This document shows positions 1 to 64,000 of a stretch of DNA of 64,000 nt, one piece after another. Made by a program: the position numbers and the translations under genes. Every line of letters begins with the position of its first letter. Positions within the stretch are counted from its first letter, which is position 1. The notes under the pieces were generated by a model, which was given only the letters and a program-made list of their open reading frames with translations, was not told where the DNA came from and searched no databases. The stretch spans positions 1 to 64,000 of the forward strand of contig NYZD01000175.1 in assembly GCA_002685935.1 (NCBI GenBank), written 5' to 3'. This DNA comes from Planctomycetaceae bacterium (lineage in GTDB: Bacteria > Planctomycetota > Phycisphaerae > Phycisphaerales > Zrk34).

Positions 1-67
1 GCCAATGATAGTGTAGCCATGCCGGCATGACGATGTATCATGGAGCGGTCGCCGGAAAGATTCGCTC

Positions 68-856
68 ATGCAGAACGTCACCGCGCCGATCATCAGCATG
101 CTGACCGACTTTGGCTCACACGATCCGTATGTGGGCGTGATGAAGGGTGTGATGCTGGCGCGGTGTCCGGAAGCGCGGATCGTCGACTTAACGCACGACG
201 TGCCGCCGCAGAACATCCACGCCGCGGGGTATCTGCTTGGCGCCAACTGGCGCTACTTCCCGCCGGGCACGGTGCACCTGGTCGTCATCGACCCGGGCGT
301 GGGCGGCGAGCGGCGGATCCTCGCGGTCCAGACCGGCGGGCACACGTTCCTGGCCCCGGACAACGGCCTGCTGTCGGAACTGCTGGAACATTCGCCGGCC
401 GACCGCATCGTCAGCGTTGAAAATGAATCGCTGTTTGTGCAACCGGTCAGCCGGACCTTCCACGGCCGTGATGTGTTCGCTCCCGTCGCCGCGGCGCTGG
501 CCGGTGGGTTGCCGATCGACGATGTCGGCCCCGCGGCGAACGGTTACCTCCATCTGCCGGGCATTCGCCCCCAGCGCGATGCGGACGGACAAGTGTCGGG
601 TGAGATCATCTGGATCGATCATTTTGGAAACCTGGTGACGAACATCACCGTAGATCAACTGCCGTCGGCGCCACGCATCGAAGTCGGCGGGCGCGTCATG
701 TACGGCCTGACCAACAGTTACGGCAATGTCGGCGCCGGCGAGCCGCTGGCGCTCATCGGCAGCACCAGTCGGCTGGAGATCGCCGTCAATCACGGCAACG
801 CCGCCGAGTCGCTGGGCATGGACATGGGCGATCCCGTGCATGTCCGTAGCGAATGA
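68..856 (+). CDS. SAM hydroxide adenosyltransferase (SAM hydrolase, DUF62 family)
   Basis: A 262-residue cytosolic protein of the family that hydrolyses S-adenosylmethionine to adenosine and methionine; the fold is shared with the fluorinase and chlorinase enzymes. Visible motifs are LTDFGS (12-17), DPGVG (75-79), APDNG (96-100), TFHGRD (130-135) and IDHFGNLVTN (183-192). The Asp-Arg-His triad known for the hydrolases maps to D75, R82 and H132, which favours water rather than halide as nucleophile. The ATG follows a GGAAAG stretch. The next gene starts 16 bases downstream, so the two are probably co-transcribed. Family assignment is firm; the cellular purpose of SAM hydrolysis is not known from sequence. 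Confidence 0.93.
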   Translation: MQNVTAPIISMLTDFGSHDPYVGVMKGVMLARCPEARIVDLTHDVPPQNIHAAGYLLGANWRYFPPGTVHLVVIDPGVGGERRILAVQTGGHTFLAPDNGLLSELLEHSPADRIVSVENESLFVQPVSRTFHGRDVFAPVAAALAGGLPIDDVGPAANGYLHLPGIRPQRDADGQVSGEIIWIDHFGNLVTNITVDQLPSAPRIEVGGRVMYGLTNSYGNVGAGEPLALIGSTSRLEIAVNHGNAAESLGMDMGDPVHVRSE

Positions 857-872
857 GTTACCTTGCAGGACT

Positions 873-2129
873 ATGGCCCAGGACGCGGACGTACTGGTGA
901 TCGGCGGCGGCGTGGGGGGTTTGTGTTCAGCGCACTTCCTGGCTGAACGTGGTCGACACGTCACGGTCGTCGAACGTCGCCGCGTCGGCGCCGGTGCGTC
1001 CGAGGGCAACGCCGGCATCATCTGCCCTTCAGAATCGATCCCGCTGTCCGCCCCGGGCGTGATCACCAAAGCCCTGAAGTGGATGTTTGACGGCAGCAGC
1101 CCCTTCTACATCAAGCCGCGGCTCGATCCGGCGCTGATCGGCTGGCTGTGGCGATTCGCACGGTCGTGTAATCGATCGCATGTGAGCCGGTCGGTGCCTT
1201 TGCTTTGTGCGTTGCACACGCGCAGCCGTGAATTGTATGAACAGTTCGCCGCGCGCCCGGGCTTCGACTTCGGCTATCACCACAAAGGCTTGCTCAAACT
1301 GGCGGTCACCACTCAAGGTCTCAAGGAATGTGTGAATCAGGTAACGATCCATAGGGAAGCGGGAATGGACGCCGTTGCCCTGGACGCTGTGCAGGTGGGC
1401 GATCGGTTAGGCGGCCTGACGAGCCCGGCGATCGGCGGTTCATTTCTGGCCGACGATGCCCATATCACACCCCTGGCGTTTGTAGACAATCTCGCGGCCG
1501 ACTTGCAGCAGCGCGGGATGGCGATCCACGGTGAAACCGAGGTGCTGGGATTCGAACGGTCCGCCGGACGGATCAGTTCGGTACGCACGACGCAGGGGAC
1601 ATTCAACGTCGAAGCGGTCGTGCTCGCCGCCGGTTCCTGGTCGCCGCCGTTCGCCCGGGAATTGGGCCTGTCGCTGCCGATCCAGCCAGCCAAGGGATAC
1701 AGCGTGATGGTGCCGCGCCCCAAGGACCATCCGGAGCAGCCGATCCAGTTGCAGGAAGCCAAGGTGATTGCCACGCCAATGGGTGATCGTCTCCGCATTG
1801 CGGGCACACTCGAACTGGCGGGCATGAACGAAGCGATCAATCATCGCCGCGTCCAGGCCATCTTGAATGCGACCGCGCGATTCCTGCCCTCGTTGGATAT
1901 CGGGCGGCTCCCAATTCTGCAGGTCTGGCGCGGTCTGCGACCGTGTACGCCCGACGGCTTGCCGTTCCTCGGACACTTGCCGAATCTCGATAATGCCATC
2001 GTGGCGGCCGGACACGCGATGATCGGCATGTCGTTGGGACCGGTCACCGGCGAACTCGTCGGTCAACTGTTGGACGGCCAGGCACCCCAGACCGATATCC
2101 ACCTGCTTCGGCCCAATCGCTTTGCCTGA
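873..2129 (+). CDS. FAD-dependent oxidoreductase, DAO family (D-amino-acid dehydrogenase-like)
   Basis: A 418-residue flavoprotein. The N-terminal Rossmann motif GGGVGG (11-16) with the VVE strand end near residue 34 binds the ADP part of FAD, and a C-terminal block with TPDGLPFLG and GHAMIGMSLG closes the flavin site, as in DadA and glycine oxidase. Length matches DadA (about 416). The ATG at 873 was chosen because the Rossmann fold begins six residues later and CAGGA precedes it; upstream in-frame codons overlap the SAM hydrolase. It probably oxidises an amino acid or related amine; substrate and electron acceptor cannot be read from the sequence. It could equally be a sarcosine- or proline-oxidase-like member. 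Confidence 0.88.
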   Translation: MAQDADVLVIGGGVGGLCSAHFLAERGRHVTVVERRRVGAGASEGNAGIICPSESIPLSAPGVITKALKWMFDGSSPFYIKPRLDPALIGWLWRFARSCNRSHVSRSVPLLCALHTRSRELYEQFAARPGFDFGYHHKGLLKLAVTTQGLKECVNQVTIHREAGMDAVALDAVQVGDRLGGLTSPAIGGSFLADDAHITPLAFVDNLAADLQQRGMAIHGETEVLGFERSAGRISSVRTTQGTFNVEAVVLAAGSWSPPFARELGLSLPIQPAKGYSVMVPRPKDHPEQPIQLQEAKVIATPMGDRLRIAGTLELAGMNEAINHRRVQAILNATARFLPSLDIGRLPILQVWRGLRPCTPDGLPFLGHLPNLDNAIVAAGHAMIGMSLGPVTGELVGQLLDGQAPQTDIHLLRPNRFA

Positions 2130-2178
2130 TCACGGACTTGATTGCGACGCGCCCGAACGCTTCCTACCATTGATTGAT

Positions 2179-2358
2179 ATGCCGTCTGAATCACGCATTC
2201 GATCTGAATCCGCCCGCAATGCCGTCATCGCGGCCATCATGCTGGCCTTGCTGGCGCTGTCTTTGTTGGCGGCGGCGATGTACTCGGCCAAGCGAGGGCC
2301 GACCGTTGCTCACGGTGAGGACGCCTTGACGGAGAACGCGCATGTCGCGCACACCTGA
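2179..2358 (+). CDS. Small single-span membrane protein, unknown function
   Basis: Predicted 59-residue protein. It has a polar N-terminus, one hydrophobic helix (about residues 16-36, rich in Ala and Leu) and a short polar tail. No family recognised. Its stop lies 17 bases inside the next reading frame, so translation of the two is probably coupled. The ATG at 2179 places the helix near the N-terminus; an upstream in-frame TTG/ATG at 2122 would overlap the preceding gene. Confidence is moderate because the frame is short, but the overlap with a clear secreted-protein gene supports it. Confidence 0.5.
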   Translation: MPSESRIRSESARNAVIAAIMLALLALSLLAAAMYSAKRGPTVAHGEDALTENAHVAHT

Positions 2359-3700
2359 ACCGCGGCACCTGATGGCCGGGGCACTGGCGGTCATCCTGTC
2401 CGTCGCGTCGGCTGCGATGGCCCAGGATCGGCCCGGCATCAACTTGGCGGAGCAGCGCTGGCAGGATCGCGCCTACGGCCTGACGATGCGTCCGCCAGTG
2501 GGGTGGAGCACATTCCGTCATACCGCTGATGTGTATCTGGCTCGCTTCGTCGACGACCGGGACCGCCTCGAATTGCGGATCGCGGTGCGGCAATTGAATC
2601 GGCCGCTCGACCTTGAACAGATCGTCGACAGCTTCCTGAAAGAACTGCAGTCGACCACGCCGGCCATCGAACTGTTCGATCCGGTCAAACGGCGCGTGGA
2701 CAGCTACGACGCGATGGTCCTGTACGTGCAAATCCCCAATGTCAATAACGTGACCATGCGGGGTCACGCCTTTGTCGCGATCGCACCGCAGCAGTATGTC
2801 ACGGTTGAACTGTATGGATCACGCATCGACAGCCACGAGATTCAGGCCCTGCTGCCGGCGATCCTGGACACATTGACGATCGCCGACCAGCAGGAGCTGG
2901 CGCGGAAACGCAAGGCGGCGCTGGATCTCGGCGAAGCATGGCTCGGTAGTCTGACCACGAAGCGCCTGCATGACGTGCTCAACAAGCCCAAATCCTATCG
3001 CATGATTCAGGACGCCAAGGACATCGGCTACATGCACGTGCAGGAGTCCAGCACCACAGTGCACGGCAAGCGCGGCGTCCGCATCGCCGTTCAATGGCAC
3101 ATGGAGGTCGACGGCACGCAGGTCGGCGCGAAGCTGCAATACTTCGTGGCCGACCTGGATCAATCGGAGATCTGGCAGATTGCGACAACGCGCCGCGCCG
3201 CGCCCGTCGCCGGACAGCGCGATCCAAGGATTGAACGCACCATCGAATCGGGTACGCGTCGAGGATCCGTGCTGACCGTGCGGATGGAGATTGATAAGGG
3301 CACACGCAGGAACCGCGCCGACACACCGCCGCCCCGGGACGGGACGATCCTGCGCCCCGAGGACCCCCGAGCCAGAGTGCAAAAACGGCCGGTGCCCTCG
3401 ACTGGGTATCTGACGCAGGTCCACGCCTGGCTGTTACCGCGTCTGCTGCCGCCGGATCAACCCGCGACTTACGGGTTCTACTGGTATCACCCCGATCGCA
3501 AGGTCGTGACGTTTCGCGAGGAACAAGTCACACCCGCCATCACCGGATTTGAACTGATGTCACGCCCATCGGCCAATGAATTCCCACAAACACTCCACTG
3601 CGACGCCGACGGGCTGATCACCCAGCACGATGTCGCGCCGGGGATCCTTCTGGTGCCGGCCGATCCGAAAGTGATCAAGCGTCTGTGGATCGGGCGCTGA
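2342..3700 (+). CDS. Secreted protein of unknown function
   Basis: A 452-residue protein with a Sec signal peptide: basic start, hydrophobic core (about residues 11-25) and a likely cleavage after AMA at residue 27. The mature part is a mixed alpha/beta protein with no recognised catalytic motif. A short Pro/Arg-rich stretch (about 320-350) may be a linker between two domains. The gene overlaps the small membrane protein upstream, and the following spacer carries the promoter of the GH35-like gene, so it is probably the last gene of its transcript. Conserved planctomycete envelope proteins often look like this, but no function can be given. Confidence 0.72.
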   Translation: MSRTPEPRHLMAGALAVILSVASAAMAQDRPGINLAEQRWQDRAYGLTMRPPVGWSTFRHTADVYLARFVDDRDRLELRIAVRQLNRPLDLEQIVDSFLKELQSTTPAIELFDPVKRRVDSYDAMVLYVQIPNVNNVTMRGHAFVAIAPQQYVTVELYGSRIDSHEIQALLPAILDTLTIADQQELARKRKAALDLGEAWLGSLTTKRLHDVLNKPKSYRMIQDAKDIGYMHVQESSTTVHGKRGVRIAVQWHMEVDGTQVGAKLQYFVADLDQSEIWQIATTRRAAPVAGQRDPRIERTIESGTRRGSVLTVRMEIDKGTRRNRADTPPPRDGTILRPEDPRARVQKRPVPSTGYLTQVHAWLLPRLLPPDQPATYGFYWYHPDRKVVTFREEQVTPAITGFELMSRPSANEFPQTLHCDADGLITQHDVAPGILLVPADPKVIKRLWIGR

Positions 3701-3785
3701 TCGGTCGGTCCGCCAATCCCCGCGGTATACGATGCATCGACCGTGGGCGATTACGTTGAGCCGCCCGATGTGACGGCCCGCGGGT

Positions 3786-3814
3786 TTGCAACGCCCTGCG
3801 GCCGATCATATTCT
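3786..3814 (+). promoter_or_regulatory. Sigma70-type promoter of the GH35-like gene
   Basis: TTGCAA (3786-3791) and TATTCT (3809-3814) are separated by 17 bases. Initiation near 3821 would give a 5' UTR of about 37 bases. This also argues against the in-frame TTG at 3786 as a start codon, because it is part of the -35 hexamer. Confidence 0.55.
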
Positions 3815-3857
3815 GGCACGTCATCAGCCGAACATCTTTCCGGATCGGACCTTAGAC

Positions 3858-6563
3858 ATGGCCAACATCAGTTACGACGACCAGTGCCTCGCGGTCGATG
3901 GGCGTCGGGTCTGGCTGGTCAGCGGATCCATTCATTACGCGCGGGTTCCGCACGAGCTGTGGCGCGATCGAATTCGTGCCGCCCAACAGGCGGAACTGAA
4001 CTGCATCGATACGCAGGTGATCTGGGCGCAGCACGAACTGACGCCCGGCTCATTCCGATTTACCGCCGACTGCGATCTGCGCCGGTTTGTTGAGTTGATC
4101 GCCTCGGAGGGCATGTGGTGCATTTTGCGCCCCGGGCCTTATGTCGGCGCCGCGTGGGACTTCGGCGGCCTGCCCCCTTGGCTGCACGAGCTGGAAGACG
4201 TCGCATTCCGGCAGTCCAGCCCGGCGTTCCTGCAGGCCACCGCGCGGTATCTGGATGCGGTGATGGATCAGGTGCGCGATCTGCAGGTCACCAACAACCC
4301 CGCCGGCCCGATCATCCTCGTGCAGAATGAAAACCAGTGGTTTTGCCACAACGACGCGGACGGCGAGAAATACCTCGGCGAAATCAACCGCTACCTGCGT
4401 GAAAGCGGCTGCAAAGTCCCCATCACAAACTGCAACAATCTGTGGCAACCCGTCAGCGGCTCCATCGACTGCTGGAGCGGCGCCGATAATATGCTCGCCA
4501 CCTGCCGGCAATTGCGCATCGCCCAGTCTGATGCGCCCCGAATCATCGCCGATCTGTGGACCGGCGACGATGAGACGTGGGGCAGGGCACGACGCCCCGG
4601 CAATGACCCGCAACAACTGCTCCGCACGCTGGCAGAAGTGTCGGCCGCGGGCGCGATGTTCAATCTGCACATGTTTCACGGGGGCACGTCGTTCGGATTC
4701 AGTGCCGGTCGCTCCGCCGATGCCGCAGCCGGCTACTGCACGACTAGTCGACACTACGACGCGCCGCTGGGTGAAGCCGGAAGCCGCGGCGGCGCATACG
4801 CGCTGACCAAACGGCTGGCGACGTTCCTCAGTCGATTTGAATCGGTGCTCGCCCATCTACGCCCCGCGGACCAACCCACGGTCGCCGCGTCCGGTGTGTC
4901 CGTCGTGCAACAGTCCGGAGATCAGGGACACGCGGTATTCCTGTTGCGCGAGAGCACCGATGGTCCGTCCCATATTGATCTGGTGACGCCGATCGGCCAA
5001 TCCATGACCGTGCACCTCGGCAGCGACCTGGCGTCCTGGCTGCTGCTTGATGTGAACCTCGACGGCGTTGCGACGCTGGACCTGACCAACCTGCGACCAT
5101 TCGCTTTTGTTGATCGCCGGCTGCTGGTTTTGTGGGGACCGGCCGGCACCGACGGTTTGATCAGCATCGACGGCACGCCCCTGGGATGCACCGTGCCCAC
5201 CGGCAAATCACCCGAGGTGATCGAGTACGACCAAATGACCATCGTCGTGCTCAACGAGAAACAGATCGACGCGGCCTACCTGCTCGGTGGTGAACTGTTC
5301 ATCGGCGTCAGCGGGTTCGACGCCGAGGATCAGCCGATCCGATGCCCCGACTTCGGCCTTTACACGATCATCGCCGCCGATGGCACCCTCAGCAAGAAGC
5401 GCGCCCCCGAGACGGTATTGCCCGCCCGCGCGCCGCGGTTGCTGCGCTGGCGATCGGTAGCCCTATCGGATTACATTGACGGCACGGCCCCGCGCTACGC
5501 TACGATCGAAGGGCCCCGCAGCGTCGAACAGTGCGGTGCCGACTACGGCTATGCATGGTATCGCTTGCGATTCGACCGTGATCGGGATGGGTCGGTCAAT
5601 CTGCTGACACCCGATGGTGGTGATCGACTCCATCTTTATCTCAACGGCAAGCCGGCCGCGATCATCGGCAGCGGCGCCGGCGCGATTAATGAACCGGTTC
5701 ATCTGTCTCTTGGCTCCGGGACAAGCGAACTGGTCGTGCTGGCCGACAACCTCGGACGCTTCTCCGGCGGCCAGGGCCTGGGTGAGCGCAAGGGCCTGTT
5801 CGGGCATCTCCTGGACGTCACGCCGCTAGCCGCACCCAAGCCCACGACGAGCTTTGAGCCGATCCCCGATCCGTTCGAGCTTAGCGCGTTCGTGCATGCG
5901 GCGCGACACGGCGACCGCACGCCGCATCCGCGATACACCTTCACGCTACCCCAGCGATCCAAGCCGACGGTGTTGACACTGCACGGCAGTCGCCCGATGA
6001 GCGTCGTGATCGTCAATGATCAACCCGAATGTGTGGATCCCGGGCACGGTACGGTCCAACATCTCGTGATCGAGACCGCACGCCTGCGGCGGCAGGCGAA
6101 TCAGATCGTGATCGCGCCGCTGGCCGGCGTCGCCGATGGATTCGATATCACCCAGTACGTGGGATTCCACGAAGTGCGTGAGATGATTAGCCGCAAGGCC
6201 GACTGGTGGTACGCCCGCTGGGCGCCGCCGGAGGTGACCATGTTCACCGATGCGCCGACCCGCCGACTTGATGAACCGTGCTGGCATCGCGCCGCGTTCA
6301 GCATCGACAGCACCGTGCGCCCGCTCTGGCTGGAGATCCACGGCCTGAGCAAGGGGCAGATTTACATCAACGGCTACAACGCCGGTCGGTATTTTTCAGC
6401 GACCGCCGATGGCAAGTCCGTCGGGCCGCAGCAGCGGCTCTACCTGCCCGAGCCGTGGCTGAACATCGATGACGAGAACGAACTAATGCTCTTTGACGAG
6501 CACGGCAAAAGCCCGAACAAGTGCAAGCTGATCTACGATGAGTTCGGGCCGTACAAAGCGTGA
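3858..6563 (+). CDS. GH35 beta-galactosidase-like protein with altered catalytic positions
   Basis: A 901-residue protein. The first 300 residues are a GH35 TIM barrel: SGSIHYARVP (22-31), WAQHELTPGSFRF (56-68), PGPYVGAAWDFGGLP (92-106) and FHGGTSFGF (273-281). The rest resembles the beta-sandwich jelly-roll domains of long GH35 enzymes. In the family the acid/base Glu is the second Glu of ENE[YF]; here the block reads NENQW, with Gln at 160. The nucleophile Glu of TEFW is Asp232 (ADLW), and the Glu of CAEW is Ala99. It may be catalytically weak, a lectin-like relic, or use other residues. No signal peptide is seen. The ATG at 3858 matches the normal GH35 N-terminus and follows the promoter at 3786-3814. 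Confidence 0.85.
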   Translation: MANISYDDQCLAVDGRRVWLVSGSIHYARVPHELWRDRIRAAQQAELNCIDTQVIWAQHELTPGSFRFTADCDLRRFVELIASEGMWCILRPGPYVGAAWDFGGLPPWLHELEDVAFRQSSPAFLQATARYLDAVMDQVRDLQVTNNPAGPIILVQNENQWFCHNDADGEKYLGEINRYLRESGCKVPITNCNNLWQPVSGSIDCWSGADNMLATCRQLRIAQSDAPRIIADLWTGDDETWGRARRPGNDPQQLLRTLAEVSAAGAMFNLHMFHGGTSFGFSAGRSADAAAGYCTTSRHYDAPLGEAGSRGGAYALTKRLATFLSRFESVLAHLRPADQPTVAASGVSVVQQSGDQGHAVFLLRESTDGPSHIDLVTPIGQSMTVHLGSDLASWLLLDVNLDGVATLDLTNLRPFAFVDRRLLVLWGPAGTDGLISIDGTPLGCTVPTGKSPEVIEYDQMTIVVLNEKQIDAAYLLGGELFIGVSGFDAEDQPIRCPDFGLYTIIAADGTLSKKRAPETVLPARAPRLLRWRSVALSDYIDGTAPRYATIEGPRSVEQCGADYGYAWYRLRFDRDRDGSVNLLTPDGGDRLHLYLNGKPAAIIGSGAGAINEPVHLSLGSGTSELVVLADNLGRFSGGQGLGERKGLFGHLLDVTPLAAPKPTTSFEPIPDPFELSAFVHAARHGDRTPHPRYTFTLPQRSKPTVLTLHGSRPMSVVIVNDQPECVDPGHGTVQHLVIETARLRRQANQIVIAPLAGVADGFDITQYVGFHEVREMISRKADWWYARWAPPEVTMFTDAPTRRLDEPCWHRAAFSIDSTVRPLWLEIHGLSKGQIYINGYNAGRYFSATADGKSVGPQQRLYLPEPWLNIDDENELMLFDEHGKSPNKCKLIYDEFGPYKA

Positions 6564-6606
6564 CCCCCAGGGAAACGCGGGACCGTCTGGTCTCACGGAT
6601 CGCGCA

Positions 6607-7773
6607 TCACTTCTTCTTCGCCCACGCCTGCTTCATTCGCTTCATCTCCGCGTTCAGTTTGATCGGTCGGCCCGGGCATTGATTCCTTGGATCCATGATC
6701 CAGTTGCCCTGGCTGTCCAGCATCACCGGCATGCGTTTGGCCACCGGCGGCGGCGTGGCGACTTTCGTCGGTCGCGCCGCGTACCAATACCCCACGCTGC
6801 TCATCTCATTCCGCAGATGATTCCCATGCCCGTGTTCAATGGTCACCTTCAGTTCCTTACCGAAGTGCACAGGATTTTCAATGTGGAACACATAACTGGT
6901 CTGATACCCACCACGATCACGAGCCACGGTGTTCGGAATCGTGTCCGGTTCATAAATCGATGAACCGTTACGCGAGAACGCGTTGCGCTGCATACCCCAC
7001 GCCTGATTGAGATAGTCTTCGCTGCCCGTGCCGTGCAGGTCGGGCGGCCACTTGTAGCCGTCCACCCAGATCATGTCATCGCCCTCACCCCACCACGTGT
7101 TCTGGAAATTCGTGACCGACAGGTTGCAGCCGATGTAATGGCCCCGCCCTTTCGTGTCGACGATCACGTAATTACTCTCCCACGCCGTGCGCCCCTTGTT
7201 TGCCACGTTGGCCTGTGGTGTGTTGACCTCAATCTCGTGGCCCCATCCGCCAAATGGATTGGTCCGACGAAACTCCGCGTGAAAATACCCGTGCTCGGCG
7301 ACCTGCTCCGCCGGCGTCAGCTCATAATCCACGTAGAAATACTGAGTGTGGTCTTCCTTCGATTGATTGATCAGCTCGATCTTCGCGTGCTCCGCAAACG
7401 GCATCGGCGCGTAGCAGTTCAGCGCGCATCCGGAATTGAACACGTTGTTTCGATTGGCCGACGCGGTGAACAACAGCGATTCAAAACTATTGACGATCCC
7501 GTGCCCGAGACAAAAGAAATCGCCCAGCGGCACCAGCACGCTCGCGCTGCGCGCGCCATCCCAAGTGAACTTCAACAACACCTCACGATAGTGATTGGGC
7601 TGCGTCATCCAGATGTGCGTGATCACGCCCGGCCCATCAATATCCGCCAGCACACGCGTCTCGCCCGGTGCAATCCGCCAATAATCGGCATTGCGACCGC
7701 CCTTATCCCAGCTGGACACGCGTCCGGTTCGGCAATCACGCAGGTGCGACAGATCGGAAATCATCGACAACAT
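6607..7773 (-). CDS. GH172 (DUF2961) family glycoside hydrolase
   Basis: A 388-residue DUF2961 protein. DUF2961 founded glycoside hydrolase family GH172, which includes difructose-dianhydride and D-arabinan-active enzymes. Family blocks present are GDFF (84-87), GEGDDMIWVDG (229-239) and HGTGSEDY (247-254); the acidic residues there include the positions used for catalysis in characterised members. No signal peptide is visible. The ATG has GGAG nine bases upstream. It converges with the GH35-like gene (43 bases between stops) and lies downstream of the CBS gene. Substrate is unknown; fructan- or arabinan-like furanosides are possible. Confidence 0.86.
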   Translation of the reverse strand: MLSMISDLSHLRDCRTGRVSSWDKGGRNADYWRIAPGETRVLADIDGPGVITHIWMTQPNHYREVLLKFTWDGARSASVLVPLGDFFCLGHGIVNSFESLLFTASANRNNVFNSGCALNCYAPMPFAEHAKIELINQSKEDHTQYFYVDYELTPAEQVAEHGYFHAEFRRTNPFGGWGHEIEVNTPQANVANKGRTAWESNYVIVDTKGRGHYIGCNLSVTNFQNTWWGEGDDMIWVDGYKWPPDLHGTGSEDYLNQAWGMQRNAFSRNGSSIYEPDTIPNTVARDRGGYQTSYVFHIENPVHFGKELKVTIEHGHGNHLRNEMSSVGYWYAARPTKVATPPPVAKRMPVMLDSQGNWIMDPRNQCPGRPIKLNAEMKRMKQAWAKKK

Positions 7774-7929
7774 TGTTAGAGGCTCCAGGCATTAATGGAC
7801 GCCATGGGATCAACCCGTCACACGGAGTTGACCATGACCACGATCGAAATGCAGTAGGTACCCGCAAAGCCGCGGCGGATCAAATGCCCGGCCGTCCTCC
7901 CGATCTGAAATCCGTAGGAAGCGATCCGA

Positions 7930-8370
7930 TCAGGCTCGCCCGTAGATGTATTCATGCAGAAAATGCACGGCCACGGCGTCCTCACGAGCCAGATGCGCGT
8001 TGATGTCACCCATTGAAACCATCCCCTTGATGCGTCCGTCGCCGTCCACCACCGGCAGGTGGCGAATGCGGCGCGTCTTCATGATCGAGCGGACGTCATC
8101 TAGCTTCGTGTCGAGACCACAGCAGATCACTTCCGCAGTCATCACCTGCTGCACCGTCGTGGTCTGCGGATCACGCTGATCGGCCACGACCCGAGTCAAC
8201 ACATCGCGCTCGGTAAAGATGCCGCTGATCGACCCATCGCCCGCGTGGACGACCAGTGCTCCAATGCGCTCCTGATTCATCAGGCGTGTCGCTTCAAGGA
8301 CGGTGGCCGACTCGTGGATTTGCTCCACAGTCGATCCCTTGGTTGCAAGAATATCATTGACCGTCGGCAT
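7930..8370 (-). CDS. Tandem CBS-domain protein
   Basis: A 146-residue cytosolic protein made of two CBS motifs (about 8-62 and 72-130), which together form a Bateman module that usually binds adenine nucleotides. Features include GIFTERDVLTRV (50-61) and the VMTAEVICC start of the second repeat. The ATG at 8370 follows a strong GGGAGGT ribosome-binding site; an upstream in-frame ATG at 8409 would read through that site. Stand-alone CBS pairs act as energy sensors for a partner protein, which is not identified here. It has its own promoter at 8436-8464, and GH172 lies 156 bases downstream on the same strand. Confidence 0.9.
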   Translation of the reverse strand: MPTVNDILATKGSTVEQIHESATVLEATRLMNQERIGALVVHAGDGSISGIFTERDVLTRVVADQRDPQTTTVQQVMTAEVICCGLDTKLDDVRSIMKTRRIRHLPVVDGDGRIKGMVSMGDINAHLAREDAVAVHFLHEYIYGRA

Positions 8371-8435
8371 CGGACCTCCCTGCGCGATCGCGCACAATGT
8401 TGGAATCATCCGACAGGATTTGGCGTGACAGGTAT

Positions 8436-8464
8436 ATCATAACGCCAACTCGCAGACGCGACAA
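8436..8464 (-). promoter_or_regulatory. Sigma70-type promoter of the CBS-domain gene
   Basis: On the minus strand TTGTCG (8464-8459) and TATGAT (8441-8436) are spaced by 17 bases, with initiation expected near 8429. The UTR would be about 60 bases and includes the GGGAGGT site. Confidence 0.6.
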
Positions 8465-8527
8465 GACATCACTCAGCACACTTCCCCGAATTCCGACCAT
8501 CGCTACACGGCCGCTGGCACGTAGCCG

Positions 8528-10654
8528 TTACACGCCATCACCGTGCACGCCCGTCGAAGGGACGCCTTTAGATTCGTACGGTCTGATCTCGCCGGACTTC
8601 AGTCGGCGCACATAGTCCCTGGCCAGGCGCGCCACCTTGGGGGAAAGAATGATCATGCCGAGAATATTCGGATATGCCAGCGATAGGATCAACAGGTCAG
8701 TGAAGTTGATCACGTTGTCAAGACTCACCATCGGCGCCAGAAAAACGAATGTCAGGAACAGAATTCGATATGGCCAGATCCCGTGTCGGCCAAACAGAAA
8801 TTCCGATGCTCGCTCGCCGTAGTAACTCCACGAGATCATCGTCGAATAGGCAAAGACCATGACGGCCACGGCCAGGAAGATCGTGAGAATCGGCGCCAGC
8901 GACGCGAACGCGGATGCCGTGATGCCAACGCCTTCGTTGGTGAATCCCCCGGCCGACCTATCAAGATGTGCCCCGGTGATCAGGATCGCCAGAGCTGTCA
9001 TCGTGCACACCACGATCGTATCGATGAACGGACCGGTCATCGCCACCACCCCCTCGCGAACCGGCTCCTGCGTGCGCGCCGCGGAATGTGCGATCGCCGC
9101 CGAGCCAAGACCCGCTTCGTTCGAGAATGCCCCACGCGTCACACCAACCACCAGGATGCCCATCATCCCACCCCACGTCACCGCTTCGGAACTGAAGGCG
9201 CTGGTAAAGATACTGCTGATCAGGCCCGGCACATACTTGAAGTTCGCGAACACGATCACCAGACACACGCCCACGTAAAACAGACACATGAGCGGGACCA
9301 TCTTCGCGGTCACCTCCCCGATCCGCTTGATGCCCCCGACAATGACAATGCCCACGAGAATCGCCATCACCAACCCGCCGACCCACGCAAACTGTGACTT
9401 CAGATCCGCCTTGCGTTCAGCAGCCTCAGCCTCCGTGAGAGCTTCTGTCGCCCCTCCGACGCCGTTCTGCCCCGCGCCCTCCGCGAGCGCGGCACCCGGC
9501 GCCACGTCTTGATGGAATACCAGATCGCTGACGATCGCGAATGTCTGATTACACTGGAACAAGTTGCCGCCGCCAAGCGACCCGAAGATCGCAAACATCG
9601 CAAAAACGATAGCCAAGGTACCGCCGATGACCCTACCACGCGATGTCCCGAATACATCCTTCATGCCGTCCTGCAGGTAAACCATCGGACCGCCCAGCAC
9701 GTGCTCCGACTTGCCGGGCAGGGCGTGGGCATCGTCCGCTGCGGCGCCGTGTTCGCGACTCTCGCGCGAGATTCGCCGGTAAACCTGTGCCAGCGTGCAC
9801 GAACTGAACTTACTGCTCATGCCGAAGAACGCCACCACCCACATCCAGAACACCGCGCCAGGCCCACCGCCGCTGATCGCAATGGCCACACCTGAGATGT
9901 TGCCTAATCCAACCGTCGCCGATAGCGCCGACGTCAGCGCCTGGAAATGGCTGATCTCGCCGTGGTCCTTCGGGTCGTCATACCTGCCGCGGAGCACGGC
10001 AATGCCGTGACTGAACAGCCGGAGATTAATAAAACCGTATCTGATCGTGAAGAACACGCCGCCCAGCAACAGGAACACCACGATCAACGGCAGCACATAG
10101 ATATGAGCGCTCGCCGCCTTCTCAAGATCGGCAATTGTTCTCTCCAATTTCTCCAGCTCATCTTCTGACCGCGCGTTCAGCGGAAGACCCCGATATGCAT
10201 CAAGCGCTTCGATGGCGGCTGGGAGTTCTTCCGGGGCATCCGCGCGCGCCTGAAGAATGTCCATTTTCTCTTGAATCGATCCCTGTCTCTTTTGCGCAAG
10301 TTTGATGGTTTGCGGATCCCGATCGGATTCAGGCTTGGCCAACTCGTCAGCAAGCAATCGATCGGCTTCCACTTTCTGGGCCTGCAATGTCTCCATCGTG
10401 GGGTCGAAGACGCCGAATCCAACATCGTAAGTCAAGAACGGCACCAGATACCGGTTGATGATCCCGAAGTTCTCGTCCACCTTCTGCTGTGTCTTGCGCC
10501 CCCATGATTCGTCAGCCTCCTTTTGCTCCGGCGCCGCTGACGCGGCTTCATCGTTCTGACCTAACGCAGGCGATACCGTGAACACACAGCACGCCACGAC
10601 GGCGAAAAGCGAAACAAAGGCAGGTCGGCGATCTTCGAACCATCGATGCAACAT
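8528..10654 (-). CDS. AGCS-family sodium:alanine/glycine symporter with large extracytoplasmic insertion
   Basis: A 708-residue inner-membrane symporter of the alanine-or-glycine:cation family. Core signatures are GEISHFQALTSALSATVGLG (about 231-250), ISGGGPGAVFWMW and GVTRGAFSNEAGLGSA. Ordinary AGCS proteins have 450-550 residues. Here a signal-like hydrophobic segment (11-32) is followed by a Glu/Lys/Ala-rich helical region to about residue 182, before the first core helix. A second polar insertion rich in Ala/Glu (about 375-415) sits between membrane helices. The ATG follows GAGGG with good spacing. It should import small neutral amino acids with Na+; the extra regions may form a coiled-coil outside the membrane. 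Confidence 0.9.
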   Translation of the reverse strand: MLHRWFEDRRPAFVSLFAVVACCVFTVSPALGQNDEAASAAPEQKEADESWGRKTQQKVDENFGIINRYLVPFLTYDVGFGVFDPTMETLQAQKVEADRLLADELAKPESDRDPQTIKLAQKRQGSIQEKMDILQARADAPEELPAAIEALDAYRGLPLNARSEDELEKLERTIADLEKAASAHIYVLPLIVVFLLLGGVFFTIRYGFINLRLFSHGIAVLRGRYDDPKDHGEISHFQALTSALSATVGLGNISGVAIAISGGGPGAVFWMWVVAFFGMSSKFSSCTLAQVYRRISRESREHGAAADDAHALPGKSEHVLGGPMVYLQDGMKDVFGTSRGRVIGGTLAIVFAMFAIFGSLGGGNLFQCNQTFAIVSDLVFHQDVAPGAALAEGAGQNGVGGATEALTEAEAAERKADLKSQFAWVGGLVMAILVGIVIVGGIKRIGEVTAKMVPLMCLFYVGVCLVIVFANFKYVPGLISSIFTSAFSSEAVTWGGMMGILVVGVTRGAFSNEAGLGSAAIAHSAARTQEPVREGVVAMTGPFIDTIVVCTMTALAILITGAHLDRSAGGFTNEGVGITASAFASLAPILTIFLAVAVMVFAYSTMISWSYYGERASEFLFGRHGIWPYRILFLTFVFLAPMVSLDNVINFTDLLILSLAYPNILGMIILSPKVARLARDYVRRLKSGEIRPYESKGVPSTGVHGDGV

Positions 10655-10714
10655 AGTTTTCCCTCAAGACCGTCATGCGTAAAAAGAATTGCAGACACGA
10701 ATTCAATCGTGCGT

Positions 10715-11347
10715 TCACAGCGTTCGACCTCGAGACGATTGCGACTTCCGACGCAATTGCACAAACCGAGGATACCCCAGCGCCGCGCTCACCCGCCGCT
10801 GCAGGGCACGGACGCGGCGCAGGGCTTCGCCGTCATCGCGCCGGGCGGTGAACACCCCTGACGCGCCGGCCAGGCCCAGTTCATCGACAAACCCGTCGGA
10901 ACGATCCTGCAGATTCATCAGCGCCTGCCGTACGTCGGCCGTCAACGTCGCGCCCAATCCGCGGCCCGTCCACAGGAACCCCCCACCGCCGTAGACGCCG
11001 ACCTGATCGCCTTCAAACACGACGTAGCGCACCACGACATTCGTGCCGCGTTCGTCCATCGCCGTGCGGCCCGCGCGCGGCCGCCAGAACATGCTCAGAT
11101 GCAGCGCCGTAGCGGGCTCATCGATCGGCCCTTCGGTGAGCATCACGTGCAGGTGATTGTCATCGGCAAAACCGTAGACACCTTCGTCAAATGCCCCGCC
11201 TCGCGCCACCTGCACGTCGTGCACGCTCTGCACCGTCAATTGACCCGATCGGCCGCAGCCGACCAGCAGCACGCACACCACACATACAGATACCAGAGCC
11301 GGGGCTCGTGAGATCATTGGGCAACGCGTCCGCGGGATGCGGCTCAT
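10715..11347 (-). CDS. Putative lipoprotein, unknown function
   Basis: A 210-residue protein with a lipoprotein signal: hydrophobic segment 16-30 and lipobox LLVG-C31. The mature domain has no recognised family. It contains an FxGDQVGVYGGGGF stretch (about 135-150) and a basic C-terminus. The ATG at 11347 overlaps the amidohydrolase stop as ATGA, which indicates coupled translation and fixes the start; a closer ATG at residue 11 is also possible. Function unknown. Confidence 0.7.
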   Translation of the reverse strand: MSRIPRTRCPMISRAPALVSVCVVCVLLVGCGRSGQLTVQSVHDVQVARGGAFDEGVYGFADDNHLHVMLTEGPIDEPATALHLSMFWRPRAGRTAMDERGTNVVVRYVVFEGDQVGVYGGGGFLWTGRGLGATLTADVRQALMNLQDRSDGFVDELGLAGASGVFTARRDDGEALRRVRALQRRVSAALGYPRFVQLRRKSQSSRGRTL

Positions 11348-12279
11348 GCGTGGATTTCCTCGCCAACACCGCCGCCGCGCAACGTGGCCGCGGTCTGCGA
11401 CGATCGATCCGCCGCCGCGACATTCGGCGCGACCGGCAGTGTCAACCCCAGACACTGCAGCGCATCGCGCTCGACGATGGCGCGAATCTTCTGTCGCGGT
11501 ACGCTCGGCAGGCCCGTGCCCTGCACCAGATGATTCATCGAATACAACGTTTCGATCGCCTGCTGCGGTGTTCCGTACGGGAAGCCACTGCCGAACAGCA
11601 GCCGGTCCGTGATCTCCATCTGGTGGGCTTCCAGCAGCAGGTTGTAAAGCTTCCACGGTCGCCCCACCACGTCGCTCAACTCGGTATAGACGTGCTCGTG
11701 TTTACCGATCAGCACCAGCGTTTCGTCAAGCCAGGGGTACCCGCCGTGCGCGATCACCAATCGCAATGCCGGAAACGCGCGGGCCACCTCGTCGAACAGG
11801 TACGGCCGAGCATACTCAAGCTTCATGTCCGGCGTGAAGTGAGACCCCTGATGGATCAGGACCGGCAGGCCCAGCCCGGCCGCCTTCTCATAGAGTCGCA
11901 TCGCCCGGGAATGGCTGGGATGAAAATCCTGAGCCGCCGGGCTGATCGTCAGCCCCGACAGACCGGCTGCAACCGCCTCATCGACCTGCTCGACACTGCG
12001 ATCTTCCATCGGGTCCACACCCGCGAACCCGATCACGTGTCCCGGATTCTCTGCGACGTACGCCGAAATGGTCTCGTTGGGCACGTCCGCCTGCAGGAAC
12101 TGGCTGCGGAAGCCCAGGACCACGGCCACGTCCACCGGTTCCATCGCGTCCCGATGGGCCTGTGCACCAGCATTCAGTTGATCCCACGGCCCCGGCCACC
12201 GCCGACGCAGAACCGCCGAAATCTGCGGCCCCAACTGGTCGGGGCTCTGCCACAGATGCGTGTGAAGATCGACAATCAT
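11344..12279 (-). CDS. Amidohydrolase family 2 (metal-dependent hydrolase/decarboxylase-like)
   Basis: A 311-residue TIM-barrel amidohydrolase. Expected metal ligands are DLHTH (H6, H8), H143 in LIHQGS and H178 in IAHGG. The usual strand-8 aspartate, normally seen as LFGSDYP, reads LFGSGFP here, with Gly at 232. That is unusual because this Asp normally activates the nucleophile. A Gly/Glu-rich tail after about residue 295 looks disordered. It overlaps the lipoprotein gene by four bases. Substrate unknown; relatives act on aromatic carboxylates, lactones or amides. Confidence 0.82.
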   Translation of the reverse strand: MIVDLHTHLWQSPDQLGPQISAVLRRRWPGPWDQLNAGAQAHRDAMEPVDVAVVLGFRSQFLQADVPNETISAYVAENPGHVIGFAGVDPMEDRSVEQVDEAVAAGLSGLTISPAAQDFHPSHSRAMRLYEKAAGLGLPVLIHQGSHFTPDMKLEYARPYLFDEVARAFPALRLVIAHGGYPWLDETLVLIGKHEHVYTELSDVVGRPWKLYNLLLEAHQMEITDRLLFGSGFPYGTPQQAIETLYSMNHLVQGTGLPSVPRQKIRAIVERDALQCLGLTLPVAPNVAAADRSSQTAATLRGGGVGEEIHA

Positions 12280-12338
12280 ATCCGGTCACCATCCTACCGG
12301 GTGCGTCAGTCAAGGGAAAACCCGCCACACCCCCACCC

Positions 12339-14912
12339 TCATTTATCGGAACGTGTCCGCGGCTCACTTGAAGCGCCCGCCACCGCCCTGGCTTTCTCTT
12401 CGCCCATAAGTTGACTGTAGGTATCGAGATACGCTCTTTCACTCAGCGCCAGCGCCTGCTCATACCAGGGCCGCGCATCGCCGGGCCGCCCCAGACGATC
12501 TGCCAGGTCCGCCGCGTCAAGGTGCGCCGTGATCCCGTACGGATCCCTCAGCAGCATCCGCTTCAAGGCGCCGATCGCCTCTTCGACCTGGCGGAGGTCC
12601 CTGGTGTCAACAGCCAGATCAGCCCGGAGTTCAGCCTCCAAGTGATACATCAGCGCCGGTCGGACCTGATTCCGGGCCAGTCGCCGGATCGGCCGGATCG
12701 CGGCCTCAGCCTGTTCCAGCCAGGCCTCCTGAGTGATCAGACCGGCCGCATGTCGCCGCCGAAGCTGGGCCATCTGGATGCGAGCCAGCCACTGAGCGAC
12801 ATGCGGATCCACCAGAATCGCCTGGGCCGCAGTCAGGTCCGCCGCGACACGATCCGCCTGCCCGAGCCACCGATCGCGAACCGGCCCAAACTCCGAATCT
12901 CGAAGTCCCTGCGCCGCCCGATACGTGTCGGCCGCGCGGCCGAGCAACCACTGCTGTCGCGCCAGCGGAATCAGTAGCACAAGCACCATCGCCGCCGCGA
13001 TCAGCCACGCCACCATCGCGCCCCACGGGATCGGCATGCGCTTGGGCTTCGCATCCGGTAGCCGACCGCTCGCCGCAAGCCCCACCACCACAATAAGCAA
13101 AGGCAATGAGGTCGCATTGGTCAGGCTCATCTCGATTTGACTATGGAGCAGCATGCCCATCGCCGCCGCCGTCAGTCCGATCAAGACCCATTGTCCATCC
13201 ATCCGCGCCGAACGCGCCAACGCACCGACAATCAATACGAACCCGGCCGCCCCGATCACCCACATGCCGATCTCCGGCGCCCCAAGCAGCAGCAGTGCCA
13301 CAAACACCACGGGCACCGCCAATCCCACGATGATGCGGCTCCGGTCGTTCTCGTGGCGGCCGACGTCGATCAGCGTCGCCGAGATCATGGCCACGAAGCC
13401 CATCATCAACAGCAGGACCACGCCGAGCAAACCAAAAATGCGCATTTCCACAGCATATTGCGTGCCGAACGCGACGACGCACGCGATCGCCAACACCCAA
13501 CCGAAACCGACCTCGTTTGTTGGCGGCGGATCCCGCCCGCTTGTCACGGCGCGCGCAGCATTCGTCCCCACCCCCCACAGCAGCCCGATCAACAACACCG
13601 ACCACGCCGCCCCGCCGAGTCCAAGCGTTGACGTCCACGCGAGAAACACATTATGCGGATCGCGCACTTCCTCCGGGCAGTTCTCCGGCTTCACGATCAG
13701 GAACGTTTGCTGAAATCGGCCCGGCCCCACGCCGATCACATCCCCGCCCACCCCGCGGAGATCACGGCGATCAACGTGCCCGCGGAGCGACGCCATATCC
13801 TCGCGAATCATCGCCGCCGCCGCACGCCAATACATCGATCGAAACAGCAACGACCTCTCGCCGTCCGCCGACGCGCCCATCATCTGGGGCCGCAACAGGA
13901 CCGCCGCGACGCCCACCACCAACACCGCAAACCCGACGAACCGCCACCACCACGCGCCCCAGCCCAGCCGCCGCGCCACCCACCAGGCCGCCGCGGCCGC
14001 AACCGTGGCGATCGCGCACGCCGCCAACGCGCCCTTGGAGAATGTCAGAATCAGCGTCCCCCCCGCCAGCAGAGCCAGGACCCCAGCCAGGATCGCGCGC
14101 ACCCCATCGCTCCGCGTCCCCGGGAGGCCTATCGATCCCGAATCGACCTGTTGCGATTCGCCACGCCGATCACGTGATCGAACGTGACACAACGACACCC
14201 CCGCCGCGACGCACGCGAGCGTCAGCATCATCGTGCCGAACACATTTGAGAAGCCCGTCCGCCCGGTCAGCTCAAACTGGTTCAAACGTCGTTCATACTT
14301 CCGGAACTCCGCCGACTCCTCTGTCCAACCTCGGGACTGCATGATCTCATCTTTGTCCTGCTCATACGCTCTGAGTGTTTGCGCACGCTGGACCGTCCCC
14401 TGGTAGATCGCGCCGACCGAGAGAGGCAGAATCAACGCCACCACGGCCGCAAGAATCATCCGCCGCATCTCGTTCCGCTGCGCGACATGAAGCGTCGCCA
14501 GTCCCAACGCCAACCCGCCGACCCAACCGCCGCCGATCGTCAGGGATTCCATGTCGCGCGCGCCTTGCACGCCCGCGGCAATCGCTCCGCCCACCCAAAG
14601 CAGCAGCAACATCCCGTGCACCCGCCGGCCATGAAGCGCCGCATCCCAGAGCGAAAGCCCCAACACCACCACCGCCAGACAATCCAGCGCCGCCGCACCG
14701 GTCGGCCCCAGCGTCAAGGACATCGTCCCGATGTCCTTGACGCTGGGCTCCGAGCCCCAGTGCAACCGCGGCGCGAAAGAGACCAGACATCGAATCAGCA
14801 TGAGGCCGATCACGCCGACCACCGCCGCCAAGCCCGGCCAATCCCGCCGGTGCGGCCGCGTCCAGCCCAGTCGCTTCCGAATCGGGATTGGCGGGGGCGT
14901 TGCTTCGGTCAC
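12339..14912 (-). CDS. O-antigen ligase-like membrane protein (Wzy_C/WaaL) with TPR-like C-terminus
   Basis: An 857-residue polytopic membrane protein. Many transmembrane helices cover about 25-640. The loop with DPHNVFLAW (418-426) and TFSKGALA (290-297) is typical of O-antigen ligases and polymerases, with His420 as the conserved loop histidine. After the last helix (about 625-645) a 210-residue helical region resembles degenerate TPRs and ends in a PWYEQAL-type repeat. It starts with GTG overlapping the stop of the upstream transferase as GTGA, so the two are co-translated. It is probably involved in surface polysaccharide assembly; ligase, polymerase or glycosyltransferase activity cannot be separated. 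Confidence 0.8.
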   Translation of the reverse strand: MTEATPPPIPIRKRLGWTRPHRRDWPGLAAVVGVIGLMLIRCLVSFAPRLHWGSEPSVKDIGTMSLTLGPTGAAALDCLAVVVLGLSLWDAALHGRRVHGMLLLLWVGGAIAAGVQGARDMESLTIGGGWVGGLALGLATLHVAQRNEMRRMILAAVVALILPLSVGAIYQGTVQRAQTLRAYEQDKDEIMQSRGWTEESAEFRKYERRLNQFELTGRTGFSNVFGTMMLTLACVAAGVSLCHVRSRDRRGESQQVDSGSIGLPGTRSDGVRAILAGVLALLAGGTLILTFSKGALAACAIATVAAAAAWWVARRLGWGAWWWRFVGFAVLVVGVAAVLLRPQMMGASADGERSLLFRSMYWRAAAAMIREDMASLRGHVDRRDLRGVGGDVIGVGPGRFQQTFLIVKPENCPEEVRDPHNVFLAWTSTLGLGGAAWSVLLIGLLWGVGTNAARAVTSGRDPPPTNEVGFGWVLAIACVVAFGTQYAVEMRIFGLLGVVLLLMMGFVAMISATLIDVGRHENDRSRIIVGLAVPVVFVALLLLGAPEIGMWVIGAAGFVLIVGALARSARMDGQWVLIGLTAAAMGMLLHSQIEMSLTNATSLPLLIVVVGLAASGRLPDAKPKRMPIPWGAMVAWLIAAAMVLVLLIPLARQQWLLGRAADTYRAAQGLRDSEFGPVRDRWLGQADRVAADLTAAQAILVDPHVAQWLARIQMAQLRRRHAAGLITQEAWLEQAEAAIRPIRRLARNQVRPALMYHLEAELRADLAVDTRDLRQVEEAIGALKRMLLRDPYGITAHLDAADLADRLGRPGDARPWYEQALALSERAYLDTYSQLMGEEKARAVAGASSEPRTRSDK

Positions 14913-16021
14913 TTGGATCGCTCGCGATCTTCATCCGACTCACCGAGTGTGCGCTCCAACAACCCAAGCACGATCAAAATCACACCGGCCTGCAAGACGA
15001 TCACGCACGCCTGCCAGGCCTTCGCGCTGCTGAGCATCACGCCGCCCAGACCCGTCGCCAGCGTGCACGCCCAGATCACTCCCACCGCCGCACGCGCGGA
15101 TAAGCCCTTGCGCACCAGTCGATGCGAAAAATGTTGCCTGTCGCCAACCAGCGGATTGCGCCCGCGGCTGATGCGGATCAGCGTCACGCTCGTCAGGTCG
15201 TAGAGCGGTATCGCCAGCACAACCAGCGGCGTCAGCACCGCCCACCATTGGGTCCCGCGGAGCGAGGTCGGGTCGTGATACGTAATCCGCACCGAGCAGA
15301 ACGCCAGCACCAGACCCACCACCAGCGAGCCGGCATCGCCCATAAAGATGCTCGCCGGTGGCAGATTGAAAAAGAGGAATCCCGCCACCGACCCCACCAG
15401 CACCGCCAGCAGACCCGCCACAAACCATTGCTCGTTAACCAGCGCCGCCGCCATCAGAATCGAGGCGCAGATCACCGCCACGCCGCCTGCCAGACCATCC
15501 ATGTTGTCGAGAAAGTTCACCGCGTTGATGATCGCCACGAACCAGAAGATCGTGAGCAAAATGCTTGGCGTCTCGCCCCACTGCTCCATCAGCCGCACGT
15601 TACACCACGTCGCGAGGACAAACGCGGCAAGTATCTGAGCGGCCAGCTTTGAAAACGGCCCCAGATCACGCCGATCGTCGATCAGCCCCACCAGATGCAA
15701 AACGAGCATGCCCCCAAGCAGCGCCAGTGCCATTAACGTCTGATTCCGCATCCCCTGGAGATGAGGGACCGCATCCGGCGACATCCACTCCCACGCCCCC
15801 ATCGGCAGCCACCACGCCGCGGCCAGAATCGCCGCAATAATCGAACCCATTGTCAGGAAGATCGCCACGCCGCCGGTCACCGGCACCGCCCGATCGTGCA
15901 GCTTGCGTCGCCCCGGCTGATCCATCTGCCCCGTCCGCCGCCCCACCGCGCGCATCACCCACGTGAGCACGCAGCTCACCACCAGCGACACGATCATTAG
16001 GACAATGCAGGCAGGAACCAT
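14909..16021 (-). CDS. Undecaprenyl-phosphate sugar-1-phosphate transferase (WecA/TagO/MraY family)
   Basis: A 370-residue polytopic membrane enzyme that moves a UDP-linked sugar phosphate to undecaprenyl phosphate, the first step of lipid-linked polysaccharide or wall synthesis. Diagnostic motifs are VGLIDDRRDLGP (111-122, Mg-binding Asp pair 115/116), NFLDNMDGLAGG (169-180), FMGDAGS (226-232) and HFSHR (297-301). HxSHR is more WecA/TagO-like than MraY-like. It is upstream of and overlaps the O-antigen-ligase-like gene, consistent with one surface-glycan pathway. The exact sugar is unknown. Confidence 0.9.
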   Translation of the reverse strand: MVPACIVLMIVSLVVSCVLTWVMRAVGRRTGQMDQPGRRKLHDRAVPVTGGVAIFLTMGSIIAAILAAAWWLPMGAWEWMSPDAVPHLQGMRNQTLMALALLGGMLVLHLVGLIDDRRDLGPFSKLAAQILAAFVLATWCNVRLMEQWGETPSILLTIFWFVAIINAVNFLDNMDGLAGGVAVICASILMAAALVNEQWFVAGLLAVLVGSVAGFLFFNLPPASIFMGDAGSLVVGLVLAFCSVRITYHDPTSLRGTQWWAVLTPLVVLAIPLYDLTSVTLIRISRGRNPLVGDRQHFSHRLVRKGLSARAAVGVIWACTLATGLGGVMLSSAKAWQACVIVLQAGVILIVLGLLERTLGESDEDRERSK

Positions 16022-16051
16022 ATTGGATCGACGAGCAGCCCAGCCCCTCGC

Positions 16052-16342
16052 CTAGTGTTCGATGTCCATCGCCATGAGCTGGGCGTCATCCCGTAGCGGC
16101 CCGGCCGCCTTCACGTGCTCCGGGTGCGGCAGATAACTCTCCAGCGACGCCCGATCGTTGAACGTGACAATCATACCGTGTGTGTACCCATCGGCGCGAT
16201 CGGTGAAATTCTCACCGATCACCAGTTCCACCACGCCCGGCACGCGATCGCGCACCGACCGAAGATTGTCCAGATGATCCCGTATACGCTCGGGCGACAC
16301 TTCGGGTTTGAATCGAATCCAGACCATATGTTGCACTGCCAT
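16052..16342 (-). CDS. Stress-responsive alpha/beta-barrel (Dabb) domain protein
   Basis: A 96-residue protein with the ferredoxin-like dimeric Dabb fold: an N-terminal HMVWIRFKP strand, a helix with the conserved Leu/Val pattern, and the C-terminal SYLPHPEHVKA motif typical of the family. ATG is preceded by GGAG at good spacing. Roles in the family vary from stress response to small-ring cyclases, so no reaction is assigned. It is 30 bases upstream of the transferase gene on the same strand and may be the first gene of that transcript. It is divergent from the nucleoside phosphorylase-like gene across 124 bases. Confidence 0.88.
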   Translation of the reverse strand: MAVQHMVWIRFKPEVSPERIRDHLDNLRSVRDRVPGVVELVIGENFTDRADGYTHGMIVTFNDRASLESYLPHPEHVKAAGPLRDDAQLMAMDIEH

Positions 16343-16466
16343 GCGTCATCTCCAGGGGTGATGCAATCGCCGAACCACGTCACACCAATCGGCCGACCCG
16401 TTGTCGTGCCGGACCTGCTGCCGCTATTCTCACACAGATTCGACCGCCGGTCCAAAAGGCGCGCCC

Positions 16467-17174
16467 ATGCCCCGTGAGCCTATCGTGATTCAGTGCCCCA
16501 CCCGAATCGAAGCTCATCCATTGTTGCGCCGTCTGGATTTCCAGCAGAATCGCCAGCCGGAAGCCGAGCCGCCCACGTGGATCGCCCGGCATGCGGATAT
16601 CAAGATGGCCCTGATCCTTTCGGGCGTCGGCCAAGCGCGGGCGACATCGGCCACCAAATGGGCGCTGAAGCAACTACAACCGCGCGGATTGATCTTCGCC
16701 GGTGTCGCCGGCGGATTGAACCCCCGCCTCCACGTCGCCGACGTCATCACCCCCGCACGCGTCATCGACGGGCGGACCCGCGAAACTCTCACCCCGACCA
16801 TGCCCGGACCAACCGATGACACACTCGTCACCGTCGATCGGGTCATCAACACGCCGGGTCAGAAAGCTGCTTTGTATGCCGAATTCAACGCCGACGCAGT
16901 CGACATGGAAACCGCCGCCGCCGCGTCGCTCTGCGACCGCGCCAGCGTCCCCTGGCGCAGTGCGCGCGCCATCTGCGACACCGCCCATGCCGAATTGCCC
17001 AACGGCCTGGCCCGGATGATCGACGACGACGGCCGCATCCAATGGCGCGCCACGGCCGGCGCACTGCTCGGCGACCCGCAGCGTATCGGCCCGTTGATCA
17101 TTCTGGCCCGCGCCATGCGCCGCGCCACCCGCGCATTGGCTGATGCGATCGTCGATTCCATCGAATCTCAATGA
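16467..17174 (+). CDS. Nucleoside phosphorylase-I superfamily protein (HpnG/MTAN-like)
   Basis: A 235-residue protein of the fold used by purine nucleoside phosphorylases, MTA/SAH nucleosidase and adenosylhopane nucleosidase. Visible are LSGVGQARA (about 52-60), AGVAGGLNP (about 78-86), the ribose-binding VDMETAA block (about 145-151) and CDTAHAELP with the catalytic-type Asp. The C-terminal region with RMIDDDGRI and RAMRRATRAL resembles HpnG more than MTA/SAH nucleosidase, but this is judged by eye. It is directly followed by aroC. An adenine-releasing nucleosidase is likely; the substrate is uncertain. The ATG at 16467 begins the first beta strand. Confidence 0.78.
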   Translation: MPREPIVIQCPTRIEAHPLLRRLDFQQNRQPEAEPPTWIARHADIKMALILSGVGQARATSATKWALKQLQPRGLIFAGVAGGLNPRLHVADVITPARVIDGRTRETLTPTMPGPTDDTLVTVDRVINTPGQKAALYAEFNADAVDMETAAAASLCDRASVPWRSARAICDTAHAELPNGLARMIDDDGRIQWRATAGALLGDPQRIGPLIILARAMRRATRALADAIVDSIESQ

Positions 17175-17226
17175 CCGTCAGGTAAACCGTGTCGAACCGT
17201 CCGGTTACGGCTACAATGGCGTCGAT

Positions 17227-18411
17227 ATGGCAACGCTCAGCTACCAGACCGCCGGTGAATCGCACGGACCAGCCCTGATCATCCTCGTCAACGGCATGCC
17301 CGCCAGCGTGGCCATCGACTACGAACTGATCAACGGCGAGCTGCGCCGGCGCCAGGGCGGCTACGGTCGCGGCGGGCGACAACACATCGAAACCGATACC
17401 GCTGAGTTCCTGTCCGGCGTCCGCCTGGACCAGACCATCGGCGCTCCGATCGTGATGCGCATCGCCAACCGCGATTCCCGACTCGACGATCTCGAAAAGA
17501 CTCCCCGCCTGCATCGGCCGCGCCCCGGGCATGCCGACCTCGCCGGCAGCATCAAATGGCTCACCACCGATTGCCGCGAGACCCTTGAACGCGCCAGCGC
17601 CCGTGAGACCGCCAGTCGCGTCGCCGCCGGCGCGCTGGCACGCTGTCTGCTCGGCGCATTCGGTATCGAAGTGTTCGGCTTTGTCCGCGGCCTCGGCACG
17701 TCCGAGACCCACGTCGAGGTCACGCCCGACAATTGGTCGGCCCTCGTCAAAGCCCGCAACGACAGCGATGTGTACTGCCCCGACGAAGCCGCGTCCGAAC
17801 AGATGCGCCAGACCATTCGTCAGGCCAAGGAAGATGGCGACACCGTCGGCGGCATCGTCGAAACGCACATCTTCGGCTGCCCGCCCGGCCTGGGCACCTG
17901 CGCCAACTGGTTTGAAAAACTCGATTCACGACTCGCCGCGACCGTCATGGGCATTCAGGCGTTCAAAGGTGTCGAGATCGGTCTGGGCTTCGAGGCCGCC
18001 CGCCGCCCCGGATCACAGGTGCATGATCAGATCGGTTTCGATGAATCGCGTCGCAACACCGCCTCGCTCGGCTTCACTCGTCTGACCAACCGGGCCGGCG
18101 GCACCGAAGGCGGCATGACCAACGGTCAGCCCGTCATCGTCCGCGGCGCGATGAAGCCGATCTCCACCCTGCTCAAGCCTCTTCAGTCGGTGGACCTGAA
18201 TACCCGGGAAGTCTCCGAAGCCGCCTACGAACGTTCCGACGTCTGTGCGGTGTCCGCCGCCTCCGTCGTCATGGAGAACGCGATCGCCTTCGAGGTCGCC
18301 CGCGCCTTCGTTGAGAAGTTTGGCGGCGACACGATGATCGAGCTGCGCCAGAATTACGACCGATTCATGGAACTGGCTCGCCAACTCCCCCTGCCCGAAG
18401 ACCTCGCCTGA
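17227..18411 (+). CDS. aroC: Chorismate synthase
   Basis: A 394-residue cytosolic enzyme that converts 5-enolpyruvylshikimate 3-phosphate to chorismate with reduced FMN. Signatures include the YQTAGESHGPAL start, RRQGGYGRGGR, the ASARETASRVAAGALAR region (signature 2) and RAGGTEGGMTNG near the C-terminus. Length is normal for the bacterial enzyme. It lies 52 bases after the phosphorylase-like gene. The ATG at 17227 gives the standard N-terminus; further upstream codons would overlap the previous gene. The flavin reductase two genes on could supply reduced flavin, but this is only a contextual idea. Confidence 0.97.
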   Translation: MATLSYQTAGESHGPALIILVNGMPASVAIDYELINGELRRRQGGYGRGGRQHIETDTAEFLSGVRLDQTIGAPIVMRIANRDSRLDDLEKTPRLHRPRPGHADLAGSIKWLTTDCRETLERASARETASRVAAGALARCLLGAFGIEVFGFVRGLGTSETHVEVTPDNWSALVKARNDSDVYCPDEAASEQMRQTIRQAKEDGDTVGGIVETHIFGCPPGLGTCANWFEKLDSRLAATVMGIQAFKGVEIGLGFEAARRPGSQVHDQIGFDESRRNTASLGFTRLTNRAGGTEGGMTNGQPVIVRGAMKPISTLLKPLQSVDLNTREVSEAAYERSDVCAVSAASVVMENAIAFEVARAFVEKFGGDTMIELRQNYDRFMELARQLPLPEDLA

Positions 18412-18437
18412 ACCTGTCACCGAGACTTCGCTCGCAT

Positions 18438-18466
18438 TTGTAAAATCCGGCGGATTGGTGTAAATA
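18438..18466 (+). promoter_or_regulatory. Possible promoter of the flavin reductase gene
   Basis: TTGTAA (18438-18443) and TAAATA (18461-18466) are 17 bases apart in a locally A+T-rich part of the aroC-flavin reductase spacer. The -10 match is weak. A purine-rich GGGGGAGGG ribosome-binding site follows just before the start at 18523. Confidence 0.3.
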
Positions 18467-18522
18467 TTCTGGTGTTGGGGTCAAAACCGTGGGACTAGAG
18501 GGATCGGCCGGGGGAGGGTCTA

Positions 18523-19032
18523 ATGTTTGAGAGGGAAGCACCGTCACTGTCGCCGGATGAATCGCGCGCCATCGCCGATGTGCTGGGGCGCATTCCACGA
18601 TGCCACTACATCATGACCGCGCGCACGCCGGATCGCCTCGGCGGCGCGCTGGTCACGTGGGTACAACAGGCCGGCGCCGAGCCGCCCATGATCTCCGTCA
18701 CCCTTCAGAAGGCCCGGTCGATCACGCCGCTGATTCTCGATGCGCACGCGTTCTGCCTGTGCCAGATCGATCCGAGCGATCGCACGCTCATCCGGCGGTT
18801 CTCCGCATCCGGCGATGCGTTCCGATTTGACGGCCTGCCCCTCGAACGCGGCAAGACCGGCGCGCCGATCGTCACTGGCGCACAGGCCTATCTCGAGTGC
18901 GAAGTCATACGCCACACGGATTTCGACGGCGACCATGATCTGTACGTCGCCCAGATCGTCGCCGCCGGTATCCTCCGCGGCGGCGAGGTGATCCCCCACT
19001 TCCCCCCCACGCCGACCAAGCTTCCTCCTTGA
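18523..19032 (+). CDS. Flavin reductase-like domain protein
   Basis: A 169-residue split-barrel protein of the flavin reductase family, which binds FMN and often reduces it for a partner monooxygenase. The domain spans about 17-150, with TARTPDRLGGALVTWVQQ at the flavin-binding strand pair and PMISVTLQKAR after it. Members of this branch sometimes carry FMN tightly and act as oxidoreductases themselves. ATG follows GGGGGAGGG. Neighbours are aroC and truA. Partner and substrate are unknown. Confidence 0.85.
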   Translation: MFEREAPSLSPDESRAIADVLGRIPRCHYIMTARTPDRLGGALVTWVQQAGAEPPMISVTLQKARSITPLILDAHAFCLCQIDPSDRTLIRRFSASGDAFRFDGLPLERGKTGAPIVTGAQAYLECEVIRHTDFDGDHDLYVAQIVAAGILRGGEVIPHFPPTPTKLPP

Positions 19033-19135
19033 TCAAGCCCGGCACGCCCGATCCACGCCAACGCGCCGCGCCCCGATTCGCGCCCGTCGAGGTATCCTGT
19101 TGGCCGGTTCACGTGGAGATCCCCCAAGCACACGT

Positions 19136-19930
19136 ATGAGATACAAACTCACCATCGCCTACGACGGCACGCAGTTCCACGGCTGGCAGGCCCAATTGCC
19201 GCCCGGCAGGCCGCCGCTGCGCACTGTGCAAGGCGTCCTCCGAGGCGCGCTGGTCCAACTCATGCGCCAGCCCGTCGAACTCACCGGCGCTTCCCGAACG
19301 GACTCCGGCGTCCACGCCATAGGACAGATCGCCCACTTCGATGGCGACACCACCATCCCGCTCGATCGCCTCGTGCCCGCCATCAACAGCCGCCTGCCCG
19401 ATGATGTCGCGATCCGTCACGTCGAGCCCACGCACGCCCAGTTCGAGTCCATCACCGACGCGATCAGCAAGCAATACCGCTACCGCCTGTGGATCAGTCC
19501 CAATCAGCCGATCTTTGAACGTCACTTCGTCCACCACTGCTGGGACACGCTCGACGCCGATCGCATGGCCGACGCCGCGGCACGCTTCATCGGTGAGCAC
19601 GACTTCGCCGGCTTCGCCAACGCCGACCACAACCGCCAGACCACCATCCGCACCATTCACGATTGCCACGTCCAGCCCGATCCCACCGGCGCCCCGGAAC
19701 TGCACATTGTCGTGTCCGGCGACGGGTTTCTTTACAACATGGTCCGCATCATCGCCGGCACGCTGGTCGAGATCGGGCGCGGCCGCCGCGAGCCGGAGCT
19801 TGTGGACGACATCCTCACAGAGCCAGACCGACAACGCGCCGGGCCGACCCTCGCCGCGTCCGGGCTCTGCCTGGAGTGGATTCGCTACCCCGATCCCGCT
19901 GAGTCCCTCCAGGCCACGACCGACACCTGA
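19136..19930 (+). CDS. truA: tRNA pseudouridine(38-40) synthase
   Basis: A 264-residue enzyme that isomerises uridines 38-40 in the tRNA anticodon arm. The catalytic aspartate is D56 in GASRTDSGVHA (51-61), and the N-terminal IAYDGTQFHGWQ block and the C-terminal FLYNMVRIIAGTL motif are typical. Length is standard. The ATG at 19136 gives the usual MRYKLTIAYDG start; extra upstream codons match nothing. It converges with the S1/P1-like gene, 16 bases between stops. Confidence 0.96.
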   Translation: MRYKLTIAYDGTQFHGWQAQLPPGRPPLRTVQGVLRGALVQLMRQPVELTGASRTDSGVHAIGQIAHFDGDTTIPLDRLVPAINSRLPDDVAIRHVEPTHAQFESITDAISKQYRYRLWISPNQPIFERHFVHHCWDTLDADRMADAAARFIGEHDFAGFANADHNRQTTIRTIHDCHVQPDPTGAPELHIVVSGDGFLYNMVRIIAGTLVEIGRGRREPELVDDILTEPDRQRAGPTLAASGLCLEWIRYPDPAESLQATTDT

Positions 19931-19946
19931 CCCGGCGCCGTTTCCG

Positions 19947-20849
19947 TCAGTTCACATGCGATTTCGGCGCTCGGTCGATCCAACCCGGCACGTTGATGTC
20001 CGCCGACTTCACCCAGGCTGTGCGATACAAAGAGGCCGTGAACCGAACACTGGCGCGCAATCGCTCGAGCGCGAACGCTTCCAGTTCCGCATCGTCAATC
20101 GACTTGGCGTCCTGATCCGGCACCACCCCCTCCAGCGCATACACCCGCCCGACCAGCGCATGCGAACGCATCAGCTCCGCGACCACGCCCGCCCGCAGAT
20201 CATCAAACACCCCGGCCTCCAGATCCGCCACGATCGCCGCTCCCGTTGCATCCAGCTTGCGTAACAGCCCGTCCACCTTCTCGTGTATCCCCGTCCGAGG
20301 CGTGCGATCACCTGGCTCAGCCACGCGTCCGTCGAAGTGGATCGATGTGTGCAGCGGCATGCACAGATCCTGCGCGTAATGCGCCAGCAGGCCCGCGTAC
20401 GTCAAACACTTCGCCTGAATCACCGGATCGTTCGGCCAACGTCGATGCTCCGCGAACGCCATCTGCAACCGCTGCGTCCACTCACAGATCGCATATGGCA
20501 GCGTGCCCACCTTCTGCGGCTCCCAACCCATCCGATGACACAGCGCGATGAACGCGTACCGATCACCCGGCAACTTCTGGCCCCGCAACATCTCCAGATC
20601 GATGTAATGCTCCGGATGCTCGGCGGCGTAGAGCTCCGGGAGCGATCGGCTCTTGAATATATCCGTATCAAGACACACGTGAGCCGCATGATCCGGCACG
20701 CCCGCCACAAAGAACGCCGGCATGTCCGACGGCAGCAACCGCGCCGCCAGTTGCGTCGCCCGCGTGTGCTCCTTCTCATGCCAGCCGATCGTCATCACAA
20801 CGCACACCGCCAACACAGGCACGATCGTCACCGTCAATATGCGTTTCAT
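19947..20849 (-). CDS. Secreted S1/P1-nuclease/zinc phospholipase C-like protein
   Basis: A 300-residue protein with an N-terminal signal or anchor (2-22) directly followed by W23-H24. In this superfamily the mature N-terminal Trp binds the trinuclear zinc site. Further ligand-like residues are H157 and D161 in HYAQDLCMPLHTSIHFD (157-173), H167, H171, and H189/E190 in GIHEKVDG. It is probably a periplasmic phosphoesterase, but enzymatic type cannot be chosen by eye. The ATG at 20849 has GGAG nine bases upstream; an alternative TTG at 20870 overlaps the permease stop as TTGA. It is last in the transcript behind the binding protein and permease genes. Confidence 0.68.
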   Translation of the reverse strand: MKRILTVTIVPVLAVCVVMTIGWHEKEHTRATQLAARLLPSDMPAFFVAGVPDHAAHVCLDTDIFKSRSLPELYAAEHPEHYIDLEMLRGQKLPGDRYAFIALCHRMGWEPQKVGTLPYAICEWTQRLQMAFAEHRRWPNDPVIQAKCLTYAGLLAHYAQDLCMPLHTSIHFDGRVAEPGDRTPRTGIHEKVDGLLRKLDATGAAIVADLEAGVFDDLRAGVVAELMRSHALVGRVYALEGVVPDQDAKSIDDAELEAFALERLRASVRFTASLYRTAWVKSADINVPGWIDRAPKSHVN

Positions 20850-20866
20850 ATCGTAAGACTCCACAA

Positions 20867-22627
20867 TCAAATCCTGAATATCGCGCCCAGCTTCTTACCG
20901 AGCATCATCGATGCCCCGATCAACGTCAACGTCAGCAGCGCCATCCCCCACACGCCCATCGCGCTGGCGACGTAGGGCCCGTCCCCCAATCGATCGAACA
21001 GCTCATAAATTCGCTTCGTGATCGGGTAATGCTCCGATGTCTGAGCCAGGATCAACGAGTCCGACACCTCCAGCATCGCAAAGCTGAACGCCAGCAATCC
21101 CCCCGCGATCAGATTCGCCATGATCAGCGGCATCACGATCCGCCGAACCGTCCGCCATCGGCTCGCACCCAGGTTCAGCGCCGCCTCCTCCAGATCGCGC
21201 GGCGTCTGCTCCAGCCCCGCCGACGCCGACCGCACCACATAGGGCAATCGTCGCACCGCATACGCAATCACCAGAAACACAATCGGATTCGGGTTCTCCC
21301 CCACCACCTGCAGCCAACCCGGCACCGCCAAACCGCGCGCCTCGAACCAACCACCAACCTGGAAGGAGATCGCCACGTACCCGAACGCGATCACCAGCCC
21401 CGGCACCGCCAGCGGCATCATCGCCATCGCATCGAGCAGCTTCCCGCCGATCACCCTCGACCGCACCACCAGATACGCGATCGTCAGCCCCAGCGCCACG
21501 TCCACCATCATCGCCAGCACCGAATAGATCAGGCTGTTGCGTATCGACCCGCTCGCGTCCGCATCCCGTAGCGCCCCCGTCTCGCCGATGTAATGCGCCA
21601 TCGTCAAGCACTCCGGCAACACCGATTGGTACCACGTGTCCGGTTCGGTCAACGATGCAAGAATCACACCCACGTGCGGCATCACGGCCAGGAATGTGAT
21701 CGCCGCGAACGGCAGTAACACCAGCAATCCTTTGCCGCCGGTCAGTCGTTTCGTCGTCGCTGCGACCGAGGCCCGTGTTGTCGCCGCGTAGCTTCGCCGC
21801 CCAATCGTCACCTTGCCGATGAGGTACAGTCCCACCGCGATCGCCAACATCACCACCACCAGCGCATACGGCTGCGCGCTGGTTGCCATCTCCTGAATCC
21901 CCCAGAAAATCTGCACCGGCGCGACCGCCGTGTAGTCAAACATCAGCGGCGTGCCCAGTTCCGTGAACGACCAGATAAACACGATCGTCGCCCCGGCGAA
22001 CACGCCCGGCATGATCAGCGGCAACACGATCCGCCGCAGTCGCGTCCACCGAGACGCCCCCAAATTCGCCGCCGCCTGCTCCATCGACGGATCCAGATTC
22101 GCCAGCGCGGCCGACACGTTCAGATACACAATGGGATACAGGTGCAGCACCTCCATCATCACCACCCCGAAGAACCGCCACCCGCCCAGCCAGTTGATCG
22201 GGTCCGCCTCATCACCCAGCCCCATCGACGCCAACAGACTATTCACCGCGCCATACCGCCCCAACAACATCCGCAACCCAATCACCCCCACGAACGGCGG
22301 CAGGATCAGCGGCACCAACAACAGACTGGAAAATATCGTCTTACCTCTAAAATCAAACCGTGTTGACAGCAGCGCCAGCGGCAGCGCCACCGCCAGCGAC
22401 AACGCCGTCACACAACACGCAATCAACAGACTGTTGATCAATCCGTCGCGCATGACCGGATCGACGAACACGTCCAGCACAAACCGCAGTGTCCATGCCG
22501 TCCGACCGTCGATCTGCGTCTGGAACCCCCCCAACACCGTCAGCGCGATCGGCCACACCAGAAACAGCGCGAGAAACGCCACGCACACGCCGTACAACCC
22601 ATACTTGTAAACCAGATTCGCTCGCAT
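20867..22627 (-). CDS. ABC transporter permease, two-domain FbpB type (Fe(III)/polyamine/thiamine class)
   Basis: A 586-residue inner-membrane protein with two fused BPD_transp_1 domains of about six helices each. EAA loops, which dock the ATPase, are at about 183-205 (AAANLGASRW) and about 465-490 (AALNLGASRW). Two-domain permeases of this length are typical for FbpB/PotB-like iron or polyamine importers. It lies 44 bases after the binding protein gene. The partner ATPase is encoded divergently at 24526-25590. The substrate is likely Fe(III), but other small ions or organics are possible. Confidence 0.9.
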   Translation of the reverse strand: MRANLVYKYGLYGVCVAFLALFLVWPIALTVLGGFQTQIDGRTAWTLRFVLDVFVDPVMRDGLINSLLIACCVTALSLAVALPLALLSTRFDFRGKTIFSSLLLVPLILPPFVGVIGLRMLLGRYGAVNSLLASMGLGDEADPINWLGGWRFFGVVMMEVLHLYPIVYLNVSAALANLDPSMEQAAANLGASRWTRLRRIVLPLIMPGVFAGATIVFIWSFTELGTPLMFDYTAVAPVQIFWGIQEMATSAQPYALVVVMLAIAVGLYLIGKVTIGRRSYAATTRASVAATTKRLTGGKGLLVLLPFAAITFLAVMPHVGVILASLTEPDTWYQSVLPECLTMAHYIGETGALRDADASGSIRNSLIYSVLAMMVDVALGLTIAYLVVRSRVIGGKLLDAMAMMPLAVPGLVIAFGYVAISFQVGGWFEARGLAVPGWLQVVGENPNPIVFLVIAYAVRRLPYVVRSASAGLEQTPRDLEEAALNLGASRWRTVRRIVMPLIMANLIAGGLLAFSFAMLEVSDSLILAQTSEHYPITKRIYELFDRLGDGPYVASAMGVWGMALLTLTLIGASMMLGKKLGAIFRI

Positions 22628-22671
22628 AAGTTCAGCCGCGATACGTTACGTTGCTTCCCGCAAGGAAAGCG

Positions 22672-24417
22672 TCATTCCTTCGACAGCGCAATCACTTTGC
22701 GGTATTGATCCTTAAAGAACGCGGTCCACCTGCGACGGTCGGCATCTTCCGCCCACGAGAATTTCTTCCACAGCGGACGACGCATCGTCAAGAGCGCCGT
22801 CTGAAAATCAATCATGCGCTCGTGATCCGCCATCGCCCCAATCATCCGTTCGACCTGCTGATGTTGATGACGATATCGATCGGCAAAATCCGTAGGCAGC
22901 GCGCCCGGCTCATCAATCGTGCGGCGTAGCTGCTCGATCAGATCCGACAGCCCCGCGCACGCCGCCACAATGTGCTCTTCACCGAGCGTGTCCGCCGCCC
23001 ATTGCATTCGCGCCAGCGCGTAGCGATGCGTGTCATACCACTTCGCCAGACGCTCCGCCGACGGCCCGTCGGCCGGAACGTCCCGCCACACCTCCGCGAT
23101 GTCCGTCGTCGGCAGTCGATCAAACTCGGCCGGCATCGCCGCCTTCTTCACCGGATCGTCCGTCCGCTCGATCGCGACCCACGCCGCGTTCAGATCCGCG
23201 TGAATATCCATGCACATCGCGTGCATCAGCGTCGGCACCACACTGAAATAGCTCGGCGTCCCTTCCGCCAGCGGCTTGGCAATGTCAACAAACGGATTCA
23301 CCTGATCGATCATGCGATCCAGATACTGTTCATACATGTCAACCCGAATTGGCGCCCGGCGCAGCTCAAATTGCGCCGGCCCCATTGGATCGTCTTTCGG
23401 GAAATTCCAGATCGCCTGCCCTTCGACACTCAATAAAAACTCAATAAGCCGCACCGCCACTTCTTTGTTCCGCGCCCCGCGCAACACCGCGATCGGATCC
23501 GCCGTGACAACCGTCGCGCCCGCCGGCGCCACGTATCCCACCCGCTTGCCCCCGCCGATCTTCTGAGACTGATACCGCCCATAGAAATCGATGCACATCC
23601 CCGCCGCCGCATTACCGTACGATACGTCAGTCGGCACCTTCGACGCATTCGGCGCGAAGTACCGCGCGTTGGCAAACACCCGTCGCAACGTGTGCATCCC
23701 GCGCTCCCAGCCGTACCGCTGCAGGATCGCGTCGTACGTCACCCGCACCGACCCCGAGTGCGATGGGTCCGCCAGTGCCATCCAACCCTCATAGTGAAAG
23801 TCTGTCAGGTCCGACCACGTCCGCGGCACCGGCAGCCCCCGTGCGTTCAACACATCGTGGTTGTACACAATGCCGAAACTCGCCAATACGATCCCGTACC
23901 AGTGCCCGTCCGGCTCATAGAGCATCTTGTCGGCAATCAACGGCTCGGGGTACGCCGCCGCCAACACCGCTGGATCAATCGTGACCGGCTCGGTCAGCGA
24001 CACGCGCTGGGTCTCGACGATGCCGCCGTCGCCAACGATCGGCGCCTCAATCCCGCCTTTCAGTTGCACGTCAAAAAAATAATCGCCCCCACCGAACACC
24101 ATGTCCATCCCCACCCCGTCTTCCAGCTTCCCACCCTTGGCCAGCGCCGTGTATCGACTCTTGAGGATCCGTTCGATATCAGAAGTGCCCCCGAGATTCC
24201 GCCAGTTGATGTCGACCGCTTCGTCATATTTCTCGGCATGCCAGGCACTAAACGCCCGCTCTACTTCATATCGAATCTGCTCATTGTGCGGGCTGATGAT
24301 GATCAACGTCCGCCCGCCCCGCGGCGCCGACACCTCCGGTCGGCTCCACGCCAATGGGAGAACCAATACCACCACAAACAATACCGCCACGACGATACGA
24401 CCGGTCCAGCCACGCAT
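22672..24417 (-). CDS. ABC transporter substrate-binding protein, family 1, with extended helical C-terminus
   Basis: A 581-residue extracytoplasmic protein with an N-terminal hydrophobic signal/anchor (8-25). The binding fold covers about 36-330: TLIIISPHN start, GMDMVFGGGDYFFD, and the KEVAVRLIEFLLSVEGQ helix typical of iron-type binding proteins. Ordinary FbpA proteins have about 340 residues; here another roughly 230 residues follow (about 345-581), predicted mostly helical and charged. That extension is not a recognised domain and may tether or regulate the protein. It starts a minus-strand unit with the permease and the S1/P1-like gene. Confidence 0.82.
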   Translation of the reverse strand: MRGWTGRIVVAVLFVVVLVLPLAWSRPEVSAPRGGRTLIIISPHNEQIRYEVERAFSAWHAEKYDEAVDINWRNLGGTSDIERILKSRYTALAKGGKLEDGVGMDMVFGGGDYFFDVQLKGGIEAPIVGDGGIVETQRVSLTEPVTIDPAVLAAAYPEPLIADKMLYEPDGHWYGIVLASFGIVYNHDVLNARGLPVPRTWSDLTDFHYEGWMALADPSHSGSVRVTYDAILQRYGWERGMHTLRRVFANARYFAPNASKVPTDVSYGNAAAGMCIDFYGRYQSQKIGGGKRVGYVAPAGATVVTADPIAVLRGARNKEVAVRLIEFLLSVEGQAIWNFPKDDPMGPAQFELRRAPIRVDMYEQYLDRMIDQVNPFVDIAKPLAEGTPSYFSVVPTLMHAMCMDIHADLNAAWVAIERTDDPVKKAAMPAEFDRLPTTDIAEVWRDVPADGPSAERLAKWYDTHRYALARMQWAADTLGEEHIVAACAGLSDLIEQLRRTIDEPGALPTDFADRYRHQHQQVERMIGAMADHERMIDFQTALLTMRRPLWKKFSWAEDADRRRWTAFFKDQYRKVIALSKE

Positions 24418-24525
24418 AGCTCATCATCTTAACGGCTCGCGACCCCAACGTGACCACCCCCCATCGCCGCGCCTTCATGACCGCGATCTTGCCGCGACCC
24501 CCCAGACCGGTAAGCTGGTGTCGTC

Positions 24526-25590
24526 ATGATCCAAGTGTCCCTGCGCCAACTCTCCAAGCGATTCGACCAGACCGCCGCCGTCGATCAGGTTGATCTGGTC
24601 ATCGAGCCCGGCGAGCTGTTCTTCCTGCTCGGCCCGTCCGGCTGCGGTAAGACCACCCTCCTGCGCATGATCGGCGGACTCGAGACCCCCACCGCCGGCT
24701 CGATCCACTTCGGCGATCGCGATGTCACCCAACTGCCCACCGGCCGCCGCAACACCGCCATGGTCTTCCAGTCCTACGCGCTCTGGCCGCACATGACCGT
24801 CGCTCAGAACATCGCGTTCGGACTCGAGACACGTCACGTCCCCGCCATCGAGCGTCGACAACGCGCAGCCGACGCCATGCGCCTCACCCGCATCGCCGAA
24901 CTCGCCCACCGTCACCCCATGCAACTGTCCGGCGGCCAACAGCAGCGCGTCGCCCTCGCCCGCGCCCTGGTCGTTCGGCCCGACGTCCTGCTGCTCGACG
25001 AACCCCTGTCCAATCTCGACGCCAAACTCCGTCTCGAGATGCGCCGTGAGATCCGCCGCATCTGCAAATCCGCGGAGATCACCACCATCTACGTTACCCA
25101 CGATCAGGAAGAAGCGCTGTCCATGGCCGACCGCATCGCCCTGATGGGTGACGGACACATGTGTCAGATCGGCCCGCCCCACGAGATCTACAACCGCCCC
25201 ACGAGCCGATTCGTCGCCGATTTCCTCGGCTCAACCAACTTCATCCCCGCTGAGGTCCGGGAGAAATCCAACGGGCGCCTGCTCCTGCAAAGCCCCGCCG
25301 GCCCCATTCGCTCCAGCGTCTTCCCCGATGATGCCCCCACCGGCGGCAACGTCACCTGTTCCGTCCGCCATGAGGCCGTCCGCCTCCTTGCGCCCGACGA
25401 ATCCGCCGACAACATCTTTACCGGCGCCCACCTCGACACCGTCTACCTCGGCGACATCGCCCAGCACACCTTCGAACTGGCCGACGGCCTCCGCCTCGAA
25501 TCCAACGAGATCAAACCCGTCTTGCGCCAATGGACCGAACCCGCCCGCATCGGGTTCGACGCGCGGGATGTGATCGTCCTGACCAATTAA
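24526..25590 (+). CDS. ABC transporter ATP-binding protein, FbpC/PotA-like
   Basis: A 354-residue cytosolic ATPase. Walker A GPSGCGKT (36-43), signature LSGGQQQRVALARAL (134-148), Walker B LLLDEP (155-160) and switch His192 are all intact. A C-terminal TOBE-like regulatory part follows about residue 240, as in FbpC, PotA and MalK. It is transcribed away from the binding-protein/permease genes across 108 bases, and is almost certainly their energiser. A weak promoter-like TTGCCG-16-TAAGCT lies at 24489-24516. Confidence 0.93.
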   Translation: MIQVSLRQLSKRFDQTAAVDQVDLVIEPGELFFLLGPSGCGKTTLLRMIGGLETPTAGSIHFGDRDVTQLPTGRRNTAMVFQSYALWPHMTVAQNIAFGLETRHVPAIERRQRAADAMRLTRIAELAHRHPMQLSGGQQQRVALARALVVRPDVLLLDEPLSNLDAKLRLEMRREIRRICKSAEITTIYVTHDQEEALSMADRIALMGDGHMCQIGPPHEIYNRPTSRFVADFLGSTNFIPAEVREKSNGRLLLQSPAGPIRSSVFPDDAPTGGNVTCSVRHEAVRLLAPDESADNIFTGAHLDTVYLGDIAQHTFELADGLRLESNEIKPVLRQWTEPARIGFDARDVIVLTN

Positions 25591-25644
25591 CCGCGCCGCC
25601 CCAACGCCCTCCCAACGCCCAATAACAACCGGTAACCTATCGCC

Positions 25645-27057
25645 ATGCACCCCGCACGCATCAACGAACTGGTTGCCCTCGATCACCAGCACGTCTGGCA
25701 TCCGTTCACCCCCATGCGCCAGTGGCGCGAATCCAACCCCCTCATCATCGAGTCCGGCGACGGCGACTGCCTCATCGATGCCCACGGCAACCGCTACATC
25801 GACGGCGTGTCCAGCATCTGGTGCAACGTGCACGGCCACCGCGTCCGCCAGATCGATCAAGCCATCCGCGATCAACTCGACCGCATCGCCCACACCACCA
25901 TGCTCGGTCTGACCCACGAACCCGCCGTCGACCTCGCCCGCCGCCTGTGCAATCTCGCCCCCGGTCATCTGAACAAAGTGTTCTATTCCGACGCCGGCGC
26001 CACCGCCGTCGAAATCGCATTCAAAATGGCCGTCGGATACTGGCATCACACCGGCCAACCCCAGCGCAACCGCTTCATCGGCATCCGGGGCGCCTACCAC
26101 GGCGACACCACCGGCTCCATGTCCGTCGGCTACGACGAAACATTCCACCGCCCATTCAAATCCATGGTCTTTGAGACCGATTTCGTCCCCGCGCCCGACC
26201 CATTTCACACCCACCGACCACCCGAAGACACCACCGATCGCCGATGGGCATTGGAACACCCCGATCACTGCGCCGCGATCAAAGACCATGCTCTGCAGGC
26301 CCTCGACCAACACCTCAGCAAATGCGCCGATCGAACCGCCGCCATCGTCGTCGAACCCCTCGTCCAGGGCGCGGCCGGCCTCATCGTTCACCCGCCCGGC
26401 TACCTCGCCGACGTCGCCGACCTCGCCCGCCGGCACCACACGCTGCTCATCGCCGACGAAGTCGCCACCGGATTCGGTCGCACCGGCGCGATGTTCGCCG
26501 CCGACCACGAACACGTCGCCCCCGACATCCTCTGCCTCGGCAAAGGGCTGACCGGCGGATACCTTCCCCTCGCCGCTACCCTCGCCACCGACACCATCGA
26601 ACAAGCCTTCACCGGCGAAATCCACGAACACCGCACCCTCTACCACGGCCACACCTACACCGGCAATCCGCTCGCCTGCGCCGCCGCCCTCGCCTCGCTT
26701 GACCTGTTCGAATCCACCAACCTGATTGAGCACGTGAACCGCAAGGCCGAACTGCTCGCCCAGCACCTCAACCCGTTGCGCGATGCCTCGCGCTTCCCCT
26801 ACGTCGGCGACGTCCGCCAACGCGGCCTCATGGCGGGCATCGAACTGACAATCCCCGGCACCGACGGCGCCACCGGATTCGATCCCTCTCGACGTTGGGG
26901 TGCCGATATCTGCCGCGCCTGCCGCGATCGCGGCATCATCATCCGTCCCCTCGGCAACGTCATCGTCCTGATGCCCCCGCTCGCCATTCGCGATGAAAAC
27001 CTGATTTACCTGACCGACACCGTTGTCAGCGTCATCGCCGACTACCCATTTGAATGA
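25645..27057 (+). CDS. bioA: Adenosylmethionine-8-amino-7-oxononanoate aminotransferase
   Basis: A 470-residue class-III PLP aminotransferase of biotin synthesis, using SAM as amino donor to make 7,8-diaminopelargonate. VWHPFTPM (17-24) and SSIWCNVHGH (56-65) are characteristic of BioA rather than ornithine or GABA aminotransferases. PLP-site residues are D271 in IADEVATGFGRTG and K300 in CLGKGLTGGYLP. It is slightly longer than the E. coli enzyme (429). No other biotin gene is in the window, so it is separated from a bio operon. It follows the ABC ATPase gene by 54 bases. Confidence 0.93.
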   Translation: MHPARINELVALDHQHVWHPFTPMRQWRESNPLIIESGDGDCLIDAHGNRYIDGVSSIWCNVHGHRVRQIDQAIRDQLDRIAHTTMLGLTHEPAVDLARRLCNLAPGHLNKVFYSDAGATAVEIAFKMAVGYWHHTGQPQRNRFIGIRGAYHGDTTGSMSVGYDETFHRPFKSMVFETDFVPAPDPFHTHRPPEDTTDRRWALEHPDHCAAIKDHALQALDQHLSKCADRTAAIVVEPLVQGAAGLIVHPPGYLADVADLARRHHTLLIADEVATGFGRTGAMFAADHEHVAPDILCLGKGLTGGYLPLAATLATDTIEQAFTGEIHEHRTLYHGHTYTGNPLACAAALASLDLFESTNLIEHVNRKAELLAQHLNPLRDASRFPYVGDVRQRGLMAGIELTIPGTDGATGFDPSRRWGADICRACRDRGIIIRPLGNVIVLMPPLAIRDENLIYLTDTVVSVIADYPFE

Positions 27058-27273
27058 CGCCGGCGCACCATCAGCACATCCCAGCTTGATTTTGTATGCA
27101 TGCGCCCCGCACGGCGAACACGGCACCGCCGACCGCATCACACGGTATAAGCCACCCGGACCTCATTCGTACGGCCAATATTGATCCCGGAATCCCGCTT
27201 GCCCCGCCCTTCACACCTGAGCCGGCCACCGCTATCGGCCTCAGCAACCCACCCTCACCGACCGATACAACTG

Positions 27274-28554
27274 ATGCGCTCGGACAAAGAGGATGCCCGA
27301 TTGGCCATCGCCACGCCCGGTTCACCGACAACGCCCCAGTTCGACGCGCGCCTCGTCGTGCGCCAGCCAATCTTCCACCGCGCTGATCTCGACGTGTTCG
27401 GCTACGAAGTGCTCATCTCTCAGCACACCGCTGACGCCGGCGCTCAGTCAAGCGTCGAGGCCGGCTGGGCGGCCCTCGCGGATATGACCATCCCCATTCC
27501 GGATCTGCTCTCTCTCAGCGCCGGCAAACCTGTCCTGCTGCCCACCACCGCACCGCTGCTGATCGATGGCGTCCACCACGACCTGCCCGCCGAGACCACG
27601 GTGCTGGAACTCACCGGGCCGTGCCAGTTGAGCGACGAATTGATCGGCGCCTGCCACGAAGCCAAACGCGCCGGCTATCGGCTGGTCATGACCGACGATC
27701 TGGTCCAGCAGTCATGGGGATCCGACCCCGCGCCTGCCGACTTTATCGCCTTCACCCCCGCATCCGTTCAGCGTCACCACGCACAGTTCATCAACGGCCG
27801 GTTCATGCGCCACCCCGCCCAGACCCTGATCCGCCATCTCGATGACCGCCGCCAATACGACGACGCGGTCCTCATGTCCTTCAATCTTTATCAAGGCGGA
27901 TTCATCGGCGAGCCGTCCAACGCCCGCTTCGCGCAGATCCCCACCGCCAAGCAGCACCAGTTGCAGTTGATGGAACAGATCAATCGCCCGGAACTCGACG
28001 TCGACAAGCTGATATCCATCATCAAGAGCGACATCTCACTGGCCACCCAACTGCTGAAGCTGATCAACTCCGCCGCCCTCGGTGTCCGCAACAAGATCAA
28101 TTCGCTCAAACAGGCGATCGTCTTGCTCGGGGAGCGCGGCCTCAAACGGTGGATCACCGTCAGCGTGATCAAGAATCTCGCCGTCGATAAGCCTTCGGAA
28201 TTGATGCGAATAGGCTTGGTGCGCGGCCGATGCTGCGAAATGCTCGCCGAGCCTTGTGATCTCGCCGATCGTCAACTCGATCTGTTCATGGTCGGCATGC
28301 TCTCCGTGCTCGACGCGATGCTCGATTGCCCCATGGCCAAGCTCATCGAAGGCCTGCCCCTGCCCGATGACGCCAAGGGCGCCCTGCTTGGCGATGACTC
28401 GCCCATGCACGGACTGCTCGCGTTCGTCATCGGCTACGGCGACGGCCGGTTCGAGGACATCACCAGACTCAAAGCCGACCTGCCCTGCTCCATGATTCAC
28501 GTGCCCCCGGCCTACACCGAAGCCACCCAGTGGGCCGATCAGTGCATGGATTGA
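27274..28554 (+). CDS. Degenerate EAL + HDOD signalling protein (YuxH-like)
   Basis: A 426-residue protein. The N-terminal half begins RLVVRQPIFHRADLDVFGYE, like EAL c-di-GMP phosphodiesterase domains, but catalytic EAL and DDFGTG motifs are missing, so it should not hydrolyse c-di-GMP. The C-terminal half (about 205-400) is an HDOD domain with the DISLATQLLKLINSA and IVLLGERGLKRWI helices. EAL-HDOD pairs are scaffold-type regulators in motility or stress signalling. The ATG at 27274 was taken; a TTG at 27181 would add a low-complexity leader. It converges with the PilX-LamG gene. Confidence 0.85.
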   Translation: MRSDKEDARLAIATPGSPTTPQFDARLVVRQPIFHRADLDVFGYEVLISQHTADAGAQSSVEAGWAALADMTIPIPDLLSLSAGKPVLLPTTAPLLIDGVHHDLPAETTVLELTGPCQLSDELIGACHEAKRAGYRLVMTDDLVQQSWGSDPAPADFIAFTPASVQRHHAQFINGRFMRHPAQTLIRHLDDRRQYDDAVLMSFNLYQGGFIGEPSNARFAQIPTAKQHQLQLMEQINRPELDVDKLISIIKSDISLATQLLKLINSAALGVRNKINSLKQAIVLLGERGLKRWITVSVIKNLAVDKPSELMRIGLVRGRCCEMLAEPCDLADRQLDLFMVGMLSVLDAMLDCPMAKLIEGLPLPDDAKGALLGDDSPMHGLLAFVIGYGDGRFEDITRLKADLPCSMIHVPPAYTEATQWADQCMD

Positions 28555-28578
28555 TGCACACCCACCACCGCCGGCCTG

Positions 28579-31500
28579 CTACGGCCCCTCGATCCAACGC
28601 ACGGAATTCGTGACCGTCACCTCTTGCGACGAGTAATCGCCCGGGTCGCTGCCGTTGAACACGTCGTCGACTTGCAGCGCGTTCAGCGCCCGATCATAGA
28701 CCGCCACACGTGTCAGCGTGCCCAGCCAGTCGCGACTGGTGCCGTCCTCATTGAACAACATGAACTTGTAATCCGAATCCCACCCGTCGAACGTGCCCGT
28801 GCGCGGCCCCGTGACCTCCAGCACACCGTCGCGATACATCTTCACGTTTTCACCGTCATACGTCATGACGATGTGCTGTTCGCCGGTGGTCAGCACATAA
28901 CTCGACTCGATGTTCGGCATCCCGTTGCTCGTGCTGGACGTCGTCCGCAAACGCGTGAGATACTTCTGCCCCTCCTGTCCCACCGTGAAGTTCCGCACAT
29001 AAGCCCCGTCGGAATACGACACGATCCGGGCCGGCCCGCCCTGCGTGAGATTGTCCGGCTGGCAGATGATTTCCACCGTCAACTCATCCGTCGCAGTGAG
29101 CGCGTCGTATAGTTTCGTGGCCGCGCCCGATGAGATCGCGCGATTCTCACTAGCCGCGTGAAGTCCCCCGCCGCTGACCCACGTCACGCCGGTCGTGGTC
29201 TCCAGATCAAGATTTACCGCCGTGCCGAAACCTGATGTGTCGACAATCTCCGTGCCCGGCCCGCTGCTCGGCCCGATCGCCTGGCCCGCGTTCAGATTCG
29301 ACACCTGATTTGCGTCCAGCCCGTATCGATAGATTCGCACGTCATCGATCGTGCCATCGAAGTAATACGTCAGCGTCTCATGCGACAGGTTGTCGCTCAG
29401 CCATGTCCCCGCCCCCAGCGCCAGCGGCTCATAGTTGCCGATGCCGCCGCTGCTGGTGCCCATGCCGCCGGCGTAACTGTTGCTGTCGACCAGCAACCCG
29501 TTGAGATACAGCTTCATCCCGCCCGGCCCGAACGTCGCCACCACGTGATACCACGTGTCGGTCGAGAGCCCGCCACTGCTCAACGTGTAGCTTGAACTGG
29601 TGCTCTGCAGCCGCCAATTCAGCGTCGAGCCGTAGGTATACACATGGAAATGTCCGCCCGTGTCGTAACTCGTCGAATCCTTCGAGAAGATCGCCTTATG
29701 CCCAGACAGCGAATCGCTGTTAAACCACAGCGACACCGTACCCGCGTCCAGCAGCATCGAATCGCTGTGCGGAATCAGCACGAAATCACTGCCGTCAAAA
29801 TCGACCGCGGTGCCATCCTGCCCGCTCACGCCGGTCGTCGCGCCGGCAATGGATCCATCGTGGCTGGCAACTTCGTCACCCGCCGGCGCCGGTCCCACTG
29901 CGGGCAATGCCTCATCAATGTGTAACTCCCCCGTGCCCGTCATCACCAAATCATCCAACGCAACGATCGAGCCGTACACCTTACAGTTGTTCCCAATCTC
30001 CACATCGCCGTTGGAATGAATGCGCCCGCTGATGACCGACGTCTGCTCAACAGAAATCTCCTCGGCGCTATTGAGCATGAAAAGGCTCAGACGATCGGTT
30101 CCCGTGGTATCACTGTTCACCGCGACGCTATTCTCGAAGCTCATACCCTCATCAGAATAGACCGACAGGCTCGACCCAATCGGCACGACGATCTCCGCGC
30201 CGGTGCGCACCTCGAATTCGCCTTGACAGTGGATCCTGACATCGCCATCTATGGTGACCACCGTATGATTGCCGCTGATCGTCAGATCCCCAAAGGCGCG
30301 GTCCGTGTTGATCGTCGTGTCACTGTTCAGCGACGTGTCGCCCTCGCTGACCGGCATCCCGGCTGGCGCGCTGGCGCTGGGCATGGACGCGTTCAACGGC
30401 AGCGCCGACTGCGGTCCCGTGATCGCCCCCGCCGGTGCGGAGATGACGCTACCAGGGTCGCCCTGTTCGCCAACGTGAGCACTGCCGAAGATCTTACCCG
30501 AGGTGCTGATCACCAGATCGCCCGCACTCGTCGAGTTCGTCGAAATGAACGCATTGCTGTTGACGTTGCCCCCCCCGTAGGCGCCCTGCGTCGAATCGTA
30601 GCTGTCGATGAACGCGCTGTTGCCGATCGTGATGCTGTCCCCGGCCGCCCCGCCCCCGCCGGTCCCATCGTCATCCAGCTTCCAATGGTGCAGCAGCTGC
30701 GGCTCGTTGATCACCTCGTTGAACTCATACAGCAACACCAACTGCGGCTGATCACTGCCCGGCTCCCGCGGCGTCACCGACGTCCACGTGCGCCCAATCC
30801 GAATCTCGTCAAAACCATAACCCACGCCGTGCGAGCCGTTCATGCCACCGGAGATCGCGACGCGATCAAACGCAAAATCATCCACCGTCTCCGATGCATG
30901 GGCAGACCACGTGCTCGGCTCGTTCACCAGGTCCGTCGGGTTGACCCACATGGACACCTGATCGTCACCCGACTGAAAATCGATGCGTACCACGATGAAC
31001 GCGTCGCTCGTGACGTTCACACTCGACAGATCGCGATTGCCGCTGTCGTCATCCACGCCCCACTGCCCGGCCTCCCACGGCTGACCGATCCCCAGCAACT
31101 CCTGGAACCCGCCCGTGCCGCTCCAATCGTCGTCGAGCATGAGCATCGCCCACGTGTGAAACGTATCCGACGCGTCCGACCCCGGCTCGACGACGAAGCT
31201 CAGCCAGATCGTCGTGTCGTCCTTGCCGAATTTGTCGTTGACCAGCAGGTCCGTGTGCTCAGAAGTGTCGATCAGTCGCGCCGAAACCTGTCCCGCGCCC
31301 CCGGTGGTCAGCTTGTTGCTGTCCGTATCCAGATCCAGATACGTCAGACTCGTTAACGCCACCGCATTCGCCTGCCCGTACCACGCGCCCGACCAGCCGG
31401 TCCCCCCGCTCGCCCCCGCGCCGGCGATATCGCTGGTGGCGCTGTAGCCGAAGTTCTCGTAGGCGATCTGCGTCTGAGCGTTGCCGCCCGATGCCCACTC

Positions 31501-32544
31501 AATGCACCGCTCGATCAGCGTCAGTCCGTTTGAGTTCAACGCATTCCAGTCAAAGCTGCTGCCGCCGATGGGCATGCACACCCGCCGCGCCGGTGCCGGA
31601 CTTCCGTCGGCCTGGGTCGCGCCCTTTTCAAGTGTCGCCATCGAGGCATTGAGCGGGTCGTTCGATCCATAGCTGCAAAGATTCGAAGCCCCGCTGGTCA
31701 GCGACGATGTGTAGCCCACGGGTTGGCTGGAACTGAAGATCTGAACGTAGCCAAGACTGAACTGCGACGTCGTGTAGTGCGTGTTGTCCTTGACATAGAT
31801 CGTATCGTACGACGTCCCCAACCCGTCGGTCGACGCCAGACCCAACGCATCCCACAGACCCGTGTCCTCGTTCACCACGCCGATGGGCGAGTCCTCCAGA
31901 TCTTCGTCAGCATCGTTGGCGTTCGTGTTCTCTGCGACGTACACCACATCGTTGTCAGCCAGCGCCTGATCGACATCTGCCGAAGAGGCATCGTCATCGA
32001 TCACCGTCACTGTCCAGCCCCACTGCTCGAACTGCGCCTTGCGGGCCGCGTCCTCGGAACTCAGCGGATCCGCCGGCGAGGTGACCAGCAACAGCTTGCG
32101 TGACGACGATTCCGGCTGCACGACCGCGCGCACCGTGTGCGTAGCGCCCTCGAACGTGCCGACCACCGTGATGTACAGTTGGTCTGACGCATCGTCGGCC
32201 AGGTCTCCATCGCCGCCGTCTTCATCGCCGCCCACCCCCGTCAGTGTGAACGTCCCGCCGTTCAATGCCTGATCGCTCAGCCACACGCCGTTGGTCTTGA
32301 CTGTCCGCCAGTCATCATTGTTCTGAATGTACGCCACCGCCATTTCCATCGCCGACTCGGCAATCATCCGCGCATGCGTGTGATGCTGCGCATTCGCCTG
32401 CACGCCTGTCGCCGTGTTCTGTGTCACGATCAGCGATGCCGACAACACCACCGCAATCCCCACCGCGATCAACACCAGCAACATCGCGATGCCGCGCTCA
32501 CGCTGACTCGACGCACACCCCGTTTGAAGTCGGACCTTGCTCAT
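28579..32544 (-). CDS. Giant PilX/GspK-like minor pilin fused to LamG and polymer-forming-like domains
   Basis: A 1321-residue protein. A prepilin-like N-terminus (RERG before a 23-residue hydrophobic helix, about 18-41) lacks the +5 glutamate, as in GspK and many PilX proteins. The pilin stalk to about 145 is followed by a ThuA/GATase-like region (149-350), a concanavalin-like region (about 360-590), a DUF7305/bactofilin-like beta region (about 635-880), a LamG domain (about 895-1100) and a second LamG-like domain (about 1130-1305). The strand HWKLDDD at 620-626 looks like the first strand of the LamG domain resumed near 891. Likely an exported, pilus-tip adhesin. GAGGAG precedes the ATG. 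Domain limits are by eye. Confidence 0.78.
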   Translation of the reverse strand: MSKVRLQTGCASSQRERGIAMLLVLIAVGIAVVLSASLIVTQNTATGVQANAQHHTHARMIAESAMEMAVAYIQNNDDWRTVKTNGVWLSDQALNGGTFTLTGVGGDEDGGDGDLADDASDQLYITVVGTFEGATHTVRAVVQPESSSRKLLLVTSPADPLSSEDAARKAQFEQWGWTVTVIDDDASSADVDQALADNDVVYVAENTNANDADEDLEDSPIGVVNEDTGLWDALGLASTDGLGTSYDTIYVKDNTHYTTSQFSLGYVQIFSSSQPVGYTSSLTSGASNLCSYGSNDPLNASMATLEKGATQADGSPAPARRVCMPIGGSSFDWNALNSNGLTLIERCIEWASGGNAQTQIAYENFGYSATSDIAGAGASGGTGWSGAWYGQANAVALTSLTYLDLDTDSNKLTTGGAGQVSARLIDTSEHTDLLVNDKFGKDDTTIWLSFVVEPGSDASDTFHTWAMLMLDDDWSGTGGFQELLGIGQPWEAGQWGVDDDSGNRDLSSVNVTSDAFIVVRIDFQSGDDQVSMWVNPTDLVNEPSTWSAHASETVDDFAFDRVAISGGMNGSHGVGYGFDEIRIGRTWTSVTPREPGSDQPQLVLLYEFNEVINEPQLLHHWKLDDDGTGGGGAAGDSITIGNSAFIDSYDSTQGAYGGGNVNSNAFISTNSTSAGDLVISTSGKIFGSAHVGEQGDPGSVISAPAGAITGPQSALPLNASMPSASAPAGMPVSEGDTSLNSDTTINTDRAFGDLTISGNHTVVTIDGDVRIHCQGEFEVRTGAEIVVPIGSSLSVYSDEGMSFENSVAVNSDTTGTDRLSLFMLNSAEEISVEQTSVISGRIHSNGDVEIGNNCKVYGSIVALDDLVMTGTGELHIDEALPAVGPAPAGDEVASHDGSIAGATTGVSGQDGTAVDFDGSDFVLIPHSDSMLLDAGTVSLWFNSDSLSGHKAIFSKDSTSYDTGGHFHVYTYGSTLNWRLQSTSSSYTLSSGGLSTDTWYHVVATFGPGGMKLYLNGLLVDSNSYAGGMGTSSGGIGNYEPLALGAGTWLSDNLSHETLTYYFDGTIDDVRIYRYGLDANQVSNLNAGQAIGPSSGPGTEIVDTSGFGTAVNLDLETTTGVTWVSGGGLHAASENRAISSGAATKLYDALTATDELTVEIICQPDNLTQGGPARIVSYSDGAYVRNFTVGQEGQKYLTRLRTTSSTSNGMPNIESSYVLTTGEQHIVMTYDGENVKMYRDGVLEVTGPRTGTFDGWDSDYKFMLFNEDGTSRDWLGTLTRVAVYDRALNALQVDDVFNGSDPGDYSSQEVTVTNSVRWIEGP

Positions 32545-32566
32545 GGTCGATACTCCTCAATCCTTC

Positions 32567-33187
32567 TCATTCACCGCGCGGCGACGCCGCACCGATGAAC
32601 TGCTCATCCGTGGCCCCGATCGTCGCTTCGAGACGATAACTCACCAACGTCGCGAGCTTCGGGTCCACGTTGTTCACCGCGAACGTCGCCGTCGGCAAAT
32701 CACGCGCCCAAACCGTCACCGGGTAATAGGTCTGCCCGATCAGCCCCGTCGTCACCGTGTCAAAGTCCAACGTCAATTCATACGAAACGTCCGCCGCGTC
32801 GATCTGTGCCTGCGACCAGCCCGCGGGCCAGCCCACCGTGTACGACCGCAACTCCTCACTCGTGCTGTCGTATTCGATCCGCCGCAGTTCCGAGACATTC
32901 GGCAGCTCGTCCGCGCGCGTATCGCCGATCCACAGCACTGCAAACGATGGCCCCGCCGCCAACACCTGACGTGAACCCCGCACCGAGGCGTTCACCCGCT
33001 CACTTAGCGTCTTGTGCAGAATCACTCCCGTGCGCACGTCACGCGATTTATCCGCGCCGTACGACACCGCCATCAGCATCCCCGCCACCGCCGCACCGAT
33101 GAACCCCGTGACCGTCAGGCTCAGCAGCAGCTCAACCAACGTCAGTCCCGCGGCGCGCCGGAAATGTCGACCGTGATACGTGCTCAT
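32567..33187 (-). CDS. PilW-like minor pilin
   Basis: A 206-residue prepilin. The class III signal is RRAAG|LTLVELLLSLTVTGF: cleavage after Gly14 and Glu at +5, followed by a hydrophobic helix to about residue 40. The remaining part is a beta-rich globular domain, as in PilW/GspJ proteins. ATG overlaps the upstream PilV-like stop as ATGA, and the PilX-LamG gene starts 22 bases downstream, so the three are one translational unit. Distinction between type IV pilus and type II pseudopilus use is not possible. Confidence 0.8.
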   Translation of the reverse strand: MSTYHGRHFRRAAGLTLVELLLSLTVTGFIGAAVAGMLMAVSYGADKSRDVRTGVILHKTLSERVNASVRGSRQVLAAGPSFAVLWIGDTRADELPNVSELRRIEYDSTSEELRSYTVGWPAGWSQAQIDAADVSYELTLDFDTVTTGLIGQTYYPVTVWARDLPTATFAVNNVDPKLATLVSYRLEATIGATDEQFIGAASPRGE

Positions 33188-33687
33188 GATGCCGGCTCCG
33201 TGATAAACCGCGTCACCACCCAGGTGCGCCCCAGATCGTCAGTCACCGTCACCGTGATCGTCAGCCCGCTCGTCGTGCCGCCCAGCCCCGCGATCGACTC
33301 CGTGCCGTACGACGCCGTCACCGATCGATTGAACCGTTGATACACCGTCGAATACGTGATCGCCTGCGCATCGGCCAGCGCGCCCGCGCTATCGGCAAAA
33401 CCGTCAAAATCATCGCAGTTGTCAAAGTTGGCTCGACCCGTCTCACCCGAGTCCGGCCCGACCGTCGTCCCGCCCTGAGGATCCGCATAAGGCAGCGCGA
33501 TGATCTCGTCGGCCAACGCCTCAGCCAACGCATGCGCCCGCAACGTGTGCAGCGCCTCGTAGGGATGCGATTGCGCCACGCTGATCGCCTCCACGACCGC
33601 CAATACCGCGACTGACAGCACCAACATCGCCGCCGTGCACTCGACTAGCGTGAACCCGCCCCGGGCGTACCGATAATGATCCTTCAT
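33184..33687 (-). CDS. PilV/GspI-like minor pilin
   Basis: A 167-residue prepilin. The leader ends RGG|FTLVECTAAMLVL, with Glu at +5 and cleavage expected after Gly11. The hydrophobic helix continues through about residue 32, and the mature helix carries HALAEALADEI typical of PilV/GspI proteins. The ATG at 33687 has GAGGAG immediately upstream; longer upstream frames are not supported. First gene of the pilV-pilW-pilX-like unit, transcribed from the promoter at 33814-33842. Confidence 0.82.
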   Translation of the reverse strand: MKDHYRYARGGFTLVECTAAMLVLSVAVLAVVEAISVAQSHPYEALHTLRAHALAEALADEIIALPYADPQGGTTVGPDSGETGRANFDNCDDFDGFADSAGALADAQAITYSTVYQRFNRSVTASYGTESIAGLGGTTSGLTITVTVTDDLGRTWVVTRFITEPAS

Positions 33688-33805
33688 ACTTCTCTCCTCG
33701 CGGACCGACCTGCCCGCGATATCGGAATCGCAATTCCCGCGCGCACGCGACCAACTAATGGATCGACCCGATCCGTCGCCCGGTTCAATCGCCTTCAATC
33801 AGCCC

Positions 33806-33828
33806 TTGAAAGAAATATTCCGTTTCAA
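33806..33828. repeat. Inverted repeat in the divergent pilin promoter region
   Basis: TTGAAA (33806-33811) and TTTCAA (33823-33828) form an inverted repeat around the palindromic AATATT at 33814-33819. It overlaps the -10 of the minus-strand pilin promoter and sits upstream of the plus-strand GspH-like gene. A dimeric regulator could bind here; none is identified. Confidence 0.4.
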
Positions 33829-33842
33829 CAGATAACAATCAA
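33814..33842 (-). promoter_or_regulatory. Promoter of the pilV-pilW-pilX-like unit
   Basis: On the minus strand TTGATT (33842-33837) and AATATT (33819-33814) are 17 bases apart in an A+T-rich island that contrasts with the surrounding G+C-rich DNA. The leader to the PilV-like ATG would be about 120 bases. Confidence 0.45.
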
Positions 33843-33881
33843 AGTGCCCTCAAGAAACCGCCGATGACCTGAAGCGCTAAT

Positions 33882-34457
33882 ATGGAAGCCTATCACTTCG
33901 GAACATCCCGCAGGATCGGCACAGACCATCGCGTGCGCCGCCGGCGACCCGCGACGATGGTCCGCTGCGCCTTTTCCATGGTCGAAATCATGATCGTCGT
34001 GCTCATCCTCGCCATCGCCGCGTCCATGGTCGTGCCCATGTTCGGCGACAACGACATCGCCCGCCTCCGCGCCGCCGGCCGACTTCTCGCCGCCGATCTC
34101 GACTACGTCCAGATCGAATCCATCACCCACAGCGACGATCCCCGCGTCCTCGTCCTCGATCAGACCAATAACCGTTACCACATCGCTGCCCAGTCCGATC
34201 CCAACACGCCCATCACCCACCCCATCGACCAGTCGCCCTACCTCGTCGAGTTCGGCTCCGGCCGCGCCCAGCAAATGGCCGGCGTCACCATCAGTGCCTT
34301 TGACCTCGACGGCGACGACGAGTTGAGCTTCGGGGCCTACGGCCAACCCGACCAGTCCGATCCCGCCACCATCACCCTCGGCATCGGCGACAGCACCCTC
34401 GTGCTCACAATCGATCAGGTCACCGGCGCCACCGCCATTGGCAACGTCCAGCCGTAA
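33882..34457 (+). CDS. GspH/FimT-like prepilin
   Basis: A 191-residue prepilin divergent from the other pilin genes. After a basic leader the processing site reads RCA|FSMVEIMIVVLILAIAA, with Glu at +5 but Ala instead of Gly at -1. The helix is followed by AAGRLLAADLDYVQIESITH, the GspH/FimT signature region. The C-terminal domain is acidic and beta-rich. The start is uncertain: ATG 33882 gives a 30-residue leader, ATG 33957 a 5-residue leader. Its product probably joins the same pilus or pseudopilus as the divergent genes. Confidence 0.78.
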   Translation: MEAYHFGTSRRIGTDHRVRRRRPATMVRCAFSMVEIMIVVLILAIAASMVVPMFGDNDIARLRAAGRLLAADLDYVQIESITHSDDPRVLVLDQTNNRYHIAAQSDPNTPITHPIDQSPYLVEFGSGRAQQMAGVTISAFDLDGDDELSFGAYGQPDQSDPATITLGIGDSTLVLTIDQVTGATAIGNVQP

Positions 34458-34616
34458 TCCGCCAGATCACTCTTGTTCGCGTTTTGTTCGCATATCCAAG
34501 CCCGCCCATCATCGGTAGACTGCATTCAGGTCGAGCGTGCCGTCACGTCCCGCTCGTGATTCATCTTTTCCAGTGCGTCCCGTTACCCACGCGACCACAT
34601 CGGGGAGTTGCCACGG

Positions 34617-37600
34617 ATGGCCGACACTTCGGGCCAGTTCGTTCATTTACATTTGCACAGTCAATATTCGCTGCTCGACGGCGGCAATCGCATCGACCGT
34701 CTCGTCGAGCGCGTCAAGCAGCTCGGCATGTCGGCCGTCGCCGTCACCGATCACGGCAACCTCCACGGTGCCGTCGAGTTCTACACCAAAGCCAAAGCCG
34801 CCGGCATCCGGCCCATCCTCGGCATTGAGGCCTATGTCGCCCTCGGCGACCGCACCGACCGCACCTACACCGGCGAAGTCGATGGCGGATATCACCTCGT
34901 CCTCCTGGCCGAGAATCAGATCGGCTGGCAAAATCTGCTCAAGCTCAGCTCCGATTCCTTCCTCAGCGGATTCTACTATCGGCCCCGCATGGACCACGCC
35001 ACCCTCGAGCAGTGGTCGCAAGGCCTCATCGCCATCAACGGCCACCTCGGTAGCTCCATCGCCGCCCATCTTGTCAACTATGTTCGCTCCAATGCCGACG
35101 CCGACTACCAGAAAGCCGTCGACGAAGCCCAGTGGCACAAACAGACCTTCGGCGTCAACGATCAAGGCGAATCCTGTTTCTTCATCGAACTGCAACACCA
35201 CGGCGTCGAAGATCAGGAAAAGATCAACCCCCATCTGATCCGCCTCGCCGAGCAGCTCGACCTGCCCATCATCGGCGACAACGACGCCCACTTCCTGCTC
35301 GAAGACGATTGGGACGCCCACGATTCGCTCTGCTGTATCTCGATGGGCAAGACCAAAGAAGACAACGACCGCTTGAAATATTCTCGTGAGCTCTACGTCA
35401 AATCCCCCGCCGACATGACCACGTTGTTCGCCGAAGCACCCGAGGCCGCCGCCAACAGCGTGCGCATCGCCGAACGGTGCAACGTTGACATCGATTTCGA
35501 TGCCAACCATGCCCCCGTGGTCAAGATCGTCAGCGACTGCGGCGACCTGCCCAATGACGCGGTCGCCGCGGCCGACCTGGCTCGTGGCTTCAACTGCGAC
35601 TACCCGATCGGATCCGGTGAATGGTTCACCGCCTTCTGCGCCCAGATTCACCTCGAACCGTTTGATTCGCACAAGGATCACGAAACCGCCCAGGAGCTGC
35701 AACTCGAATGTGACGGCGCCTTGCGCGCCCTCGTCGAAGCCGGCGCCATCTGGCGCTACGGCCCCGACGGCATCACCGATGACATCCGGGTCCGCATCGA
35801 TCGCGAACTGCAGATCCTTTCCGACAAACTCATCAGCGCCTACTTCCTGATCGTCTGGGATTTCGTCAACTATGCCCGCAACAACGATATCCCCGCCTGC
35901 GCGCGCGGCTCCGGTGTCGGCACCATGGTCGGCTACTGCCTCGGCCTGTCCAACGCCTGCCCCGTCAAATACGGCCTGCTGTTCGAGCGATTCACCGATC
36001 CCGACCGCAGTGAATACCCCGACATCGACATCGACCTTTGCCAGGACGGCCGCGCTCAGGTCATCGAATACGTCTCCAGGAAATATCAGCACGTCGCACA
36101 AGTCATCGTCTTCAGCGTGCTTAAGGCCAAGGCCGCCATTCGTGATGTCGGCCGCGTGCTCAACGTCCCCTTGCCCGATGTCGATCGCATCGCCAAGCTC
36201 GTGCCCGACACGCTCGGCATCACGCTCGAAGAAGCGCTGAAAGTCGAACCGGATCTTCGCAAGGTCTGTGAACAAGAACCGCTGGCCAACAAGGTGATCG
36301 AAACCGCCCGACGCCTCGAGGGCCTGCCCCGCCACACCAGCATCCACGCCGCCGCCGTCGTGATCGCCACCGAGCCACTCGAGAATATCGTCCCCCTCTA
36401 CCAACCCCCCGGCACCGATCAGGTCGTCACCCAATGGGACGGACCCACCTGCGAGCGCGTCGGCCTGCTCAAGATGGATTTCCTCGGCCTGCGCACCCTC
36501 TCCACCATCGAACGCGCCCGCCAAATCATCACCAACACCCTAGACCAGCAGACCCAGAAGGACGCCGTCATCGGACGATTCGGCGCCGGCCCGCGCCCCG
36601 GCAGTGCCCGTGAGTTCGGCGCCGCCTCCGATCACACCGACTTCGACCCGCTCGACCTCGACCGACTCACCTTCGACGATCAAAACGTCCTCGACCTGTT
36701 CCGCCGCGGCGACACCGCCGGCATCTTCCAGTTCGAGTCCGGCGGCATGCGCAACCTGCTCATGGGCATGAAGCCCGACCGCATCGAAGATCTCATCGCC
36801 GCCGTCTCCCTCTACCGCCCCGGCCCGATGGAACTCATCCCCGATTACAACGACCGAAAGAACGGCCGCGCCGCCGTCCCCGCCGTCCATCCCGTCGTCG
36901 ATCAGCTCACCGACGAAACCTATGGCGTCATCACCTATCAGGAACAGGTGATGCAACTCATCCATGAACTCGGCGGCGTCCCCCTTCGCGAAGCCTACAC
37001 CGTCATCAAAGCCGTCTCCAAGAAAAAGCGCAGCATCATCGACAAATGCCGCGCCACCTTCTTTGAAGGCGCACTCCATAAGGGCATGACCAAGCCCGAC
37101 GCCGAAGCCCTCTTCCAGCGCATCCTCAGCTTCTCCGGCTACGGCTTCAATAAATCGCACGCCGCCGGTTACACCATCGTCGCCTATCAGACCGCCTATC
37201 TGAAAACCTACTTCCCCCTGCAATACATGGCCGCTCTGCTCACCTTCGAAGCCGTCAGCACCGACAAAGTGCTTGAATACGTCGACGACTGCCAGCGTGT
37301 CTTGCTGCCCGGCGGCCATCAGGGCATTGACGTGCGTCCTCCCGATGTCAACCTCTCCGGCGCAGATTTCACCGTCGTCTACGACGAAGGCGAACCGCAC
37401 GACCCCAACCATGGCCACATCCGCTTCGGCCTCAGCGCCGTCAAGGGCATCGGCGAGCGCGCCGTCGAATCCATCGTCGAGGCCCGCGACGCCGGCGGCC
37501 CCTTCCGCAGCCTGTTCGATTTCTGCGAACGTGTCCCCCAGACCCTCGTCAACAAATCCGTCATCGAAGCCCTGATCAAGTGCGGCGCGTTTGACGGCGT

Positions 37601-38552
37601 CCACGAAACCCACCGCCGCTCCGCCATGGTCGCCGCGATCGAGACCGCCATGAGCCGCGGCGCGCAGGAAGCGTCCATCCGATCCAGCGATGATTTCCTG
37701 TTCGGCGCTGTTGATCAGACCGAGTCCGAACAAGCCCCCGCCTCCCCGGAACCACAGCTCCCCGATGTGCCCGCCTGGGATTCGCCCAAAACACTTAAGC
37801 AGGAGAAGTCCGTCCTCGGGTTCTACATTTCCAGCCACCCCATGGAGCGCCACCGCGAGCAGCTAGACAGATTCTCATCCGCCACCGTGCGCGATGTCCA
37901 ACGCCTTCAGGCCGAGGTCGAAGTGACGCTCGGCGGCATGCTCCCCCGCGTTCGGCCCACCTTCGTCAAGAACGGACGCAGCGCCGGCCAGAAAATGGCC
38001 ATGATCACTGTTGAAGATCGCACCGGTTCGATTGACGGCGTCATCTTCTCCGATGCCTATGCCCAGTTCAGTCATCTGCTCGAGCCGGATGAAATCGTCT
38101 TCCTCACCGGTCGTGTCGATCGGCGACGTGAAGAGCCCAGCATCGTCATTGATCGAGTCCTGCCTGTGGACGAAGCGCCCGAGCATCTCAGCCGCGGCGT
38201 CAAGATTCGTGTCCAAGATCAGGATCAGCACGGCCGCAAACGCAAATACAACGGTGAACTGTCAAGCTTGAAGAACCTGTTGCGTCAGTCCGGCGGCAGC
38301 GTGCCCGTGTTCTTTGAAGTCCACGCTGAAAACCGTGTCGTCCTGCTAAAGGCCAAAGCTGTTACCGCAAAGACCGATCACCTGCTCCCCTCACGCGTCG
38401 ACGCCATCCTTCAGGATGATGGCTGCTGCGAACTGGTCGGACCGCGCAAGGTCGCCGCCAACACCGCCGTCACGGTGCCCGATCCGGACGAGACGTGGTC
38501 CGGCACGCCGGACCCGGAATTCCCGGACACCGCAGCCGTCGAGGTCGTCTAG
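34617..38552 (+). CDS. dnaE: DNA polymerase III subunit alpha
   Basis: A 1311-residue replicative polymerase. Domains are an N-terminal PHP domain with HLHLHS (10-15) and TDHGNLHG (44-51), a palm with ARGSGVGTMVGYCLG (429-443), PDIDID (468-473, catalytic Asp 469/471) and the third Asp in KMDFLGLRT, then thumb, fingers, a helix-hairpin-helix region and a C-terminal OB fold (about 1110-1190). Length is slightly above E. coli DnaE (1160) because of insertions near 300-360 and 660-690. No intein is seen. The ATG at 34617 has GGGGAG upstream. It begins a run of five plus-strand genes. Confidence 0.97.
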   Translation: MADTSGQFVHLHLHSQYSLLDGGNRIDRLVERVKQLGMSAVAVTDHGNLHGAVEFYTKAKAAGIRPILGIEAYVALGDRTDRTYTGEVDGGYHLVLLAENQIGWQNLLKLSSDSFLSGFYYRPRMDHATLEQWSQGLIAINGHLGSSIAAHLVNYVRSNADADYQKAVDEAQWHKQTFGVNDQGESCFFIELQHHGVEDQEKINPHLIRLAEQLDLPIIGDNDAHFLLEDDWDAHDSLCCISMGKTKEDNDRLKYSRELYVKSPADMTTLFAEAPEAAANSVRIAERCNVDIDFDANHAPVVKIVSDCGDLPNDAVAAADLARGFNCDYPIGSGEWFTAFCAQIHLEPFDSHKDHETAQELQLECDGALRALVEAGAIWRYGPDGITDDIRVRIDRELQILSDKLISAYFLIVWDFVNYARNNDIPACARGSGVGTMVGYCLGLSNACPVKYGLLFERFTDPDRSEYPDIDIDLCQDGRAQVIEYVSRKYQHVAQVIVFSVLKAKAAIRDVGRVLNVPLPDVDRIAKLVPDTLGITLEEALKVEPDLRKVCEQEPLANKVIETARRLEGLPRHTSIHAAAVVIATEPLENIVPLYQPPGTDQVVTQWDGPTCERVGLLKMDFLGLRTLSTIERARQIITNTLDQQTQKDAVIGRFGAGPRPGSAREFGAASDHTDFDPLDLDRLTFDDQNVLDLFRRGDTAGIFQFESGGMRNLLMGMKPDRIEDLIAAVSLYRPGPMELIPDYNDRKNGRAAVPAVHPVVDQLTDETYGVITYQEQVMQLIHELGGVPLREAYTVIKAVSKKKRSIIDKCRATFFEGALHKGMTKPDAEALFQRILSFSGYGFNKSHAAGYTIVAYQTAYLKTYFPLQYMAALLTFEAVSTDKVLEYVDDCQRVLLPGGHQGIDVRPPDVNLSGADFTVVYDEGEPHDPNHGHIRFGLSAVKGIGERAVESIVEARDAGGPFRSLFDFCERVPQTLVNKSVIEALIKCGAFDGVHETHRRSAMVAAIETAMSRGAQEASIRSSDDFLFGAVDQTESEQAPASPEPQLPDVPAWDSPKTLKQEKSVLGFYISSHPMERHREQLDRFSSATVRDVQRLQAEVEVTLGGMLPRVRPTFVKNGRSAGQKMAMITVEDRTGSIDGVIFSDAYAQFSHLLEPDEIVFLTGRVDRRREEPSIVIDRVLPVDEAPEHLSRGVKIRVQDQDQHGRKRKYNGELSSLKNLLRQSGGSVPVFFEVHAENRVVLLKAKAVTAKTDHLLPSRVDAILQDDGCCELVGPRKVAANTAVTVPDPDETWSGTPDPEFPDTAAVEVV

Positions 38553-38591
38553 TCCACCCACCGGCATGTAAGTGCATACAATATCCTGGAC

Positions 38592-39134
38592 ATGAACACG
38601 TCGTCGGCGAACCCCTTCACGCTACTGGGACTGCAACCCCGATTCGATCTGGACCCGCAGCAGTTACAGCGCGCCTTCCTCAAGGCCGGCGCCGCCAACC
38701 ACCCCGATCGTTTCACCGACCCCGACGAACAAGACGAAGCCGTCCGCCGCTCCGCGCAGATCAACGCCGCCCACCGTCAACTCAAGGATCCCCTCGACCG
38801 CGCTCAGATCCTGCTCGACCTCCTTGGCTCATCCAACCAGACCGACGGTCAGGCCCTGCCCGACGGCTTCCTGTTCGAGATGCTTGAAATCCGCGAACAG
38901 GTGAGCGACGCCCAGGACGCCGACAACCAACCCCAACTCGAGCAACTCAAACAGTGGGCCCAACAACAGCGTGATCAGCACTTGAAGACCATCGCCCAAC
39001 ACTTTGATGACGCCCTCGCCGCCAATACGCTAACCGACCCCGTCGCCCAGCAGATCAACATCCAACTCAACGCCCTGCGCTACATCGAACGCATGATTGA
39101 ACAGCTCGACCCCGACCACAGCGATCTGCCGTAA
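38592..39134 (+). CDS. hscB: Co-chaperone HscB-like J-domain protein
   Basis: A 180-residue protein with an N-terminal J domain (8-78), HPD at 37-39 and NPFTLLGLQPRFDLD at the start, which is characteristic of HscB rather than DnaJ. The C-terminal part (about 95-175) is a three-helix bundle that binds the scaffold IscU in HscB proteins. It should stimulate an Hsp70 during iron-sulfur cluster transfer. No other isc or suf gene is in the window, so it is separated from the usual cluster. It lies 39 bases after dnaE. Confidence 0.88.
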   Translation: MNTSSANPFTLLGLQPRFDLDPQQLQRAFLKAGAANHPDRFTDPDEQDEAVRRSAQINAAHRQLKDPLDRAQILLDLLGSSNQTDGQALPDGFLFEMLEIREQVSDAQDADNQPQLEQLKQWAQQQRDQHLKTIAQHFDDALAANTLTDPVAQQINIQLNALRYIERMIEQLDPDHSDLP

Positions 39135-39155
39135 CGCGAACCGACACATAAACCT

Positions 39156-40481
39156 GTGAACGACTATTTCCTTCAAAACGCACTGTGGTTTCTGGCGATG
39201 CCGCTGCTGCTGATCGCCTCGGGCTTCTTCAGCGGCTCCGAAACCGCTCTGTTCAACATGAGCGCCCAACAGCGTCGCCAGTTGCTGCGCGACCGTACCG
39301 TTCTGGCGCGATCCGTCGCCCAACTGTTGCGACATCCTCGCATGCTTCTAATCACGTTGATGTTCGGCAACATGACCATCAACGTGCTCTATTTCGTCGT
39401 CAGTTCCGTACTCCTCTTGAAGCTTAACAAAGCCAGCACCAATCCCGCGGTGTTGTTCGTCGGCACGATGATCCCGCTGTTGCTGATCGTCGCGTTCGGC
39501 GAAGTGCTCCCAAAGATGGTCGCCAACGCCGTCATCATCTCCTGGGTGCGCGTCATCGCGCTGCCCATGCTCATCATTCACCGGACCATCGCGCCATTCC
39601 GCCTCGTCGTCGGCCACGGCGTGATCACGCCTCTCGGACGGCTCTTCCAACCCACCGGCGACCGTGGCGAACTCGCCGCCGATGAACTCGAAACCCTCCT
39701 GCGCCTCTCACAGCAGCGCGGCGTGATCGCCCAGGATGAAATGCGGGTCGTCCGCCAGGTCATGCGCCTCAGCGAGATGACCGTCAGCGACGTCATGATC
39801 CCCCGCGTCGAGATCGATGCGATACCGATCAGCGCCGTCGCCGCCGATGTGCGCGACAGCATTCAGCAAACCCACCGCCTCCGACTGCCTGTGTACGAAA
39901 ATGATCTCGACCACATCACGGGTGTCATTCACACAAAGGAGTTCCTCCTCGCCCACGCCGCGAATGACCAACTCGACATCACCCGCCTCGTCCGCCAGGT
40001 GCGCTTCGTGCCCGAACTGATCCGCGTCGATCGCCTCCTCGAAGATTTCCGTCGCACCAACACCCACATCGCCATCGTCGTCGATGAATACGGCGGCACC
40101 GCCGGGCTCGTCACGCTCAAGGACGTCGCCGAGCGCGTCGTTGGCGACCTCGACATGGATCAGGGCCTCGGTGAAGGCGCCACCCCCACCGTCGAATCCG
40201 TCGAGTCAGGCGTCTGGCGCGCTGATGGACGCCTCAGCGTCCACGACTGGGCCGATGTGTTCGGCTCCGCCCACATCCCCGCCCGAGTCTCGACCGTCGG
40301 CGGTCTTGTCACCGCCCTCATCGGCCGCGTGCCCACCTCCGGTGACACCGTCGCGCTCGGCAATCTCCACATCGAAGTCGAACACGCCTCCGGCGGTCGC
40401 GTCGAGTCCGTACTCCTCCGCGTGCCCCTGGCCGTCAGTGTCAACCGTGGACAGAATGACGAGGGGGTCTTGCCACAATGA
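39156..40481 (+). CDS. CNNM/CBS/CorC_HlyC membrane protein 1
   Basis: A 441-residue membrane protein. CNNM domain (about 8-190) with ASGFFSGSETALFNMS, FGNMTINVLYF and FGEVLPK; a CBS pair (about 205-330) with VMIPRVEID and VVDEYGGTAGLVT; and a CorC_HlyC FAD-like domain (about 345-430). The family is linked to Mg2+/Co2+ efflux or homeostasis. Start is GTG at 39156. It overlaps the second CNNM gene by four bases (ATGA). Intact domain order and typical length. Confidence 0.92.
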   Translation: MNDYFLQNALWFLAMPLLLIASGFFSGSETALFNMSAQQRRQLLRDRTVLARSVAQLLRHPRMLLITLMFGNMTINVLYFVVSSVLLLKLNKASTNPAVLFVGTMIPLLLIVAFGEVLPKMVANAVIISWVRVIALPMLIIHRTIAPFRLVVGHGVITPLGRLFQPTGDRGELAADELETLLRLSQQRGVIAQDEMRVVRQVMRLSEMTVSDVMIPRVEIDAIPISAVAADVRDSIQQTHRLRLPVYENDLDHITGVIHTKEFLLAHAANDQLDITRLVRQVRFVPELIRVDRLLEDFRRTNTHIAIVVDEYGGTAGLVTLKDVAERVVGDLDMDQGLGEGATPTVESVESGVWRADGRLSVHDWADVFGSAHIPARVSTVGGLVTALIGRVPTSGDTVALGNLHIEVEHASGGRVESVLLRVPLAVSVNRGQNDEGVLPQ

Positions 40482-41473
40482 CCACGCCCCAACTCATCAT
40501 GTGGTTTGCCATCGGGGCGCTCGGCCTTATCGGCTCGGCACTGTTCAGCGGGCTCGAAACCGGCATCTACACCCTCAACCGCATCCGACTCCACGTCCTC
40601 GCCCACGCCGGCCAGCCCAACGCCACCGTATTGCAGCGCTTGATCCATCACCCCAACCGCCTGCTCGGCACATTGCTGTTCGGCAACAACATCGCCAACT
40701 ACATGGCCTCCGTCGCGATCACCGCCTTGCTCGCGGACGCCGGCCGCACCGACGCGCAGATCGTGGTCATCAACGCCGTCATCCTCACGCCCCTGCTGTT
40801 CGTGTTCGGCGAAGTCCTGCCCAAAGATCTGTTCCGCAGCCACACCGACACCGCCACCTACCCGTTCGCCCGCCCGCTGTTCGTGACGCAACGACTGCTC
40901 ACCTGGACCGGCCTGCTGCCCCTGGTCGACGGCTTCACCGCGCTGCTCAACCGCATCATCGGCACCCGCGCCGGATTCGGCCGGACCCTCCATCCCCGCC
41001 GCGTCGTCACCGAACTCTTCCGCGAAAGTGCCGGCCAGGGCCTGATCAGCGACTACCAATCGGACATGATCGACCGCGTCCTCCAACACACCCACATGCG
41101 CGTCGCCGACGTGATGATCCCGTGGAATCAGGTCGTCACGCTGCGCACCGGTCAGCCGCTCCAATCCATCACCGACCTTGCCGCTCGCGTCACCCATTCC
41201 AGAATCCCCGCGCTCGATGCCCACGGCACATTCCAAGGCGTCGTCGACGTGATCGACGCCCTACTCAAGGACGCCGACCCCGCCATACCCATCGACTCGC
41301 TGATTCAACCCGTGCCCACCATTCAACATGATCACCCCCTGCCCGACGCACTCGACACACTCCAGCAGAAACAGGCTCCCATGGCCATCGTCATGCGCGA
41401 TCACCACCCCGCCGGTCTCGTCACCCTCAAAGATCTCGTCGAACCCATCATCGGCGACATCGAAATCTGGTGA
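40478..41473 (+). CDS. CNNM/CBS membrane protein 2 (no CorC_HlyC domain)
   Basis: A 331-residue second CNNM protein: membrane domain about 5-180 with GSALFSGLETGIYTLN, LFGNNIANYMASV and FGEVLPKDL, then a CBS pair (about 200-325) ending with a truncated second motif. The CorC_HlyC domain of the upstream gene is absent. ATG overlaps the upstream stop as ATGA. Tandem CNNM genes suggest a heterodimer; that is inference. Confidence 0.88.
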   Translation: MTTPQLIMWFAIGALGLIGSALFSGLETGIYTLNRIRLHVLAHAGQPNATVLQRLIHHPNRLLGTLLFGNNIANYMASVAITALLADAGRTDAQIVVINAVILTPLLFVFGEVLPKDLFRSHTDTATYPFARPLFVTQRLLTWTGLLPLVDGFTALLNRIIGTRAGFGRTLHPRRVVTELFRESAGQGLISDYQSDMIDRVLQHTHMRVADVMIPWNQVVTLRTGQPLQSITDLAARVTHSRIPALDAHGTFQGVVDVIDALLKDADPAIPIDSLIQPVPTIQHDHPLPDALDTLQQKQAPMAIVMRDHHPAGLVTLKDLVEPIIGDIEIW

Positions 41474-41497
41474 TACAACGGCTATCCTACGGGCACT

Positions 41498-42151
41498 ATG
41501 GATCCACAAATGCTCCGTGAACGGATCTCCCAATGGGAGAACATGACCGACGCCGACCCCGACAACGCCATGGGATGGTTCTCCCTCGGCGGCGCCTACA
41601 AAGACGCCGAAGAAGGTGAGCAAGCCGCCCGCGCTCTGCGCAAGGCCATTGAACTCGACCCCGGCCTGTCTCGTGCCTACCAACTGCTCGGTCAGGTCCT
41701 CATCAAAGCCGACGCCAAAGATCAGGCCGCCGAAATACTCACTCGTGGCTACACCACCGCCGCCGAACGAGGCGACGTCATGCCTCAGCGCGCCATGGGG
41801 TCCCTGCTCGAAACGCTCGGTCAACCCGTACCCGAGGTGCAATCAAAAACCCCCGCCGCGCCCCCGACCGGCGCCTCCGGTGATTCCATCGTCGATCGCC
41901 GCACCGGCCAGCCCGGCACCCGACTCGACAAACCCCCTCTCCGTGGCCCGACCGGCAAGTTCATCTTCGACCACTACTCCTCGGAAACCTGGCACGAATG
42001 GATCGGCATGGGCACCAAGGTCATCAACGAACTCCGCCTCGACTTCTCCAAGATCGAACATCAGGAACTCTACGACGCCAATATGCTCGAATGGCTCGGC
42101 TTCACCGAAGCCGAAGCCATCGCATACGCCGAGCAGTCCGAGGACGTGTGA
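41498..42151 (+). CDS. TPR protein fused to a C-terminal YggX (Fe(II)-trafficking)-like domain
   Basis: A 217-residue protein. TPR-like helices cover about 20-100. After a Pro/Ala/Thr-rich linker (about 108-145), residues 146-201 match the YggX/Iron_traffic pattern: PPLRGPTGKFIFDHYSSE, TWHEWIGMGTKVINE and HQELYDANMLEWLGF. YggX proteins normally have about 90 residues, with a conserved N-terminal cysteine involved in iron or oxidant protection; that N-terminal portion and the cysteine are absent here. It may bind another protein through TPRs and use the YggX-like part in redox or Fe-S repair, but function is inferred only. Confidence 0.78.
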   Translation: MDPQMLRERISQWENMTDADPDNAMGWFSLGGAYKDAEEGEQAARALRKAIELDPGLSRAYQLLGQVLIKADAKDQAAEILTRGYTTAAERGDVMPQRAMGSLLETLGQPVPEVQSKTPAAPPTGASGDSIVDRRTGQPGTRLDKPPLRGPTGKFIFDHYSSETWHEWIGMGTKVINELRLDFSKIEHQELYDANMLEWLGFTEAEAIAYAEQSEDV

Positions 42152-42225
42152 CCCCGTGCCCGTCGTCCAATCAATGTGCGCATGAACAAACCGTCCGCAC
42201 GGCTCGCGACACCACGGAAAGTAAT

Positions 42226-42585
42226 TCAGTCGATCGGCCAGGGCGGCTGCGCCAGCGGTCGAGCCGCCAGGCTCATCAGCGCCCATTCATTGTCATCGCC
42301 CGCGATGCGGTTCGGGTGGATCGCGCCGCACTGCGTACAGCGATGGATCACCGCCCACTCACCGTCACGCTTGACCCACACACCGATCGGTTCCATCGCC
42401 GCCCCGCAGCGAGCGCGGCGATCACCCGGCGCATCATCGACGTGACGACTCCACAGACAGAACGGACAGTGATTGCGATGTCGCGTCCCGTGCGCCTCCT
42501 GGAGCACGTCACGCCGGCAATGCCCGCAGCGGAACGACGCCGGAGCACCGTGCCCGCGTCGCTTCCTGTTTGATTCTCGTGACAA
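42226..42585 (-). CDS. RNHCP domain zinc-ribbon protein
   Basis: A 119-residue protein with paired zinc-ribbon motifs: FRCGHC (18-23), the RNHCPFCLWSRHVD signature (37-50), PGDRRARCG (53-61) and HRCTQCGAIHPNRIAGDDN (81-99). Cysteines 20, 23, 40, 43, 60, 83 and 86 could bind zinc. Function of this domain family is not established. The start is TTG at 42585 with GGGAG five bases upstream. It is convergent with the TPR-YggX gene (74 bases). Confidence 0.88.
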   Translation of the reverse strand: MSRESNRKRRGHGAPASFRCGHCRRDVLQEAHGTRHRNHCPFCLWSRHVDDAPGDRRARCGAAMEPIGVWVKRDGEWAVIHRCTQCGAIHPNRIAGDDNEWALMSLAARPLAQPPWPID

Positions 42586-43032
42586 GAGAACTCCCGTGAT
42601 TCATCAGCCTTCGTTGACGAGTTGCCAGCCACATCGGTTCTGCTCCCAAAAACAGTTCGGATGATCCATTCCACGCAATAGCAGTCATAAACTGTCCTTT
42701 CGATAAGGAGGTACGGGGCCGGGATCGCCTCAGGCAACCCCTGCCCCGGCGCGTGCGATAGCCGCATCGACGGATGCCGCAACAGCGGTGATCGTGCAAA
42801 TGAAAACGACCGCCCCGGACAGGGCGGCCGCGTGAATCGGTCAGTTAAAGACCGTTATTCAGGCGCGTAAGCCCACCGGGCATGTGGCGGCAACAGGTTG
42901 TTCAGTGGCGACACGCATTAGACGCCCTCCTGAAAGCATTGAACATTGGCCTGATACACCCGACCACGTTAACCGTGCCGCGATACCGGGTCAAGATGGT
43001 CCCCATCAACTCGGCGCTTCCCGGATCACATA
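42586..43032. other. 447-base intergenic region without a confident gene
   Basis: No convincing protein is seen. The region holds a perfect AAGGAGGT on the plus strand near 42706 that is not followed by a start codon, several small inverted repeats, and the terminator-like hairpin at 42803-42827. A short open frame near 42509-42799 on the minus strand has an AAAGGA site but no recognised homology and overlaps the RNHCP gene. Confidence 0.5.
42803..42827 (-). terminator. Possible intrinsic terminator downstream of the Nudix gene
   Basis: CCGCCC (42810-42815) pairs with GGGCGG (42822-42827) around a six-base loop, and AAAA (42803-42806) becomes UUUU on the minus strand. It lies about 205 bases past the Nudix stop, so confidence is moderate. 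Confidence 0.45.
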
Positions 43033-43536
43033 TCAAACACCGCCCGCTACCGGATACTCCACCCGCCAGTCCAACGCCCCGCTCGTGCAATCAATATGCA
43101 CGTGAAAAAACCGCCCGCGGTATTGATGGAATAGCGGGAAGATAATCTCCCGATCCGTGTCCGGAATCGCCAGCCCGCTGATCTCGTCCCACGTATGCCA
43201 ACCCAGCTCCCCCTCATCGAAGCTCATCCGCTCAATCGTCACCGGACGCGTCACTTCATACAGGAAGATCAGCCAGTGTGTCTGCCCCTCGAATGCCGTC
43301 TCACTCACCAGCCCCGTCAAGTGAATGTCGCTGTACTCCAGTTCCAGCAGCACTTCTTCGCGCATCTCCCGCAGCGCGCAGTCCGCCGGCGACTCCCCCT
43401 GCGCCATGTCCAGCTTCCCGCCGATCGGGGAATGCAGACCGCGATTCGGCTGATTCGATCGATGCAGCAGCAACAATCGATCCTGCTCGTCGAACAGGTA
43501 ACACAACACCGCGATCTTGTACGGCAGCGTGGGCAT
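43033..43536 (-). CDS. Nudix hydrolase
   Basis: A 167-residue NUDIX protein. The box runs from about residue 40 to 66: GGKLDMAQGES...REMREEVLLEL. Relative to GX5EX7REUXEEXGU there are two extra residues between Gly and the first Glu and Leu instead of the last Gly. Mg2+-binding REMREE is intact. Substrate cannot be read; a nucleotide diphosphate linked to another group is expected. ATG 43536 was chosen; GTG 43542 is also possible. Confidence 0.85.
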   Translation of the reverse strand: MPTLPYKIAVLCYLFDEQDRLLLLHRSNQPNRGLHSPIGGKLDMAQGESPADCALREMREEVLLELEYSDIHLTGLVSETAFEGQTHWLIFLYEVTRPVTIERMSFDEGELGWHTWDEISGLAIPDTDREIIFPLFHQYRGRFFHVHIDCTSGALDWRVEYPVAGGV

Positions 43537-43574
43537 GGTCACTTCCGCTCCGTGTGATGCACCGGGGCCTGCGC

Positions 43575-43602
43575 AAAAACACGGCGGGCCGAAACCCGCC
43601 GT
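43575..43602 (-). terminator. Intrinsic terminator after atpA
   Basis: ACGGCGGG (43581-43588) pairs with CCCGCCGT (43595-43602), loop CCGAAA, and AAAAA (43575-43579) gives the U tract on the minus strand. It lies 40 bases after the atpA stop and should end the ATP synthase transcript. Confidence 0.7.
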
Positions 43603-43641
43603 TCTCGTCCAATCCGTCTCATTCCCGCGGACGTCGGCACG

Positions 43642-45180
<1,539 letters not shown>

Positions 45181-45263
45181 GCCTGTGCTCCGCGCTGCTC
45201 ACGCCGGTCGCCGCCCATCGACATGCCCGTGCCGCCGGGGGCCAAGGGTCCGTGGGCTGGGGG

Positions 45264-45881
45264 TTATGTCTCTTCATCCATCAACCGGCCCGCATCACTG
45301 CGCACCAGTTCCTGTCCGTGCTCAATCAACTGCCGCCGCATGCGCTTCAATCGCGTTGCCACGGTGCCGTCAATCAGCTTGTCGCCGACGCGAATCTTCA
45401 GCCCGCCCAGCAGTTGTTCATCCACATGCGGGTGCAGCGTCGCCCGACGACCGATCGCTGCGCCGATCCGATCCGCCACACCGTTCAATTGCCCACCATC
45501 CAGCGGCCGAGCCGTGTAGATGTCCACGTCCACCTCGCCGCGCCGATCCTTCACCAGCGCCGCCAAAGCCGTGTGGATCCCCGCCAGGCGATCCAGCCGA
45601 CCCTTGCTGTTGATCACGTGCAGCGATCGATACAAAAGATCACTGATCCGCCCGTGGAAAATCTGTTCAATCGAGTTGGCCCGTCGCTCCGCCGTGATCG
45701 CCTTGCTCGCGAACAACGCCTTTAGCGACGCATCCGCCGCGCACAGATCGACAATCTGCCCCAGCTCGTCCGTCACCTCTGCCAGCGCGCCGCCTTCGTC
45801 CGCCAGATCGAACAGCGCCTCGGCGTACGTGCGGTCCACCGCCTGAGCGATTCCCGGGTTATCCAACGTCGTCTCAGCCAT
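45264..45881 (-). CDS. atpH: F0F1 ATP synthase subunit delta
   Basis: A 205-residue F1 stalk subunit linking F1 to the b subunits. N-terminal AQAVDRTYAEALFDLADEGG (about 12-31) and C-terminal VGDKLIDGTVATRLKRMRRQL are standard OSCP/delta family features. The ATG at 45881 was preferred over GTG 45884 because of its spacing from GGGAA. It lies between atpF and atpA, in normal order. Confidence 0.94.
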   Translation of the reverse strand: MAETTLDNPGIAQAVDRTYAEALFDLADEGGALAEVTDELGQIVDLCAADASLKALFASKAITAERRANSIEQIFHGRISDLLYRSLHVINSKGRLDRLAGIHTALAALVKDRRGEVDVDIYTARPLDGGQLNGVADRIGAAIGRRATLHPHVDEQLLGGLKIRVGDKLIDGTVATRLKRMRRQLIEHGQELVRSDAGRLMDEET

Positions 45882-45905
45882 CACACTTCCCGTCAGGACG
45901 CAATC

Positions 45906-46556
45906 TCAACCCGCGTCTTCAAGCCGACCCAATTCGTTCAGCGATTCGTCGACCAGTCGCTGCGTGTCCGAATCGTCAATCTCACGTTGCAGCACCTTGC
46001 CCGCCACCGCCGTCGCCAGTGAAGCCGCATGGCCATACAAATCCTGCAATGCCTGCTGACGTGCCAGCTTGATGTCATCGGTCGCACGCTCACGCATCCG
46101 TCCGATCTCCGCCTCGATCTCGCTGACCCGCTGAGCGCCCGCCTTGTCCGCATCCGCCCGCGCGTGCTCAATCAGCTTCCGCGCTTCGGCGTGCGCCTCG
46201 GTCAACTTCTGCTGATATTCCGCCAGCGTCTGCTGCGCCGTCTGATTCGCCTGCTCCGCCGCCGCCAGATCGCTGCGCTGCTTCTCCTCGCGTGCCAGCA
46301 ACCCCTTCAAGATGTTCGGCCAGACAAACTTGCTCAACACACCCAACAGGATCAGAAACAACAACAATGTCCACACGAATGTGCCGCTGTCCACGTCAAG
46401 CAGAAAGGGTTGCTCGACATGCGCTTCTTCAGCGCCCTCAGTCGCGCCTTCCGACGTTGCCTGAGTATCCGGCTCCGCCGCGATCAATACCGATCCGCTA
46501 CCGGGCCCCATCAACACGATCACACCCAGCAGCACACATAAGAAATCACGAACCAT
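45906..46556 (-). CDS. atpF: F0F1 ATP synthase subunit b with N-terminal signal-like extension
   Basis: A 216-residue peripheral-stalk subunit. The membrane helix FVWTLLLFLILLGVLSKFVW (about 59-78) and the long charged helix after it are typical. Unlike the usual subunit b (about 156-170), it starts with a hydrophobic signal-like segment (about 4-26) and a Glu/Thr-rich stretch (27-50). Either the extension is cleaved or it spans the membrane a second time. The ATG at 46556 has GGAG upstream. Confidence 0.93.
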   Translation of the reverse strand: MVRDFLCVLLGVIVLMGPGSGSVLIAAEPDTQATSEGATEGAEEAHVEQPFLLDVDSGTFVWTLLLFLILLGVLSKFVWPNILKGLLAREEKQRSDLAAAEQANQTAQQTLAEYQQKLTEAHAEARKLIEHARADADKAGAQRVSEIEAEIGRMRERATDDIKLARQQALQDLYGHAASLATAVAGKVLQREIDDSDTQRLVDESLNELGRLEDAG

Positions 46557-46630
46557 CACAAACTCCTGCGGGGGTTTCCGACCTATTGCTCAAACAGCGC
46601 GGGAACCGACCGATGCCCCAGGAATGATGA

Positions 46631-46891
46631 TCAGACCAGGAATCCCAGGATCACCATTGAGATCACGGCCAAACCTTCGATCAGTGCCGCGGCGATAATC
46701 ATGTTCGTGCCAATCGTGCCGCTGGCCTCCGGTTGACGAGCGATCGCTTCGACCGCGCCTGTTCCGATGCGACCAATGCCTAGGCCCGCGCCGTTCACCG
46801 TCAACCCGAATCCCAAGCCCTTGCCCAGGACCTTCAGGCCGTCGTCGCCGATTAACGTTTGCGCTTCTTGTGCCAATGTCAGCAGACTCAT
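46631..46891 (-). CDS. atpE: F0F1 ATP synthase subunit c
   Basis: An 86-residue rotor protein of two hydrophobic helices joined by the polar loop ARQPEA (51-56). The ion-binding carboxylate is E72 in AALIEGLAVIS. The Gln, Val and Ser/Thr partners expected in Na+-dependent c subunits are not present, so a proton-translocating ring is more likely. Spacing to neighbours is 74 bases (atpF) and 137 bases (atpB). GGGAG precedes the ATG. Confidence 0.97.
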   Translation of the reverse strand: MSLLTLAQEAQTLIGDDGLKVLGKGLGFGLTVNGAGLGIGRIGTGAVEAIARQPEASGTIGTNMIIAAALIEGLAVISMVILGFLV

Positions 46892-47028
46892 AGTCGATGT
46901 CTCCCTGTGCCCGACCCGCGAGCACGCTCATTCAAAGCCGACGATTCACTTTCGTACCCGAGCGATGTCGGCAACCGCGGGGCCGTCTGTCGTCAATCAC
47001 GAGCCAATGCCCGTGTTTGTTTTCAAAG

Positions 47029-47946
47029 TCAATGCTCTGCCGCCGCCTCAACGTGATCATGCTCCTGCTCATCGTGATGAACCGCGCCGGCCGCAATAAA
47101 CAACACCGTCAGGAACGTAAAGATAAACGCCTGTAAGAAGGCCACGAACAACTCCAGCAACGATATCGCCGTCGCACCCAACATCACGACCGCGCCGACC
47201 GCAATCCCCGCCGCTAATACCTTCACCCCCGTGATGATCCCGATCATCGCCGCGATAACCAGATGCCCCGCAACCATGTTCCCGAAAAGACGCATCGCCA
47301 AGACGACGCACTTGATGAACAGTCCCAGCACCTCGAGAAATACCAGAGGCACCGCGATAAATACCATCGGCCACGGCGTCAACGGCACCGGACAGAAATG
47401 CTTGAAATACGCAATGCCCTGCTCGCGGATGCCTACCCCGACAATCATGATCAATGACAAAACTGCCAACGGCCCGGTCACTCCCAGGTTGCTCGTCGCC
47501 GTGCCGCCAATATGGGCCGTCGTGTTCGCAGCCTGATGCCAATCCCCCGTGACGATCCCATCGATGAACCCAAGAATCGCTCCAAACGGCACCATCCCCA
47601 GCAGATTGCAGAACACCACAAAGAAGAACACCGTCCAAACGTAGTAAATATACTTGTCCGTCAGTTTCCCCAGCGTCGGACGCACGATCTCGCTACGAAG
47701 ATACTCACAGATCACTTCAAATATCTGTGACACGCGGCCCTTCGTGATATATGCATCTACCCCGCTGCCGCGCGGCCTGATCCGGGACGCCAGCACCGAG
47801 AACGCCAGCAACACCAGCACCGCCGCAACCAACGCCATCAACATGTGATTGGTCAACCATTCCGTGCCGAACACCTTGTGTGGCAGCACGTGGCCCATCA
47901 GGTGTTCGCTATCGGCGCCAAGTGTCAGGGACCAGCAGGGCTGCAC
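47029..47946 (-). CDS. atpB: F0F1 ATP synthase subunit a
   Basis: A 305-residue membrane subunit with the essential arginine R219 in MRLFGNMVAGH (218-228) and the C-terminal ELFVAFLQAFIFTFLTVLF helix. It begins with GTG preceded by GGGAGGT at ideal spacing and overlaps the AtpI-like gene by 22 bases. A His/Glu-rich tail (VHHDEQEHDHVEAAAEH) may be a planctomycete feature. Confidence 0.95.
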   Translation of the reverse strand: MQPCWSLTLGADSEHLMGHVLPHKVFGTEWLTNHMLMALVAAVLVLLAFSVLASRIRPRGSGVDAYITKGRVSQIFEVICEYLRSEIVRPTLGKLTDKYIYYVWTVFFFVVFCNLLGMVPFGAILGFIDGIVTGDWHQAANTTAHIGGTATSNLGVTGPLAVLSLIMIVGVGIREQGIAYFKHFCPVPLTPWPMVFIAVPLVFLEVLGLFIKCVVLAMRLFGNMVAGHLVIAAMIGIITGVKVLAAGIAVGAVVMLGATAISLLELFVAFLQAFIFTFLTVLFIAAGAVHHDEQEHDHVEAAAEH

Positions 47947-48416
47947 GTGCCCACCTCCCTGGATTCGCCGGAGCCATCATGACCGACGGTCGCTTCCGAC
48001 AGACCAGCCGTGATCGACCGCAGATAATGTTTGAACATGTGCACTTCTACCAACATGATCAACAGATACCATCCCAGCATCCACAACACCGTCGGCAGCT
48101 TCGCATACGTCAGACCCACGACCAGCAACGCCGCGCTGCCCGCGCAGATCGCCAGTCGCACCACCGTACCGGCCAGGATGCAAATCAGAACGCGCGCCAA
48201 GGAGTCACGGCTCGCACGGTAAACCAACACCAGCGAAACCAACGCCGCGATAGAAGTCGCCCCCACCGCCGTCAAGCACGGCACCAAGTGCCCCGACCAA
48301 CCTCTCCATTCAATCAGACCCAGCGAAATCCCAGTCCCCAACAGAACAACCAGGCACAGCCACTGCATCGCGCGTTGCAGGTTGAACGTCGGAATCTTGA
48401 TCTCACTATCGCTCAT
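47925..48416 (-). CDS. AtpI-like ATP synthase assembly membrane protein
   Basis: A 163-residue hydrophobic protein with four predicted helices. Position directly before atpB and small size match the AtpI/AtpR group, thought to assist c-ring assembly or Mg2+ supply. Its stop lies 22 bases inside atpB, so translation is coupled. Sequence similarity within this family is weak; the call depends on context. Confidence 0.65.
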   Translation of the reverse strand: MSDSEIKIPTFNLQRAMQWLCLVVLLGTGISLGLIEWRGWSGHLVPCLTAVGATSIAALVSLVLVYRASRDSLARVLICILAGTVVRLAICAGSAALLVVGLTYAKLPTVLWMLGWYLLIMLVEVHMFKHYLRSITAGLSEATVGHDGSGESREVGTCSPAGP

Positions 48417-48642
48417 CGTCCTGTTCCGTCGCGTCCCGAGTCTCGTCCGCGTCCCGGTTCGCCCTCAGCGCTTCCTTGATAAACAGATAAAAACTTCCGA
48501 CGAAACCGATGCCCCCGCCGATCAACATGCCGGTCTCGCCGCCGATAAACCAGCCGATCAGACCGCAAATAATCGCGGCCCCGGCCAATTCCAGGCCCAT
48601 GCCTGCATGCCGCCACGGGTTCGGTCCGTTGCTCGATCCCAT
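48406..48642 (-). CDS. AtpZ-like small membrane protein of ATP synthase operon
   Basis: A 78-residue protein with two helices: GMGLELAGAAIICGLIGWFI and MLIGGGIGFVGSFYLFI, and a charged tail. AtpZ/F0F1-ATPase gene 1 proteins have this layout and the G-x-G pattern. ATG 48642 was chosen; TTG 48672 would add ten residues. It overlaps the AtpI-like gene by 11 bases and is the first gene after the promoter at 48712-48740. Confidence 0.65.
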   Translation of the reverse strand: MGSSNGPNPWRHAGMGLELAGAAIICGLIGWFIGGETGMLIGGGIGFVGSFYLFIKEALRANRDADETRDATEQDDER

Positions 48643-48711
48643 GAGTCCAAATGGTGGCTCAGGCCGTGACAAACCGCCCGCTGCGCCCGCTCAACCGCAG
48701 CGCAGACGCCC

Positions 48712-48740
48712 AGAGTAGGAACCGGCCCAAGGGGTGTCAA
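48712..48740 (-). promoter_or_regulatory. Promoter of the ATP synthase operon
   Basis: On the minus strand TTGACA (48740-48735), a perfect -35, and TACTCT (48717-48712) are 17 bases apart. Initiation near 48705 puts the AtpZ-like gene about 60 bases downstream. Confidence 0.65.
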
Positions 48741-48923
48741 CCGACCCGTTTTCGCCGTTCCACCCGCCGCCGACGCGCCGCGCGCCGACGCCCAACCACA
48801 TCCAAAACACTACGCTCGCACACCCCCGACAGCCGACGAGTACAATACCCTCGCCATGAGCGCACACGGACCGTGCGCCCCCGCACCGGCACCCATCGCG
48901 CCCGCCGGCGAAACGGAGTTCAC

Positions 48924-50993
48924 ATGACCGCACAGCCCGTCGCGACCCACACCCCGCCCGCCGCCGTACAAGCCGACCACATCATCAACTGCGGTGCAGA
49001 CTCCGACCCGAACACCCAGACCGAATGGCTGCTGACCAACGGGCTCGGCGGATTCGCCATGGGCACCGTCGCCGCCGTCAATACCCGCCGATACCACGGC
49101 CTCCTCGTCGCCTCCAAACACCCCCCCGTCCAGCGCATCAACACCGTCGCCGCCCTCGGCGAAACCCTCACCTTCGACGATCAGCAAATCGAACTGTTCA
49201 ACCACCCCTTCCACACCGAAGACGGCGATCCCGTCGTCGCCCCGCAGGGCTGGCGCCATCTCCGCCGCTTTGAACTCCGCACCGGCCATTGGTGCCGATG
49301 GACTTTTCAACTCGACGGCTTCGAACTCATCAAGGAACTCCGCCTCGTGCGACATCGCAACGTCGCCGCCGTCCAATACCGCATCGAACCCATCGCCGAC
49401 GCCATCCAACCCCTGCCCCTGCCCATCTCCATTCGCGTCGCCCCCTTCATCGCCCTGCGTGATTTCCACACCCTCCGCCGCGCCGGGGCGCCCATGCGAT
49501 GTGAATCCACCGACCGACGCATCGCCGTCCAGGCCGACAGCGAACCGCCGGTCCACCTGCTCGCCGACGGCGGCGCGTTCAATGAACAACCCGACTGGTG
49601 GTACGGGCTCCGCCTCGACCGGGAAACCGAGCGCGGCCTCGATGACACCGAAGACCTCTTCGTCCCCGGATCATTTCAACACGTCCTCAGCGTCACCGGC
49701 GCATCCTGGACCATCTGCTTTGGCACCGAACAGATCGATCAGGACACCGCCGCCGGCGCGTTCGATCAACGTGCCGACCACCTCGCCCCACTCGTCCAAC
49801 ATGTCCAATCCCAAACCCCCGCCTCATCCGACCCCGCCGGCCTCGAATCCCTCGTCCGCGCCTCCGATGCCTTCGTCGTCCAGCGCGGCTCCGACCAGAG
49901 TTGGTCCGCCTCCATCATCGCCGGATATCCCTGGTTCGGTGACTGGGGCCGAGATACCATGATCGCCCTGCCCGGCCTCCTGCTCGCCACCGGGCGCGAC
50001 GACGAAGCCCGCTCCGTCCTCACCACCTTCGCCGCCGCCCAGCACGATGGCCTCATCCCCAACCTCTTTGACGAGCGCACCGACACCCCCCACTACAACA
50101 CCGTCGATGCCAGTCTCTGGTTCATCCACGCCGCCCTCGAATACACCGCCGCCACCAGGGATCGCCGCACCTGGACCGAACTGCTCCTGCCGACCTGTCG
50201 CCAGATCATCAATCACTACATGCGGGGCACCCAGTTCGACATCCACATGGATGGCGACGGACTGATCTCCGCCGGCAACCCCAACACCCAACTCACCTGG
50301 ATGGACGCCCAGACCGACGGCGTCGTGTTCACCCCGCGCCACGGCAAAGCCGTTGAGATCAACGCCCTGTGGTACCGCGCCCTCATCGGCTTGGCCCTTG
50401 TCCTGTCCGAACGTGAACCCGCCGAAGCCGAGCACCTCAACAAACTCGCCGCCCGCGTCAAGCGCAGCTTCAACCGAACTTTCTGGTCAGACGAAACCGG
50501 CTGCCTCATCGATCACGTACGCGGCGATGACGAACGCGACACCGCCCTGCGACCCAATCAGGTCTTCGCCGTCTCCCTGCCCGTCTCCCCCCTGCCGCGC
50601 ACCAAACAGATGCGCGTCATGCAAACCTTGCGCAACGATCTGCTCACCCCCATGGGCCTGCGCTCACTTTCGCCCCACGATCGCAACTACCACGGCCGGT
50701 ACCAAGGCGCACCCTTCCAGCGCGACAAGGCCTACCACCAAGGCACCGTCTGGGGTTGGCTCATCGGCCCGTTCACCGAGGGCTGGCTGCGCGCCCATCG
50801 CTTCAGCGAAAAATCCAAAACCGAAGCGCGCACCTTCATCGCACCGCTCATCGAGCATTTGCAGAACACCGGCCTCGGCCAGATTCACGAGATTTTTGAG
50901 GGGGATCCCCCACACGAGCCGCGCGGCACCATCGCCCAGGCCTGGTCCATCTCGGAATTGCTACGGGTCGCGGCCTTGCTGGATCGATCTTAA
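48924..50993 (+). CDS. Glycogen debranching enzyme (archaeal/bacterial GDE type)
   Basis: A 689-residue protein. N-terminal GDE_N domain with TEWLLTNGLGGFAMGTVAAVN (33-53) and RRYHGLLVAS; C-terminal (alpha/alpha)6 amylo-1,6-glucosidase domain with AGYPWFGDWGRDTMIALPGL (about 320-340) and GTVWGWLIGPF. Acidic residues in WGRDT and HYNTVDASLW correspond to the family active site. It should remove alpha-1,6 branches from glycogen-like glucans. ATG 48924 has CGGAG five bases upstream. Its stop directly abuts the PilZ gene's stop on the other strand. Confidence 0.92.
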   Translation: MTAQPVATHTPPAAVQADHIINCGADSDPNTQTEWLLTNGLGGFAMGTVAAVNTRRYHGLLVASKHPPVQRINTVAALGETLTFDDQQIELFNHPFHTEDGDPVVAPQGWRHLRRFELRTGHWCRWTFQLDGFELIKELRLVRHRNVAAVQYRIEPIADAIQPLPLPISIRVAPFIALRDFHTLRRAGAPMRCESTDRRIAVQADSEPPVHLLADGGAFNEQPDWWYGLRLDRETERGLDDTEDLFVPGSFQHVLSVTGASWTICFGTEQIDQDTAAGAFDQRADHLAPLVQHVQSQTPASSDPAGLESLVRASDAFVVQRGSDQSWSASIIAGYPWFGDWGRDTMIALPGLLLATGRDDEARSVLTTFAAAQHDGLIPNLFDERTDTPHYNTVDASLWFIHAALEYTAATRDRRTWTELLLPTCRQIINHYMRGTQFDIHMDGDGLISAGNPNTQLTWMDAQTDGVVFTPRHGKAVEINALWYRALIGLALVLSEREPAEAEHLNKLAARVKRSFNRTFWSDETGCLIDHVRGDDERDTALRPNQVFAVSLPVSPLPRTKQMRVMQTLRNDLLTPMGLRSLSPHDRNYHGRYQGAPFQRDKAYHQGTVWGWLIGPFTEGWLRAHRFSEKSKTEARTFIAPLIEHLQNTGLGQIHEIFEGDPPHEPRGTIAQAWSISELLRVAALLDRS

Positions 50994-51323
50994 CTACGCC
51001 GCTTGCGCCACCGCCCGCACCGTCTCGAAATGCACGCCGGCCGTGATCCGGTCGCCTGCCCGGTGCATATGGATCAACACCGCCGGCCGCATCTCATCGT
51101 GATCCACCACGCCCGCCGAGCTTGTCGGGTCCACGTACAACTCGATGCGGTCGCCGCGTGTCAGCAGATCGCCCGTCGCCACCTCGATCAAGGCGCCGCT
51201 CCCCGACAGGTTCCGCACTCGCGCCGATCGGTACCGCCTATTCAACGGATTGAATACCTTCGCTGAACATTCAACATTGATGCGCGGATTATGACGACGT
51301 TCAATCGGGCTCTGATCTGACAT
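50994..51323 (-). CDS. PilZ domain protein
   Basis: A 109-residue PilZ protein likely to bind cyclic di-GMP. The RxxxR-like RRHNPRINVE (9-18) and NLSGSG (38-43) blocks are the two ligand-contacting motifs, and the beta-barrel fills the rest. No other domain is attached, so it would act through a partner. It converges with the debranching enzyme with zero bases between stop codons. Confidence 0.87.
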   Translation of the reverse strand: MSDQSPIERRHNPRINVECSAKVFNPLNRRYRSARVRNLSGSGALIEVATGDLLTRGDRIELYVDPTSSAGVVDHDEMRPAVLIHMHRAGDRITAGVHFETVRAVAQAA

Positions 51324-51410
51324 GGCACGGGTCTCGCCGATAGACTTGATCCAACCGTGTTATCGGCAGCCCGTGCGACCCGGTTAACCACGATTTCGCG
51401 CCCCAGCCCC

Positions 51411-52040
51411 TCACGATCGGCCGACAGATTCCAGTTGCTCCAGCGCGTCGCCCGACCCCACGACGATGACCTTCTCCCCCGCCGCGAGCGTGTGATCCGC
51501 CGGTGGATTGAACCGCCGGTCGCCGTCTGCGCTATCCACCGCGAGCACGATCACCCCATGAATACTCGGCAACGCCAAATCCCGAAGCGATCGGCCCACA
51601 AACTCCGGCGTGTCGCTGACGTTCAGATGATCCACCACAATGTCGCGCTCGTGCGTCGCTTCCAGTAGATCCTCCATCGCCGGGTACATCAGCATCCGGT
51701 TCACCTTCAACGCTCCGATAATCGGCAGGCAGATCGCTCGACTCGCGCCCGCCAGCATCAACCGACGCTCCGTCGCCTCGGTCTCGGCCCGGGCGATGAT
51801 CGTCATCTCTGGTTTCAACTCGCGCGCCGTCAGCTTCGCATCAATATCACCCACCGTCGTGAAAATGTTCGCCGTGATGTGCAGCGCCTTCAGCACCGAC
51901 CGAGGCTCACTCCGCAGTCAGCCCAGCACCATGAACCCCACGATGCTCACCACCGCGCAGCTCAACAGACTGACAATGCTCAGCTCCAACTGCCGATGCA
52001 TCAACAGACTGCCGGGCGCCGATGGGATCTTCGGGCCCAT
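51411..52040 (-). pseudogene. Remnant of a TrkA/RCK potassium channel-type gene
   Basis: Reading in one minus-strand frame from ATG 52040 gives MGPKIPSAPGSLLMHRQLE and a TM1-like hydrophobic helix, then an in-frame TGA at 51920-51918, then ITANIFTTVG, ELKPEMTIIARAETEA and a complete TrkA_C domain (DFVGRSLRDLALPSIHGVIVL, EKVIVVGS region). Missing are the selectivity filter/TM2 and most of the RCK NAD-binding domain, including GxGxxG. The piece after the TGA can start at GTG 51896 (161 aa). An in-frame stop plus internal loss indicates decay; a functional truncated TrkA_C protein from GTG is a less likely alternative. Confidence 0.65.
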
Positions 52041-52062
52041 GCCTTCGCTCTTCGGCCCAGGC

Positions 52063-52090
52063 TTCAACGAAACCAATATCCGGTTATAAT
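52063..52090 (+). promoter_or_regulatory. Promoter of argG
   Basis: TATAAT (52085-52090) is a perfect -10, with TTCAAC (52063-52068) as a weak -35 at 16 bases. Initiation near 52097 leaves a 51-base leader with a strong GGAGG site before argG. Confidence 0.6.
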
Positions 52091-52147
52091 GCTGGGTTCG
52101 GTGATCGTCTGTGATCGACCTGCCAACCCTCGGACGGAGGTGCACCA

Positions 52148-53377
52148 ATGAGTCAACCCAAACCCAAGAAGATCGTCCTTGCCTACTCCGGGGGCCTCGA
52201 CACCTCCGTGATCCTCCCCTGGCTCAAGCAGCGCTACCCCGGCGTCAAGCTCGTGGCCTTCGCCGCAGAGCTCGGTCAGGGCGATGAACTCAAAGGCATC
52301 ATCCGCAAGGCCAAAGCCAGCGGGGCCGACGAAGTCGTCGTCAAGGACCTCCGCCGCGAGTTCGCCGAGAAATACTGCTTCCCCATGCTCCGCGCTCACG
52401 CCGTGTACGAGAATGATTACTTGCTCGGCACCAGCGTCGCGCGCCCGCTCATCGCCCGCCACCAGGTCCTCGTCGCCAAACAGACCAACGCCGACGCCGT
52501 CAGTCACGGCGCAACCGGCAAGGGCAACGATCAGGTCCGCTTCGAGATAACCTACATGGCCCTCGCGCCCAAGCTCAAGATCATCAGCCCCTGGAAGGAC
52601 CCCCAGTTCCTCGCCGACGGACTCGACAGTCGCGAAGGGGCCGTCGATTACGCCGCCCAATACAACATCCCCGTCGATCAATCCAAGAAGAAGATTTACT
52701 CCCGGGATCGCAATCTCTGGCACATCTCTCACGAAGGCGCCGAGATCGAAGACCCCGCGACCGAACCCAAGGACTCCTGCCTCGTGACCACCGTCACCGT
52801 CAACAAGGCGCCGGCCAAGGCGCAGTACGTCAAGGTCGAATTCAAAGCCGGCAAACCCGTCGCCGTCAACGGCAGAAAACTGCCCGGCCACGAACTCGTC
52901 GCCAAACTCAACGCCCTCGGCGGCAAACACGCCGTCGGCGTCACCGTCCTGACCGAGAACCGCCTCGTCGGCATGAAGTCACGCGGCGTCTACGAAACGC
53001 CCGGCGGCACCATCCTCTATGAAGCCCACAAGGCACTCCAGCATCTCTGCCTCGAGCGCGATACCTACCATCAGGCCCAGCAGCTCGCCCTCCGCTACGC
53101 CGAGATCGTCTACAACGGCCAGTGGTTCCACCCCCTCCGCGAGGCCCTGCAGGCATTCTTCGATGAAGTGAATCAGGTGATCACCGGCACCGTGCGCATC
53201 AAGCTTCACAAGGGACGCGCCCTCGCCGTCGGCGCCGAGTCCCCCACCAGTCTCCACGATGCCGACCTCGCCAGCTTCGCCATGGGCGACTACGACGTCA
53301 CCGCCGCACGCGGATTCATCGACATCTACGGCCTGCCCATGAAAGTCCGTGGCCTGAAACAGAAAACCAAAGTGTAA
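52148..53377 (+). CDS. argG: Argininosuccinate synthase
   Basis: A 409-residue cytosolic ligase joining citrulline and aspartate with ATP in arginine biosynthesis. The PP-loop AYSGGLDTSVI (12-22) and downstream GATGKGNDQVRFE (about 120-132), HISHEGAEIEDP and the C-terminal SLHDADLASF blocks are typical. Length is standard. ATG follows GGAGGTGCACC. It stands alone; argH is not in the window. Confidence 0.97.
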   Translation: MSQPKPKKIVLAYSGGLDTSVILPWLKQRYPGVKLVAFAAELGQGDELKGIIRKAKASGADEVVVKDLRREFAEKYCFPMLRAHAVYENDYLLGTSVARPLIARHQVLVAKQTNADAVSHGATGKGNDQVRFEITYMALAPKLKIISPWKDPQFLADGLDSREGAVDYAAQYNIPVDQSKKKIYSRDRNLWHISHEGAEIEDPATEPKDSCLVTTVTVNKAPAKAQYVKVEFKAGKPVAVNGRKLPGHELVAKLNALGGKHAVGVTVLTENRLVGMKSRGVYETPGGTILYEAHKALQHLCLERDTYHQAQQLALRYAEIVYNGQWFHPLREALQAFFDEVNQVITGTVRIKLHKGRALAVGAESPTSLHDADLASFAMGDYDVTAARGFIDIYGLPMKVRGLKQKTKV

Positions 53378-53424
53378 TACGACCGCGTCGAGCGCCGCCG
53401 TGAAACGCAGCGCCCTTTCCTGCG

Positions 53425-54642
53425 CTAAGCTGCCGCCGTCTCACGCGGCGTCCGCGGAATCCAGAACGCCAGCCACAACGCCACGAAATACCCCAACCCC
53501 GTCCAGATCAGCGCATCGACCGGACCATATTCCTGTTGCTTTGCCACAAACCCCACGATCGTCGGAATCACCGCCCCCAACGCCCACGCCAATCCCATCA
53601 ACACCCCCGTGATCATGCTCTGATGTTTCGGGTCCAGCGCCTGTCCGTGCGCCACCCCCAGCGGGTTCGGACACCCCGTGAACCCGCCCGTCAGAAACAG
53701 CAGCACCAGAAACTCCCACTCCAGAAACTGCCGCCCCGTCACCCACGGCGTCAGCAGCAGGAAGTAGAAAAGACCGATCCCCATCGCCAGCGTGATGATC
53801 AACACCCGTTTCCGCCCCACGCGATCCGCGATCATCCCCACCGGAATAATCACGATCGCCGAGCCGAACACCAGCATCACGTGTCCGCCCCCTTTCACGA
53901 TCCAGTTCGAATACCCAAAATCTCTGGCCAACTCCGGCATGATGAAAATGAATCCGAAACCAATCCCCGACACCAGCGATAGCACGATGTACAACTCGAA
54001 CAGCTTCCCCCGCAGCTCCCAAATGCGGCTCAACATCGCCCCGATCGACGGTCGATCCTCGTGATGATTCTCCCGAGGCCGACACCACACCATCACCGCC
54101 AGCATGATCAACCCCACCGGAATGATCAGCCACTCAAGCTCCCTGTCCAATTTCACGTACACCCAACTGAACGTCAGATGGCTCAGGCTGAACCCCGTCA
54201 TCCCGCACATGATGTAAATTGAAACAAGCGTCGAACGCCGCCCCGCCGACGTGCTGCCCGCCAGCGATGCCCCCGCCGGGTGATACATCCCTTGGCCCGT
54301 TCGAATCAACAGTAAAACGACGCACAGCGCCACCCAGACCAGCGGATGATTCAAGTCCAGATACCGCGCCATCGGACCGAACAACAGCACCATCGCCGTC
54401 AGCCATGTCCCCAGCACGATGCACGTCCGCTGATGCCCACGATCCGCCCAATGTCCAAACACCGGCTGCATCATCGTCCCCGCGATCGTCGCCACCGTGG
54501 TGATCACCCCCGCCGCCGCTAGATCCACCCCCGCCAGCATCTTGAACATCGGCCACACCCCGCCCAGACAGTCCCCCAGCGCATGCGCAGCCGATATCGC
54601 GATGAACGTCTTGAGCGTCGCTGATCCAACCGCGCTGCGCAA
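53425..54642 (-). CDS. Major facilitator superfamily transporter
   Basis: A 405-residue inner-membrane protein with about 12 helices. N-terminal half contains SAAHALGDCLGGVWPMF and FGHWADRGHQRT (motif A like), with an acidic central loop (about 185-205, NHHEDRPS). It resembles drug/fosmidomycin-type exporters but substrate is open. TTG 54642 is chosen because GGAG lies seven bases upstream; TTG 54648 is also in frame. It converges with argG (47 bases) and is downstream of mdh beyond a terminator. Confidence 0.82.
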   Translation of the reverse strand: MRSAVGSATLKTFIAISAAHALGDCLGGVWPMFKMLAGVDLAAAGVITTVATIAGTMMQPVFGHWADRGHQRTCIVLGTWLTAMVLLFGPMARYLDLNHPLVWVALCVVLLLIRTGQGMYHPAGASLAGSTSAGRRSTLVSIYIMCGMTGFSLSHLTFSWVYVKLDRELEWLIIPVGLIMLAVMVWCRPRENHHEDRPSIGAMLSRIWELRGKLFELYIVLSLVSGIGFGFIFIMPELARDFGYSNWIVKGGGHVMLVFGSAIVIIPVGMIADRVGRKRVLIITLAMGIGLFYFLLLTPWVTGRQFLEWEFLVLLFLTGGFTGCPNPLGVAHGQALDPKHQSMITGVLMGLAWALGAVIPTIVGFVAKQQEYGPVDALIWTGLGYFVALWLAFWIPRTPRETAAA

Positions 54643-54683
54643 ATCCAATCTCCATCGAATCCCGAAGCAGACACTCTAGCAAG

Positions 54684-54708
54684 AAAAAGCCCCGCACCTG
54701 CGCGGGGC
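54684..54708 (-). terminator. Intrinsic terminator after mdh
   Basis: GCCCCGC (54689-54695) pairs with GCGGGGC (54702-54708) around a six-base loop; AAAAA (54684-54688) provides the U tract on the minus strand. It lies 34 bases past the mdh stop. Confidence 0.78.
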
Positions 54709-54741
54709 CTGTGAAATCATCCTATTGTCAATCTGACGCGA

Positions 54742-55695
54742 TCACGCCAGATCCGGATAGAGCCCCTTCACCACCTCAACCAATTCCGCCACATGCGCCG
54801 CCGATGCATCCATCAGCTTCTGCTCATCAGCCGTCAGGTCGATCTTGATGATTTGCTCCACGCCGCTACCCCCCAGCAGACAAGGCACGCCGACAAACAA
54901 TCCCTTGATCCCAAACTCCCCGTCGCAGTAACCCGCACACGGGAGAATCCGCTTCTTGTCCTTGACGATCGCCTCGACCATCTGAATCACACCCGCCGCC
55001 GGAGCGTAGTACGCGCTCGTACCCATCAGCCCGACGATCTCGCCGCCGCCCTTCTTGGCCCGCTCAACAATCTCGTCCAGCCGCGCCTCGGTAATAAACT
55101 GCGTCACCGGAATACCCGCGATGCTCGTGAACCGCGGCAGCGGCACCATGTCATCGCCGTGCCCGCCCAGCAGCAGCGCATTGATGTCCTCGACACTGAA
55201 TCCCGTCTCCATCGCGATAAACGTCTTGAACCGCGCCATGTCCAGGCAGCCCGCCTGACCCACGATCCGATCCGTTGGGAAACCCGTAGCCTTCCACGCC
55301 GTGTAAACCATCGCGTCCAGCGGGTTCGACACCACAATCACGATCGAACCCGGCGCATGCTGCTTCACGTTCTGCGAAACACTGCGCACGATTTCCACGT
55401 TAGTTTTAATCAGATCATCGCGGCTCATCCCCGGCTTTCGTGGCAACCCCGCCGTGATCACCACCACGTCCGCCCCGGCAATATCCGCGTAATCCGTCGT
55501 CCCCGTGATCGTCGAATCAAACCGCTCGACCGGCGACGCCTGAGCCAGGTCCAGCATCTTGCCCTTGACCAGACCCTCCGCCTGCGGAATGTCCACGACC
55601 ACAATGTCGCCCAGTTCCTTGCTCGCCGCCCACAACGCGCAGCTCGCGCCAACGTTACCGCCGCCGATGATCGCAATCTTCGCTCGATTCAACAT
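54742..55695 (-). CDS. mdh: Malate dehydrogenase
   Basis: A 317-residue LDH/MDH-fold enzyme interconverting malate and oxaloacetate with NAD. NAD motif GGGNVG (11-16) with D35 ending the second strand; substrate loop RKPGMSR (86-92), where Arg86 and Arg92 bind malate; catalytic pair D152 and H179 in LGGHGDDM. The RKPGMSR loop favours malate over lactate. A 27-base tandem duplication ends exactly at the start codon and carries the ribosome-binding site; promoter at 55759-55786. Confidence 0.95.
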   Translation of the reverse strand: MLNRAKIAIIGGGNVGASCALWAASKELGDIVVVDIPQAEGLVKGKMLDLAQASPVERFDSTITGTTDYADIAGADVVVITAGLPRKPGMSRDDLIKTNVEIVRSVSQNVKQHAPGSIVIVVSNPLDAMVYTAWKATGFPTDRIVGQAGCLDMARFKTFIAMETGFSVEDINALLLGGHGDDMVPLPRFTSIAGIPVTQFITEARLDEIVERAKKGGGEIVGLMGTSAYYAPAAGVIQMVEAIVKDKKRILPCAGYCDGEFGIKGLFVGVPCLLGGSGVEQIIKIDLTADEQKLMDASAAHVAELVEVVKGLYPDLA

Positions 55696-55749
55696 GACCG
55701 CGCCTTTCCTATGGAGAGATATGACCGCGCCTTTCCTATGGAGAGATAT
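55694..55749. repeat. 27-bp tandem duplication containing the mdh ribosome-binding site
   Basis: The 27-base unit at 55694-55720 is repeated exactly at 55721-55747, followed by two more matching bases. On the minus strand each copy carries AGGAAAGG. The copy next to mdh runs into its ATG; the distal copy has ATA at the equivalent place. The unit is a multiple of three, and no stop interrupts the frame between the copies. Confidence 0.9.
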
Positions 55750-55758
55750 TGGGCCGCC

Positions 55759-55786
55759 ATCATACGCGAACCGGTCAGCCGCTCAA
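55759..55786 (-). promoter_or_regulatory. Promoter of mdh
   Basis: On the minus strand TTGAGC (55786-55781, inside the last codons of aroDE) and TATGAT (55764-55759) are 16 bases apart. Initiation near 55752 places both copies of the tandem duplication in the 5' UTR. Confidence 0.6.
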
Positions 55787-57355
55787 CTGAGTCAACAGCA
55801 CCGACCGAAAAACATCCACAGGCGCCGTCTGACCCGTCCACCCCTCAAACTGAGCCGCCGCCTGCCGGACGAACATCTCCACCCCGCTGATCGTCCGGCA
55901 CCCCGCCGCCTTCGCCTCTCGCAGCAGCCGCGTCTCGACCGGGTTGTAAACCGTATCAAACACCACCGTCTCCGCCCCCCAACTTCCCGGCGCCACGTCC
56001 ACCGGCGTCCCCTCCACCTCCGGCGACATCCCCAGCGACGTGCAATTGACATAGATATCGCACTCACTCCCCGCCAGATCATCCAGCGGCGCCGCGACCA
56101 CCGCACCCGACGCCCCGCCCAATTCCTCCGCCAGCCGCTCCGCCTTCACCACCGTGCGATTGTAAATCGTCACCCCGCACCCACAATCCACAAACCCCGC
56201 CACCACGGCCCGAGCCGCGCCCCCCGCGCCGATCACCGCCACCCGCCGACCCGCCAGCCCCGCCCGCTCCACGCCTAGCGTCTCACAGACCGCATCCAGC
56301 GCCCCCGCGTAATCCGTGTTCGATGCCCGCAGCCCCCCATCGTCCGCCACCGTCAACGTGTTCGCCGCGCCGATCTGCTCCGCCAGCGGCTCCACCGTCC
56401 CCCCGCTCTCCCGCACGAACCGCAGCAGATGCTCCTTGTGCGGCAGCGTCACCGACGCCCCACGGAAATCCAGCGGCGCGTAATCCAACCACGCCCCGAC
56501 CGTCGCCTTGAAATGTTCGTACTCCGGCGGAATCGGTAGCGGCAGGTACACCCCGTTATGCCCCGCCGCGTCAAACCCCGCGTTGTGGATCGCCGGACTC
56601 ATCGAATGACCCACCGGCCAACTGATCACCCCGTACACCGCCGTCGCCGCATTCAACGCATCCCAGCGAAACAAGCCCTTCATCCGATCCAACCCCACCT
56701 GACCCGGCGCGGCCACCGTCTCATCTGCCAGTCCCGAGAACGTCAGCAGCGCCCCAAATTTCTTGGCCAGCACACGACTCGGCAACCCAAACTCACCCAT
56801 GCAAAGCGCGATGGTCGGCTTGTGCGCATCGCGCAGAATCTCGAACGCCTCAATATTGTCCCGCAGCGATCGCGCCCACCACACCACCTTGATCACACGA
56901 CACGCCTCCGCGTCCCGCATCGCCTCGATCTTCTGAAACAGATCGCGCGGCCGCCGTTCAAAATCATGTGCCGACAGAATCAATCCCGTGTCAGTCCCCC
57001 GCGCCTGACCCGCATGGTCCACCACCAACTCCACCTTCTGCCTCAGATTCGCCGACCGCTCATACGTAGCCAACTCAATATCCAGATACGCCGGCCCCGC
57101 CAACCCCGCACGCTCCATCACCGCGATCCGATGTTGATCGTCCCCCTCGTACGCCCCGCCCTCCCACGTCGGCCGGCACGTCACCACGCACGGCAACGGC
57201 GACCCTTCCACCAGCGCCGCCACCGCGTCCGCATCATCCGCAAACGAATCAATCCGATACTCAACCAGATCCGCGCCGTGTTCTGCCGACCGTGCCGCCG
57301 CCGCGTGCGCCGATTCCAGTGATTCAACCGTAATGGCTACCGTCAGATGTGTCAC
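55775..57355 (-). CDS. aroDE: Bifunctional 3-dehydroquinate dehydratase (type I)/shikimate dehydrogenase
   Basis: A 526-residue fusion of two consecutive shikimate-pathway enzymes. The type I dehydratase (about 1-215) has Schiff-base lysine K156 in RVIKVVWWARSLRDN and catalytic H130 in LSAHDFE. The shikimate dehydrogenase (about 238-526) has the SMSP serine block (251-254), K307 in TLPHKE, D348 in NTDYAGA and NADP motif GAGGAAR (376-382). The arrangement is known in plants, Chlamydia and some planctomycetes. The start is GTG 57355 (VTHLTVAI); longer frames would run through tRNA-Tyr. It should convert dehydroquinate to shikimate. Confidence 0.94.
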   Translation of the reverse strand: MTHLTVAITVESLESAHAAAARSAEHGADLVEYRIDSFADDADAVAALVEGSPLPCVVTCRPTWEGGAYEGDDQHRIAVMERAGLAGPAYLDIELATYERSANLRQKVELVVDHAGQARGTDTGLILSAHDFERRPRDLFQKIEAMRDAEACRVIKVVWWARSLRDNIEAFEILRDAHKPTIALCMGEFGLPSRVLAKKFGALLTFSGLADETVAAPGQVGLDRMKGLFRWDALNAATAVYGVISWPVGHSMSPAIHNAGFDAAGHNGVYLPLPIPPEYEHFKATVGAWLDYAPLDFRGASVTLPHKEHLLRFVRESGGTVEPLAEQIGAANTLTVADDGGLRASNTDYAGALDAVCETLGVERAGLAGRRVAVIGAGGAARAVVAGFVDCGCGVTIYNRTVVKAERLAEELGGASGAVVAAPLDDLAGSECDIYVNCTSLGMSPEVEGTPVDVAPGSWGAETVVFDTVYNPVETRLLREAKAAGCRTISGVEMFVRQAAAQFEGWTGQTAPVDVFRSVLLTQLSG

Positions 57356-57417
57356 AGTCGACGAGTATATCCCCCTGCCGGTCACGCCGCCCTCTCTCAC
57401 CACCCCACCCCGCTCCA

Positions 57418-57446
57418 TTGATCCGGACCAACGCGACGATATAATC
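57418..57446 (+). promoter_or_regulatory. Promoter of tRNA-Tyr
   Basis: TTGATC (57418-57423) and TATAAT (57441-57446), a perfect -10, are 17 bases apart. Initiation near 57453 is about ten bases before the mature tRNA 5' end. Confidence 0.7.
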
Positions 57447-57463
57447 CCTTGACTTTGGACCCG

Positions 57464-57546
57464 GGCGGGTACCGAAGCGGTCAAACGGGGCAGGCTGTAA
57501 ACCTGCTGGCTTATGCCTACGGGGGTTCGAATCCCTCCCCGCCCAT
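57464..57546 (+). tRNA. tRNA-Tyr (anticodon GTA)
   Basis: An 83-base class II tRNA without encoded CCA. Acceptor stem GGGCGGG (57464-57470) pairs with CCCGCCC (57539-57545), discriminator A at 57546. Anticodon stem GCAGG/CCTGC encloses CTGTAAA with GTA at 57498-57500. A long variable arm and the GGTTCGAAT T loop are present. It has its own promoter and terminator. Confidence 0.96.
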
Positions 57547-57552
57547 TGGAAG

Positions 57553-57588
57553 CAGCCCCCTGCCTTTGCAGGGGGCTGCATTTCTTTG
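57553..57588 (+). terminator. Strong intrinsic terminator after tRNA-Tyr
   Basis: A perfect 12-bp stem, GCAGCCCCCTGC (57553-57564) with GCAGGGGGCTGC (57569-57580), loop CTTT, followed by ATTTCTTT. It begins six bases after the tRNA. Confidence 0.88.
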
Positions 57589-57680
57589 GACAGTGTCCCG
57601 AAACCCGGCTTTCGTTTCTTCGCGCGAACTGTTCTGTTGCCCGGTGCAGCGTAACCCAGCTATCGCAGAGCGACGCATTG

Positions 57681-58664
57681 TCATTGCCCATGCAGGTGGC
57701 AGGCGGCAAGTCGTTCGCCGTTGCCAAGGGGCAGCAGATCCGGCACTTCAGCGTCGCAGGGATCGATACAGTCCGGGCAGCGCGGATGGAAACTACAACC
57801 CCTCGGCAGGTTGCCGGGGTCGGCGACCTCGCCGCCGGCGTCAAAGCGAATTGGCACGTCAGGATCAAGATGGGGCACGGCCGACAGCAGCGCGCGTGTA
57901 TACGGGTGCTGTGGATCGTTGAACAGCACGTCAGTGTCCGCCAACTCGACAATTCGACCGGCGTACATCACCGCGACGCGGTCGCAAATGTGCCGCACAA
58001 CGCTCAGATCATGGGCCACAAAGATATACGTAAGATTGAACTCGTCCTGAAGGTCGACAAGCATGTTGATCACCTGCGCCTGCACAGACACGTCGAGCGC
58101 CGAGACCGCTTCATCAGCGATGACCAGCGAGGGCCGCATGATCAGCGCCCGCGCGATGCCGATGCGCTGCCGCTGCCCTCCGCTGAACGCATGCGGGTAA
58201 CGCTGGCGGTGCTCGGGCTGGAGACCGACCTTCATCAGCATCTCGTCGACGCGGTCCACAAGTTCGCTGCCACGCGCCAGCCTGTGGATCACCAGGGGCT
58301 CGCCAACGATCGCGTCGACGGTCATGCGCGGATTGAGCGATGCGAACGGATCCTGGAAGATCATTTGCATCGACTGCCTCAGCGGCTTGACGCGCGATTC
58401 GGGTATCGTCGCCAGGTCGACCGTGGCATCTGCGGTATGAAACAGTGCCTGTCCGCTTGTCGGTTCGAGAGCACGCAGAATCGTGCGCGCGCAGGTCGTT
58501 TTGCCCGACCCGCTCTCACCGACGAGGCCGAGAGTCCGGCCGCGATGAAGATCGAAACTCACCCGGTCCACCGCCCTGACCGTACCAACCTGCCGGCGCA
58601 GCAGGCCCTTGCCCAGAACCGGGAAGTGCTTGCAGAGATCGCGGACCTGGAGCAGCGGTTTCAT
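57681..58664 (-). CDS. oppF: Oligopeptide/dipeptide ABC transporter ATP-binding protein (OppF type)
   Basis: A 327-residue cytosolic ATPase. Walker A GESGSGKT (49-56), signature FSGGQRQRIGIARAL and Walker B VIADEA are intact. The C-terminal oligopeptide-transport domain has the HPYTRALLSAVP block and Cys-rich GCSFHPRCPDCIDPC, which in this group can bind an Fe-S cluster. ATG overlaps the oppD stop by four bases. Last gene of the operon; no clear terminator is seen before the tRNA hairpin on the other strand. Confidence 0.93.
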   Translation of the reverse strand: MKPLLQVRDLCKHFPVLGKGLLRRQVGTVRAVDRVSFDLHRGRTLGLVGESGSGKTTCARTILRALEPTSGQALFHTADATVDLATIPESRVKPLRQSMQMIFQDPFASLNPRMTVDAIVGEPLVIHRLARGSELVDRVDEMLMKVGLQPEHRQRYPHAFSGGQRQRIGIARALIMRPSLVIADEAVSALDVSVQAQVINMLVDLQDEFNLTYIFVAHDLSVVRHICDRVAVMYAGRIVELADTDVLFNDPQHPYTRALLSAVPHLDPDVPIRFDAGGEVADPGNLPRGCSFHPRCPDCIDPCDAEVPDLLPLGNGERLAACHLHGQ

Positions 58665-59686
58665 ACTTCAGTGACTCCTCGGTGGATCTCTTCGATCCGG
58701 ATGCATGCCGATTGGTGGTCGCCGCTGAACTGTCGTAGCGGCGGCGGCGGGCCGACATCGCAGCGCCCGGCCGACGCATGCGCGCAGCGCGGGTGGAACG
58801 GACAACCAGACGGGATGTCGGTCGGCGATGGCACGCTGCCTTCGATGACGGCCAGGCGATCTCCTTTGGATTCCACACGCGGAATCGACTCAAGCAGACT
58901 CGCGGTGTACGGGTGTAACGGCTGTTTGAGCGCCGTGCGCACCGGCGCCTGCTCTACGATGCGCCCCAGGTACATCACCGCCACCTCATCCGCGACCTGC
59001 GCCACGACGCCCAGATCATGCGTGATAAACAGCACCGACGCCCCGCGATCACGCTGTAGGCTCTTGATGAGTTGCAGAATCTGAGCCTGGATCGTCACGT
59101 CGAGGGCCGTGGTCGGTTCGTCTGCAATCAGAATCTCCGGGTGGCACACCAGTGCCATCGCAATGACCACGCGCTGACGCATTCCTCCTGACATCTCAAA
59201 GGGATACTGATCCATCCGATCCTGCGGGCCGGGAATTCCCACTTGACCGAGAATCTCGATCGCGCGTCCCCGCGCCTCCGCGCGCGTGACGTCCTGGTGG
59301 AGCAGGATGGCTTCGCAGATCTGATTGCCGATGGTGTGCACGGGACTCAGTGCGGTCATCGGCTCCTGGAAAATCATGCTGATCCTGCCGCCGCGCACAT
59401 CGAACAGCGTGTCCGACTTCTCCGGCAGGTCTGTGATATCGATCGGCTCGCCTTGCCGAGGTGTAAAACGAACCGAGCCGCCCTTGATGACGCCCGGCTT
59501 CTGAATCAACCGCAGAATCGAGTACGCGGTGACGCTCTTGCCGCAGCCGCTCTCGCCGACGATCGCCAGCACCGTGCCGCGCTTCAACCGCAGCGATACG
59601 CCATCGACAGCCCGGACTTCGCCTTCTTCGGTGTGGAAGTAGGTCTGAAGGTCGTCAATGGCCAGCACGGTGTCGTCGGTGTTCAT
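58661..59686 (-). CDS. oppD: Oligopeptide/dipeptide ABC transporter ATP-binding protein (OppD type)
   Basis: A 341-residue cytosolic ATPase. Walker A GESGCGKS, signature MSGGMRQRVVIAMAL and Walker B LIADEPTTALD are present, and the C-terminal oligo_HPY domain contains HPYTASLLESIPR and GCPFHPRC. OppD/OppF pairs form a heterodimer energising the permeases. It overlaps oppC and oppF by four bases each (ATGA). Confidence 0.94.
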   Translation of the reverse strand: MNTDDTVLAIDDLQTYFHTEEGEVRAVDGVSLRLKRGTVLAIVGESGCGKSVTAYSILRLIQKPGVIKGGSVRFTPRQGEPIDITDLPEKSDTLFDVRGGRISMIFQEPMTALSPVHTIGNQICEAILLHQDVTRAEARGRAIEILGQVGIPGPQDRMDQYPFEMSGGMRQRVVIAMALVCHPEILIADEPTTALDVTIQAQILQLIKSLQRDRGASVLFITHDLGVVAQVADEVAVMYLGRIVEQAPVRTALKQPLHPYTASLLESIPRVESKGDRLAVIEGSVPSPTDIPSGCPFHPRCAHASAGRCDVGPPPPLRQFSGDHQSACIRIEEIHRGVTEV

Positions 59687-60777
59687 TGGGCTGTGTAGGG
59701 ATCGGCGGCATCACGCATACCGTCGCCGAAGAAGTTAAAGGCCAGCACGGTGAGCACGATCAGCACCACCGGCATCAGAAGCCACGGGTAGTTCGCGACG
59801 ACGTCGATGTTCAGACAGTCCTGAAGCATCACGCCCCAACTGACGACCGGTGGCCGCAGGCCGAGGCCAAGGAAACTAAGCGCCGTCTCGCCGAGAATCA
59901 TGCCCGGCACGCTTAGCGACAGACTCACAATGATGTGGCTCGTGAACCCCGGTAACAGGTGGCGGAAGATGATCCGGCCGTGACTCGCGCCGAGCAGGCG
60001 GGCGGCAACCGCATAGTCCTCCTCGCGCAGCGCCAGAATCTTGCCGCGCACGACGCGCGCCAGCCCGGTCCAGCCCAACAGACTCAGAACGATCGTGATC
60101 GCAAAATAGGTCTGCACCGAAGTCCAATCGCTGGGCAATACGGCGGCGGACGCCAGCCACAGCGGCAAATGGGGGAACGCGTTGATGATCTCAATGGCGC
60201 GCTGAATCAACGTGTCCGTCGCCCCGCCGACATAGCCGGATACCCCGCCGATGGTGGCGCCGAGTACGAATGTGACAACAATGGAAATGACACCGATCGA
60301 GAGACTGATGCGCGACCCGTAGATCAGGCGACTGAAGATATCGCGGCCGTATGCGTCTGCCCCCAGGAAGTAGAACGGCTCACCGGCTTGCCTCGGTCCC
60401 AGCAAATGACGATCGCAGTCAAACACCCCCCAGAGCTTATACGGGTTGCCCCGCACGAAGAGGCCCAATCTCACCACATCTTCCGTGGCGGTGTAATAAT
60501 TCTGTAGCGTGATCGGGTCGATGCGCCGCGCGACCCGATTGACATGCACGCCGTGCTGAAAACTGAACTTCGGCAATTGCGGCGGGCAGTAAATCGCGTC
60601 CACGTCATTCCAGTTCCGCGAGAACGGCGCGATGAACTCAGCGAACACCGCCACCACGTAGAGCACGATCAGAAGATTGAATGACAGCACCGCCAGCCGG
60701 TGCCGCGAAAAACGCAGCCGAATCAACTGCCACTGCGATAGCGTGGCGATGGCGAGGGTCTGGCGCGGTTCGGTCAT
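59683..60777 (-). CDS. oppC: Oligopeptide ABC transporter permease (OppC type)
   Basis: A 364-residue inner-membrane protein. N-terminal OppC_N helix (about 25-47), a roughly 90-residue periplasmic loop, then BPD_transp_1 with FLGADAYGRDIFSRLIYG and the EAA loop ARLLGASHGRIIFRHLLP. Length exceeds typical OppC (about 300) because of the loop. ATG 60777 overlaps the upstream fusion stop as ATGA; further upstream codons are not used. Confidence 0.92.
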   Translation of the reverse strand: MTEPRQTLAIATLSQWQLIRLRFSRHRLAVLSFNLLIVLYVVAVFAEFIAPFSRNWNDVDAIYCPPQLPKFSFQHGVHVNRVARRIDPITLQNYYTATEDVVRLGLFVRGNPYKLWGVFDCDRHLLGPRQAGEPFYFLGADAYGRDIFSRLIYGSRISLSIGVISIVVTFVLGATIGGVSGYVGGATDTLIQRAIEIINAFPHLPLWLASAAVLPSDWTSVQTYFAITIVLSLLGWTGLARVVRGKILALREEDYAVAARLLGASHGRIIFRHLLPGFTSHIIVSLSLSVPGMILGETALSFLGLGLRPPVVSWGVMLQDCLNIDVVANYPWLLMPVVLIVLTVLAFNFFGDGMRDAADPYTAQ

Positions 60778-63700
60778 CGCGCACCGCCTTCCATGCGGAT
60801 CCGGGGATCGAGCCACAGCAGCAACAGATCGCTGACGAGCGTTCCCAGCACGCCCAGCAGACTCAGCACCATGAGCATCGACGCCGCGAGATAGACGTCT
60901 TCGGTCATCAGGCCCTGCAACAACACGGGGCCCACCATCGGCAAACCCAGCACGATCGCGACGATGGCGCCGCCGGAAACCAATTGCGGAAAGATGGCGC
61001 CGATGCCGGAAATGAATGGATTCAGCGCGATCCGCACCGGGTACTTGATCAACAGCCGAAACGGGCGGACACCCTTGGCCATGGCGGTGATGACGTACGG
61101 CTTGCGCAGTTCATCCAACAGGTTCCCGCGCATCACGCGAATCATGCCTGCCGTGCCCCCCACCCCGATCACGATCACCGGCACCCAGATGTGCTGCAGC
61201 AGGTCCATCACCTTGCCAAACGTCCACTCGGGCGCCGCGGCGTACGCCGGGGAAAACAGCCCCGTCACGTTGATGCCGAGGTACCGCCCGCTCCAATACA
61301 TCAGAAGGATCGCCAGCAGGAAGTTGGGCACACACATGCCGATGAAGCCGATGAACGACAGCGCGTAATCACCAATCGTGTACTGCCGCACCGCCGAGTA
61401 AATCCCCACCGGCAGGGCGACGATCCATGTGAACAGAATCGTGCCCAATGACACCAGCACCGTCAGCAACACGCGGTCGCCGATGATGTCGTTGACCTCA
61501 CGCTGCGTCTCCATCGACCGGCCCATGTGTCCCTGCAGCAGGCCGCGGTCCCCCGCGTCAAACGTCACGAACCACCTCAGACCCAGCCAACGCACGTACT
61601 GTCTCGGCAGCGACTCGTCGAGGTGAAACTGCTCGCCCAATTGCCTCACTTCATCGACCGCAGCCTCATCCCCGGTCTGGCGCAGTTCAAGGATGCGCGT
61701 CTCGATATAGTCACCCGGCGGTATCTGAATGATGAAAAATGTCACCGCCGAAATGATCGCCAGCGTCGGAACCATGATCAGCAGCCGCCTGCCGATATAG
61801 GGATGACGCACCGCGGCCAGGATGATGACCAGCCCACCAATGCCGCCAATCAGCCACCGGATGACTCCGCCAAGACGGCCGCCCTCAGCAACTTCCAGTG
61901 TCTGCACGTCCACCGCCTCAGGCAGAGGCGTCACGGTCGTCATTTCCTGTTTGATCTGATCGATCGCGCCGGGTGAGTCGGTCGGCTCGTCAAAGTAATA
62001 CGTCTCGATGCCGGCGTTGGCCGGCGTGCTATACGTGTTGCCCGCGATCGCGACGCGCGGCACGTTGCGGAACCCATTCCTCACCACGACCAGTTGCGGG
62101 GGCGGCGAGGCGATGCTGATCGACCAAACCTGCTCGGCCGCGATATCGGTGATCTTGCCGAACAGTTCAATCTGGGCATCGCGCGTCGGCGCGGCGGTTG
62201 CCTGATCCAGTAACTCCATCGTGCGGCGGATCACCCCGCCGACGGGCGGCTCGATCCCTCCCTGCAACGCCAGCGGGTTTCCGTAAAGACCGCCCTTTTG
62301 AAACCACGTCCCGTAGGCGGGCGCGTGATGAGATTCAGAGTACGTCGGCACGAAGCTGCGCGGCTCCACCAGCGGGTTGAACTCGCTCTCGCCGGCCCAA
62401 ACGGAAAAGTCATGCAGCAGGGCGTTCTTCTGTGTCGAATAAAGCGGCCGCGCCCGCTCCCGATGCAAGGCCCGAACGCCCCCCTCCGCCCAGTCATCGA
62501 CAATGAACTGCGCCGGGCCCTCACCCGTGAACGCCGTGAAGTCGATGTACCACGTCATACGCGTGCCGTCAGGAAACGTGCGCATCCCTTCAAAGTCGCG
62601 CTCGGTCAATCCCAACTCATCAAGCAATGCGCCGGCGCGCTGAGGATCGTGCTCGGTGTAACTGTGCATCAAAGCTTCGTTATGGAATTCTGACCCGCGC
62701 CCGGGGTCGATCTGTGCCGGCTCGAGTTGTCCCCCGTAAAGGGCTTCGATTATTTCCTGTCGATGAATCGCGATCGACAGGGCCTGCCGGAACCGCTTGT
62801 CAGCCAACAGCTGCGCTTTCCACCTCGTCGCCGGCTCACTCTCAAGCACGCGCCGGTTCATGTTGGGAAACAGTGTCCATGACGAGCGTACCGCCGGAAA
62901 CCAGTGATAGACCTGATAGTCGTGCCGCGCGCGGTTCTCCATCAACAACGTGTAATTGTCGAACGTGATGTGGCGCGCCTGCATCGTGATATCCCCCGAC
63001 GCAGCGGCAAGTGGAATCAGTTTCGTGTTCTTGACCTCAAACAGAATGCGATCGACGTACGGCAGTTGATTGCCCTCGGCGTCCACGGCCCAAAAATACG
63101 GATTGCGGACGAAACCCTCCGGCGGGTTGGGCCGATACGTGCGGTACACCCACGGCCACATGCGCGGATGCTCCGGATTGCGGTAATCGCGCAGCGTCTT
63201 GTAAAGGGCACGCGGCGTGGTGACACCACGTGCGGCCATCGCCGCCTCGATCAGGTCAGCCTTGCCCAGTTCCGGATGGTACTGCTCGAGATAATGGCGC
63301 GGTGCGTACGGTGTCCTGGTCCGATTGGTCGCGAGCGATTCCAGAAGAACGCCGTTCGGTTCCGGAAATACGAACTTCACCGTGTACGTATCAACCTTGA
63401 CGATCTCACCGGTCTTGCCGCGAACCGTCATCCACGTGGGCGGCGCTGATTCCAGATACTTCGCTTCATGTTCCCACCAATAGAGGATGTCATCGGCCGT
63501 GAACGGGTGGCCGTCCGACCACCGCACGCCCCGCCGCAGATGGACCGTCCACACGCGCTTGTCGTCGCTCGCGCTCCAGCCTTTCGCTAAATGCGGCCGA
63601 ATCGGATACCCAAGCGGCGACCAGCGCACAAGCATCGCCCCTGAAAGGCGATATCCAATAATGAATACATCCCCCGGCGCCGTTGCCACGCGATGCCATG

Positions 63701-64000
63701 TGCCGCCGTACTTCCCAATGCCGTCGACTCCCTCCATCACCAACGGCTCAGGACCGACTCGTTCGGCCACGCTCGGCAGCTTCCCCTCCCGCACCAACGC
63801 GCCAAGAATGGACGACTCGCCTTTCGGATACCACGCGCCCGTTGTCCCCGCTTCGTAGTCCACCGCCACCTGGACGGCGGGCAGACCGTCCGGGTCGAAA
63901 TGGACATCACGCAATCGGTCAGCTTCGGCGACCGCCTCGGGCGCGTGCACGCGCGGCTGTGTCGGCACGTCCGGCCGCAACCCCAACCCGATAAGGTAGA
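60774..64000 (-). CDS. Solute-binding protein/OppB permease fusion (5' end outside window)
   Basis: Over 1070 residues in one frame, which remains open to the window edge, so the true start and probably a signal peptide lie beyond 64000; a TTG at 63986 is not the likely start. Residues about 80-660 are an SBP_bac_5 oligopeptide-binding protein (WTVHLRRGVRWSDGHPFTADD, FRQALSIAIHRQEII). After a linker and helix (about 698-720) comes a complete OppB-type permease (about 723-1070), with the IPPGDY loop and the EAA loop MAKGVRPFRLLIKYP. The binding domain is thus tethered to its own permease. oppC, oppD and oppF follow with 4-nt overlaps. Confidence 0.9.
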   Translation of the reverse strand, partial: YLIGLGLRPDVPTQPRVHAPEAVAEADRLRDVHFDPDGLPAVQVAVDYEAGTTGAWYPKGESSILGALVREGKLPSVAERVGPEPLVMEGVDGIGKYGGTWHRVATAPGDVFIIGYRLSGAMLVRWSPLGYPIRPHLAKGWSASDDKRVWTVHLRRGVRWSDGHPFTADDILYWWEHEAKYLESAPPTWMTVRGKTGEIVKVDTYTVKFVFPEPNGVLLESLATNRTRTPYAPRHYLEQYHPELGKADLIEAAMAARGVTTPRALYKTLRDYRNPEHPRMWPWVYRTYRPNPPEGFVRNPYFWAVDAEGNQLPYVDRILFEVKNTKLIPLAAASGDITMQARHITFDNYTLLMENRARHDYQVYHWFPAVRSSWTLFPNMNRRVLESEPATRWKAQLLADKRFRQALSIAIHRQEIIEALYGGQLEPAQIDPGRGSEFHNEALMHSYTEHDPQRAGALLDELGLTERDFEGMRTFPDGTRMTWYIDFTAFTGEGPAQFIVDDWAEGGVRALHRERARPLYSTQKNALLHDFSVWAGESEFNPLVEPRSFVPTYSESHHAPAYGTWFQKGGLYGNPLALQGGIEPPVGGVIRRTMELLDQATAAPTRDAQIELFGKITDIAAEQVWSISIASPPPQLVVVRNGFRNVPRVAIAGNTYSTPANAGIETYYFDEPTDSPGAIDQIKQEMTTVTPLPEAVDVQTLEVAEGGRLGGVIRWLIGGIGGLVIILAAVRHPYIGRRLLIMVPTLAIISAVTFFIIQIPPGDYIETRILELRQTGDEAAVDEVRQLGEQFHLDESLPRQYVRWLGLRWFVTFDAGDRGLLQGHMGRSMETQREVNDIIGDRVLLTVLVSLGTILFTWIVALPVGIYSAVRQYTIGDYALSFIGFIGMCVPNFLLAILLMYWSGRYLGINVTGLFSPAYAAAPEWTFGKVMDLLQHIWVPVIVIGVGGTAGMIRVMRGNLLDELRKPYVITAMAKGVRPFRLLIKYPVRIALNPFISGIGAIFPQLVSGGAIVAIVLGLPMVGPVLLQGLMTEDVYLAASMLMVLSLLGVLGTLVSDLLLLWLDPRIRMEGGAR

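Follow-up and report, generated by a model that had tools for sequence, protein, structure and literature searches.

Modular pilins, in which modules are grafted onto a pilin and presented at the filament tip, are widespread: a survey based on the IPR012902 motif collected over 1,200 such proteins in 264 architectures, among which pilins with PF13385 LamG domains are common and the most extreme multi-module case reaches 860 residues (PMC8179133). In S. sanguinis, the tip-presented modules are a ConA-like lectin in PilC and a vWA module in PilB (PMC9934059, PMC8179133), and for the ConA-type lectin module of PilC, a minor pilin, sialylated glycans and heparin oligosaccharides are known ligands (PMC9934059). 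These known proteins carry one or two C-terminal modules, PilC being about 53 kDa. Elsewhere, the products of HIJK sets assemble at the tip into a complex whose cap is a K subunit without Glu5 (PMC9934059), and the insert of GspK is a small alpha-domain. ComZ of Thermus thermophilus, a DNA receptor with a proposed tip site, is GspK-like and carries a single solenoid before the last pilin strand (PMC6561018). The PilY1/PilC proteins of diderm type IV pili are large modular adhesins that minor pilins present at the tip.

Here, we describe a K-type minor pilin from a window of 64,000 nucleotides (contig NYZD01000175.1, Planctomycetaceae bacterium), which unites a pilin module, Laminin_G_3 and DUF7305 in one open reading frame (ORF). 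It resembles GspK/PilX of HIJK sets in its N-terminus, in the missing Glu5 and in an operon order with H, I and J, but its payload comprises about 1160 residues. Unlike the known modular pilins, which were collected by IPR012902, it has no match to Pfam N_methyl in a search of the ORF and holds at least four modules that seem to lie within the pilin fold. Unlike ComZ, it combines a solenoid with LamG, amidotransferase-like and exchangeable modules, and, whereas PilY1 is a protein of its own that contains a beta-propeller and is no pilin, the proposed adhesive part of K is fused to K itself. The initial annotation held that such a fusion is not a standard type IV pilus component; this is right in detail but incomplete, since modular pilins with LamG or ConA modules are already widespread (PMC8179133). 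The principle of modular and lectin pilins is thus known, while four features are new as far as an incomplete literature coverage allows: the size, the use of a K subunit as carrier, the nested solenoid and the exchange slot. Our literature search found no paper on LamG minor pilins by that name or on DUF7305.

A giant K-type minor pilin encoded with I, J and H

The K gene is a single intact ORF with an ATG start (Table 1). Its leader ends in RERG and is followed by IAMLLVLIAVGIAVVLSASL, the mature part starts with IAMLL, and the +5 residue is Leu23 instead of Glu; Gly18 is invariant in 22 aligned rows. The NCBIfam GspK model matches residues 16-90 at 30.6 bits, below the curated cut-off of 130 bits for a full-length member. 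Together with the predicted fold and the conserved gene order, these features bear out the first reading of the gene as a PilX/GspK-type minor pilin of 1321 residues with a prepilin layout lacking the +5 Glu.

Table 1. Positions in the window of the minor-pilin genes and of the segments of the K protein
Feature	Position	Strand	Basis
Giant K-type (GspK/PilX-like) minor pilin gene	28579..32544	(-)	ORF; NCBIfam GspK 2.4e-7; ortholog architecture
Prepilin leader, residues 1-18, ending RERG	32491..32544	(-)	read from sequence
Pilin module, residues 19-146: a long helix, then strands as far as ITVVGTFEGATHTVRAVVQP	32107..32490	(-)	GspK match; ortholog model
Class-I glutamine-amidotransferase-like (ThuA-like) alpha/beta module, residues 147-354	31483..32106	(-)	predicted fold; no conserved Cys
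Exchangeable slot, residues 355-599, predicted jelly-roll module in the window	30748..31482	(-)	homology to secreted PEP-CTERM proteins
Conserved strand LVLLYEFNEV, residues 600-614, right slot border	30703..30747	(-)	alignment; strand 362-367 of the L069 model
LamG1 first strand (QLLHHWKLDD), residues 615-639	30628..30702	(-)	contiguous LamG1 in L051 and L156
DUF7305 beta-solenoid, residues 640-884, nested in LamG1	29893..30627	(-)	Pfam 7.3e-9; model
LamG1 body, residues 885-1090	29275..29892	(-)	Laminin_G_3 7.8e-38; relative of 4qvs, E 2e-9
LamG2, residues 1091-1306	28627..29274	(-)	jelly roll in ortholog model; conserved in orthologs
C-terminal strand VTNSVRWIEGP, residues 1307-1321, putative final strand of the pilin sheet	28582..28626	(-)	W-x-E at C-terminus
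J-type (PilW/GspJ-like) minor pilin, AAGLTLVELL	32567..33187	(-)	N_methyl E 0.0026, below cut-off; position and motif conserved
I-type (PilV/GspI-like) minor pilin, GGFTLVECTAAM	33184..33687	(-)	TIGR02523 PilV 4.4e-6, gspI 9.5e-4 (longer ORF)
H-type (GspH/FimT-like) minor pilin, CAFSMVEIM	33882..34457	(+)	N_methyl E 0.002, below cut-off; divergent

Only some 20 bases separate J from K, with a purine-rich stretch ahead of the K start codon, and I and J overlap, so that I, J and K form one apparent operon with K as its third gene. H is divergent, and the gene beyond it is presumably dnaE, as named from its own sequence. The encoding of K together with H, I and J recurs widely: I and J lie directly upstream with H divergent at 20 of the 32 long-K loci, and at three more I and H were seen while a simple motif missed J. 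Second tandem K copies account for four loci, a contig end for one and a partial I/J/H set for two; at the remaining two (L047 and L063) the I, J, H set was not seen. A divergent H is present at 23 of the 32.

The genome (3.49 Mb in 198 contigs, 79% complete) carries 16 T2SSE matches and four secretins, as well as a cluster of a PilB-type ATPase, a platform protein, PilM and a GspH-type pilin; the minor-pilin operon does not adjoin these assembly genes. A search for PilY1 (PF05567) gave no match in 61 genomes of the order, while four of the six genomes that served as positive control did match. Given that the nearest named family is GspK of type II secretion, that the genome has several GspE-type ATPases besides its secretins and that the operon is unlinked to the type IV pilus genes, K might belong to a type II secretion-like pseudopilus, its payload confined to the periplasm or the mouth of the secretin, where it would recognise or push cargo such as PEP-CTERM or LamG proteins. 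We regard this as unlikely, because a PilM-type pilus cluster exists in the genome, the payload modules resemble parts of adhesins and vary as ligand-binding parts do, and a tip of 1300 residues would be hard to fit into a periplasmic pseudopilus.

Domain make-up of the payload

About 1170 residues of added modules follow the pilin N-terminus. Their folds were modelled with AlphaFold on the ortholog L069 (1086 aa; 19 sequences; mean pLDDT 78.6), and a pTM of 0.38 means that the model supports the single folds and not their mutual arrangement. It contains a helix of 59 residues (14-72), four strands within 83-136, an alpha/beta domain at 145-349, a strand at 362-367, a solenoid at about 400-640, two jelly rolls at about 656-836 and 862-1065, and a short C-terminal strand. 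Against PDB sequences, the single window protein gave no match, a profile of the pilin and alpha/beta parts gave nothing credible, and a profile of the full protein matched LamG chains only. Both the pilin helix and the LamG fold, which the initial annotation had proposed to check by domain search and structure prediction, appear in the model.

Residues 147-353 of the window protein fold with a pLDDT of about 95, and a fold search of the PDB matched them to TrpG/GuaA amidotransferase subunits (1i7q_B, TMt 0.67; 2a9v_B, 0.61). The class-I glutamine amidotransferase superfamily includes ThuA, which agrees at the level of fold with the earlier description of this region as ThuA-like; the module has no Pfam match, so the name ThuA-like refers to the fold and not to the ThuA family itself. 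Among 22 aligned rows, His256 and Arg320-Arg321 are invariant and no conserved Cys column is present. Amidotransferase chemistry is unlikely because no Cys is conserved, and we rejected a role as an amidotransferase enzyme on the ground of the missing catalytic residue.

The proposed concanavalin/LamG-like regions are present: Laminin_G_3 matches over two stretches, and a Foldseek search of the PDB with the L069 model returned laminin LG pairs, neurexin LNS domains and other proteins with two jelly rolls. The KD..GGH and GN.EP motifs of LamG1 are strongly conserved in the alignment. LamG1 also has a weak match to the NCBIfam model TafC, on which we found no useful paper. Foldseek further listed binding domains of clostridial neurotoxins, a likeness of fold only.

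A solenoid of 245 residues, with pLDDT mostly 80-96 in the L069 model, splits LamG1 of the window protein into its first strand and its body. In two orthologs without the solenoid, L051 and L156, the LamG1 sequence runs unbroken (HFPLDDDAADGTAVD... and HWLLDDLTGATVADD...), the gap falling exactly between the first strand and the body, and L071, the sister of L156 on the core tree, has the solenoid segment at that site. This absence next to a continuous LamG, and presence in a sister, show the predicted solenoid to be an insertion into LamG1 that is present or absent among close relatives. The region had been called polymer-forming-like; a beta-solenoid is predicted there, but it is nested in LamG1 and matches DUF7305 significantly. 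Bactofilin, the candidate for a polymer-forming domain, stays below the cut-off (E 0.18).

A conserved strand with W-x-E closes all 33 long K proteins, whatever modules lie between, although its confidence is low in the L069 model (pLDDT about 45-51). The same end occurs in several short K proteins with different middles, namely L056 and L066_5992 (pilin and solenoid), L168 (pilin, alpha/beta and LamG) and L164 (pilin, alpha/beta and solenoid). In L039, a penultimate strand homologous to ITVVGTFEGATHTVRAVV leads straight into the last one (EYEGANHKITAML...ILVWKEN). The putative C-terminal strand is therefore part of the conserved scaffold, and, since W-x-E is conserved and the L039 hairpin is uninterrupted, we infer that the payload is inserted between the penultimate and the last pilin strand, as in ComZ.

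ComZ is GspK-like, binds DNA and has its beta-solenoid between the penultimate and last strands (PMC6561018), and the like proposed insertion point and predicted solenoid of K would fit a competence pilus tip whose payload, notably the solenoid, binds DNA for uptake. LamG and jelly-roll modules predominate in K, however, and orthologs such as L051 and L156 are without the solenoid; such a function thus appears improbable to us.

An exchangeable slot

The stretch from residue 354 to the conserved LxxLYEF strand is a slot whose position is fixed among the orthologs and whose contents differ wholly. Their comparison gave at least seven unrelated module types: LamG3 domains (11 rows), a "RESL" module (five), LamG with a His/Asp-rich insert (four), an unnamed beta module (three), a second DUF7305 solenoid (two), and single cases of a unique module in L048 and of the jelly roll in the window protein. 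Five orthologs have an empty slot. Among the slots tested with Pfam, four matched Laminin_G_3 and one DUF7305, and the slot of the window protein had no match. On a core tree that leaves out the slot, the slot labels require no fewer than 11 changes, where eight states would need seven at the minimum; this count is approximate, as the tree was quickly built and eight of its forks are weak.

The origin of some modules can be traced. Two slots, those of L051 and L063, are 50-55% identical to LamG1 sequences of the same family and, judged by this likeness, are duplications of LamG1; the other slots show no such resemblance. The slot module of the window protein has no relative among the orthologs; its relatives in the class are mostly secreted proteins of 290-330 aa with a PEP-CTERM tail, plus some larger proteins. 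The homology runs from AYExF to DExRIGxTxxxVxP, which is the stretch between the signal peptide and the PEP-CTERM tail. We take these secreted relatives to be jelly rolls from their familiar look, and it is through homology to them that the window module is labelled a predicted jelly roll; its own AlphaFold model, with few aligned relatives, stays below pLDDT 50.

The five empty slots and the large sequence divergence could also mean that neither the slot modules nor the LamG modules bind anything specific and that they drift neutrally on the tip cap as spacers or ballast. We consider this slightly less probable still than DNA uptake, because the motifs of LamG1 are strongly conserved and the slots carry whole domains with exact borders.

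Distribution of the family

With a profile of the pilin and alpha/beta parts (A4), we searched 400 genomes of the order and found fusions of the two in 38 of them, at 44 loci that fall almost entirely within two families. Among 61 genomes of the order, some match occurred in 48 and long matches, with open frames of 1082-1503 codons, in 16, including the genome of the window. The survey that the initial annotation had suggested thus shows that long fusions recur in the order. Named carriers belong to Phycisphaeraceae, Phycisphaerales and unplaced Planctomycetota; they are mostly MAGs, and one is a complete planctomycete chromosome (CP087563). The joining of two genes by assembly error, which had been named as a possible artefact, is rejected: the architecture is found as one ORF, free of internal stops, in dozens of independent assemblies.

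In a phylum-wide sample of 392 genomes, the full fusion was found inside the order only, and the alpha/beta part was found in other proteins outside it, once with a pilin piece (G921). The family forms a size series, from pilin with solenoid (434-606 aa) and pilin with alpha/beta (553 aa), the latter also extended by LamG (601-620 aa) or by the solenoid (647 aa), to the full set of about 1060-1500 aa, which fits a stepwise accretion.

Discussion

We consider it probable that K caps a type IV filament at its tip, the filament being most likely a pilus of this type, and that K displays exchangeable modules that probably bind carbohydrates and act in adhesion. The prepilin helix without Glu5 would dock on I and J from the same operon, and K would start filament assembly with I, J and H and hence become outermost; we infer that K occupies the tip and is exposed on the surface. 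The payload, some 1160 residues that would follow the penultimate pilin strand and precede the last, would consist of a non-catalytic amidotransferase-like base, a slot for one module, a LamG with an inserted solenoid and a second LamG. It may reach past the pilus and bind ligands outside the cell, with polysaccharide as the likeliest, and the pilus would then serve as a tethered adhesin; a bulky tip of this kind would have to pass through a secretin. LamG folds may also bind proteins or act as spacers, and our ideas on the ligand and role of each module are guesses. Likeness to S. sanguinis PilC makes adhesion to polysaccharides or surfaces plausible (PMC9934059). With another module in the slot, K would bind a different target, and the pattern of cassettes suggests that a swap at the tip alters what the pili stick to.

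Our results can be extended, tentatively, to Phycisphaeraceae-type planctomycetes in general, in which the K tip cap may have taken over the adhesin task of PilY1. The split pilin would there provide a fixed stalk with one slot, and specificity might evolve by swapping whole domains, drawn from secreted PEP-CTERM proteins, duplicated LamGs and solenoids.

Because K has no match to Pfam N_methyl, the counterpart of IPR012902, catalogues based on that motif have probably missed this class of very large tip subunits. The family presents a natural experiment, in which much the same scaffold carries different modules, none, or no nested solenoid, and it bears on whether tip modules set binding, what size of cargo K and a secretin tolerate, and whether K replaces PilY1. 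The attachment of planctomycetes to particles and algae is ecologically important, and their pilus biology has been little studied.

Modules of the giant minor pilin at related loci

Genes for the giant GspK/PilX-like minor pilin (giant K) are paired in tandem at the related loci L042, L043, L065 and L161, and in three of these four pairs the two copies, carried by one organism, differ in the module of the exchangeable slot. A slot LamG domain is split in L062 and L074 by a low-complexity insert, His/Arg/Gly- or Asp-rich, which is possibly metal-binding. The genome containing the window encodes a second K-type pilin, which also has a foreign middle part, without any Pfam name, ahead of its C-terminal GTWRREP strand.

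Members of the LamG1 subfamily that has the GN.EP.V.G motif are present too in repeat-type surface proteins of very large size from Gammaproteobacteria, Nitrospirales and Cyanobacteria. A class relative (L170) appears to carry the jelly roll of the window slot behind a TadE/TadG-like N-terminus, in a 388-aa frame whose jelly-roll match contains one TGA; this hints that the module was fused to a second pilus-type protein too. Since the amidotransferase-like domain of giant K occurs without the pilin part in L057, behind a signal-peptide-like start, it seems to be a mobile module as well.

Coordinates of related features
Feature	Locus	Strand	Context
Second K-type pilin, 330 aa	L002:910-1902, also L060 (own genome, contig C125)	-	PilB/PilC/PilM cluster
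Amidotransferase-like domain without pilin part, 463 aa	L057:3845-5236	-	
Slot LamG with low-complexity insert	L062:14055-15149	+	
Slot LamG with low-complexity insert	L074:6417-7313	+	
LamG1 subfamily in large surface proteins	L086, L089, L090, L092, L093, L095, L097-L100

Follow-up and report, generated by a model that had tools for sequence, protein, structure and literature searches.

The window, by which we mean the whole stretch of 64,000 nucleotides analyzed here, carries at positions 41498..42151 of the forward strand an open reading frame with an ATG start for a 217-amino-acid protein in which a TPR domain is fused to a YggX-like domain that has kept the fold of its family and has none of the four metal ligands of a treble clef. 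The explanation that we favor, with somewhat better than even confidence, is that the protein is a cytoplasmic two-domain adaptor in which the treble-clef domain can now fold without a metal; the cytoplasmic location, the identity of the lost metal, its replacement by hydrogen bonds and the adaptor role are inferred from the comparisons described below.

The preliminary description of this DNA had proposed a fusion of TPRs to a YggX-like domain lacking the family's cysteine, and profile searches bore out both points. The Pfam profile PF04362 (Iron_traffic) matched residues 141-207 over profile positions 15-81 of 88 (E = 1.3e-11, 44.5 bits against a cut-off of 27), the C-terminal 96 residues alone matched it with an E value of 2.1e-12, and all 62 domain sequences that we aligned matched it as well (E up to 1). 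The Pfam profile TPR_17 scored 29 bits against a cut-off of 24.4, and six helices at residues 3-106 (41504..41815, +) matched TPR structures, with residues 1-110 superposing on TPR adaptor and chaperone domains such as those of PcrH/SycD, Sti1 (TPR2B) and CHIP at Z scores of about 15-17. This is a common fold, and the 12-23% identity of these domains to the TPR domain of the window protein is uninformative about the partner that it binds. A flexible linker at about residues 113-129 (41834..41884, +), which contains the blocks of lowest pLDDT (79 and 69), leads to the YggX-like domain at about residues 126-217 (41873..42148, +), which was recognized by PF04362, by sequence comparison with YggX structures and by fold. 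Whereas YggX proper is a stand-alone protein of about 90 residues with a cysteine at position 7, the window protein has Asp133 in the Cys-7 column and scores 43 bits with the NCBIfam YggX equivalog NF003817, below its cut-off of 74. The protein contains no cysteine at all, so that a thiol-redox or otherwise cysteine-dependent mechanism is impossible for this copy.

It had also been proposed that the YggX-like part spans residues 146-201 and that the N-terminal strand of YggX, which bears the conserved cysteine, was replaced in the fusion by the linker and TPRs. We compared a profile of the fused family, built from the 62 domain sequences, with known structures, and four YggX entries (1t07, 2mzy, 1yhd and 1xs8) were the only matches up to an E value of 1, with E values from 6.9e-17 (1t07) to 3.1e-12. 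The alignment ran from the very first YggX residues and placed the cysteine column of the fused family on the N-terminal cysteine of YggX. The AlphaFold2 model of the full-length protein (pLDDT 94.5, pTM 0.70) contained strands at residues 130-132 and 139-141, paired as a hairpin, and helices at 150-159, 162-179, 186-200 and 204-215, preceded by the less certain linker. When the domain was modeled alone (pLDDT 91.3), the hairpin strand and its partner were present as in the whole-protein model. This domain model superposed on 1t07 with a Z score of 10.8 (rmsd 2.3, 79 residues aligned) and on 1yhd with a Z score of 10.6 (rmsd 3.5, 88 residues aligned, model residues 5..96 on chain residues 1..89); among the 25 chains compared with it, YggX entries alone reached a Z score of 2 or more, and in a Foldseek search YggX entries were the only matches below an E value of 0.01. 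Thus the match to YggX stood, and the boundary did not, the domain beginning near residue 126-130; replacement of the strand by the linker or TPRs was ruled out by the profile alignment, the full and domain models and the superposition, both comparisons starting from about YggX residue 1. To judge from the models and the alignment, the N-terminal strand is kept, with one residue substituted (Asp133) and no strand lost.

The domain is thus the same as that of the solved YggX proteins of Escherichia coli (1yhd), Salmonella (1xs8), Pseudomonas aeruginosa (PA5148, 1t07) and Burkholderia (2mzy) both by profile and by whole-domain fold, and it shares their W-x2-W and INE-x-RL core. YggX has been listed as a treble clef, with solved homologues that are without zinc (PMC4999995), and in the same source ligand loss with retention of the fold is reported for several treble clefs. 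In the model of the window protein, the knuckle hairpin (130-132 and 139-141) followed by the helix at 162-179 has the layout of a treble-clef zinc finger. The four-cysteine relatives carry one CxxC on this knuckle and another where the helix begins; in the window copy, all four ligand positions hold other residues. The former knuckle pair reads D133-R-R-T136 (41894..41905, +) and the former second pair S161-S-E-T164 (41978..41989, +). The Foldseek matches to the domain included no zinc-bound treble clef, from which no difference in fold should be concluded; the treble-clef assignment accordingly draws on the way YggX is classified in print and on how the ligands are laid out. The word tetratricopeptide does not occur in the main text of PMC4999995.

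The ligand layout was established by reading the columns of residues 133, 136, 161 and 164 in 126 fused proteins, a number that leaves out 17 members of the stand-alone family f21, two other stand-alone forms (L062 and L065) and two loci with no usable start (L002 and L178). The families are f1 (that of the window), f2-f5 and f28 in the order of the window, the remaining f families in its class and the p families elsewhere in the phylum. The sample is nonrandom, since most loci of f2-f21 were part of the best-scoring PF04362 matches listed, and those of f1 and f3 came mostly from a protein search. Most related planctomycete families carry the same TPR fusion with CxxC...CxxC, ligands placed as in a treble clef: all four cysteines were present in every member of f7 (12), f8 (9), f16 (3), f18 (12), p74 (2), p85 (4) and p91 (1), and the single p110 protein has four cysteines with a different spacing. 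In f10, 10 of 13 proteins have the four cysteines, and the other three read DTSS. The order of the window is without the four-cysteine set and mostly has CxxT...SxxT, with CTST in 18 of 23 f2 proteins (the others being one DTST and four near variants), 18 of 22 in f4 (four near variants), all five in f5 and the one in f28. The window's family and its sister f3 mostly have DxxT...[SG]xxT: six of the nine f1 proteins read DTST (the others CTST, CTCT and CSCT), and the eight f3 proteins read DTGT (three), DTST (two), DAGT (two) and DYGT (one), so that aspartate occupies position 1 in 6/9 and 8/8, respectively. The single f20 protein (G031) reads CLSA, which is closer to YggX.

Three forms seen in the course of this survey stand out. 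In L040 and L045 (both f1) and L175 (f4), the first and third positions alone have kept cysteine (CxxT or CxxS followed by CxxT), a pattern that is possibly an intermediate of ligand loss. A four-cysteine fusion from elsewhere in the phylum (L126, genome G723) has a longer knuckle, with C-x4-C in place of C-x2-C. The 17 members of f21 (among them loci L003, L004, L006-L009, L011, L012, L017, L018, L028 and L031) are stand-alone YggX-like proteins in which position 1 is a cysteine and the knuckle and helix are set apart by an inserted stretch of ~13 residues.

We then asked how the ligand states are distributed over the phylogeny, using two trees computed without the four ligand columns, one of 112 rows with SH-aLRT support only and one of 54 rows with a careful search; neither places the root of the ligand series. 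Both trees follow the taxon groups; the 54-row tree does so with 14 changes for 15 groups, the minimum possible, and recovers as clades both the order of the window (support 99/94) and f1 together with f3 (100/100); the position of the f20 protein is weakly supported (89/72). Aspartate at position 1 requires at least six changes on either tree. A single clade of the order and the f10 DTSS proteins was rejected (p-AU = 0.0058), which implies that the four-cysteine set was lost at least twice. The three f10 DTSS proteins lie apart in the free tree, and a single origin for them is allowed (p = 0.067). This second family reached DxxT...SxxS independently. Loss seems to us likelier than gain, because the four-cysteine form is found in most of the families and elsewhere in the phylum and because four ligands in the exact places of a treble clef would be difficult to gain. 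Taken together, these sequence comparisons point to an ancestral four-cysteine treble clef in the fused family, followed by stepwise and repeated loss of ligands. The preliminary description had regarded the fusion as a redox-independent derivative of an iron-protection protein; it is indeed cysteine free, but instead of an origin by loss of the N terminus from a protein of the Cys-7 type, a four-cysteine ancestor is indicated.

Across all ligand states, P147, G153, W165, W168, K174, V175, I176, N177, E178, R180 and L181 are strongly kept, and in the profile alignment much of this invariant or near-invariant core is common to YggX. That the core rather than the ligands has been kept, together with the presence of the TPR domain, suggests partner binding. 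We propose that the N-terminal TPR domain forms a protein-docking groove joined by the flexible linker to the C-terminal YggX-family treble clef. In the fused family, the ancestral domain most likely had a four-cysteine metal site, two ligands on the knuckle and two at the start of the helix. The metal would have been structural; in the four-cysteine forms it could be iron. In the lineage of the window, the ligands would have become Asp133, Thr136, Ser161 and Thr164 while the hairpin, the helices and the W-x2-W / K-V-I-N-E-x-R-L core were kept, and side-chain hydrogen bonds and a helix cap may now hold the knuckle against the helix free of metal. The protein would then work by binding a partner, with its TPR groove and the conserved face of its helix, and not by thiol chemistry or iron carriage.

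The fusion is widespread among the relatives of the window. A homologue was found in all 41 genomes searched (its own, 8 of the same family and 32 of the same order), and the homologues were full length and 45-67% identical in 39 of the 40 other genomes, the copy in the remaining one (G119) being interrupted by a stop codon. PF04362 was matched in 229 of the 397 genomes of the class, exactly once in 228 of these, and the genome of the window (G000, a draft of 198 contigs, 78.8% complete) likewise has one. A relative is encoded on 359 stretches of a separate collection, of which we kept the best 80; the named close relatives belong to the Phycisphaeraceae and Phycisphaerales and are mostly metagenome assembled, with a few complete chromosomes among them (ZRK34, ZRK32 and syqfu). 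We read the fusion as vertically inherited and usually single copy.

The replacement of cysteine ligands resembles that in the C- forms of ribosomal proteins, and we therefore examined S14, itself a treble clef (PMC4999995), and L36, both of which are among the proteins that occur as C+ and C- pairs (PMC3087516). In those pairs the same change is seen, a four-cysteine zinc site giving way to CxxT...S with the protein kept, and S14 has CxxT...S in the same lineages as the fusion; the pairs, however, are paralogous, whereas the fusion is nonribosomal and usually present in one copy per genome. The two proteins were read in 28 chosen genomes, S14 being found in 26 and L36 in 27. S14 was without CxxC...CxxC in 14/14 genomes of the order, 5/5 of f10 and 1/1 of f8 and kept it in two genomes of f7 and one each of f16, f18, f20 and f21. 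This loss of the S14 zinc site in the same lineages weakly suggests zinc sparing, meaning that a lineage living at low zinc replaced several of its zinc fingers and that the function of the fusion is unchanged from that of the four-cysteine forms. Such a history, which is compatible with a metal-free adaptor, seems to us rather unlikely. In its favor, C- S14 accompanied the reduced domain in 17 of 18 genomes and the four-cysteine domain in only 3 of 7, and L36 was of the C- type in 4 of 27 genomes, all within the order. However, few independent events underlie these counts, the f8 genome and two four-cysteine f10 genomes combine C- S14 with an intact four-cysteine domain, the f20 genome G031 is the reverse case, and L36 keeps its cysteines in f1 and f3, the families whose domain is the most depleted of them. 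L33 was dropped as a third zinc marker, the pattern being readable in 4 of the 28 genomes and CxxT in all of them, which gives no discrimination.

Four genomes of the order have lost the zinc cysteines from S14 (L289, L292, L284 and L291), here in its short form, as well as from L36 (L305, L316, L317 and L323), and these genomes may represent a zinc-sparing lineage. Genome G399 has two S14 genes (L270 and L296), both without zinc cysteines and quite unlike each other; contamination of the draft is possible.

A second alternative, which we regard as improbable, is that the fusion serves in redox-independent iron protection, its YggX-like domain handling or shielding Fe(II) or Fe-S clusters and its TPRs delivering to clients. 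The name of the family and the Fe(II)-related role reported for YggX (PMC11078426) would favor it, as would the near absence of genomes with both a fused and a stand-alone form (the single match in 228 of 229 genomes), as if one took the place of the other. Salmonella YggX, on the other hand, reportedly needs Cys-7, which was described as essential in work from 2003 (via PMC11078426) and is absent here. The remaining argument comes from the neighborhood. The genes of the window run in the order dnaE (from our reading of the open reading frames), hscB, two CNNM-type genes and the fusion, with short gaps, and hscB (38592..39134, +) is genuine, scoring 59.2 bits with TIGR00714 against a cut-off of 46.75. 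In another genome of the window's family, G217, it lies directly upstream of the fusion. In the preliminary description, this hscB gene, three genes upstream, had been taken to point to Fe-S metabolism, but the linkage proved to be unconserved. It was found in two of the six family loci with enough upstream sequence (the window and G217), in none of 31 fused loci of other families (tblastn, E = 1e-5) and in 1 of 80 named loci (the best 80 of the 359 relatives), this one on a contig equal in length to that of G217. HscB itself was above the cut-off in 84 of 397 genomes of the class and in two of the five genomes of the window's family that were searched, and hscB was therefore rejected as evidence of Fe-S metabolism. 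In the genome of the window, which is 79% complete, there was no NifU_N/IscU match and a borderline HscA match, located at a contig end, with 688.8 bits (cut-off 708.6). Beyond the window's family, no widely shared neighbors were found except for small local clusters, so that no partner is suggested, and a scan for promoters and terminators gave nothing above shuffled sequences. With hscB unlinked and no other wide neighbor, the neighborhood lends no support to an Fe-S role, and an iron or Fe-S role of the fusion is not supported.

Less probable still, and in our view doubtful, is a metal switch, in which D133, T136, S161 and T164 would coordinate a hard metal, for instance Mg(II), Mn(II) or Fe(II), through oxygen ligands in place of the four-cysteine zinc or iron site. 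Two lineages arrived at the same polar set (D, T, S and T or S), and a hint of metal physiology is given by the gene directly upstream of the fusion, which encodes a CNNM-type membrane protein (40478..41473, +; PF01595 and CBS; 24-bp gap to the fusion) and is preceded by one for a second protein of CNNM/CorC type (39156..40481, +; PF01595, CBS and CorC_HlyC). A CNNM-type gene is in this place in eight of the nine members of the window's family, the ninth being G217 with its hscB. However, the linkage was found in 0/6 of the f3 loci fetched, despite their having the same aspartate, and f3 has glycine at position 3 in 6/8 proteins and tyrosine or alanine at position 2 in 3/8, which a metal site would hardly tolerate.

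An artefact or chance, either a misjoined reading frame or a spurious profile match, might be feared in a fragmented draft of 198 contigs that is 79% complete, but it is refuted to our satisfaction by the full-length homologues in 39 of 40 other genomes and the 359 stretches that encode a relative.

If the metal-free adaptor is the right reading, it may bear on YggX itself, whose description as an iron-trafficking protein goes back to phenotypes and to a single essential cysteine. Tentatively, and with rather less confidence than we have in the adaptor, we suggest that the YggX family as a whole is a decayed metal-binding treble clef, in which Cys-7 would be the last of four ancestral ligands and not a purpose-built redox or iron residue. 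The planctomycete TPR fusions would then document the whole course from four ligands to none, with two independent arrivals at Asp-Thr-Ser-Thr/Ser; the job common to the family would be to bind a partner independently of metal, and YggX would owe its iron phenotypes to indirect effects. Among the fusions, that cysteine is visibly one of four ligands and whole families do without it, which makes its role directly testable; the fusions also provide a natural series from a metal-stabilized to a metal-free finger. In the open-licence literature, we found no paper containing both tetratricopeptide and YggX and none naming PF04362, and hence no paper on this usually single-copy planctomycete protein, close homologues of which are present in sequenced strains.

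Two observations were made downstream of the fusion. Right after it, on the opposite strand, lies a gene for an RNHCP-domain protein (42226-42585, -; PF12647, E = 7e-39), which adjoins the fusion in two other genomes of the window's family (L034/L187 and L045/L218). Farther on, at 43033-48416 (-), a run of ATP synthase genes ends in atpA and is followed by a NUDIX gene, not by the usual atpG, atpD and atpC. The ATP synthase operon thus looks split, as far as can be judged from the reading of the open reading frames, from which the subunit names were taken, and from a profile match, by which the NUDIX gene was recognized.
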